Shown here: positions 1 through 35,323 of the stretch, one piece after another
How the letters are laid out: every line of letters begins with the position of its first letter
Numbering within the stretch: position 1 is the stretch's first letter
Assembly: GCA_016209085.1 (NCBI GenBank)
Contig: JACQWV010000044.1
Location: 1-35,323 of the forward strand
DNA: 35,323 nucleotides
Direction: 5' to 3'
Source of the DNA: Elusimicrobiota bacterium
Lineage (GTDB): Bacteria > Elusimicrobiota > Elusimicrobia > Elusimicrobiales > UBA9959
Translations under genes and position numbers: made by a program
The notes under the pieces: model-generated
The model's input: the letters and a program-made list of their open reading frames with translations, nothing else
Database searches by the model: none
What the model was told of the DNA's origin: nothing

Positions 1-435
1 AAAAACGGAGGCGAACCTAAAATCTCGGCCAATCTGATAACCACGGAATTAACTGGCAGGCTTAATGCGGAGAAACTGTCCATAAAAAATTCCCCGATTC
101 CTCCGGAATACGTTGCTGAAATCTCCGTTTATCTTAAAGATTCAAAAATTTCAAGCAAAATAGCCAAGGAAATCATTGAAAAAATCTGGAAAAACCCCCA
201 GCCCCCGCGGAAAATGATTGAAGACGCCGGAATGTTCCAGGTTTCGGACTCAGCGCAGATTGAACAATGGGCAAAAGAAGCGATTCAGGAAAACCGGAAA
301 GCCGCAGATGATTTCACAAACGGGAATGAGAAGGCTCTGGCAGCGCTCGTGGGCCTTGTGATGAAAAAATCAAAAGGAAAGTCCAACCCGCAGATGACTA
401 ATTCCATACTGAAGAAACTTCTGAAACCCGCCTAA
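1..435 (+). CDS. gatB: Asp-tRNA(Asn)/Glu-tRNA(Gln) amidotransferase subunit B, C-terminal part (partial)
   Basis: The reading frame is open from the first base and ends at TAA 433-435, giving the last 144 residues of a protein whose start lies outside the window. The sequence matches the GatB/YqeY helical C-terminal domain in style: an N-L-I-T-T-E-L stretch, a run I-P-P-E-Y, then S-S-K-I-A-K-E-I and a closing G-N-E-K-A-L-A-A-L-V-G segment followed by N-P-Q-M-T-N-S-I-L-K-K-L-L, which is typical of the tRNA-contacting tail. GatB, with GatA and GatC, converts Glu-tRNA(Gln) and/or Asp-tRNA(Asn) into the amidated form in organisms that lack GlnRS or AsnRS. The tail looks complete. It converges on the LysM/FecR gene. 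Confidence 0.93.
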   Translation, partial: KNGGEPKISANLITTELTGRLNAEKLSIKNSPIPPEYVAEISVYLKDSKISSKIAKEIIEKIWKNPQPPRKMIEDAGMFQVSDSAQIEQWAKEAIQENRKAADDFTNGNEKALAALVGLVMKKSKGKSNPQMTNSILKKLLKPA

Positions 436-456
436 TCCTTTTACTCGCTAAATGAA

Positions 457-506
457 AGGGAGCACGAAAAGTTTGCGCCTCTGCATTCTGCCTTTTCGTG
501 CTCCCT
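457..506. repeat. 15-bp perfect inverted repeat downstream of gatB
   Basis: AGGGAGCACGAAAAG at 457-471 is exactly complementary to 492-506, separated by 20 bases. It begins 22 bases after the gatB stop codon. No poly-T run follows, so it is not a classical intrinsic terminator, but the hairpin could still protect or end the gatB transcript, or be a palindromic mobile unit. Confidence 0.6.
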
Positions 507-675
507 CGAACGCCGCACACCACAGGTCCAGGTGCCTTACAGGGAAACAGACTCAACACACTTTAGACGCCTCCCTCTACGGAAGAATCCGCACGATTGT
601 TAAACTTCTTTATAATAGGATAGCAGATAAACCTTGACTTGTCAAGCCCCTTTGTCGCACCCTTCCCCAACACTG

Positions 676-763
676 CAAGGTGATAAGATGATAAGTTGAT
701 ACGGTGATAAGTAAAAACCATCTTAACTTATAACCTTATCACCTTGTAACCTTATAACCTTTC
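676..763. repeat. Degenerate word-repeat tract (GTGATAAG type) with its inverted half
   Basis: The left half repeats GGTGATAAG / GATGATAAG / GGTGATAAG, the right half CTTATAACC / CTTATCACC / CTTATAACC. AAGGTGATAAG (677-687) and CTTATCACCTT (735-745) are exact complements. It belongs to the family of intergenic tracts seen again at 9640, 12343, 19098, 23671, 24770, 26266, 29821 and 35088. Confidence 0.7.
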
Positions 764-831
764 TCCTGTGTCGCTTGCTCTTGAACCCCCGAAGCAGTAA
801 TTCCCCTCTTGTGTCGCACCCTTCCCTTTTG

Positions 832-2028
832 CTATCTGACTGTTATCTGGCGGGGTTCGCTGAACTTGCCTTCAAAGCCAAGAAGGTCTATATAAGAGAT
901 TCTGACCCAGTAATTCCCTTTAGGGAGCATTTCATTAAGGTTTATGCGGTCAAACACGTCATAGCGCTTGTCCAGGACGAGATTGGCGAATCCCGAATCC
1001 CTGGCGGCCTGTACCCTGTATCCCTGTATGGGCGTGGCCACCGTAATCATCTGCGTCATCTTTTCAAGATTGATTCTATCGGCGTCAATAGCATCCGGAG
1101 CTTTCATATCCGGCACGGGTCTGACAGTTCCGGCGGAAACAGTCGTTCTGCCCGGCCCCGTAACGGCGCCGGTTTTGGCCAAGCCGATGGAAATCACGTT
1201 CCCCTCAAATTTTACCTGCGGACCTGCGCTGGCTTTTGCAACCTGAGGTCCCGCGCCTTTTTCAAATTCGGGAAGGGGAGGCAGAGGAGTCGCCTTAGAG
1301 GGAGGCATGTCAAATTTGACTTCGGTGCCGAATCCCTCCGCAACCAGAACTTTTTTTCCCTGCGCTTCAACTTCAGCTTTGCCCTTGTAGACCTGGACCC
1401 TGGTGGAAAGGTCATCGTTTATTTTCGCGCCAAATTCGGTATTTTTCGTCTTAGGGACGATTTTTGCCGTGGGAGTTATCACTGTCGTGCGAAGACCCTT
1501 CATCTCGCCCACGCGCAGATGAACGTCAACTCCTTTCTGCGGCGGCCTTAAATCCGCCATGGAATTGGGATAGAGATTAAACAGTTCTCCGGAGTAAAAC
1601 TTCACCTCGGCATAAGCGTCGGTTCCGGTCTTTAAAGTGTCGTTTTTATACATATCCATTTGTTTAAAAACCTTTTTCCATTGCACGGCGTTTCTTTTTT
1701 TAAACAATACTTCGTTGAGATAACTGGCGAGTTTGGCTTCCCTGTATTCGTCTTTTATCAGCTTCTTTGGAACCTTTAAAACCTGGCCCGGAACAGCTAT
1801 CGGATTGGACTGGGATATTTTATCAGGGTTGCACCTGACTATCTCGCTCCATTGCCTCGGATTCTTTAAATATGTATCCGCTATGCTCCATAGCGTGTCT
1901 TTCGGCCCGACCGCCACATCCTGCAAATCTTCTCCCTTGCACCCGTCAGTAACGCAAAAAGCAGGGTTTAAAAAGGCCGATAGTAAAAAAACGCAAAAAA
2001 TATTTCTGCGAAACTCAGTGATTTTCAT
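832..2028 (-). CDS. LysM and FecR domain envelope protein
   Basis: 398 residues with an N-terminal signal peptide (basic start M-K-I-T-E-F-R-R-N, hydrophobic core, about residues 1-26). A LysM domain follows at about 38-85 (K-D-T-L-W-S-I-A-D-T-Y ... N-P-I-A-V-P-G-Q-V-L-K-V-P), which binds peptidoglycan-like glycans. A FecR-type domain covers about 125-225 (beta-rich, with V-Q-V-Y-K-G-K-A-E-V and V-A-E-G-F-G-T-E-V), then a proline-rich linker and a beta-sandwich-like C-terminus. I infer a periplasmic cell-wall-associated sensor or scaffold. The start is the ATG at 2028, 14 bases inside the 3' end of the histidine kinase gene; longer in-frame starts would only read antisense through that gene. 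The overlap suggests translational coupling and a shared role in envelope sensing. Confidence 0.85.
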   Translation of the reverse strand: MKITEFRRNIFCVFLLSAFLNPAFCVTDGCKGEDLQDVAVGPKDTLWSIADTYLKNPRQWSEIVRCNPDKISQSNPIAVPGQVLKVPKKLIKDEYREAKLASYLNEVLFKKRNAVQWKKVFKQMDMYKNDTLKTGTDAYAEVKFYSGELFNLYPNSMADLRPPQKGVDVHLRVGEMKGLRTTVITPTAKIVPKTKNTEFGAKINDDLSTRVQVYKGKAEVEAQGKKVLVAEGFGTEVKFDMPPSKATPLPPLPEFEKGAGPQVAKASAGPQVKFEGNVISIGLAKTGAVTGPGRTTVSAGTVRPVPDMKAPDAIDADRINLEKMTQMITVATPIQGYRVQAARDSGFANLVLDKRYDVFDRINLNEMLPKGNYWVRISYIDLLGFEGKFSEPRQITVR

Positions 2029-4189
2029 TTTTAACAGTATCTCCCGCAACCACTTTTCCATGCTCGTTTTTCGCGAGATTTTTCGGTATCGTAAAACTGA
2101 ATTTTGCTCCCTTGCCCAACTCGGATTCAACCCATATTCTGCCGAGGTGAGCCTCCACCACGTACTTGCATATCGTAAGGCCGAGCCCGGTTCCGCCGAC
2201 CTTCTGCCCCTTAACCTGTTCAAATTTCTCAAAGACCTTACTGAGATATTCCGGAGGTATTCCGTCTCCGGTATCTTCAACTGAAGCGGTTATGACTTCC
2301 CCGTTTTCCATCAGAGTCAGTGTGATACTGCCGTTCTCGGGAGTGAATTTAATGGCATTGCCTATGAGGTTCATGAAGACTCTCTCAATAAGCCCAGCGT
2401 CGACCGGAGCGACGGCGTTTCCGGCTGAATCAAGCACGAGCCGAATATTTTTTCTTTTTACAAGAGACTCCATCAAATCCAGCGCCCTTGAAGCCACTTC
2501 TTTTACGGAAGTTTCCTCAAACTTCAACTCCATTTTGCCCGCTTCCATCTTGGCTATGTCAAGAATGTTGTTTATCATTCCCAGAAGTCTGAAAGACGCC
2601 CTGTCAATGGAAACGAGTATCTTTTTCTGGGCTTCCGTGACCGGCCCCGGTATCTCCTTGAGGAGAAATTCTACGAAACCTTTTATGGCGCCCATCGGAT
2701 TTCTTAAATCATGCGTTATGGAATGGAGAAATTCGTCTTTGATTCTGGCTATTTCCCTTTCAAGAGTCACGTCATGAATGGCTATGAGCTTGCCTATGCT
2801 CGCCTTTTTGCCCGGGGTCATGACAGGAAGAGAAAAACATTTATAAACGGTTTTGGACTGCTGGCGGGAAATTTCCAGTTCCCTGAAGAAATTTTCTTCG
2901 GGATTATCCGAAATTTCATTTATCGTGTCTTTTACGGCCGGATTCTCTATCAAATCCATGAGGTTTCTGCCTTCCAGCGACGCTTCATCGGGAAGACCGA
3001 GAACCGAACGGGCCTTTCTGTTCGCAAGCTGGATCCTGCCGGAATAATCGGTCATGAGCATCCCGTCTTCTATTGAAAACAATATGGCTTCGGTTTTTTT
3101 CTGCTCGCTGATTATTTTTTCAACCTGCATGTCCGAATATTTCTTGAGTTCCTTGACCATTTTATTGAAAGTTTCCGCAAGGTCTTTCAATTCATCGCTG
3201 GAATTTATATGCACGGTTCCCGAGAAATCCCCCCTCGCGACTATTTCAGCCGCGCCGGTTAATTTCAAAACAGGCCCTGAAAGCTGGCTTGACATGAAAT
3301 AAGCGACTATCAGAACCGCTGCCGCAAAGAAGACTATCAGATACAAAGCGGTTTTTTCCATGTAATGGACATTGCTGTTGGCTTCTGCTTCAGACTGTCT
3401 GACTATGACCGAACCGATTGCCCTGTCGTTGAAACGCACCGGGAAATACGCTCCCATCTGAGCATGGCCATAAGCGTCAATATATTGCCGGACGCCGATT
3501 GCGCTGCTTGCAACGGCATTTTTGACTATCAGCCATTCCCTGATTTCAGCGGCATTTTTCGTCCCGATCCTATCCGACGGGTAAACCACGGGAGAACCGC
3601 CCGTGTCAACGATAATAGAGAAGCCGGTGTTCCCCATAGCAAACGAGTTTACTATTTGATAAAGCCTGTTGATTGAAGCCTCCGCGCGCAAAACAAAATT
3701 CCGGTTTAACGGCGAATAGAACACTATCGTCCCCGCCCCCTCCGGCCCGTAATCGCTGAAAGCGGCTGTTTTTACCTGCGAAGAAGCGGATATTTTGAAA
3801 TTCCCGTCTTTTCCGTACGACTTCAAAGGTTCTGTTTTTGCAGCCGACGGCTTCAATATCTTTATGAGTTCCCTGCCCGAGCTGTCAAGCGCCGATATTT
3901 CATTTATATCCTCTCCTGTTTTAAGAAAGGAATCTAGAAGTATCTGCTTGTTCTCCCAGTCCATTTTATTCATGTTCTCGGCCACAAGGGATAGCCTGCC
4001 GTCAATGTTATTCAGATAATTTTCAAAATCATTTCCTATTCTGTAGGCAATCTGCTTGTGCAGATCCTGAACGGCAGTCCTGACGCCTTCCTGTCCGATG
4101 GACAGCAATTTGTACCCCAGAAGCAACAGCGGCACAAGAGATATGCCCAGCATTACCAGAACGAATTTCGGGAACAGCCGCAGTCTCAT
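2015..4189 (-). CDS. Membrane sensor histidine kinase (extracytoplasmic sensor-HAMP-PAS-HisKA-HATPase)
   Basis: 724 residues. A first membrane helix at about 7-27 and a second at about 280-302 bracket an extracytoplasmic sensor of about 250 residues that resembles the Cache class. A HAMP domain follows (L-S-G-P-V-L-K-L-T-G-A ... D-E-L-K-D-L-A-E-T-F-N), then a PAS domain, then HisKA with the phospho-acceptor histidine in H-S-I-T-H-D-L-R-N-P, and a HATPase_c domain with N box N-L-I-G-N-A-I-K-F-T, G1 box D-T-G-D-G-I-P-P and G2 box G-G-T-G-L-G-L. All catalytic boxes look intact. No response regulator is adjacent, so the partner is elsewhere. It lies 18 bases after rdgB and overlaps the LysM/FecR gene, which could be a co-sensor or output; that link is inference. 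Confidence 0.93.
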   Translation of the reverse strand: MRLRLFPKFVLVMLGISLVPLLLLGYKLLSIGQEGVRTAVQDLHKQIAYRIGNDFENYLNNIDGRLSLVAENMNKMDWENKQILLDSFLKTGEDINEISALDSSGRELIKILKPSAAKTEPLKSYGKDGNFKISASSQVKTAAFSDYGPEGAGTIVFYSPLNRNFVLRAEASINRLYQIVNSFAMGNTGFSIIVDTGGSPVVYPSDRIGTKNAAEIREWLIVKNAVASSAIGVRQYIDAYGHAQMGAYFPVRFNDRAIGSVIVRQSEAEANSNVHYMEKTALYLIVFFAAAVLIVAYFMSSQLSGPVLKLTGAAEIVARGDFSGTVHINSSDELKDLAETFNKMVKELKKYSDMQVEKIISEQKKTEAILFSIEDGMLMTDYSGRIQLANRKARSVLGLPDEASLEGRNLMDLIENPAVKDTINEISDNPEENFFRELEISRQQSKTVYKCFSLPVMTPGKKASIGKLIAIHDVTLEREIARIKDEFLHSITHDLRNPMGAIKGFVEFLLKEIPGPVTEAQKKILVSIDRASFRLLGMINNILDIAKMEAGKMELKFEETSVKEVASRALDLMESLVKRKNIRLVLDSAGNAVAPVDAGLIERVFMNLIGNAIKFTPENGSITLTLMENGEVITASVEDTGDGIPPEYLSKVFEKFEQVKGQKVGGTGLGLTICKYVVEAHLGRIWVESELGKGAKFSFTIPKNLAKNEHGKVVAGDTVKNENH

Positions 4190-4207
4190 ATATAAACCTT
4201 ACCAGCT

Positions 4208-4915
4208 TTATGTTTCATTTTCTTTGAGTGTTTTTACTGAGCTCAGTAAATACGGCGCGATTTTCCGCAGGGCATCCGCCCTGTGGCTTATTGAATTTTT
4301 CTGCTTTAAAGACATCTGAGCGAGCGTTTTTTTAAACCCGTCAGGCATGAAAACCGGGTCGTATCCGAAACCGTTTTGCCCTGCAGGTTTTAAGGTTATC
4401 TTCCCTTGAAGAATTCCCTGAACGGCCACAGCCCGTCCAGCCGGGGAAACAAGCGCAATGACACATTTAAAAACGGCTTTTCTTGAACCGATATCCGCAT
4501 TCGCAAGCTGTTTTAAAAGTTTTCTGCAGTTATCTTCATAGGAACACCCCGGCCCGGCGTATCTGGCTGAGAATACCCCGGGCCTGCCGTTAAGATATTC
4601 AACTTCAAGTCCCGTATCGTCCGCAAGCGCCCAGCAGCCTGTCACACGCGAAACCATTCCGGCTTTCTTGAGAGCGTTCGCTTTAAGCGTTTTGCCGTCC
4701 TCTCTGATTTCAGGAATGCCTTCAAAATCAGTCAGCATTTTAAAATTCAGCTTCACCCCGTTAGAAATCCGCCCTGCCCGAAGGGCATGGCGGCAGCCCC
4801 GCCTATGGCGGGACTTATTTCTAACGGGGCAAGACCCGGAAAGAATAGCCAGCATTTCCTTCATTTTATTTTTATTTCTTGTGGCGATAACAACCGTTTT
4901 ACTCTTGACAATCAT
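4208..4915 (-). CDS. rdgB: RdgB/HAM1 family dITP/XTP pyrophosphatase with in-frame element insertion
   Basis: 235 residues; the family is usually about 190-205. It hydrolyses dITP, ITP and XTP to monophosphates, keeping deaminated purines out of DNA and RNA. Family signatures are present: A-T-R-N-K-N-K near residue 11, E-D-G-K-T-L-K-A-N-A-L, A-D-D-T-G-L-E-V, P-G-V-F-S-A-R-Y-A-G, G-F-G-Y-D-P-V-F and S-H-R-A-D-A-L. The excess length is a block of about 26 residues (P-V-R-N-K-S-R-H ... R-I-S-N-G-V) after residue 29, between the first helix and the next strand; it is exactly the translation of the 74-bp palindromic element at 4756-4829. Core motifs are untouched, so the enzyme may still work with an arginine-rich surface loop. 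The ATG at 4915 fits the family start (V-V-I-A-T-R-N). Confidence 0.93.
   Translation of the reverse strand: MIVKSKTVVIATRNKNKMKEMLAILSGSCPVRNKSRHRRGCRHALRAGRISNGVKLNFKMLTDFEGIPEIREDGKTLKANALKKAGMVSRVTGCWALADDTGLEVEYLNGRPGVFSARYAGPGCSYEDNCRKLLKQLANADIGSRKAVFKCVIALVSPAGRAVAVQGILQGKITLKPAGQNGFGYDPVFMPDGFKKTLAQMSLKQKNSISHRADALRKIAPYLLSSVKTLKENET
4756..4829. mobile_element. 74-bp palindromic MITE-like element, copy 1 (inside rdgB)
   Basis: Terminal inverted repeats CCCCGTTAGAAAT / ATTTCTAACGGGG (13 bp, perfect) enclose two GC-rich hairpins. It lies in opposite orientation to copies 2 and 3 and differs from their complement at two positions. It is in frame in rdgB and contains no stop codon in that frame. 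I do not see a matching target duplication at this copy (flanks TTCA and CAAG). Confidence 0.88.
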
Positions 4916-4936
4916 AAAATATATACAATAGTATTA

Positions 4937-7237
4937 ATGGGCGATAATATAAATTTTAACATTTTTAGCCCAACTTCCTCTTCGTTTCAGGAAATTATCG
5001 AAAATTTTCTAAATTTCCCCGAATTGTCATGTCCCGTGAACCTCGTCCATACGACCCAGAAACCGCTTTACACGGCTCTCCGCTACGCCGTGAATAATGC
5101 CGGATGTTTTCCGCTATTTACCGACAAACGGCTGATTGCGCCGCCTTTCACTGCGCAAAACACAGCTGCCTTTCTGGAAACCGTGTTCAATGTCCCGGAC
5201 GCTCAAATTATAGCTTTCAATCCGTCCATTCCGCAAAAGAATTATGAATGCCCGGAAATCAGGCTGGACAAAAAAAGGCTGTCAATAATAATAGGGCGCC
5301 TTAAGTCTCCGGTCGTCGGCATAGCCTCCGACACCTGTGGCCGCAGTGCGGCTGTTCCGGCCGCCGGAGTTCAAAACACCGCGGACTCCACGTTTATACG
5401 CGAGATGGAGCTCGGAGATCTTCATAAAGCCCATTATTACGCGTATATTCTGGAAACGCAGGGTCAAATCCATTCCATCAGATACTATTATCCCCAGCTT
5501 CTGATAGAACTTAATCTCTATCAGGAAGCATACGGTTTTCTAAAAACCATTCTTGAAAAAGAGCCGGCAAACGAATATGCGTTTTATTTTGCCGCGCTTC
5601 TCTATCAGAGAAACAGAAACCCTCAGAAGGCCATGGAATGGCTGAACAAGATTCCTGAAGGCAGCCCCCTTGACGTCAAAAAATCCCTTCTTACGGCTCA
5701 TCTCATGCTGGATTTGAACGAGCCGGCGAAAGCAGAAAATATTTTCAGGAATTTTATTGAACACCCTTACGAGAAACAGTCTGCGTTTAACGGACTGGGC
5801 ATGACGCTGTTAAGGATGGAATCGCAGGAAAAGAAAAGAGAAAAGCTGGAAGCCGCCATAAACGCATTTAACCGCTCCCTCCAGGCTCCCGGGTATTTAA
5901 ACGCCAAAACTTTTTTCTATCTCGGAAACGCTCATTTCAGAGGGGGCAATTACGCAAAAGCCGAAGAGAGCTACGCAAAATCCCTCTATAAAAAACTTTC
6001 CACGCCCGCCGTGATAAACATGGCTTTTGCAATGATGAAAAACAATAAAATGACTCAGGCCGCAGAGCTTTACAGGGAAACCGCGATTACCGAACCTGAA
6101 ATGGCGGTAAAAATAATGGCTGAGATTCCGAACAGCGTTCTGGAAAAAATTCCGGCGGAATTTTCCAGAATAACCCTTCAGGAAAATGCGCAATACCAGA
6201 CCGTATTTCAGATGAAACCCAAACCCAAACCTCCCCTGACCCCGGCTAAAGCCAAAACGGAAGCTTCTCTTGAACCGGCGGCAATCAGCGACAGGAAAAT
6301 GCCCCCTGAAACCATAAAACAGGAAGAGTCGGTCAAGATTGAAACTTTCGGCGAAGTCTTTTCAGGATGGGCGGTGAAAGAAAAAGAAACGGCCCAGGAC
6401 GCTTTCATATCTCGCGCTTTTAAAATGGCAACGAGCCTTGAAGACGAATTCGGCAAAAAGATTTATTTTAACATCAACGGAATAGCCGAGATAGAAAAAA
6501 AGCTGAGAATGACTTTCCTCAAATCCAAAATCACGCCCCAGGCATCGCTTGAAATAGTTCTGGACTGTTCCAGTTTCCTCTGTTATTACTTTCAGGAAAG
6601 GCACAAGGCGAAGCTGATTAAACTGCTGGATTTTGATCCCTGGGCATGGCCAATGACAATCACGCTTGAAGACTTCACCATGCCCACATATCCCATACAG
6701 CGCGTCTGGAAACTTCTGTGGGACGAAAAGCTCCCTGAGCCAGGATGGCTGATAAATTACGTGCATTACGTGGAAAACGAGCTGGAAAAACGGCGCTCCC
6801 CCCTGATTTCAGGCATTCAGGCGGTACGCGCAAAAACACGCAGCCACCATGAAAAAATAACCGATGCGGAAGCCGAACACAAGAAAACCATGATTTTCGT
6901 CTCTTCAATTGATGAAACCAGAAACATTGAAATTGCGCGCACGGGCGTCAAAAAAATCGAGGAATTATTAAAATCCCGATATCATCCGGAAACGCCTCCC
7001 GACCCGGACGGCTGGAGACTGCTTAGATGCTGCGGTCATGTTTTTGCGGAAATAATACAGAAAGATTTTAAAGGCTTCTGGTACAACACAAACGGAAACG
7101 ACGGCTCATGGACGATGCAAATGCCATGGCAGACATTCATATTTCCCATAGGAAAAATATATAAAGCCGCATCCAACAAGGAGTCGCTGACGGAATATTA
7201 TGATGTTCTGCTGAGCGAAAAACTGAAATTCTCGTAA
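4937..7237 (+). CDS. TPR-repeat protein of unknown function
   Basis: 766 residues from the ATG at 4937; the frame is open further upstream only because it reads through the palindromic element inside rdgB on the other strand. There is no signal peptide or membrane helix, so it is probably cytoplasmic. Residues 1-130 form an unrecognised N-terminal domain. TPR-like helical repeats span about 160-400 (for example A-Y-G-F-L-K-T-I-L-E-K-E-P-A-N-E-Y-A-F-Y and T-F-F-Y-L-G-N-A-H-F-R-G-G-N-Y-A-K-A-E). A proline- and lysine-rich linker at about 430-480 leads to a C-terminal domain of about 280 residues with W/F-rich patches (W-T-M-Q-M-P-W-Q-T-F). At residues 132-146 the stretch C-G-R-S-A-A-V-P-A-A-G-V is encoded by a GC-rich palindromic patch (5337-5376). 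The last codon abuts a palindromic element. Confidence 0.75.
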   Translation: MGDNINFNIFSPTSSSFQEIIENFLNFPELSCPVNLVHTTQKPLYTALRYAVNNAGCFPLFTDKRLIAPPFTAQNTAAFLETVFNVPDAQIIAFNPSIPQKNYECPEIRLDKKRLSIIIGRLKSPVVGIASDTCGRSAAVPAAGVQNTADSTFIREMELGDLHKAHYYAYILETQGQIHSIRYYYPQLLIELNLYQEAYGFLKTILEKEPANEYAFYFAALLYQRNRNPQKAMEWLNKIPEGSPLDVKKSLLTAHLMLDLNEPAKAENIFRNFIEHPYEKQSAFNGLGMTLLRMESQEKKREKLEAAINAFNRSLQAPGYLNAKTFFYLGNAHFRGGNYAKAEESYAKSLYKKLSTPAVINMAFAMMKNNKMTQAAELYRETAITEPEMAVKIMAEIPNSVLEKIPAEFSRITLQENAQYQTVFQMKPKPKPPLTPAKAKTEASLEPAAISDRKMPPETIKQEESVKIETFGEVFSGWAVKEKETAQDAFISRAFKMATSLEDEFGKKIYFNINGIAEIEKKLRMTFLKSKITPQASLEIVLDCSSFLCYYFQERHKAKLIKLLDFDPWAWPMTITLEDFTMPTYPIQRVWKLLWDEKLPEPGWLINYVHYVENELEKRRSPLISGIQAVRAKTRSHHEKITDAEAEHKKTMIFVSSIDETRNIEIARTGVKKIEELLKSRYHPETPPDPDGWRLLRCCGHVFAEIIQKDFKGFWYNTNGNDGSWTMQMPWQTFIFPIGKIYKAASNKESLTEYYDVLLSEKLKFS
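5337..5376. repeat. GC-rich palindromic patch inside the TPR gene
   Basis: GCCGCA-G-TGCGGC style hairpin followed by CGGCTGTTCCGGCCG (5349-5363), a 15-mer also found at 13750-13764 at the edge of the 51-bp repeat in the ligase gene. It encodes C-G-R-S-A-A-V-P-A-A-G between the N-terminal domain and the TPR region. It is probably a shorter member of the 51-bp element family. Confidence 0.5.
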
Positions 7238-7238
7238 G

Positions 7239-7312
7239 CCCCGTTAGAAATAAGCCCCGCCATAGGCGGGGCTGCCGCCGTGCCCTTCGGGCAGGGCGGA
7301 TTTCTAACGGGG
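7239..7312. mobile_element. 74-bp palindromic MITE-like element, copy 2 (intergenic)
   Basis: Identical to copy 3. It is flanked by a direct repeat TAAG (7235-7238 and 7313-7316), a likely 4-bp target-site duplication; the left TAAG contains the stop codon of the upstream TPR gene, so insertion occurred at the stop and recreated it. It lies between the TPR gene and the clostripain gene and could act as a transcript-end hairpin. Confidence 0.9.
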
Positions 7313-7351
7313 TAAGTTGATTTTACTCAACAATTTTACTAAAGTAATCTT

Positions 7352-8758
7352 ATGATAAAGATATTCTTTTATATCTCTTTAATATTGCCGAATTTTTCTT
7401 TCACTCTTGCCTCGGACAACCTGGATATTGATTCCGTAACTTCCGAGCGGATTTCTGCAAACCGCGCATCGCTGCCGGCGGAGAACTCTCCTGACGCGAA
7501 TCCCCAAGAGAATCTTAAAGAATGGACCATAATGGTCTATATAAACGGGAAAAGCAACATAGAGCCGTTTGCCGTGAGGGACATGAACAGGCTTGAAACA
7601 GCCGGCTCAAGCGGCAAAATAAACATAGTCGCGGAATTAGGCCGGTCAAAAGGACTTGAAAACGACACGCAGGTTGACGGCGACTGGTCCGGGACAAGAC
7701 GGTATTTTGTGTCAAAAGACTCCGACATGAACAGAATTTCATCTCCGGCGCTGATGGAATTTCAAAAGGCGGACATGGGCGACTGGCGGCATGCAGCGGG
7801 CTTTGTTAAATGGGCAAAAGAAAATTTCCCGGCAAAAAAATATCTGCTGATTATATGGGACCACGGCTGGGGCTGGATAGACCCCGAACAACCCGGCGAA
7901 AATCTCCTGGACGATTCAAAAGCCTCCAAAAGAAAATCCATTTCCCATGACTTTGAAACGGGCAATTACATAAAAACCGCCGAACTGAGCATGCTTTTTA
8001 AAGAAGCGGGGAAAATAGACGTGTACGCGAGCATGGCATGTTTCATGCAAATGGCCGAAGTTGCCTACGAAATAAGAGATTATGCGGACGTCATAGTGGG
8101 CTCGGAAGAAGTCATTCAACTGCCCAGTTTCAATTTCGAAGACTTTCTGAGATTAATGACCGAAAAACCCCAATCCTCTCCCGCCGATGCGGCGGTTCTG
8201 CTGGTAGACACTTTCAAGGAAATGTATAGCAGACCGGAATACCTGGACGAACTTGAACGGACAAAATACGGCACGCAGCTTTCCGCCGTAAAAGCCGTCA
8301 TGCTTGCGGAACTGGCCGGGAAAGTAAAAGCATGGGCCGATATCGCTCAAAAAATCAACGATACCAACGCCCTCGGCAAAGCCAAGAAAGACGTCCTGAG
8401 ATTTGAAGTGGGAGACGAGACAACAGATCCCAAAAAAGAAATTTCTTTCTACGGGGATCTCTATCATTTCGTCGAGATAACAGTCGCCAACCTGAATCCC
8501 GCGCTTGACGGCTCCAAAGAACTTGCGGCTCTGGGAGAAGACCTGAAACAATTCATAGCTTCGGCGCTGGTAATCAAGAACGTGTATCTGGGCAAAGACA
8601 GGACGGGAAAAACTTATTCCAACACTCACGGAATCGGCATACATATACCGGGCAAGCCCGGCAATCTCATTGAATATCACGACACCTATCATAAACTTGC
8701 ATTCGCAAAAGATTCAGGCTGGCGGAAATTTATAAAATATCTTGAAAAGATAGAATAA
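7352..8758 (+). CDS. Clostripain family cysteine protease (peptidase C11), secreted
   Basis: 468 residues with a signal peptide (M-I-K-I-F-F-Y-I-S-L-I-L-P, about 1-20). The peptidase C11 fold is recognisable from W-T-I-M-V-Y-I-N-G at about 58-66, the catalytic histidine in I-I-W-D-H-G-W-G-W (His171) and the catalytic cysteine in Y-A-S-M-A-C-F-M-Q-M-A-E (Cys230), followed by V-G-S-E-E. These proteases usually cleave after arginine or lysine. Length and motif spacing agree with single-chain bacterial homologues; I cannot see whether it is autoprocessed. It is probably co-transcribed with the squalene/phytoene synthase-like gene, whose start is three bases after this stop codon. Confidence 0.9.
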   Translation: MIKIFFYISLILPNFSFTLASDNLDIDSVTSERISANRASLPAENSPDANPQENLKEWTIMVYINGKSNIEPFAVRDMNRLETAGSSGKINIVAELGRSKGLENDTQVDGDWSGTRRYFVSKDSDMNRISSPALMEFQKADMGDWRHAAGFVKWAKENFPAKKYLLIIWDHGWGWIDPEQPGENLLDDSKASKRKSISHDFETGNYIKTAELSMLFKEAGKIDVYASMACFMQMAEVAYEIRDYADVIVGSEEVIQLPSFNFEDFLRLMTEKPQSSPADAAVLLVDTFKEMYSRPEYLDELERTKYGTQLSAVKAVMLAELAGKVKAWADIAQKINDTNALGKAKKDVLRFEVGDETTDPKKEISFYGDLYHFVEITVANLNPALDGSKELAALGEDLKQFIASALVIKNVYLGKDRTGKTYSNTHGIGIHIPGKPGNLIEYHDTYHKLAFAKDSGWRKFIKYLEKIE

Positions 8759-8761
8759 ATT

Positions 8762-9574
8762 ATGTCACCGTACGAGGCAGGCTCAAATTTTCAGCCTGCC
8801 TTTTTATTTCTGGCAAAGCCGCAAAGACAGGCTCTTTCCTCTGTATACGGATATTGCCGCGCGATTGACGACATAGCTGACGATACCGGAATCAGCAAAG
8901 AGAAAAAAAGTCTCCTGCTGGACGGATGGGCGCAGGAGATAGAAAAAATCTTTTACAGCGCGCCTTCCCCCGGTTTGCCGCAGGAACTGGCTCGTGCCGC
9001 CGCGCAATACAAACTTGAAAAAGAACATTTTTTGACGATTCTTGAGGGAGTCAGAAGAGATATTTCCAAAGAAAACTACAAAACTTTTGAAGAACTCAAA
9101 GAATATATGTATCCGGTGGCGTCCGTGGTGGGGCTTATATGCCTGAAAATTTTCGGATACAAGTCTCAGAGAGCCGAAGAATACGCCAAGAATCTGGGTT
9201 ATGCCTTTCAGCTGACCAACATATTAAGAGATGTTTTTGAGGACATAAATTTCAACAGGATATATCTCCCTATTGAAGATCTGGAAAAATTTTCGTATAC
9301 GCAGGACGATCTGCGCAATTTGGTTTATTCGGATAATTTCGTCAAACTGATGGAATTTGAAGCGCAGAGAGCCCGCTCTTTTTACAAACAGGCTCGGGAA
9401 GCGGCGCAAAACAGCGAGAAGGCCTCGCTCAGGCCGGCGTTTATAATGACTGAATTATACCGGAGTCTCCTTTTAAAAATGGAAAAAAACGGATTTAAAC
9501 CCGGTTTATCCAAAACCTCTCTGAATCGGTTCGAAAAATCAAAAGCAGTAGCCAAAGCAATCCTGTTCTATTAA
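8762..9574 (+). CDS. Squalene/phytoene synthase family protein
   Basis: 270 residues, the usual length of the HpnC/HpnD/CrtB group. The first aspartate-rich motif is D-D-I-A-D-D at 36-41 in Y-C-R-A-I-D-D-I-A-D-D, and the second is in F-Q-L-T-N-I-L-R-D-V-F-E-D-I-N, followed by R-I-Y-L-P. These bind the Mg-diphosphate of two prenyl diphosphates in head-to-head condensation. Whether the product is squalene (hopanoid route), dehydrosqualene or phytoene cannot be decided here because no cyclase, desaturase or HpnE is nearby. It follows the protease gene with a three-base gap. The C-terminus (K-S-K-A-V-A-K-A-I-L-F-Y) looks complete. Confidence 0.88.
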   Translation: MSPYEAGSNFQPAFLFLAKPQRQALSSVYGYCRAIDDIADDTGISKEKKSLLLDGWAQEIEKIFYSAPSPGLPQELARAAAQYKLEKEHFLTILEGVRRDISKENYKTFEELKEYMYPVASVVGLICLKIFGYKSQRAEEYAKNLGYAFQLTNILRDVFEDINFNRIYLPIEDLEKFSYTQDDLRNLVYSDNFVKLMEFEAQRARSFYKQAREAAQNSEKASLRPAFIMTELYRSLLLKMEKNGFKPGLSKTSLNRFEKSKAVAKAILFY

Positions 9575-9732
9575 CCCGCTTCCTGCATAGGCAGAGCGCT
9601 CTGAAAAAGGGTAAAATAAAACAGAGAATAGTCTGATAGTGGTTAGTGGCGAGTGATAAGTGGAGAGTATGAGTCGAAGAAAAACCAACCACTCACCACT
9701 AATCACTTACCACTGAATTTATTGGAGGAATT
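9575..9732. repeat. Intergenic gap with word-repeat tract and inverted half
   Basis: After the synthase gene there is a 12-base palindrome CAGAGCGCTCTG (9592-9603) followed by a short A-run. The tract at 9640-9717 pairs TGGTTAGTGGCGAGTG (9640-9655) with CACTCACCACTAATCA (9690-9705), 14 of 16 positions complementary. A clear ribosome binding site GGAGG (9724-9728) precedes dcd. No gene is seen in the gap. Confidence 0.65.
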
Positions 9733-10293
9733 ATGCTGAAATCTGATTCATGGATCAGGGAAATGTCTATCAAAAACAAAATGATATATCCTTTTGTAGA
9801 CGGCCTTAGAGCCAGAGGCAACATCTCATACGGGCTTTCATCATACGGCTACGACATAAGAGTCTCTAACGAATATAAGGTTTTTACGAACGTGCACAAC
9901 ACCATAATTGACCCGAAATCTTTTGACCCCAAATCTTTTGTAGACATAAAAGCCCCTTATTGCGTGATTCCCCCCAATTCATTCGCTCTTGCCAGCTCGG
10001 TTGAATATTTCAGAATCCCGAGGAGCGTTCTGGGGCTGTGCATCGGAAAGAGCACCTATGCCCGCTGCGGAATAGTCGTGAACATCACCCCCCTTGAAGC
10101 GGAATGGGAAGGCCATCTGACGATTGAAATTTCAAATACCACGCCGATACCGGCCAAAATATATTCAAACGAGGGGATAGCGCAGCTTATATTTCTTGAA
10201 TCGGATAATATCTGCGAAATATCCTATAAAGACAGAAAAGGCAAATATCAGGCGCAAAGGGGCGTAACTCTTCCGAAGATTCTTAAAGCATAA
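9733..10293 (+). CDS. dcd: dCTP deaminase
   Basis: 186 residues, near the usual 175-195 for Dcd. It deaminates dCTP to dUTP to feed dTMP synthesis, or does this together with dUTP hydrolysis in bifunctional forms. The N-terminus [11 protein letters not shown] and the [13 protein letters not shown] region are typical. The active-site segment [24 protein letters not shown] carries the expected arginine and catalytic glutamate, and E-G-I-A-Q-L-I-F closes the trimer core. I cannot separate mono- from bifunctional types by eye. GGAGG four bases before the ATG fixes the start. Confidence 0.95.
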
Positions 10294-10318
10294 TATACGG
10301 CAGTGAACAGCGGGGATA

Positions 10319-12316
10319 ATGAAATTTATTTTTATATTTATATCTTTTTCTTTTTTAGCTGCACAGGGATTCTGCGGCCAGACCGCAAATCTTGAAAAAG
10401 CGCGCGAGCTTTACGGCAGCGGAAAAATCAATTCCGCGCTTGAAATTCTTTACTCAAATCTGAAAAAAAATCCTTCCGATACGGAAGGTTATTCTCTTTT
10501 TCTTGAAATAGTTCCGGAAGGCATTTCAAAATACAACCAGAGTCTTTTGGAAATAACGTCGGAGCAGCTTAAAAAGGACCCTGAAAATTTTCTTTATTAT
10601 CTCGGATTATGCAAAACGGCAAGAAACAACAATCTGAAGAACCAGTCCCTTTCAAGATGCAGAAAGGCGCTGTCTCTTGAGCCGACTGCATATCCCGTCT
10701 ACAGGGAACTGGGACTTACTTATTTAAAAAACGGAAACCATGCCAAAGCCGTTGAAACTTTCTATCAAGGCGCTGAAATTTCATCAGACACATTCAAGCC
10801 GTATTTTTACCTTGCCGAAGCTTATTTTAAAACCGGAAAGACCGGTTCAGCCGCCGGATATTATAAGAAAGCGTCATCCGTCGCGGCAAAAACGAAAGAG
10901 CCTGATTCCGGATTGTTCGCCGCCGTAATACAAAAAAGGATAAAGCAGCTCGCAAAATACGCTCCGGCCGCGCGCTCTAAAAATCCGAAGGTTTCATTTG
11001 AGGAATGCATGGACAAGGCAAAATCATTTGAAAATTCCGGCAACCTCCTGGATGCTGAAAAACAATATTCTTTATGTCTTACGATAAAAAATTCCAGCGC
11101 CCAGGCCAGACTGGCTCTGGCCAACGTCTTATCGGGCCTCGGAAAAAACAAAGAAGCCGTGGACGCATACGGCAAAGCGGCAAAACTCCTTTCCTCGGAC
11201 AAAATTCTCCTGTCTTACTGCCGTTTTAAAACGGCAGAATCCCTCAAAGCATTAGGCGACGTTCAAGGCTCCCTCTGGAATTACAAAAAAGCTTATGAAC
11301 TGAACGCCATGGATGTCAACGTTCTTACCGCTCTGGCCCGTCATTATGAAAGCGCCGGCGATTTCAAATCAGCCATGAAATTTTACGGGGAAATTCTCAA
11401 AATAGAACCTTCCAACAAGACCGCCGAGGAAAAACTCTGGGATATTCAGACGGCTGCCATGTCCAACGCTGAAATCCTCGCGGAATTGAAGGAACGGAAA
11501 GCCGCAAAACAAAACAAACCGGATTTGACCGAAGAGGACGTCTCAATTTTCAAAGCCATAAGAAACGCTGAAAAAAACAATGCCGTAGACTACATGAAAT
11601 ACAAGGTGATGATGCTGCCGGAATACACCGTTGAGAAAACAGACGCTTCAGGAAAGACAAAACTTCTGCTTACCATGAAAGGCTACAAAATATACATAAA
11701 ACTTTTGTCCCAGGAAGCGGTAAAATTATTTGAATCAAAAGAAATGAATCTTAAACAGGTTTTTCTTTTAAGAGACCTGAAAGGAAGGTCGGTTTTTGAC
11801 CGTTCGGGAGAACTTACGATTGAAGGGCATGCGGTCTATTTTTCAACTTTGAAAGGGGAAAAAAGCTATCTCCTTGAAGATGAGCCGGCGCCGTCCCCGG
11901 AGACTGAGAAAGAAACAGCCCGGATTCAGGGACTGGCGAAACAAGGTTATCAGGAAATCTCCGAACCGGAATTCTTATGGCTCATGAAAGCGACGGACTG
12001 CCCGCCGGAAGAACTCGTTAAATACAACTATTTGAGAATTTTACCCGCCTCCGATAAGCATGCCGCCGAAACAGCTGCGGCTATTCGCCGCTTCGCCGTC
12101 ATATCTTCGGCGGGCAGGAAAACGGCGAAATACGACAGATATTTTCTTTGCTGGCAAAATGATTTGTGCGGAGCCGCCAAACTGGCCTTTTATATTGAAA
12201 AATACAGAAATGGGCAAACGGATATAGCGGACGGGCATTCAACCGCTTTTTTCGGAATAGGTCAGACGGAAAGAAGGAAATTCTGCAAAGACGGAAAAAT
12301 CTGGACCGGAGATTAA
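10319..12316 (+). CDS. Secreted TPR-repeat protein
   Basis: 665 residues with a signal peptide (M-K-F-I-F-I-F-I-S-F-S-F-L-A-A-Q-G-F-C, about 1-20). At least seven TPR-like units cover about 20-380, for example E-K-A-R-E-L-Y-G-S-G-K-I-N-S-A-L, Y-R-E-L-G-L-T-Y-L-K-N-G-N-H-A-K-A and A-R-H-Y-E-S-A-G-D-F-K-S-A. The C-terminal 280 residues form an unrecognised domain containing D-L-K-G-R-S-V-F-D-R-S-G-E-L and C-P-P-E-E-L-V-K-Y-N-Y-L. It is probably a periplasmic scaffold. It starts 26 bases after dcd and may be co-transcribed with it, with no obvious functional link. Four cysteines lie in the last third. Confidence 0.8.
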   Translation: MKFIFIFISFSFLAAQGFCGQTANLEKARELYGSGKINSALEILYSNLKKNPSDTEGYSLFLEIVPEGISKYNQSLLEITSEQLKKDPENFLYYLGLCKTARNNNLKNQSLSRCRKALSLEPTAYPVYRELGLTYLKNGNHAKAVETFYQGAEISSDTFKPYFYLAEAYFKTGKTGSAAGYYKKASSVAAKTKEPDSGLFAAVIQKRIKQLAKYAPAARSKNPKVSFEECMDKAKSFENSGNLLDAEKQYSLCLTIKNSSAQARLALANVLSGLGKNKEAVDAYGKAAKLLSSDKILLSYCRFKTAESLKALGDVQGSLWNYKKAYELNAMDVNVLTALARHYESAGDFKSAMKFYGEILKIEPSNKTAEEKLWDIQTAAMSNAEILAELKERKAAKQNKPDLTEEDVSIFKAIRNAEKNNAVDYMKYKVMMLPEYTVEKTDASGKTKLLLTMKGYKIYIKLLSQEAVKLFESKEMNLKQVFLLRDLKGRSVFDRSGELTIEGHAVYFSTLKGEKSYLLEDEPAPSPETEKETARIQGLAKQGYQEISEPEFLWLMKATDCPPEELVKYNYLRILPASDKHAAETAAAIRRFAVISSAGRKTAKYDRYFLCWQNDLCGAAKLAFYIEKYRNGQTDIADGHSTAFFGIGQTERRKFCKDGKIWTGD

Positions 12317-12342
12317 CCCAAATTCCTCACATGGAATTTGGG
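12317..12342 (+). terminator. Hairpin immediately after the TPR gene
   Basis: CCCAAATTCC (12317-12326) and GGAATTTGGG (12333-12342) form a perfect 10-bp stem with a six-base loop that begins directly after the stop codon. It is followed by A/T-rich sequence rather than a clean T-run, so it is a probable but not classical terminator. Confidence 0.55.
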
Positions 12343-12438
12343 AATTATAAGTTTTGAATGTTGAATTTTGAGTTATTTTTAAATTAAGAATTTATAATTC
12401 AAAATTTATAACTCTGAAAAATTTCTGAATTTTTAAGG
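12343..12438. repeat. A/T-rich word-repeat tract between converging genes
   Basis: Words such as TTGAATTTTGA and AATTTATAATTC are repeated and face their complements: GAGTTAT near 12369 pairs with ATAACTC near 12408, and GAATTTATAATTC is itself a palindrome. It sits between the converging TPR and phospholipase D genes and may end both transcripts. No gene is seen. Confidence 0.55.
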
Positions 12439-13635
12439 TTAAAGCCAGGAGCGAAACAAGTAAAGGAATTTACTCGCCAATTTCAGAAGGAGTCTTCTGT
12501 TTTTGCAGTCCTGAAGACTGACTTGCCTTGAATTCTTTAAATCATTCTTAAAAGCTTCCTCCATGCAACCTGCAAATTTTTCGTCAAAAATGTTGGCGTT
12601 CAGCTCCATATTGTAATGCAGGCTTCTATGGTCAAGATTATGACTGCCTACTGACGACCATATCCCGTCAATTACGGCTGTTTTGGAATGAAGCGCCTCC
12701 CCCTGCCATTCGAAAATTTTGATGCCGTTTTTTATCATGTGCGGAAACATTGACCATGACGCCCATTTTACAAAAGGATGGTCGGTCTGTCCCGGGACGA
12801 TTATTGCCACTTCTACCCTTCTTTTCACGGCCTTTATGAGTCTTCTGTAAACCACCCTGTCCGGAAGAAAGTAAGCGTTTGTTATGCGTATGTATCGTTT
12901 TGCCCTGTCTATGGCGTATTTATAGGTTCTTCTTATAGACCTGACATTTCTTATCCCGGAAGCGGCTACTATTGCAAGATAAACCCCGTTAGAAATTTGA
13001 CAGATGCCGGAACCATTCGTAGTCTCTGAAGCGGGTTCAAACCGAAGCGCAGGCGCAGGCGAAAGAAAACCGGCTGTCTGATGATTTTTTGCGGAATGCC
13101 ATGTTTCCCAGAACAGGCCGGCAAGTTCTTTAACCGCTGATTCTCCTTCAATCTTCACCTGGCTGTCTTTCCAGCCTCTCCCTCCCATGCTCACGGGAGC
13201 GTCATATTCGCTTATGTTGAATCCGCCGACAAACGCGGTATGTCCATCTATGCACAAGAGCTTTCTATGGTCTCTTTTAAACCAGTTCCAGTGCGGCTTC
13301 CACGGGACAAGAGGATGAAATTCCAGCACATTTACCCCCTCCTTCTCCATGTCCGAAAAAAAATCCCTGCTTGTGAGGATTGAGCCTATGGCGTCGTATA
13401 TTAAAAACACCTCTGCTCCCTCTTTTGACTTTTGAATCAGAAGTTCTTTAAAAAGCCTGCCTATGGAATCATCTATGAAAGAATAGACTTCCAGCAATAT
13501 TTCCCTTTCAGCCCGTTTTATAGCGTCAATCATTTCGGGAAATGCTTCATCCCCGTTTTGAAGCAGTACTGCTCTGGCGCATTTAATAACGCTATCGGGC
13601 TTTAAACAGTAATCCAGCCAATTTACTTGCCCCAT
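12439..13635 (-). CDS. Phospholipase D / cardiolipin synthase-like protein
   Basis: 398 residues with two HKD motifs: H-R-K-L-L-C-I-D-G followed by G-G-F-N-I-S, and H-S-K-T-A-V-I-D-G followed by G-S-H-N-L-D-H-R-S. The second half has R-I-T-N-A-Y-F-L-P-D, typical of bacterial cardiolipin synthases. There are no N-terminal membrane helices, so it resembles the soluble ClsB class, which condenses phosphatidylglycerol molecules or uses other phosphatidyl donors. The ATG at 13635 shares its A with the TGA of the upstream ligase gene (TGATG), indicating coupling; a GTG one codon upstream is also open. Between the two halves, I-S-N-G-V is encoded by a 13-base match to the terminal repeat of the 74-bp element (12984-12996), possibly a scar. 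Confidence 0.9.
   Translation of the reverse strand: MGQVNWLDYCLKPDSVIKCARAVLLQNGDEAFPEMIDAIKRAEREILLEVYSFIDDSIGRLFKELLIQKSKEGAEVFLIYDAIGSILTSRDFFSDMEKEGVNVLEFHPLVPWKPHWNWFKRDHRKLLCIDGHTAFVGGFNISEYDAPVSMGGRGWKDSQVKIEGESAVKELAGLFWETWHSAKNHQTAGFLSPAPALRFEPASETTNGSGICQISNGVYLAIVAASGIRNVRSIRRTYKYAIDRAKRYIRITNAYFLPDRVVYRRLIKAVKRRVEVAIIVPGQTDHPFVKWASWSMFPHMIKNGIKIFEWQGEALHSKTAVIDGIWSSVGSHNLDHRSLHYNMELNANIFDEKFAGCMEEAFKNDLKNSRQVSLQDCKNRRLLLKLASKFLYLFRSWL
12984..12996. repeat. Solo 13-bp terminus matching the 74-bp element
   Basis: CCCCGTTAGAAAT is identical to the terminal inverted repeat of the 74-bp element, without the rest. It may be a remnant left by an internal deletion, or chance; it lies in a weakly conserved linker of the phospholipase D gene. 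Confidence 0.35.
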
Positions 13636-15536
13636 CACTTCTCCTGCTGCTTTTTTTCAATTTCCGCCTTTATTTTAGCGTACTGGACATCATCAAATCT
13701 TAAAAGCATTTTATCATAATTGCTCAGTCCGTATTTAACGGAAGTTTCCCGGCTGTTCCGGCCGTTCGCAGCGCTCTCGGCACCGATTGCGGACAATGCC
13801 GCCCTGTTCCGGATAAAATCAATCTCCTTTGCGGCGCTACGGACGTTTCCTTTTTTTAAAAATATCTTTGCCAGATGAAGCCTTGCCTGCAGAAAATTCG
13901 GCTCAACTGCAACGGCGTCCAGAACGCTCCTCGCGGCATTATCCAGATCGCCGGTTTCAAAATATATGTTTGATTCAATCAATTTAAGCGGTGCGGACTT
14001 CGGCATCTGTTTCTGAATCTTTCTCACGAACGCCAGGACGCGGGCAAGATTCGTTTTTTCGCCGTTTAAAAGTTCCATTTTTATTTTTTCAGAGATAACA
14101 TCGGCGTCATCAGGAAATAAATTTAAAGCTTTGTCCACGCATCCCGCCTTCTGCGACGACAGGCACTGCCGGTAATTTTCGTATTTAAATTTTGCCGCAT
14201 TCCCCGCAAGGATAAAAAAAACGGCGATAAGCGCCCTGACCCTGCTCATACTCTGCCCTTCGTCTTTCTCCGTTTCCCCCCGCCTTTCCAGACAATAACC
14301 GAGAGTTCCCCAGAAAATCATGCTGATGCTTCCGAGATAAAAAATAACGTCAAAACATGCCTGGGAAAAAAGAGCTATCGCGACTATTTTCAGGGAATCC
14401 GTTCGCCGGCCGTTCGCAGCGCTCTCGGCACCGATTGCGGACAATGCCGCCCTGTTCCGGCCGTTCGCAGCGCTCTCGGCACCGATTGCGGACAATGCCG
14501 CCCTGTTCCGGCCGTTCGCAGCGCTCTCGGCACCGATTGCGGACAATGCCGCCCTGTTCCGGCCCGATGCCCTGAGAATTTGAGCAAACGCAAAGAGGAA
14601 CAAAACAGCCGCCGGCAGACCGGCCTCCGACGATAAATTTAAAATTTCGCTGTGAGCATGATGAGTATGGTGGCCGTAATAAGAAACGCCGTTAAAGGCC
14701 GGAAATTTAAACATCAAAAAAGCCTTTTCAAAACAACCCGGCCCTATTCCGAAAAACGGATATTCTTTTGTTGTTTCAAGAGCCGTATTCCATATGTTCA
14801 GTCTCTGAAAAGAGTTGACATCCCCGGTTTTTAACGCGATGTTCAGAATATTCTCCGGAATAAGAGCCAATAACAAAATGCCAAAAACGGCAAAGCCGAA
14901 CAATCCAAAATATTTTTTTTCATAGAGAAAAAAAACGAATAATGCCAGCGCAAGAGCGGCATAAGCTCCTCTTGAATTTATAAGCACAAGCGTAGCAACC
15001 AGAAACAGCGTTAGAGCTGACGCAAAAACTTTTAGTTTCAACGAACCATTTTTAAAAGAAACCGGCAACAAAAAGCACAAACCAGAGACGATTACCGCCG
15101 CCGTGTAGTTCGGATTCGGATAGAGAAATCCTGTCAGGGGTTTTCCTAAAAGGAACTGCAGCCATACCATGAATGCCGAGACAAAACCCGCTGAAACCAA
15201 AACCGCTTTCCAGGCAAAAACCGAATTTTTATTGCCGGATTGATTTGAGGCAATCGCAAAAAAAAGCGCGTACATAAGATATCTGCCGAATTGCCCGAAG
15301 CTGTTTAAAATGTCGACTGAAAAAACCGAAGCTGCCAAAAGCCAGACAAGGAAAAACAGCCATGGCCCGGAATCGCAGAATTTTATTTTGTTTTTAAAGA
15401 ATACGACATAAAGGGAAAATAAGATTGAAAAAAGAAACCAGGATTGAGAAGTTCTCAGCCCGCCGAGAAACATAGAGAGGCACAGGAAAAAAGGCAGACC
15501 GTAAGGTTCCGCTTTTTCTGAAAATGTTTTTACCAT
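13635..15536 (-). CDS. Wzy_C / O-antigen ligase-like membrane protein with C-terminal TPR and inserted 17-residue repeats
   Basis: 633 residues. About ten to twelve membrane helices fill residues 10-440, with the Wzy_C signature loop G-I-G-P-G-C-F-E and H-T-H-H-A-H-S-E-I-L-N-L-S-S-E-A-G near the middle. The last 200 residues are TPR-like. Proteins of this family transfer or polymerise undecaprenyl-linked glycans on lipid A, on pilin or on other proteins. The loop after the Wzy_C motif holds three perfect tandem 17-residue units (G-R-N-R-A-A-L-S-A-I-G-A-E-S-A-A-N) and a fourth lies near the C-terminus; all are translations of a 51-bp DNA repeat. The start overlaps the previous ligase gene by seven bases, and the stop overlaps the phospholipase D start. 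Position behind pilM-Q suggests pilin glycosylation, which is inference. Confidence 0.85.
   Translation of the reverse strand: MVKTFSEKAEPYGLPFFLCLSMFLGGLRTSQSWFLFSILFSLYVVFFKNKIKFCDSGPWLFFLVWLLAASVFSVDILNSFGQFGRYLMYALFFAIASNQSGNKNSVFAWKAVLVSAGFVSAFMVWLQFLLGKPLTGFLYPNPNYTAAVIVSGLCFLLPVSFKNGSLKLKVFASALTLFLVATLVLINSRGAYAALALALFVFFLYEKKYFGLFGFAVFGILLLALIPENILNIALKTGDVNSFQRLNIWNTALETTKEYPFFGIGPGCFEKAFLMFKFPAFNGVSYYGHHTHHAHSEILNLSSEAGLPAAVLFLFAFAQILRASGRNRAALSAIGAESAANGRNRAALSAIGAESAANGRNRAALSAIGAESAANGRRTDSLKIVAIALFSQACFDVIFYLGSISMIFWGTLGYCLERRGETEKDEGQSMSRVRALIAVFFILAGNAAKFKYENYRQCLSSQKAGCVDKALNLFPDDADVISEKIKMELLNGEKTNLARVLAFVRKIQKQMPKSAPLKLIESNIYFETGDLDNAARSVLDAVAVEPNFLQARLHLAKIFLKKGNVRSAAKEIDFIRNRAALSAIGAESAANGRNSRETSVKYGLSNYDKMLLRFDDVQYAKIKAEIEKKQQEK
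13760..13810. repeat. 51-bp element, single copy in the ligase C-terminal region
   Basis: Identical to the units at 14408-14560. It encodes G-R-N-R-A-A-L-S-A-I-G-A-E-S-A-A-N-type sequence in frame near the end of the TPR region. The flank repeats the unit's own edge (TGTTCC at 13754-13759). Confidence 0.88.
14408..14560. repeat. Three perfect tandem 51-bp elements inside the ligase gene
   Basis: Units 14408-14458, 14459-14509 and 14510-14560 are identical. Each begins GGCCGTTCGCAGCGC and ends CCGCCCTGTTCC on the plus strand, and is 17 codons long, so the frame is kept whatever the copy number. On the coding strand they lie between two membrane helices. Identity between units suggests recent amplification. 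Confidence 0.95.
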
Positions 15537-17128
15537 TTGAAAATTTTTGACCTTCTCTCCAGAAGAGCTGTTTTCAACTCCTGTTCTCCATTGGTTTCGT
15601 ATATCAGTTTGAGCTTGAAATAGGCTGAGGAATCATAGGGATTCAGAAGCAGAAGCCTTTCAAAGCAGACGGCCGATTCAAAAAACAAACGTCTGTCCTT
15701 TGCGCTTTGCGCCATGTCAAGATAAACATCGCCGAGAAAATTTAACGCAAGCGGGGATTCTCCGGCTGAATCTACGGCCTGGATCTTCTGCAAAACGCAT
15801 TCTACGTCTCCTGTTTGACTACCGCATTCTGCGGAGCCCCGCCAGAGGCGGTGGCGGCATTTTGACGCAGACTCAAGCGCCAGAGAAGCCCTGAATTCCT
15901 TTACTGAAAAACTGATAAACGCAAGCATTAAACAAAAGATTACAAAAACCGCCGGCATAACCTTAACAACCCCGCGGGTTAGCAAAATCCTCATTGGGGA
16001 AAAATTGCTAACCCGCGGGGTTGGAATGGGTTCAGGCACTATTATGTAGCAGAAAACCCAGAAAATGCCGGGCAGCGCCAGACCGAAATCAACAACAGAG
16101 TGAAAAAGAGCGGCCAGGATAGAGTATTTTCTCCAGCCCTCTATCTGCCTGAAACGGCTAAACAGAAAAAAGAGCCATACTGCAAAAGCAGGGAATCCGT
16201 TCTCGGAAAGAAATTCTAGAAAGTAGTTATGAACGTAAATTGACGAGGTCCCCCATTGAACCGGCGCGTGATACGCGGGATATATGTATAAAAAACTCCC
16301 TGTTCCGAAACCGGCAACAGGCCTGTCAAGCGCCATTTTAAAAGCCGATTTCCACCATATTATTCTGTCATAAACTGATTTTAAATCAAAACCGGCTGAA
16401 AAATAAGCAAACAGAATCAGAATAGCTGATAAGAGCAAAATCCATTTTCTTCCTTTTCCTGAATTTTTTACCCCGTTAGAAATAAGCCCCGCCATAGGCG
16501 GGGCTGCCGCCGTGCCCTTCGGGCAGGGCGGATTTCTAACGGGGTTTACAGAGAAAACCCAAAGAACAGCCGCCAGGCTCAAAAAACCGGCTGCAGAACC
16601 CGTAAAAACCAAATTAAAGGCAAGGAGTAAAATAAGCGGGTAATCTTTTATTGAAACGGCAAAAGGAATCATCATTAAAATGAAAAGAGCGAACGCATTC
16701 GAGTTGAGAAAAGAAGAATAGAGCGCCTCTTCGGCCAGGGCGAACTTCTGATACGCGCCGAGGCAGGCTGCGAACCATGCGCAGACGCGCAGACAGATTT
16801 TAAAATATTTTTCAGAGCCCTTGTCAGCGTTTAATGCGATATAAAATACGGCAATCCCGATTGAAAAATTAATAAGGTCATGGTAGATAAGGGTTTTAAC
16901 CGGAGACAGCAGAAAAGACAAAAACGCCAAAAACAAAACGCAGATAGGCGGTATATTTTCCCTGGAAATTACAAAGGGCGCGGCAGTATGCGCAAGAATT
17001 GAGCGGACAAGCAGGAAACTGAAAAATAAAAAAAACAGAACTGAAACGGCAAATTGAATTTTAAAATTCCAGATTCCCTGAAGCAAAGGCGCAAACAGTA
17101 AAACCGAACACAACAAAAACTTAAGCAT
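15530..17128 (-). CDS. Wzy_C / O-antigen ligase-like membrane protein carrying three palindromic insertions
   Basis: 532 residues with about eleven membrane helices and the Wzy_C loop around G-F-G-T-G-S-F-L-Y-I-Y-P and S-S-I-Y-V-H-N-Y-F-L-E-F-L-S-E-N-G-F-P. A short TPR-like tail ends the protein. It is a paralogue of the next gene downstream and is separated from pilQ by three bases. Three unrelated palindromic elements are translated in frame: the 74-bp element at 16471-16544 (P-V-R-N-P-P-C-P-K ... I-S-N-G-V, in a loop between helices), the REPIN-like palindrome at 15968-16022 (T-P-R-V-S-N ... T-R-G-V, just before the last helix) and a GC-rich double hairpin at 15822-15863 (C-R-H-R-L-W-R-G-S-A-E-C-G) at the start of the TPR tail. 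All fall in loops or linkers, so activity may survive. Substrate unknown; pilin or lipid A glycan is likely. Confidence 0.85.
   Translation of the reverse strand: MLKFLLCSVLLFAPLLQGIWNFKIQFAVSVLFFLFFSFLLVRSILAHTAAPFVISRENIPPICVLFLAFLSFLLSPVKTLIYHDLINFSIGIAVFYIALNADKGSEKYFKICLRVCAWFAACLGAYQKFALAEEALYSSFLNSNAFALFILMMIPFAVSIKDYPLILLLAFNLVFTGSAAGFLSLAAVLWVFSVNPVRNPPCPKGTAAAPPMAGLISNGVKNSGKGRKWILLLSAILILFAYFSAGFDLKSVYDRIIWWKSAFKMALDRPVAGFGTGSFLYIYPAYHAPVQWGTSSIYVHNYFLEFLSENGFPAFAVWLFFLFSRFRQIEGWRKYSILAALFHSVVDFGLALPGIFWVFCYIIVPEPIPTPRVSNFSPMRILLTRGVVKVMPAVFVIFCLMLAFISFSVKEFRASLALESASKCRHRLWRGSAECGSQTGDVECVLQKIQAVDSAGESPLALNFLGDVYLDMAQSAKDRRLFFESAVCFERLLLLNPYDSSAYFKLKLIYETNGEQELKTALLERRSKIFKW
15822..15863. 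repeat. GC-rich double-hairpin element inside the ligase gene
   Basis: CCGCA-TTC-TGCGG (15822-15834) is followed by CCGCC-AGA-GGCGG (15839-15851). The pair encodes C-R-H-R-L-W-R-G-S-A-E-C-G in frame at the junction of the membrane and TPR parts. The style resembles the inner hairpins of the 74-bp element, but the sequence differs. Confidence 0.55.
15968..16022. mobile_element. REPIN-like double palindrome inside the ligase gene
   Basis: Arms AACCCCGCGGGTTAGCAA (15968-15985) and its exact complement (16005-16022) enclose ATTGGGG-containing spacer. The same arrangement, with the same core and ATTGGGG spacer, occurs at 31097-31153 beside the RAYT transposase gene, which suggests it is mobilised by that enzyme family. 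It is translated without a stop. Confidence 0.8.
16471..16544. mobile_element. 74-bp palindromic MITE-like element, copy 3 (inside ligase gene)
   Basis: Identical to copy 2. Direct repeat TTTA flanks it (16467-16470 and 16545-16548), a likely 4-bp target duplication. 74 plus 4 is 78 bases, or 26 codons, so the insertion keeps the reading frame. It is read in the opposite sense from the copy in rdgB and is open in both. Confidence 0.92.
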
Positions 17129-17131
17129 TCA

Positions 17132-18832
17132 TTATATTTCAATAATCCTCGGAGTTACGAAAATCAAAAGCTCCCTTCTGTCTCTGGTGGAAGACTTTTT
17201 CTTAAAGAGCCATCCTAAAAGAGGAATGTCGCCGAGCAGGGGAATTTTGTAAATTCCTTCAATCTGGGTATCGTTTATAAGACCGCCGATTACTATGGTC
17301 TCCCCGTCTTTGGCGATAACGGTCGTATCCACGCTTCTTGTGTCTATGCCCGGAGCGCCCCCGGCGGTCGCAGGAATGGTCGGCGACTGCTGGCTCACGC
17401 TCGGATTGATTTTAAGCGTAATCCTGCCGTCGCTGTTTATTATGGGCATGACTCTCAAAACTATTCCCGTGGTGATGTAGGTAACCTTTGTTGTTGAAAC
17501 AGGCGGATTGGTCTGCGTGGTTTCGGTTGTCGTGTAGGGTATCTGGCTCGTGATGTTTATGGTTGATTCTTTATTGTTTAAAGCAGTAACTTTGGGGTCT
17601 GAAAGCACTTTTGCCTTGCCCTTGCTTGCAGCCATAGATATGGCGCTGTCAATCATGTAATTGCCCGCTATTTTGCCCAGCCTGAAAGCCCCGTATATTA
17701 CGTTGGCAGGAAGACTCACGCCTGTCCCACCGGATATGCCCTTGGGCGTAGGCACGCTTACGGTCGGCGCCGGAATCGTGTCTGATTTATACGGAGACTG
17801 CAATCCGCTGGAAGTAAGTCCCAGCATATTGGCTGTATCGCCGGCGCCTACATAAGCGCCGTCCTTTTGGGTATAACCCGACCACTGGATTCCGAAATGA
17901 AATCCGCTGTCAAGCGCGACCTCCACGAGTTTTGCTTCTATCAAAACCTGCTTCGGCGGCCTGTCAACGCTTTTTATGAATCTTGCGGTTTGTTCAAGAC
18001 CTAAAGGCGTGTCGGTCACAATCAGCGCATTGCTGTTGTCGTCAATAGAGCAGACCGCTTTTCTTCCTTCAGCCGATGAAACGCTTTCCACCTGGGCTTT
18101 GGCGTCGGCAGTTTTGATGTAGCTCAGGAAAAAAACCCTTGTCTGGGGCATTGCCTTCTTCTGCTCAGCCACAAAGGTCTGGGGAGAAGCAATGCGTAGA
18201 ATGTTGTCGCCGACCTGCTGGGTGGCATAACCCTTGACGTTCAGAACGGTTTTAAAAGCCTCGTCAAAAGGCACCCTGGCAAGGCTTATGGTTATGTTGC
18301 CGGATATGTCCTCGGAATATATTATGTTCACGTTTATTTTTGAGGCAAGCATGCTTATGACTTCTCTGATATCCGCGTCTTTATATTCAAAACTAATCGG
18401 ATCCTTGGACAGATTTTCAATTATGCTCCTGGAATATACCGGCCGCGTTTTTCTGGACAGAGACGGCGTTGAAGGTTCTGTTCTGGCAGGCTCGTTGGGC
18501 GGAATTACGATAGGGACTGAAGCCGTTTCTTTGGCCTGCTTTTCATCTCCCAGTAAATCCGGCTTTTGTTCCTCGGCGGGCGCGTCCTTGACAGGGAATT
18601 TGCTTTTGAAAAGCTTTCCGCCGACAACCACTATGATTTCATTCCCTTTGGCTGTTATGTCGTAAGCCGCCTTCTGGGAAAGCTCAAGAACTATCCTTGA
18701 AACGCCCGTCGGTTTTGTCTGGTACTGCCCCGTCCTTACTCTTTTAAGCAGGCTTCCGGTTGAAGGTATTTCCTCAAGCACCTTAAGTCTGGAATCCGGT
18801 ATTTCAACGACTATTTTCGGAGGATTGGACAC
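17132..18832 (-). CDS. pilQ: Type IV pilus secretin PilQ, main fragment (frameshifted from its N-terminus)
   Basis: 566 residues from a GTG, but this is probably not the real start. PilQ forms the outer-membrane pore through which the pilus passes. In order: the rest of an AMIN domain (N-P-P-K-I-V-V-E-I-P-D-S), an STN-type N0 domain at about 150-215 (Y-K-D-A-D-I-R-E-V-I-S-M-L-A), an NolW/secretin_N domain at about 225-300 (V-F-F-L-S-Y-I-K-T-A-D-A) and the secretin domain at about 385-565 with V-L-S-D-P-K-V-T-A-L-N-N and G-L-I-N-D-T-Q ... I-P-L-L-G-D-I-P-L-L-G-W-L-F. The missing start, including the signal peptide, lies in another frame at 18834-18998; removing one base from an A-run restores one 621-residue protein. 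It lies between pilP and the ligase genes. Confidence 0.93.
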   Translation of the reverse strand: MSNPPKIVVEIPDSRLKVLEEIPSTGSLLKRVRTGQYQTKPTGVSRIVLELSQKAAYDITAKGNEIIVVVGGKLFKSKFPVKDAPAEEQKPDLLGDEKQAKETASVPIVIPPNEPARTEPSTPSLSRKTRPVYSRSIIENLSKDPISFEYKDADIREVISMLASKINVNIIYSEDISGNITISLARVPFDEAFKTVLNVKGYATQQVGDNILRIASPQTFVAEQKKAMPQTRVFFLSYIKTADAKAQVESVSSAEGRKAVCSIDDNSNALIVTDTPLGLEQTARFIKSVDRPPKQVLIEAKLVEVALDSGFHFGIQWSGYTQKDGAYVGAGDTANMLGLTSSGLQSPYKSDTIPAPTVSVPTPKGISGGTGVSLPANVIYGAFRLGKIAGNYMIDSAISMAASKGKAKVLSDPKVTALNNKESTINITSQIPYTTTETTQTNPPVSTTKVTYITTGIVLRVMPIINSDGRITLKINPSVSQQSPTIPATAGGAPGIDTRSVDTTVIAKDGETIVIGGLINDTQIEGIYKIPLLGDIPLLGWLFKKKSSTRDRRELLIFVTPRIIEI

Positions 18833-18998
18833 GGTGAAAGCAAGCTTTGTATTTTACAGGTTTATCCGCCGATATGTAAACGCTCTCGGCAGAAACCCTC
18901 ACGGATTTTATAAACGCATTTTCAACCGCAAACATAACAGCAGGATTGTTCCACACCAGACTTAATATTGCCAATATGGACGCTATTTTTTTAGTCAT
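18804..18998 (-). pseudogene. pilQ: N-terminal fragment of PilQ: signal peptide and start of AMIN domain, out of frame
   Basis: This open frame encodes a signal peptide (M-T-K-K-I-A-S-I-L-A-I-L-S-L-V-W, about 1-25) and the AMIN domain start (S-V-R-V-S-A-E-S-V-Y-I-S-A-D-K-P-V-K-Y-K). It should continue L-A-F-T-V-S-N-P-P-K-I-V, which is present in the frame of the main pilQ fragment. The switch point is the T-run at 18846-18848 (or the one at 18852-18855): one base fewer joins the frames. After the shift it ends in unrelated residues. It could be an assembly or homopolymer error, or a real mutation. Confidence 0.88.
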
Positions 18999-19142
18999 AT
19001 TTCATCAAACCTCTCAAAAAATTTATTTTCATTTCTGCCCAAAAAATTTCATCAAACACCGTTCATTAGCATAATCATCACCGACTTTCAGCGAGTGGAG
19101 GAATTACTTATCACCTTATCAACTTATAATCTTATCACCTGA
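18999..19142. repeat. Gap between pilP and pilQ with word-repeat tract
   Basis: The tract at about 19098-19142 repeats CTTATCACC / CTTATCAAC / CTTATAATC / CTTATCACC, the same vocabulary as the right half of the 676-763 tract, here without an obvious left half. It ends at the pilP stop codon. No gene is seen. Confidence 0.6.
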
Positions 19143-19580
19143 TTACGGGATTTCCTGTTCCTGAAAATTCAGGGGAACCACCTTTTTATCTTCGGTCATG
19201 AGAACTACCTGCTTGCCGCGTATGATGCCTGTAATTCCTTTTACCGTATTTTTTTTGCCGTCAAATAGTCTGCCTGCTTTTAAAATGAAAATAAGCATGG
19301 CCTGTTTTCCTTTTGAATCTTCCATGAGGCCGGTAAGCTCCAGATCGTATACCGTGAAAGTGCTTTTTGCGATTTCAACGGCATTCGCCTCAGGCGCGGC
19401 CTTGCTTTTTGCGTCGCCGTAAACCGTTGACTGGACAAGGGGATCCCTGTAAACGACCGGACGATAAATCTGCTCAACTCTCAAAACCTGCGTGGACACG
19501 ATAGTATTGTAAGGCTCGCCTGCTTCTGCGGAGCCGAGGCACGCCGATAACACAAATGCTGCCGCTAAAAATTTCATCAT
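19143..19580 (-). CDS. pilP: PilP-like type IV pilus lipoprotein
   Basis: 145 residues. The N-terminus has a lipobox L-S-A-C (about 11-14) after a short hydrophobic stretch, so it should be a lipoprotein. The Y-R-D-P-L-V-Q motif near 43 and the beta-rich core F-T-V-Y-D-L-E-L-T-G-L-M-E-D-S ... G-I-I-R-G-K-Q-V fit the PilP family, whose members link the inner-membrane PilNO dimer to the PilQ secretin. It is shorter and more divergent than the Pseudomonas protein, so the call rests partly on position between pilO and pilQ. ATGATG gives two alternative starts. Confidence 0.8.
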   Translation of the reverse strand: MMKFLAAAFVLSACLGSAEAGEPYNTIVSTQVLRVEQIYRPVVYRDPLVQSTVYGDAKSKAAPEANAVEIAKSTFTVYDLELTGLMEDSKGKQAMLIFILKAGRLFDGKKNTVKGITGIIRGKQVVLMTEDKKVVPLNFQEQEIP

Positions 19581-19614
19581 ATGTTATTTACTGGTTACTG
19601 GATATTCATTCTTC

Positions 19615-19760
19615 GTAAGTATTCAGTCAACGCCGTTGGTGTAGGGGTCGTCCCTCTCCTTGAATTATAAGGACGGGACAGCCCCTGTTCCCTGATGGAA
19701 CAGGGGCGGATTCATCCGACCCGCATATTTTTCGGGCTCAATGAATTGAGCCACCAGAGT
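19615..19760. repeat. Modular palindrome cluster at the pilO 3' end, copy A of a 73-bp repeat
   Basis: 19615-19687 matches 22047-22119 at 71 of 73 positions, same orientation. It then continues with short palindromes: CTGTTCC-CTGA-TGGAACAG, GGCGGATTCATCCG and GGGCTCAATGAATTGAGCC. The distal half encodes the last 20 or so residues of PilO. Related modules are at 22114, 23749 and 34440. Confidence 0.85.
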
Positions 19761-20285
19761 GAAATTTGCGGAAATCGTAGAGCCGTCCTGGCCGGGAGAA
19801 GCCGACATCGTTATGTTTTCAATAGAAAGTATCCTTTCCTGGATTCCGATGGCCGTGACGAACCTGCCTAAAGAATGATACGTCCCCCTGACGGACAGGC
19901 TGTAGGAAACCTTTGTGAAATATTCTATCTGCGCGGAGCCGGCCGGATTTATCGCCTGTATGCTGATGTTGTATTTTTTGCTCAGGTCCGTCAGGGTTCT
20001 TAATAAATCGGGGAATTTTTTTTCTGCAGGAAGTTTTTTCTGCGCTGCTTCTTTTTCTATCCTCAGAGAGCCGAGTTCGGCTTCCAGGTCCTTGAATTTC
20101 TCTTTTTGCCTCTTGGCGTTCGTTATGTCCTTGTCAATGGCTTCTATTTTTGCGTTATTCTCGGATATTTTTTTTGACAGAGGCAGCCAGAAATAACTCA
20201 CATACGAATAGACAGCAAGCCCTCCGACGACCACGGCCGCGGCTATTTTCTGAATCTGTTCTTTTGTAAGCTGGAGGTTTTTCAT
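19665..20285 (-). CDS. pilO: Type IV pilus inner-membrane protein PilO with repeat-derived tail
   Basis: 206 residues. A membrane helix at about 12-34 (I-A-A-A-V-V-V-G-G-L-A-V-Y-S-Y-V) is followed by a coiled coil at about 40-85 and a ferredoxin-like periplasmic domain, the standard PilO plan. PilO pairs with PilN to form the periplasmic ring under the secretin. The end, K-Y-A-G-R-M-N-P-P-L-F-H-Q-G-T-G-A-V-P-S-L, is encoded by the modular palindrome cluster, so the original end was probably replaced or extended. It follows pilN with two bases between stop and start. Confidence 0.9.
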   Translation of the reverse strand: MKNLQLTKEQIQKIAAAVVVGGLAVYSYVSYFWLPLSKKISENNAKIEAIDKDITNAKRQKEKFKDLEAELGSLRIEKEAAQKKLPAEKKFPDLLRTLTDLSKKYNISIQAINPAGSAQIEYFTKVSYSLSVRGTYHSLGRFVTAIGIQERILSIENITMSASPGQDGSTISANFTLVAQFIEPEKYAGRMNPPLFHQGTGAVPSL

Positions 20286-20287
20286 GG

Positions 20288-20839
20288 TTATTTATAAAGG
20301 TATTTGGCGCTGACTGGGCAACTCAGGGTTTTCCCCGTGTCCGATTCGCTGACGGATATGCCGCTTATAACCACCTCGGAATATTTGGAATTTTTTTCAA
20401 GATAATTTATCCAGTAAGCCAAATCATAAGACGAATTGGAAAACAGGGAAGCATTGAAGCCCAGAGTATTCCCGCTCAAACTCGTAGACAGATTGGTAAA
20501 CCATATGGTAGACGGAAGCTCCACGAGCAGATCCTGCATGAAACTCGTATAGAGGAGCCTTCCCTGATTTATCTTTGCTATGGAATTAAGATATTTTTCC
20601 AGCTCCGCTATGTCCTGTTCTATTTTTTTAACCTGCTCAACGTCTTTCTGCAGTATTTTCAACTCAGCCTCTTTCTGCTGAAGGAGGGATTCCAGTCTCG
20701 CCGATTTTGAATAATAGAAAGACGACGCTCCGGCCAGCGCCAGAAAAACCGCCGCGCCGGTAAAAGCCGCTTTCAATATAAACTCTTTCTGTCTTATTTT
20801 AGCAAGATGCTCAGGCGGCAGAAGATTAATTTTAATCAT
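20288..20839 (-). CDS. pilN: Type IV pilus inner-membrane protein PilN
   Basis: 183 residues. It begins M-I-K-I-N-L-L-P-P-E, the conserved N-terminal peptide that docks in the groove of PilM. A membrane helix at about 22-45 and a coiled coil at about 50-85 lead to a periplasmic ferredoxin-like domain. I chose the ATG at 20839 over a TTG two codons upstream because it gives the canonical start. It is 38 bases after pilM and just before pilO. Confidence 0.93.
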   Translation of the reverse strand: MIKINLLPPEHLAKIRQKEFILKAAFTGAAVFLALAGASSFYYSKSARLESLLQQKEAELKILQKDVEQVKKIEQDIAELEKYLNSIAKINQGRLLYTSFMQDLLVELPSTIWFTNLSTSLSGNTLGFNASLFSNSSYDLAYWINYLEKNSKYSEVVISGISVSESDTGKTLSCPVSAKYLYK

Positions 20840-20877
20840 ATTCAAGGTTGCCAGTTCCTGTTACTGGTTACTGCCGT

Positions 20878-21984
20878 TCATTCCCAATCCCTCATCTTTC
20901 TGATGGCAAGCCCGGCTGCCACTGCAAGAGACGGCAAAACGTCTTTCGGAATGTTCTTCTCCGCGCCGTTGAGAAAAGAAAAGGGGTTTAAAATTTCCAC
21001 CGGCACTTTGAATTCGTTTGAAAGAAATTTGGTGATGTTTCCCAGATTCGCCATTCCGCCCGTCAAAATTATTTTTGATATTGAATGTTCAACGCCCTGG
21101 GAAAGATAAAAATCTATTGAACGCGAAACTTCGTTGTGCAAATCTTTCAAAACCCCTGTTATGGCTTTTGAAACCCCTATCCCTTCCCTGTCGTATTGCT
21201 CTATGGCCGCTTCTTTTTCTTCGGTAGTCAGAAGCACGGCCTTGGATTTTTTGAGGGCTTCGGCCTGCGCCAAGTCGCTTTTTAAAATTTTATTTATGGC
21301 CTTGTCAAAAGTGACGCCTGCTATGAAGATGTCGCGCACTACTTTGGTGACTCCCTGGAATACGATTGAAAGATTCGTGACCCTGTGCCCGATATTCAGG
21401 AACAAGACTGCGGAACTTTCCGCCTCGGGATGAACGTATGAATAAATATTTTCCAGCGCAAAGGAGTCCACGTCTATCAGAACGGGTTCAAGCCCGGCTT
21501 CGGACAGAATTTCAAGTTTATCCTTCACCAGCTCTTTCTTGGCCGCCACGAGCACAGTTTCCATTTTTGGCTGTCCTTCTTCCATAATGTCGCTGAGTAT
21601 GTGATACGTCAGGTTCACGTCCTTTATGTCAAACGGGATAAACGGCTCGGCCTCAACAGCGATGGTCAGGTCAAGCTGTTTTTTGGCAAGTTTAGGCAGT
21701 TTGACGTACCTGACTATGACGGAATTTCCGGACACGGCCGTTGCGGCGTATCTGAATTGGATCTGTCTTTTTTTTAAAAAATTTTTTATCTCGCGCGAAA
21801 TCAAAGCCTTCCGCTCATCGGGCGGGGTATCCGGTTTGAAATTAAAGGGGATATGCCCCCATTCTTTAAGAAAAAGTTTCTTTTTTTCCTCTAAAAAACA
21901 AGCGATTTTTACCGATGAACTTCCTATATCAATGCCTATTATCTGTTTTTGCGGGAAGACTGAAGACAGGAGATTGGATAACAT
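20878..21984 (-). CDS. pilM: Type IV pilus actin-like ATPase PilM
   Basis: 368 residues, typical for PilM (about 350-375). The actin/FtsA-like fold is shown by the phosphate-1 motif I-G-I-D-I-G-S-S-S-V-K-I-A near residue 17, the pilM segment I-V-R-Y-V-K-L-P-K-L, the mid-protein F-L-N-I-G-H-R-V-T-N-L-S-I, and the adenosine-site motif K-I-I-L-T-G-G-M-A-N-L. PilM is cytoplasmic and binds PilN's N-terminal peptide to organise the machine. It is the first gene of a minus-strand pil operon; the leader of about 230 bases contains a 73-bp repeat. Confidence 0.95.
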   Translation of the reverse strand: MLSNLLSSVFPQKQIIGIDIGSSSVKIACFLEEKKKLFLKEWGHIPFNFKPDTPPDERKALISREIKNFLKKRQIQFRYAATAVSGNSVIVRYVKLPKLAKKQLDLTIAVEAEPFIPFDIKDVNLTYHILSDIMEEGQPKMETVLVAAKKELVKDKLEILSEAGLEPVLIDVDSFALENIYSYVHPEAESSAVLFLNIGHRVTNLSIVFQGVTKVVRDIFIAGVTFDKAINKILKSDLAQAEALKKSKAVLLTTEEKEAAIEQYDREGIGVSKAITGVLKDLHNEVSRSIDFYLSQGVEHSISKIILTGGMANLGNITKFLSNEFKVPVEILNPFSFLNGAEKNIPKDVLPSLAVAAGLAIRKMRDWE

Positions 21985-22046
21985 AGTTTTTCAAAAAATA
22001 AAAAAAACCAGCGCGCTTCAAATTTCTTAATAAAAAGACATTTCTG

Positions 22047-22160
22047 GTAAGTATTCAGTCAACGCCGTTGGTGTAGGGGTCGTCCCTATCCTTGAATTAT
22101 AAGGACGGGACAGTCCCTGCGTACGCAGGGACGGGCTCAATGAATTGAGCCCCTACATTT
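22047..22160. repeat. Modular palindrome cluster in the pilM leader, copy B of the 73-bp repeat
   Basis: 22047-22119 matches 19615-19687 with two differences. It continues with the perfect 18-base palindrome TCCCTGCGTACGCAGGGA (22114-22131), also at 34440-34457, and with GGGCTCAATGAATTGAGCCC. pilM, pilN and pilO lie between the two direct copies. Confidence 0.88.
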
Positions 22161-22218
22161 TTGCCTGACATAACGGCGTTTAGTGAGGATTTACCATTTC
22201 TGCAAAGCTCAGTATATA

Positions 22219-22247
22219 ATTATTGCAGGTAAAAGTTAATTTGTCAA
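22219..22247 (-). promoter_or_regulatory. Predicted sigma-70 promoter of the pilM operon
   Basis: On the minus strand TTGACA (22247-22242) is followed by 17 bases and AATAAT (22224-22219), five of six matches to the -10 consensus. Transcription would begin near 22212 and cross the modular palindrome cluster before pilM. Confidence 0.65.
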
Positions 22248-22254
22248 GACTTTT

Positions 22255-23658
22255 TTACCAATTTTTGCGAAACTCAGTAATGTATTCGTCAATGGCCCGG
22301 GCGGCGATTCTCCCTGTTCCCATTGCCTGGATGACAGTCGCTTCGCCCGTTGCAATATCCCCGCCCGCGAACACCCCTTTCTTTGAGGTTTTGGCAGTCA
22401 AGGGGTCAATTATTATGTTTCCGTGTTTGCCCATGTTCAAATCCCGGGTTGTGTTCGGCACAAGCGGATTCGGAGACTGGCCTATTGCCACCACAACAAC
22501 ATCCGCAGGCATTCTAAAATTTGAGCCTTCAATGGGTATCGGCCGTTTCCTGCCTGAAGAATCCGGCTCGCCTAACTTCATTTTCATGCACTCTATTTCA
22601 TTGACCCAGCCTTTTTCATCGATAAAATATCGGATCGGCAGGGTCAGTAAATGAAATTCCACTCCTTCTTCCTTTGCCCGCTCTATTTCTTCAATTCTGG
22701 CAGGCATTTCCTCGTCGGAACGCCTGTAGATAATCATTGATTTTTCCGCTCCAAGCCTCAGCGCCGTTCTCGCGGAATCCATTGAAACATTGCCGGCGCC
22801 TATGACCGCTACTCTTTTTCCCCGGACTATGGGGGTGTCATATTGGGGAAAGAGATATGCCTTCATTAAATTTGACCTTGTGAGATACTCGTTTGCCGAA
22901 TAAATTCCAAGAGCATTTTCTCCCGGGATTTTCATGAATTTCGGGAGCCCTGCCCCGGTTCCGATAAAAACCGCGTCAAATTCTTTAAGCAATTCGTCAA
23001 CGGTTTCGGTTTTGCCTATGATAAACGAAGTTATCAATTTTGCCCCTAATTTTTTAATGTACTCCACTTCTCTTGCCACTATTGATTTCGGCAGTCTGAA
23101 TTCCGGAATTCCATACACTAAAACCCCGCCGGGTTTGTGGAGCGCTTCAAAAATCACTACTTCGTGCCCCATTTTTATAAGGTCTCCGGCAACGGTCAGC
23201 CCTGCGGGACCGGAGCCGACCACAGCGACTCTTTTGCCGGTTGGTTCAGGCGTTGGCGGGATTTCAATTTCACCCGATTGAGCTTCCCAGTCCGCAATGA
23301 ATCTCTCAAGCCTTCCTATTGCGGAAGGTTCGCCGATTTTGCAAAGCGTGCAGACTTTCTGGCTCTGGTCTTCCTGCGGACAGACTCTTCCGCATATCGC
23401 GGGCATAACGTTTTTTTCTTTCATTATGCGGATTGATTTTTTAAAATCCCCCTCTTTGATTGCTTTTATAAAGCCGGGAATGTCTATTTCAACAGGACAG
23501 CCTTTTACGCACGGAGCGTCTTTGCACTGAATGCACCTTGCGGCTTCCTGCATCGCTTCATCCGGAGAGTATCCATAAGGAACTTCGTTGAAATTTTTAG
23601 TTCTCTTTTCAGAGGATTGTTCCCTCATCGGAACCTGATTCTTCTGCGGTTTTGCCAT
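22255..23658 (-). CDS. nfnB: NfnB/GltA-type FAD- and NAD(P)-binding iron-sulfur oxidoreductase, large subunit
   Basis: 467 residues, close to the known large subunits of NADH-dependent ferredoxin:NADP oxidoreductase (NfnB) and of sulfide dehydrogenase/homotetrameric glutamate synthase. An N-terminal cysteine-rich domain at about 40-110 (C-I-Q-C-K-D-A-P-C-V-K-G-C-P and C-G-R-V-C-P ... C-T-L-C) binds two 4Fe-4S clusters. The FAD motif is V-A-V-V-G-S-G-P-A-G-L near 147 and the NAD(P) motif V-A-V-I-G-A-G-N-V-S near 285. The end A-G-G-D-I-A-T-G-E-A-T-V-I-Q-A-M-G is typical. Paired with the small subunit just upstream it probably bifurcates electrons between NADPH, NADH and ferredoxin. No large GltB glutamate synthase subunit is seen. 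Confidence 0.9.
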   Translation of the reverse strand: MAKPQKNQVPMREQSSEKRTKNFNEVPYGYSPDEAMQEAARCIQCKDAPCVKGCPVEIDIPGFIKAIKEGDFKKSIRIMKEKNVMPAICGRVCPQEDQSQKVCTLCKIGEPSAIGRLERFIADWEAQSGEIEIPPTPEPTGKRVAVVGSGPAGLTVAGDLIKMGHEVVIFEALHKPGGVLVYGIPEFRLPKSIVAREVEYIKKLGAKLITSFIIGKTETVDELLKEFDAVFIGTGAGLPKFMKIPGENALGIYSANEYLTRSNLMKAYLFPQYDTPIVRGKRVAVIGAGNVSMDSARTALRLGAEKSMIIYRRSDEEMPARIEEIERAKEEGVEFHLLTLPIRYFIDEKGWVNEIECMKMKLGEPDSSGRKRPIPIEGSNFRMPADVVVVAIGQSPNPLVPNTTRDLNMGKHGNIIIDPLTAKTSKKGVFAGGDIATGEATVIQAMGTGRIAARAIDEYITEFRKNW

Positions 23659-23670
23659 ATATTACTCCAA

Positions 23671-23714
23671 GTCAGTGATTAGTGGCTGGTGGAGAGTGGT
23701 TAGTGTAGTGTAAC
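23671..23714. repeat. Word-repeat tract between nfnA and nfnB
   Basis: GTCAGTGATTAGTGGCTGGTGGAG and GTGGTTAGTGTAGTG repeat the (T/G)GTTAGTG-like vocabulary of the 9640 tract. It covers the nfnA stop codon (23700-23702), so the last residues of NfnA are encoded by it. Confidence 0.55.
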
Positions 23715-24629
23715 CAACGGATCTTTAGATTTGGATATCATGGTTTTTGTAGGGGTTTGATTTATCAAACCCGCTTTTATTCGGGTCGGATAAATCCGTC
23801 CCTGTTCCATCAGGGAACACTCATGGGTATAGGTTGAAAGCCTCTTCATAAGCAAATCAAAATCAACTGCATGGCCGTCAAATTCAGGACCGTCCACGCA
23901 TGCAAACTTTGTTTCAGTTCCTATCTGCACGCGGCATCCTCCGCACATGCCGGTTCCGTCAATCATTATCGGGTTCAGACTTACTGTTGTCTTAATGCCG
24001 TATGGTTTTGTGAGGTCACTGATGACCTTCATCATGATTACAGGACCTATTGCCCAGATTCTGTCTATTTTATTACCTTCATTAATCAGTCTTTTCAGTT
24101 CGTCGGAAACGAATCCTTTGCGGCCGTAAGAGCCGTCGTCCGTAGTTATGTAAAGTTCGTCGGTTATTTCCTTAAATTTGTTTTCAAGGATGACTAATTC
24201 CTTTGTGCGGGCGCCTATTATTGCGATTACTTTGTTTTCTGCAGATTTCAAGGCTTTTGCGATTGGATAAATGACAGCGGCTCCAACGCCTCCGCCAATG
24301 CAGACCACTGTTCCACATTTCTCAATTTCAGTCGGCACGCCAAGAGGTCCAAGAATGTCAAGGAGAAAATCGCCTTCCTTTAATTTGCCGAGGTCCTTGG
24401 TAGTCTTGCCAACTTCCTGAAAAATAATCGTTATCGTTCCTTTTGTCCTGTCAATGTCAGCGATGGTAAGCGGAATTCTTTCGCCTTCTTCCCTGTGCCG
24501 TATGACCACAAATTGACCGGGCAGACCTTTCTGCGCGATATAAGGGTTGGTAATTTCAAAAAGTTTCACATCTTTTGAAAGAGACTTTGCATATACTATT
24601 GCATTAGTCGTTTTCTCATGATTTTGCAT
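23700..24629 (-). CDS. nfnA: NfnA / sulfide dehydrogenase-type FAD and 2Fe-2S small subunit
   Basis: 309 residues from the chosen start. A ferredoxin-reductase-like FAD domain (about 1-100, with I-P-L-T-I-A-D) and an NAD-binding domain (C-I-G-G-G-V-G-A-A near 110) precede a 2Fe-2S site in D-G-T-G-M-C-G-G-C-R-V ... C-V-D-G-P-E-F-D-G-H. This is the small subunit of NfnAB or SudAB. The family normally ends soon after the L-L-M-K-R-L segment; here about 40 more residues (G-R-I-Y-P-T-R-I-K-A-G-L-I-N-Q-T ...) are encoded by palindromic modules and word repeats. I chose the ATG at 24629, which has GGAG nine bases upstream, over one five codons earlier (24644) without a binding site. A TATAAT lies at 24666-24661 on this strand. 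Confidence 0.9.
   Translation of the reverse strand: MQNHEKTTNAIVYAKSLSKDVKLFEITNPYIAQKGLPGQFVVIRHREEGERIPLTIADIDRTKGTITIIFQEVGKTTKDLGKLKEGDFLLDILGPLGVPTEIEKCGTVVCIGGGVGAAVIYPIAKALKSAENKVIAIIGARTKELVILENKFKEITDELYITTDDGSYGRKGFVSDELKRLINEGNKIDRIWAIGPVIMMKVISDLTKPYGIKTTVSLNPIMIDGTGMCGGCRVQIGTETKFACVDGPEFDGHAVDFDLLMKRLSTYTHECSLMEQGRIYPTRIKAGLINQTPTKTMISKSKDPLVTLH
23749..23820. repeat. Modular palindrome cluster in the nfnA 3' end
   Basis: GTAGGGG, then GGTTTGATTTATCAAACC, CGGGTCGGATAAATCCG and GTTCCATCAGGGAAC; the last is the exact complement of GTTCCCTGATGGAAC in the pilO cluster. The cluster is open in the nfnA frame and supplies most of its C-terminal extension. Confidence 0.75.
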
Positions 24630-24713
24630 TTGTTGTTTCTCCATTTGTTTTTCTAAAAATATTATACATAATACTGAGAACGAGGCGAACAGTTCCCTTA
24701 ATGATTTTTTCTA

Positions 24714-24742
24714 TTGACAAAGTATATTTAGGTTTGTATTAT
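24714..24742 (+). promoter_or_regulatory. Near-consensus sigma-70 promoter of gdhA
   Basis: TTGACA (24714-24719), 17-base spacer, TATTAT (24737-24742). This is the best promoter in the window and predicts strong transcription starting near 24749, with a leader of about 115 bases. Confidence 0.85.
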
Positions 24743-24769
24743 GAAAATTAACAGCGATAAAAACAGGTA

Positions 24770-24849
24770 AAGATAGAGGCAAAGGTTAAGGTTGAAAATA
24801 AGGAATTTCCTAAAAAAACTCTACCTCTGCCTTAACCTCAACCTGCAGT
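24770..24849. repeat. Word-repeat tract with inverted half in the gdhA leader
   Basis: AGGTTAAGG (24783-24791) pairs with CCTTAACCT (24830-24838), and AGGAA-T-TTCCT (24801-24811) forms a small hairpin in the loop. Both halves consist of GAGG/AAGGTT-like words. The GGGAGGA ribosome site follows at 24853-24859, outside the stem. Confidence 0.6.
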
Positions 24850-24852
24850 TGA

Positions 24853-26265
<1,413 letters not shown>

Positions 26266-26346
26266 GACAAGTCACAAGTCTCAAGTCACAGGTTACAAGT
26301 AGCGGGCGAATTACCATTCGCCGAACACAGGTCTCAAGATACAAGC
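26266..26346. repeat. Word-repeat tract (AAGTCACAAGTCTC type) after gdhA
   Basis: Repeats CAAGTCACAAGTCTCAAGTCACAGGTTACAAG-like words and includes the hairpin GGCGAAT-TACC-ATTCGCC (26305-26322). CAAGTCTCAAGTCACA (26275-26290) recurs exactly in inverted orientation at 29824-29839. Confidence 0.65.
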
Positions 26347-26384
26347 AATGAGGCTCTGAATTTAATTCAGAGCCTCATTTTTTT
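26347..26384 (+). terminator. Strong intrinsic terminator downstream of gdhA
   Basis: AATGAGGCTCTGAATT (26347-26362) and its exact complement (26364-26379), followed by a run of T to 26384. It is the clearest terminator in the window and isolates gdhA from the next gene, whose ATG starts 14 bases after the T-run. Confidence 0.92.
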
Positions 26385-26397
26385 ATAAAATATTTTC

Positions 26398-29346
26398 ATG
26401 CCACACCATGCTGTTGATTACGAATGGAATTCCGCCGGGTTTGAAAATCTGATGCCTTACAGGGTCGGCAGCATCCTGATGGTCGCCTCGCCCTACGACT
26501 CCTTTTTAATAGCGGACGACGACCGGCTTACGGAAGTCTTGTTCAGCGAGACTTTTGATACTCACCTGCGCGCCACCCCCCCGAAAACAAAAAGGGTTTC
26601 CACAGCGGAGGAAGCCGTTGGAAAACTTTCAGCCGAGAAATTCGACCTTATAATAGCGATGATACAAATAGGCGACACGGACATGAACGGTTTCGCGTTA
26701 GAAATAAGAAAAACATCTCCGGGAACGCCGATGGTTCTCCTTTCCTTCAACATGCAGGACGTGATGAATCTTTCAGCCGGAACCCTGTCTCTCGTGGACA
26801 GGATTTTTCTCTGGCACGGAGACACCAGAATCTTTTCGTCCATAATAAGCCTGATTGAAGACGAAAAAAATTTTGAGCATGATTCTAAAGTCGGGGTCCA
26901 GGCCGTGCTTCTTGTGGAAGATTCAGTCAGGTTCTATTCCCTGTATCTTCCCATAATCTATTACGAACTCATGAAACAGACGCAGATAGTCATGGCCGAC
27001 GAGCTCAATCCCGGCAAGAAAATGCTCCGTCTGAAAGCAAGGCCCAAAATACTGCTTGCAGGCACGTACGAAAAAGCATGGGAGCTCTACGAAAAATACA
27101 AATCAAACCTACTGGGCGTGATAACGGACGTGGAATTTCCGCGATCCGGACAGGTAGAAACAGAGGCGGGTCTGGCTCTTACGCGCCGGATTAAACAGGA
27201 ACTCCCGGATATGCCGGTCCTGATACAGTCTTCAAACGCCGCTTACTCAAAAAAATCCGGGGAAATCGGAGCTTCGTTCCTAAACAAGCTCGCCCCTGAT
27301 ATCGGAAGGCAAATCCAGAATTTCATCGTCAGATATTTCGGTTTCGGCGATTTTGTTTTCACCGGCAGGGACGGCAGGGAAATATCGCGCGCGCAGGACA
27401 TGCACACTCTGATAGAACTCCTTAAAACCGTTCCGACGGATTCCATTCTCTATCACGCGGGCAGCAACCATTTTTCAAAATGGCTTTTTGCAAGAAGCGA
27501 ATTTGAAATAGCGTATAACCTCAGGCCCAAGAAGATATCGGAATTCAAAGACGGAGAAGAACTCAGAAAATACCTGATAGAAACCCTGCACCAGTTCGTA
27601 TATAAAACGCAACTGGGCGCCATTCTCAAATTTGACAGAAAACATTTCAACGCGGACGCTCCTTTTACGAAAATAGGAAGAGGCTCAATAGGCGGCAAGG
27701 CGCGGGGTCTGGCTTTCGTTGATTTTCTCATGAGCAAAAAGGATTTTTCGGAAAAATTTCCAAATACGGTCGTAACCGTTCCCAATACCGTCGTGATAGC
27801 GACGGACGTATTTGACTTTTTCCTGGAGCAGAACAACCTTAATTCTCTCATGAGCGAGTCAGATGCGACTGAAAAAACCGCCGAAATCTTTGAAAAAGCC
27901 GAGCTTCCGGATTACATAACAAACGACCTCTCCTCAGTTCTGGACGCGATAAAAGCTCCCCTTGCCGTAAGATCGTCTTCCATTCTTGAAGATTCAAAAA
28001 CCCAGCCTTTTGCCGGTATTTATAAAACCTATATGCTGAGCAACAACCATGGATATCCGCATTTGAGGTTTAAACTGTTGGCCAAAGCAATCAAATACAT
28101 CTACGCTTCCACTTTTTCAAAAGAAGCCCGGGCATACAGAAAATTTACGCCCCATCCGGCGGACGAGGAAAAAATGGCCGTCATTCTGCAAAAAGTCGTG
28201 GGAAGAACCTATTCAAACGACAGGTTTTATCCGCTGTTTTCCGGGATTCTCCAGTCTTACAACTATTACCCGGTGCCGCCTCTTTCCCCGGACGACCCGA
28301 TAGCGCACATTGCGCTGGGTCTGGGCAAAACAATAGTGGAAGGATACAACGCCCTCAGATTCTCGCCGAACCGGCCGCGCAATCTTCATCAGTTTGCAGC
28401 CATAAACGACATGCTCAACAATTCACAGAAAAAATTCATGGCTTTGTCCCTTAAACAGGACATTGAAAAGAATTTTACTTACTTTAAAGAACCGGACATG
28501 GAAACCTTTGATGTCGTGGATGCCATGGAAGACGGAACTCTTGCAATGACCGGCTCCGTTTATTCCAGGGAAAACGACATGGTCTATGACTCAATCGGCA
28601 GGCCCGGCTCTCCTGTTGTGACTTTCGCGCCCATACTCAAAAACGAAGCGCTCCCACTCTGCGGGATATTAAACTATCTGGCGGAAGCAGGCAAAGATGC
28701 CATGGGCTGCAACATTGAAATGGAATTTGCCGTTGATTATGATTCTCAAAACAACCTTACCGAGTTCAACATACTCCAGATGAGACCGATGACTTCAAGA
28801 AGCGCTTTTAAAAAAGTTAATTTTGAAAATGTCAATCATAACAATATCGTCTGTTCAAGTTCTTCAAGCCTTGGAAACGGTTACATAACCGGCGTTTCGG
28901 ACATAATATTTGTCAAACCGGAAACATTTAATCCGCTCAAAACATTTGAAATCGCCTCTCAGATAAACAGCATCAACCAGAACCTGAAAGCGCAGAACAA
29001 ATATTACGTGCTGATGGGACCCGGCAGGTGGGGATCAAGCGACCCCAATCTGGGAATTCCGGTGCGCTGGGACCAGATATCAAATTCCAAAGTCATCATA
29101 GAATCAAATTACGAAGGGTTCTCGGTTGACCCTTCGTATGGAACGCATTTTTTCCACAATGTGACTTCAATAGGAATAGGATATCTGACAATCAACAATT
29201 TAAGCGGCAAGGGCGTGATAGACTGGAAATGGTTTGCAAGCCAGAATCCCGTGGAAGATCTGGGATACGTAAAGCACATACGCGTTCAAAGACCCTTTGA
29301 CATAAGAATAGACGGCTCCACCGGAAAAGGAATAATAGCGATATAA
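26398..29346 (+). CDS. Receiver-receiver-PEP/pyruvate-binding domain protein (PPDK_N), not a complete PEP synthase
   Basis: 982 residues. A first receiver-like domain (about 20-160) has a Met where the phospho-acceptor Asp should be (F-D-L-I-I-A-M-I-Q-I-G), so it looks degenerate. A second (about 175-315) keeps the acidic pair (V-L-L-V-E-D-S), the acceptor in G-V-I-T-D-V-E-F-P and a lysine in F-L-N-K-L. A middle region leads to a PPDK_N nucleotide-binding domain (about 425-800): I-G-R-G-S-I-G-G-K-A-R-G-L-A, A-V-R-S-S-S-I-L-E-D-S, F-A-G-I-Y and the closing L-Q-M-R-P-M-T. The swivelling phosphohistidine domain and the catalytic barrel of PEP synthase are absent; instead there is a 180-residue C-terminal domain with G-P-G-R-W-G-S-S-D-P-N-L-G. 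It may be a nucleotide-dependent phosphotransferase regulated by phosphorylation. Reaction unknown. Confidence 0.85.
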   Translation: MPHHAVDYEWNSAGFENLMPYRVGSILMVASPYDSFLIADDDRLTEVLFSETFDTHLRATPPKTKRVSTAEEAVGKLSAEKFDLIIAMIQIGDTDMNGFALEIRKTSPGTPMVLLSFNMQDVMNLSAGTLSLVDRIFLWHGDTRIFSSIISLIEDEKNFEHDSKVGVQAVLLVEDSVRFYSLYLPIIYYELMKQTQIVMADELNPGKKMLRLKARPKILLAGTYEKAWELYEKYKSNLLGVITDVEFPRSGQVETEAGLALTRRIKQELPDMPVLIQSSNAAYSKKSGEIGASFLNKLAPDIGRQIQNFIVRYFGFGDFVFTGRDGREISRAQDMHTLIELLKTVPTDSILYHAGSNHFSKWLFARSEFEIAYNLRPKKISEFKDGEELRKYLIETLHQFVYKTQLGAILKFDRKHFNADAPFTKIGRGSIGGKARGLAFVDFLMSKKDFSEKFPNTVVTVPNTVVIATDVFDFFLEQNNLNSLMSESDATEKTAEIFEKAELPDYITNDLSSVLDAIKAPLAVRSSSILEDSKTQPFAGIYKTYMLSNNHGYPHLRFKLLAKAIKYIYASTFSKEARAYRKFTPHPADEEKMAVILQKVVGRTYSNDRFYPLFSGILQSYNYYPVPPLSPDDPIAHIALGLGKTIVEGYNALRFSPNRPRNLHQFAAINDMLNNSQKKFMALSLKQDIEKNFTYFKEPDMETFDVVDAMEDGTLAMTGSVYSRENDMVYDSIGRPGSPVVTFAPILKNEALPLCGILNYLAEAGKDAMGCNIEMEFAVDYDSQNNLTEFNILQMRPMTSRSAFKKVNFENVNHNNIVCSSSSSLGNGYITGVSDIIFVKPETFNPLKTFEIASQINSINQNLKAQNKYYVLMGPGRWGSSDPNLGIPVRWDQISNSKVIIESNYEGFSVDPSYGTHFFHNVTSIGIGYLTINNLSGKGVIDWKWFASQNPVEDLGYVKHIRVQRPFDIRIDGSTGKGIIAI

Positions 29347-29356
29347 CAGCTACCGT

Positions 29357-29821
29357 TTAGTCTTTGGTGAAAGATTCCAGACTCTCTCTCGGAGCCCCCA
29401 ACAACTCCAGTTCCCATATTTCAAGGGACAGAATGTCTCTTATGAACATTCTTTTCCCCTCCATGCTCACGCCGCGCCATCGGGGGCTTATTTGTCTTAA
29501 AGTTTCGTCTACCAACAGTTCTCCCATCTGGTCCTCAAAATTTTCGGTTAAATCGTCAAGCAGGGAATAAACTGAAAATTTTATTCTGGTACGCTCTATT
29601 ATGTCCCATTTTCCGAAGAAGGCTAAACCGGCGTAAAAATCCTTAAGATGCATGCCGGATATGTCTTTAAAATCCCATTTAACAGCGTAGTCAAAGGAAA
29701 CTTTGGAATCATGCCTGTCTTTGACTATGTTTAAAAAGAATTCGCCTTTTTCGGGTTTTGTTGAAATTTCCACGCCATAAAGGTGTCCGGAAAATATATA
29801 AAAAAGCAGCCAGATAATCAT
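29357..29821 (-). CDS. Small secreted protein of unknown function
   Basis: 154 residues beginning with a short hydrophobic signal-like stretch (M-I-I-W-L-L-F-Y-I-F-S-G, about 1-16). The rest is mixed, with no motif I recognise; it contains V-K-W-D-F-K-D-I-S-G and an acidic C-terminal half. It converges on the PPDK_N gene with a ten-base gap and follows the TPR lipoprotein gene on its own strand by 34 bases, so it is probably the last gene of that operon. Confidence 0.65.
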   Translation of the reverse strand: MIIWLLFYIFSGHLYGVEISTKPEKGEFFLNIVKDRHDSKVSFDYAVKWDFKDISGMHLKDFYAGLAFFGKWDIIERTRIKFSVYSLLDDLTENFEDQMGELLVDETLRQISPRWRGVSMEGKRMFIRDILSLEIWELELLGAPRESLESFTKD

Positions 29822-29860
29822 CTTGTGACTTGAGACTTGAGACCTGAGACTTGTATTAGA
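29821..29860. repeat. Word-repeat tract (GACTTGAGACTTGAGACC type)
   Basis: Tandem GACTTGA / GACTTGA / GACCTGA / GACTTGT. TGTGACTTGAGACTTG (29824-29839) is the exact complement of 26275-26290, so inverted copies bracket the 3.5 kb holding the PPDK_N and small secreted protein genes. Confidence 0.65.
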
Positions 29861-31085
29861 ATCCTTCTTTTTTATAACGGTCCAGAAGGTCCATGGCCAG
29901 GCGGTTTTCAGGATTAAATTTTAAGGCTTCCTCAAGAAGATATTTAAATTGCATTTCCCACTTTTCCCTGCCTTTGAGTTTGTCTCTGTCAACCGCGTTT
30001 ATGGCGGATATAATAGCGGCCTTCAGCGAATAAATTTCGGCGATGAACTTCTCTTTCGACAGAAAAGGCATGAAATTTCCTTTCTCAAGAGCGAACTCTA
30101 TTACGTCCTCGCTGTCCTCGTAAGCGCTATAGAGAAGCTGGCGCGCCGTTTTCAGCCGGTTCTCTATTATCCCGAGTCCCGCCCCTTCCTGAAAATCCGC
30201 CTCCAGCATCTGTTTCCTGGCATCTATAAAATCCGGATAGTTGCTCAAAGCCCCCTGATACATTGCCCTCGCCTTTGAGTATTCCCTGGCTGCCAGATAA
30301 GCGTTGCCGAGCACGGTCAGTTCAACGGCTTTTGCGAACTGTTCGTCCGAAGCGATATCCTCCGATATCTTAAACATTCTCGCTATTTCTTTCTGATTTT
30401 TAAAAACATCGCCGACGGCTACTTCGTAGGAAGAAAGTATCCGAGAGGACGCCTGCTTTTTGAATTCCGGGTTTGAAGCTTCAATTTTTGCAATATCCTG
30501 TTTTAACTCTAAAAGTTTTTTCAGGAGAGCCGCGTATTCTTTCGTCTTCTCAAGCAATATGTTTGAGTTTTTATTCACATTAACATAGCCCTGGGATTCA
30601 ACCCACGGCGCCATCGCCGCGTAAACAAGCGCAAGACAGATTTTAGCTTCGTAAAAGCCGGGTTTGCCCGCTAAATCAGCGGACATTTTTGAAAGAACGC
30701 CGACCATGTCGTTCAGAAAATACAAATCACCCACTAAAGCGACTGAATTTATAATCGCGAGATACGCCTCCCATGAATGCGGATTGTTTTTAAGGTATCT
30801 GCCGAATATGTTTATTTCAATTTCCAGGGCATTGCTGAATCCAGCGCGGTACGCGGCATCCGTCAATTTATCAAGCGCCTGAACGGCTTCGGGAGTTTTC
30901 GGGTCGTATTCAAGGGCTTTTTCAACGTATCCGTAAGCTTTTATGAACTCGGCGTCGGCAATCGCTGTCCGGGATGAAAGGGGTTTTTCCGCTTTTGAAA
31001 TATAGTAAGCGGCTATCTTTGTTTTTATAAAAGCGCATCCGGACAAGACCGGAAGCATAGAAAAAATCAGAACGACTTTTTTCAT
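29856..31085 (-). CDS. TPR-containing lipoprotein
   Basis: 409 residues. A signal peptide with lipobox L-S-G-C (about 14-17) marks a lipoprotein. The mature part is almost entirely helical with degenerate TPR units, for example A-Y-G-Y-V-E-K-A-L-E-Y-D-P-K-T-P-E-A and A-R-E-Y-S-K-A-R-A-M-Y-Q-G-A-L-S-N-Y-P. It resembles periplasmic TPR assembly factors without matching a named one. It is downstream of the Ser/Thr kinase gene, from which it is now separated by the RAYT insertion, so it may be a functional partner of the kinase's TPR sensor. Confidence 0.82.
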   Translation of the reverse strand: MKKVVLIFSMLPVLSGCAFIKTKIAAYYISKAEKPLSSRTAIADAEFIKAYGYVEKALEYDPKTPEAVQALDKLTDAAYRAGFSNALEIEINIFGRYLKNNPHSWEAYLAIINSVALVGDLYFLNDMVGVLSKMSADLAGKPGFYEAKICLALVYAAMAPWVESQGYVNVNKNSNILLEKTKEYAALLKKLLELKQDIAKIEASNPEFKKQASSRILSSYEVAVGDVFKNQKEIARMFKISEDIASDEQFAKAVELTVLGNAYLAAREYSKARAMYQGALSNYPDFIDARKQMLEADFQEGAGLGIIENRLKTARQLLYSAYEDSEDVIEFALEKGNFMPFLSKEKFIAEIYSLKAAIISAINAVDRDKLKGREKWEMQFKYLLEEALKFNPENRLAMDLLDRYKKEGF

Positions 31086-31096
31086 ATAACCGCACC

Positions 31097-31153
31097 TAAC
31101 CCCGCGGGTTAGCAGAATCTCTATTGGGGCATTTTTTCCAACCCGCGGGGTTA
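31097..31153. mobile_element. REPIN-like double palindrome on the downstream side of the RAYT gene
   Basis: TAACCCCGCGGGTT (31097-31110) and AACCCGCGGGGTTA (31140-31153) are exact complements around a spacer containing ATTGGGG. It is the close relative of the element at 15968-16022. Confidence 0.82.
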
Positions 31154-31159
31154 AAAAGG

Positions 31160-31789
31160 TTATTCACAAATCAGTTCCTTTATTTTGGCAAGTTCTCGCT
31201 GATATGAAATTCTGTCTTCAACAAATTCTTTATATTTGTCCGGCTTTACCACCAAAATATCAGAATAACTGCAAATTTTTTTATCAGAGACATTTAAATA
31301 TTCTCTATAAGACGAATATCTCCAATCCCCTGGCTTGTCCACTAAATAAGCCGTAACGGGATTTAAATGAATATACCTTGTTAAATGCAAAATCTGTTCG
31401 TCAGTTTTTACTAAAACATTTCTAAATCTGCCTTCCCATAAAGGGCCTTTCCTATTATGTTTAAGATTAAAATATTTCGCATAGCTATTTGAAAGATTGC
31501 TTATAAACCTTACTATCCCATTTTCTTCAAGTTGCTTAAGCACTAAATGAAAATGTGTTGGCATAAAACAATAAGATACTATCTTTACATATTTTCCATC
31601 AGAATGATTAATTGTTTTTTCTTTTGACTTTAAAAATGAGGAAAAACTTCCCTTTCTATCGGTTGTGTAATAATTTACTGCATATAGAAATCTATCGTAG
31701 TCATCGTCACTATTAAAAATTTTATATGAAGCAATACTTTTGTTAAATACATGATATATTTCATCCGATACCAATTTCTCTTTTCTCAT
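31160..31789 (-). CDS. REP-associated tyrosine transposase (RAYT, Y1/IS200-like)
   Basis: 209 residues from the chosen start M-R-K-E-K-L-V-S-D-E-I-Y-H-V-F-N, which is typical of the family; ATG 31801 and TTG 31804 further upstream fall in the flanking palindrome. The HUH motif is in F-M-P-T-H-F-H-L-V-L-K and the nucleophile tyrosine region is N-S-Y-A-K-Y-F-N-L-K-H-N-R-K-G-P-L-W-E-G-R-F, followed by H-L-N-P-V. RAYTs nick single-stranded DNA at REP hairpins. The gene is intact, flanked on both sides by double palindromes, and inserted six bases after the stop codon of the Ser/Thr kinase gene. Its base composition is more A/T-rich than its neighbours, suggesting separate ancestry. Confidence 0.93.
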   Translation of the reverse strand: MRKEKLVSDEIYHVFNKSIASYKIFNSDDDYDRFLYAVNYYTTDRKGSFSSFLKSKEKTINHSDGKYVKIVSYCFMPTHFHLVLKQLEENGIVRFISNLSNSYAKYFNLKHNRKGPLWEGRFRNVLVKTDEQILHLTRYIHLNPVTAYLVDKPGDWRYSSYREYLNVSDKKICSYSDILVVKPDKYKEFVEDRISYQRELAKIKELICE

Positions 31790-31800
31790 ATTAACCACCA

Positions 31801-31860
31801 TCAACCTCGTAGGTTGAATATAATTTACATTATACCAAAATTTTCAACCTACGAGGTTGA
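31801..31860. mobile_element. REPIN-like double palindrome on the upstream side of the RAYT gene
   Basis: TCAACCTCGTAGGTTGAA (31801-31818) and TTCAACCTACGAGGTTGA (31843-31860) are exact complements. The core AACC-T-CG-TA-GGTT aligns with AACC-C-CG-CG-GGTT of the downstream element, so the two flanks are diverged relatives. Confidence 0.82.
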
Positions 31861-31865
31861 AAAGG

Positions 31866-34364
31866 TTAGGTTATTTTCATGAGGGCAAAGCGGAATTCTT
31901 CAACCTTTTTGTATCTCTTGTCAAGGTCGGGGTCAAGAGCTTTGTCTATCACCGCGTCAACTTCTTCCGAAATTCCGTCAACCATGGACGAAACAGGATA
32001 GTAAATTTTATTCGCTTTCTGATAGTGATAGTCGGGGCCTTTGAAAGGCAAATCGCCGGTCAAAACCTCGTAGAGGCACACGCCGAGGGAAAATACGTCG
32101 CTCTGTTTATAGAAAATTCCGACTTCCTGTTCCGGCGCCATGTAAGCGGGACTGCCGATAACTTCTTTGCTTGAAAACCTGGCTGTCGGAACAGGGCGGC
32201 ATTGCCCGCTGTCGGTGCCGCAAGCGCTGCGCGCGGCCGAGTCCTTGGCGTGGCGAGCCAGCCCGAAATCCATAACCTTGACGAAACCGTCAGCCGATAT
32301 CATTATGTTGGAGAGCTTGAGGTCCCTGTGCACTATGTTTTTTGAGTGGGCGTAGGAAAGCGCTTTAGTGATGCCGTCAAAAACCCCTTTTGCCTTGTAA
32401 AGGGGCATTCTTATTTCTTTGTTCAAAAGCCTCTCAAGAGACTGCCCGTCCACATATTCAAACACCAGATATATGTTGCCGTCTTCCTCAAAAATGGTGT
32501 AAATCTCCACGATGTTCGGATGATGAAGCATGGCGACGGTGCGCGCCTCCTGAAGAAATCTTTGTTTTTCGCCGTCGTTTATTTTTATTTCTTCGTTCAT
32601 TTTCTTTATCGCCGTTTTTCTGTCAAGAGACTGGTCAACCGCCTCATACACCACGCCCATTCCCCCTTCTCCCAGCTTCTTTTCTATCCTGTACTTGCCG
32701 GACGCGACGCCTTCGTAAAACACGGACGGCGCAAGGATATCAGGCTGGGTGTCTTTTCCTTTTCTGCCGGCGCGGACAGACATCATGGAAGAAGAAAAAA
32801 TGTGCAGGAATCCGAGAGCGATCAATACGCCGCCTGCAATGGTGAAAATCAAAAGCACCAGAAATCTTTTGAGCCCGTTGGGTTTGGAAGATTCCTGCCT
32901 GGCTCCTTTATCCTGAGGGCTGTTTCCGACAATTTTTGCGGGATAATTAAAATTTGCGGCCTTGTGAGAGTACTGAGCGACCGCATCGTTGAATTTCCGG
33001 CCGTAAGTAGAGTTCAGCAGAGCGGCTTGTTTAAAATCCTCCAGCATCCGGTCGTAACTTCCCATTTTCTCGCGGGCCAGACCCCTTATAAACCACGCGT
33101 CCGCAAAATTGGGATTAAGATTTATCGCTTTCGTGGCGTTTGTTTCAGCCTCTTTGAAAAGGCCCTTTTTATTAAGCGCCCAGCTGCGTATATTCAGCGC
33201 GTTCAGGTTTGAGGGATTGGATTCAAGCGCCAGAGTTGCGTCTCTTACGGCGTCGTCGTATTTTCCAAGGTAATTATTGGCGTTCGCTCTTTCAAGATAG
33301 GCGTCGATGTTTTCGGGATTTTTTTCAACAGCGAGGGAGGCGTATTTAACGGCGCTTTCATAATCGCCCAGTTTTATTTTTGACGCAGCTGTTTTTAAAT
33401 AAATGTTTGACTTGGCGTAATCTATTCCGTTTTCACCGGGCTGAACCGCCGGGGCGATGCCGGGCATGGCCTGGCCTCCGACAACGGCTCCCTCCTCGTC
33501 GTACGCGGGCCCTTCAAAAAACTTTTTTACTTCCTGCGCCGATGAAAGGTTCTTTAACGAAGGTATTTTTCGTTTGCTTTCTATAAGAGCGGAAAGTATT
33601 TTTGAAGATTCGTCCTGGGGATCAATCTCCATCGCTTTCTTTATGTCGTTGATCGCGCCGTTTCTGTCTTCAAGGTTTACTCTTGCCACTGCCCTGGTTT
33701 TGTACGCGTCCGCGTTTTTGGGGTTCAGTTCTATGGCCGAGGTGGCGGATCTTTCCGCAAGGGCGAAATTCTGCATTTCATTGTAATATTCGGCCGCAGC
33801 CGTATGAACGGACGAGTTTTTGGGATACTCCTGAACAAGCGTTTCAATTTTCTTTTCAACTTCCTGCTTCTTTCCCTCGTTTATATCCCTCCGTATTTCC
33901 ATAACCTTGTGCAGGGGCCCCGCCACATGGCGGGGCGGCTCCTGTCCGCCCACCCCGGTTCCCTGTCCACTGTCCGCTGTTTTATTGTCCCTGCGGTGAA
34001 CGCCCCGCAGAGGGACTATCCCGAACGGAGCAAGCCAGCCGATTATTTCCCTGTCATCATCTACGCTCTCGTTAAGTCTGTACATCATTTCCGCAATTCT
34101 GTTCAATTGATCCTGAATAAAAACGTCGGCGTCTTTTTTGTCAAGTTTTACCAGAATGCGGACAAGGCTTCTTGCCGACGTCTCGGGATTATCTATTATG
34201 TTGAATCTGAATATCGCAAAATCATCCCCGCCGGTTTGGCCGTCTGATTCAACGGATTTTATTTCAACTATGGTCAGAGAGGAGACAACCGGGCTTGCGG
34301 AAATCTCGGCCCGTAAACCGGCGGCCGGCGCCAATATCAAAAAGAGAATGAGTGAAAATGCCAT
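31866..34364 (-). CDS. Transmembrane Ser/Thr protein kinase with extracytoplasmic TPR sensor
   Basis: 832 residues. Signal peptide at about 1-19, an N-terminal domain to about 120, TPR repeats from about 150 to 480 in two blocks, one membrane helix near 510-530 (F-L-V-L-L-I-F-T-I-A-G-G-V-L-I-A-L-G-F) and a Hanks-type kinase at about 565-832. Kinase motifs are intact: G-E-G-G-M-G-V-V-Y, A-I-K-K-M, V-H-R-D-L-K-L-S-N-I, D-F-G-L-A-R, G-S-P-A-Y-M-A-P-E. Between DFG and APE about 17 extra residues (R-S-A-C-G-T-D-S-G-Q-C-R-P-V-P) come from the 51-bp element. A second palindromic patch near 33918-34010 is translated ahead of the TPR region. The order (sensor first, kinase last) is the reverse of PknB-type kinases. 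The lipoprotein downstream is a possible partner. Confidence 0.92.
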   Translation of the reverse strand: MAFSLILFLILAPAAGLRAEISASPVVSSLTIVEIKSVESDGQTGGDDFAIFRFNIIDNPETSARSLVRILVKLDKKDADVFIQDQLNRIAEMMYRLNESVDDDREIIGWLAPFGIVPLRGVHRRDNKTADSGQGTGVGGQEPPRHVAGPLHKVMEIRRDINEGKKQEVEKKIETLVQEYPKNSSVHTAAAEYYNEMQNFALAERSATSAIELNPKNADAYKTRAVARVNLEDRNGAINDIKKAMEIDPQDESSKILSALIESKRKIPSLKNLSSAQEVKKFFEGPAYDEEGAVVGGQAMPGIAPAVQPGENGIDYAKSNIYLKTAASKIKLGDYESAVKYASLAVEKNPENIDAYLERANANNYLGKYDDAVRDATLALESNPSNLNALNIRSWALNKKGLFKEAETNATKAINLNPNFADAWFIRGLAREKMGSYDRMLEDFKQAALLNSTYGRKFNDAVAQYSHKAANFNYPAKIVGNSPQDKGARQESSKPNGLKRFLVLLIFTIAGGVLIALGFLHIFSSSMMSVRAGRKGKDTQPDILAPSVFYEGVASGKYRIEKKLGEGGMGVVYEAVDQSLDRKTAIKKMNEEIKINDGEKQRFLQEARTVAMLHHPNIVEIYTIFEEDGNIYLVFEYVDGQSLERLLNKEIRMPLYKAKGVFDGITKALSYAHSKNIVHRDLKLSNIMISADGFVKVMDFGLARHAKDSAARSACGTDSGQCRPVPTARFSSKEVIGSPAYMAPEQEVGIFYKQSDVFSLGVCLYEVLTGDLPFKGPDYHYQKANKIYYPVSSMVDGISEEVDAVIDKALDPDLDKRYKKVEEFRFALMKIT
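32188..32238. repeat. 51-bp element in the kinase activation loop
   Basis: GGAACAGGGCGGCATTG at the left edge and GCGGCC at the right match the complement of the ligase 51-bp units over the full 51 positions with some substitutions. It is read here in the opposite orientation from the ligase copies, still 17 codons without a stop. Confidence 0.85.
33918..34010. repeat. Palindromic patch in the N-terminal part of the kinase gene
   Basis: CCCCGCCA-CA-TGGCGGGG (33918-33935) is a perfect hairpin; further on CTGCGG (33991-33996) pairs with CCGCAG (34005-34010). Between them lies CCTGTCC / CCTGTCCACTGTCC wording. The stretch encodes a glycine- and proline-rich linker between the N-terminal domain and the first TPR. 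Confidence 0.5.
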
Positions 34365-34701
34365 ATCTTATATTAATAGGATAAAAGGGAATTTAAATTT
34401 TGTCAAGGGTCTCTCGTCGCACTCTTCCCTGTAGTGGCATCCCTGCGTACGCAGGGATTACTTTGCCTATTCGCAGCACGGCTGTCCCAAGAAAGTTCTG
34501 CAAAGATATAGCTGCAAATTGCAGACTCGCTCATGCCGGGGTTTTTAACGCCGTTATTCCCTGCGCCTTTGTCAGCGCCTTGCGCAACTCGCCCGCCTCG
34601 CATAGCTCGGCAGGCCCGCAAATCGCTCCTTTAGCAAATTTGCAGCCATTTCTGATTTGCAAAAACCTTTGACATTTGGCCGTTTCGGGTTGTTTCCCTG
34701 A
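34365..34701. other. Intergenic region with palindromes, no gene
   Basis: Besides the kinase promoter, this 337-base stretch contains the perfect palindrome TCCCTGCGTACGCAGGGA (34440-34457), identical to 22114-22131, and a fold-back with CGGGT..TTTCCCT / AGGGAAA..ACCCG around 34686-34715 at the edge of the kinase remnant. Small open frames here overlap both strands and look spurious. Confidence 0.6.
34378..34406 (-). promoter_or_regulatory. Predicted promoter of the Ser/Thr kinase operon
   Basis: TTGACA (34406-34401) then 17 bases then TATCCT (34383-34378) on the minus strand. The expected start near 34371 leaves a leader of only about seven bases before the ATG at 34364, and no Shine-Dalgarno sequence is visible. 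Confidence 0.55.
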
Positions 34702-35079
34702 AGGGAAATACCCGAAAACCTCAGGGTCACGGGGGATAAATTCAGGTTTTCGCAGGTGGTTTTGAATCTGTTAAACAACAGCCTTAAATTCACCCCCCCG
34801 GGAGGAAAAATAGAAATCAGGACGAAATCGGAAGGCAGATTCATCGGCGTGTACGTAAAAGACGCCGGAATAGGCATGGACCCGGGAGAAACCAAAAAGA
34901 TTTTTGCGAAATTCTATCAGGTGAAATCCCTGAAAGACGAGGCTCTGAAAAAACAGGGCTGGGGACTCGGCCTGGCAATAGCAAATGAAATAATACGCCT
35001 GCATAAAGGCCAGATAGGCGCCCAGAGCCAGGGACCCGGCAAAGGTTCAACTTTCTGGTTTAAGATACCGATAAAGTAG
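34702..35079 (+). pseudogene. Histidine kinase remnant: HATPase_c domain only
   Basis: The frame from 34702 reads V-T-G-D-K-F-R-F-S-Q-V-V-L-N-L-L-N-N-S-L-K-F-T-P-P-G-G, the start of a HATPase_c domain, then G1 D-A-G-I-G-M-D-P, F box I-F-A-K-F-Y-Q-V and G2 G-W-G-L-G-L-A-I-A-N-E-I, ending normally in S-T-F-W-F-K-I-P-I-K. Immediately upstream is an in-frame TGA (34699-34701) and no HisKA domain is found in any frame of the preceding 300 bases. The first possible start is GTG 34756, inside the N box. It is probably a 5'-truncated gene whose front was lost at a palindromic repeat; a free-standing ATPase protein is less likely. Confidence 0.75.
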
Positions 35080-35087
35080 CGAATAGC

Positions 35088-35199
35088 GAAATTTAGGAAA
35101 AAATTAAGTGGTAAGTTGTAAGAATTAAGTAGTAAGTGATAAGGATTAAGCGGTAAGTAGTAAGTTATAAGATTCTTAATTCTTAATCCTTAATCCTGA
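35088..35199. repeat. Word-repeat tract (TAAGTGGTAAGT type) with inverted half
   Basis: The left part repeats TAAGTGGTAAG, TTGTAAGAAT, TAAGTAGTAAG, TGATAAGGAT, TAAGCGGTAAG, TAGTAAGTTATAAG; the right part is CTTAATTCTTAATCCTTAATCC. AAGAATTAAG and AAGGATTAAG on the left are complementary to CTTAATTCTT and CTTAATCCTT on the right. It lies between the kinase remnant and the last gene. Confidence 0.7.
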
Positions 35200-35204
35200 T
35201 TTAT

Positions 35205-35323
35205 ATGGCTAAAGAGAAAAATAACAAACCTGATTCAAAATTGAGTTCAATCTTTGCCAATCTGAACAAGGATTCCGCTCCTCCACCCCCCGCTCCTGCG
35301 CCGGCGCAGGAGCCCGCAAGCAA
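35205..35323 (+). CDS. N-terminal fragment of an unidentified protein (partial)
   Basis: ATG at 35205 opens a frame that runs off the window: M-A-K-E-K-N-N-K-P-D-S-K-L-S-S-I-F-A-N-L, followed by a proline/alanine-rich stretch (A-P-P-P-P-A-P-A-P-A-Q-E-P). A charged start followed by a Pro-Ala linker suggests a cytoplasmic protein with a flexible N-terminus. No Shine-Dalgarno is evident. Function cannot be assigned. Confidence 0.6.
   Translation, partial: MAKEKNNKPDSKLSSIFANLNKDSAPPPPAPAPAQEPAS

Follow-up and report, generated by a model that had tools for sequence, protein, structure and literature searches.

The 17 residues that lengthen the activation segment of a Ser/Thr kinase in an Elusimicrobiota bacterium are, with high probability, encoded by a copy of a mobile element of 51 bp (17 codons). 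This element is non-autonomous, has two hairpins, is multiplying in this lineage and persists largely inside genes. The kinase gene lies in the window analysed here, the complete stretch of 35,323 nucleotides from contig JACQWV010000044.1 (assembly GCA_016209085.1). The original prediction, that a mobile element had inserted in the activation segment, is supported by dispersed copies of the sequence, by exact empty sites and by covariation within a hairpin.

The kinase gene (31866..34364, minus strand) is an open reading frame of 832 aa, whose product comprises a probable signal peptide, TPR repeats, a transmembrane helix and a PknB-like kinase domain, the signal peptide and the helix having been assigned by eye. 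Pfam searches detected Pkinase (E 1.7e-56) plus TPR families, and PknB provides the best solved relatives of the kinase domain (E 1.3e-41). A long orthologue is present in 35 of 37 genomes of the same family. The glycine-rich loop, the AIK lysine and the HRD, DFG and APE motifs are all retained in the translation and in the alignment of orthologues. DFG (32262..32270, minus strand) marks the start of the activation segment, and GSPAYMAPE (32130..32156, minus strand), which comprises the P+1 loop and APE, is intact in the translation and by comparison with orthologues. With this set of motifs the protein is predicted to be an active Hanks-type Ser/Thr kinase, and the expectation that no kinase motif had been destroyed holds for HRD, DFG and APE. 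The kinase domain resembles those of the PknB family of Hanks-type kinases, but the protein differs from these in its TPR-containing N-terminal part and in the 17 residues added to its activation segment. The kinase gene is adjoined by a gene for a Y1 transposase of the REP-associated type (31160-31804), which has palindromes of its own at 31098-31159 and 31811-31865; a similar copy of the downstream palindrome is found at 15968-16029.

The element copy in the kinase (32187..32239, minus strand) is a 53-nt match that encodes AARSACGTDSGQCRPVP (residues 710-726). The insert itself is 51 bp at 32187-32237, or up to 32189-32239, since the CG at both the beginning and the end of the element leaves its ends uncertain by 2 bp; the coordinates first proposed, 32188-32238, fall inside this range. 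The translation at the insert reads DFGLARHAKDS-AARSACGTDSGQCRPVP-TARFSSKEVIGSPAYMAPE, and AARSACGTDSGQC is the predicted protein stretch across the element-encoded residues. It confirms that 17 extra residues, two of them cysteines, have been added in frame between DFG and APE. A repeat search of the window identified 32187-32239 as a 53-nt inverted repeat, 87% complementary, of 13759-13811, 14407-14459, 14458-14510 and 14509-14561. All four of these further copies reside in an O-antigen-ligase-like (Wzy_C) gene with a TPR region (13635..15536, minus strand; identified by Pfam), as a single copy (13759..13811, plus strand) and as three tandem 51-bp copies (14407..14561, plus strand) that are antisense to the gene and read as NRAALSAIGAESAANGR. 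The kinase gene and the ligase-like gene share the minus strand, but the first carries the element in sense and the second in antisense direction, so the segment does match the ligase repeat in opposite orientation, as had been claimed. In a BLAST search of the genome the kinase copy gave E = 5e-12, and the closest genomic copy differs from it at 4 of 53 positions (92% identity); chance similarity is ruled out by this E-value together with the copy number.

Comparison with orthologues, which had been suggested as a check, identifies the segment as an addition. DFG and APE are separated by 27-31 residues, mostly 30, in 39 orthologous sequences (29 from a whole-genome search of relatives, the other 10 taken from public assemblies of Elusimicrobia; about four of the 39 seem to come from a genome that was counted twice), compared with 47 in this kinase; the difference from the common 30-residue loop is exactly 17 residues. 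All 39 are without the segment, so that unrelated loops of the same length do not occur among them and an ancient native loop is ruled out. The kinase loop is short in the four genomes of the sister genus g12, which carry the element elsewhere, and we found no second genome with the kinase insertion. The copy would have entered after the genus separated from its relatives, at a point precisely between DFG and the P+1 loop, so that the flexible activation segment gained 17 residues and the catalytic motifs were left unharmed.

When the whole genome was searched with a pair of tandem units, matches came from about 40 places; a pattern of 17 bases, allowing up to two mismatches, matched 42 times. 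Parsing yielded 39 copies of full length, distributed over about 32 loci. Of these copies 34 are 51 bp long and five belong to a 48-bp sister variant that has both ends in common with the 51-bp form. The copies are dispersed, lie in either orientation and between them occupy all six frames of unrelated genes; at 4 of the 32 loci they form tandem arrays that repeat at exactly 51 bp. Hosts recognised by Pfam include, besides the kinase and the Wzy_C ligase, MutS, UvrA, CysRS, ArgRS, Mur ligase, the biotin ligase BirA, MurI, DapF, PurS, CoaBC, GDPD, PLD, an M23 peptidase, an H+-pyrophosphatase, ComEC and two radical-SAM proteins. In at least a dozen hosts the element is located within or between recognised domains. 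The copies at N-terminal sites (PurS, MurI and an AAA_28 protein) and the one in a short frame on contig C140 may be untranslated. The array in the CoaBC gene (C138:32618-32772) mixes two unit subtypes, with CGGCAG...CTGC and CGGCCG...CGGC stems. A second repeat family of 71-75 bp, CCCCGTTAGAAAT...ATTTCTAACGGGG, is represented in the window at 4755-4832, 7238-7313 and 16468-16545 and has about 26 genomic copies. Among some 20 loci of this family that were parsed, about half or more are in ORFs of >160 aa, where the encoded peptides read PVRNPP...LISNGV or TPLEIS...GGFLTG, and others are intergenic.

Among 341 genomes of the phylum the 51-bp element was detected in five, namely this genome and all four of g12, and it is absent from the other 336. 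The g12 genome G020 has at least 40 copies, with hosts that include pheS, uvrC, pyrC, cysS and rpsK (host names come from our reading of the translated sequences; only cysS was identified by searching with CysRS). In the rpsK gene (ribosomal protein S11; locus L077) a tandem pair of copies lies in an N-terminal extension. The cysS gene provides an empty site at the DNA level within one genus, in that G011 reads GGGGACACCATGCCGCATGGTGTCCCC and G020 has the same site plus 51 bases. In pheS, pyrC and uvrC, 102 bp present in G020 are missing in 3, 2 and 3 aligned relatives of the same genus, respectively. At the protein level, orthologues of ArgRS and GDPD exhibit an exact 17-residue gap, and the gaps in the Mur ligase, BirA, DapF and UvrA alignments are clear but less exact. 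The CysRS insertions of this genome and of G020 are in the same linker in different frames, and hence look independent. UvrA of G013, a member of another genus, has an insertion (L212, L217) containing the second-family peptide PVRNPPSAMRTAAAAPGRLISNGV; as judged from the sequences, this loop, occupied by the 51-bp element in UvrA of the present genome, is an insertion-tolerant hot spot. At four G020 loci (L143, L137, L133 and L073) several 51-bp copies are centred in a GGGGACACCATG/CATGGTGTCCCC palindrome, and a similar palindrome, GGGGACACAATACC, flanks one Y1 transposase gene of G020 (L192).

The consensus folds into two hairpins, and an end-to-end stem is not formed. Stem 1 pairs positions 3-7 with 19-23, plus 10-11 with 15-16. 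In an analysis of 40 distinct copies five of its pairs show compensatory changes (27 cells compared with 6 in shuffles, a value that none of 500 shuffles reached), and this covariation is lost when the partner positions are shifted. Pair 7-19, for example, occurs as C-G, G-C, T-A and T-G. Stem 2 is nearly invariant. In the kinase gene hairpin 1, with the covarying stem (element positions 3-23), occupies 32217..32237 and hairpin 2, GCGG....CCGC (positions 31-44), occupies 32196..32209, both on the minus strand. The element does not qualify as a classical MITE, as it has no terminal inverted repeats and the ambiguity at its ends, at most 2-3 bp (CG/CGG), is not a target-site duplication of the classical, IS-shared kind. 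The left flank leans to GTTC in this genome, and the right flank favours G, C and G at positions 1, 2 and 4. Compared with the tandem junction, which in the element itself is TGTTC/CGGCCG, the flanks in this genome give 3.88 and 3.45 matches out of 8, against 2.3 and 2.0 further out; the flank of the kinase copy, CGACAG, is a poor match. A copy-specific match between end and flank, as in a guide/target system, looked suggestive by eye but was dropped, permutation giving p 0.04-0.12 in three of four tests and 0.6 in the fourth.

These features bear on how the element moves. It may be a REP of the IS200/RAYT type, whose single-stranded form is mobilised by a Y1 tyrosine transposase from another locus of the genome; we regard this as a possibility of some substance, if not a likely one. 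The two subterminal hairpins with a covarying stem, the TTC bias of the left flank and the absence of a long target duplication are consistent with such a mechanism, as are the eight Y1_Tnp genes of the genome, one of which adjoins the kinase. On the other hand, the element ends flank no Y1_Tnp gene, and the GTAG/CGTC tags of the known REP superfamilies are missing at these ends. Apart from the kinase copy itself, no element was found beside the Y1_Tnp genes at eight loci here and three in G020, and none of the eight Y1 genes of this genome was found to be linked to the element. A connection with the transposase gene next to the kinase was rejected because the palindromes differ. Alternatively, no transposase may be involved, the element being a minisatellite unit that has spread through recombination or template switching at sites containing CGG, a reading suggested by the exact 51-bp arrays at 4 of 32 loci and by the resemblance of both flanks to the tandem junction. 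This appears slightly less probable than movement by a Y1 enzyme, and is opposed by the genome-wide dispersal of copies in both orientations and by the compensatory changes in stem 1, which argue for selection on a hairpin that is recognised by something. The data best fit either a single-strand mechanism that recognises the hairpin or insertion of a circular form at sites resembling the junction; in both cases the intermediate would select sites similar to TGTTC/CGGCCG.

A further question is what the insertion does in the kinase. In PknB the activating threonines reside in the corresponding stretch of the activation loop, and a regulatory effect of the insertion is therefore possible; the change in autophosphorylation or substrate choice first proposed would be of this kind. 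The added residues, which include two cysteines and bring further Ser/Thr close to the phosphorylated part of the loop, could have been recruited for kinase regulation, and they lie directly N-terminal to the Ser/Thr-rich ARFSSKEV, which aligns with the activation-loop TQTAAV of PknB. We nevertheless consider such recruitment improbable, given that the element is also present in dozens of unrelated proteins and in six frames, that nothing comparable is seen in any orthologue and that no second genome was found to indicate conservation. The presence of the element at about 32 sites, including core genes such as MutS, UvrA and two tRNA synthetases, and in every frame gives it the appearance of a tolerated passenger. 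We think that the kinase copy, too, is carried along in a flexible loop with mostly neutral effect and is not a designed switch. A structure model built from only 11 sequences has a mean pLDDT of 71.5; the activation segment (162-197), at <50, is its main low-confidence stretch. Prediction is good for most of the fold, and the part of the C-lobe that follows the loop has block means of >=84. In this model the low confidence of the segment would fit a flexible, tolerated loop.

Of 76 full-length copies, 70 are 51 bp long, five are 48 bp and one, which is intergenic and 5' of a membrane-protein gene, is 50 bp. That 75 of the 76 are multiples of three, with an intergenic exception, fits the prediction that ribosomes translate through the element, and makes it very improbable that the element is bypassed in translation or removed from RNA, in spite of the hairpin conserved within coding sequence and the translational bypass of palindromic insertions in yeast mitochondria (cited in PMC6649704). 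All frames are open in 45 of the 76 copies. With a length divisible by three and most copies free of stops in all frames, any orientation or phase should remain translatable as a harmless loop. Six-frame openness was set aside as proof of selection, given that 22% of shuffles of this GC-rich unit are equally open and that the probability of all host frames being open by chance is 0.39. An exclusively intragenic location is likewise not significant where roughly 90% of the sequence is coding (an estimate based on the window), and some copies in G020 are intergenic. It is conceivable, if rather doubtful, that the family is adapted to coding sequence, being 16 or 17 codons long, mostly stop-free in six frames, recognised by its covarying hairpin and inserted through a novel mechanism at sites similar to its own circle or tandem junction, and that it acts as a steady source of new loops in essential enzymes and in signalling kinases.

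The element is most readily compared with the Rickettsia palindromic elements (RPEs) and the protein-coding palindromes of Wolbachia, which are also small hairpin repeats found in frame in many conserved genes and apparently tolerated. RPEs are fused in-frame in protein genes, and a guanylate kinase that carries one stays active (Delihas review, PMC2229807). Like an RPE, the element is inserted in frame in several unrelated conserved genes whose orthologues are without it. In contrast, RPEs are 105-146 bp long with terminal inverted repeats, and the present element, of 51 or 48 bp, has two separate hairpins, is not palindromic from end to end, forms exact tandem amplifications and occurs in a different phylum. 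GTAG and CGTC REPs have been described within genes of several species, among them those for UvrA, DNA ligase and a tRNA synthetase, where they encode 20-30 residues (PMC3733652). These intragenic REPs (in Opitutus terrae, R. conorii and others) are palindromes or dimers of 20-40 bp that share repair and tRNA synthetase hosts with the element, but their families are mostly intergenic and tagged at one end, whereas the element is untagged and, in this genome, largely in genes; GTAG, CTAC and GACG are present in no copy, and CGTC is found in six copies, only internally. REP/RAYT systems similarly combine non-autonomous hairpin repeats with Y1 transposases, which this genome encodes, but there the cognate repeat flanks the transposase gene, unlike the element described here. 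As it has neither the length and end-to-end palindrome of RPEs nor the tags of GTAG/CGTC REPs, the element is a separate, new family of mobile DNA of the RPE and intragenic REP kind; we found no earlier report of such repeats in Elusimicrobiota in the open-access literature. Recent copies and empty sites are numerous enough for studies of site choice by such elements and of the tolerance of proteins to new loops. What an insertion in the activation loop does can be tested cleanly in the kinase, as a natural case, and the differences between species within a genus make mobility of the element testable. Protein-inserting mobile DNA, best known in the obligate intracellular Rickettsia, is thereby extended to a lineage of the Elusimicrobiota.
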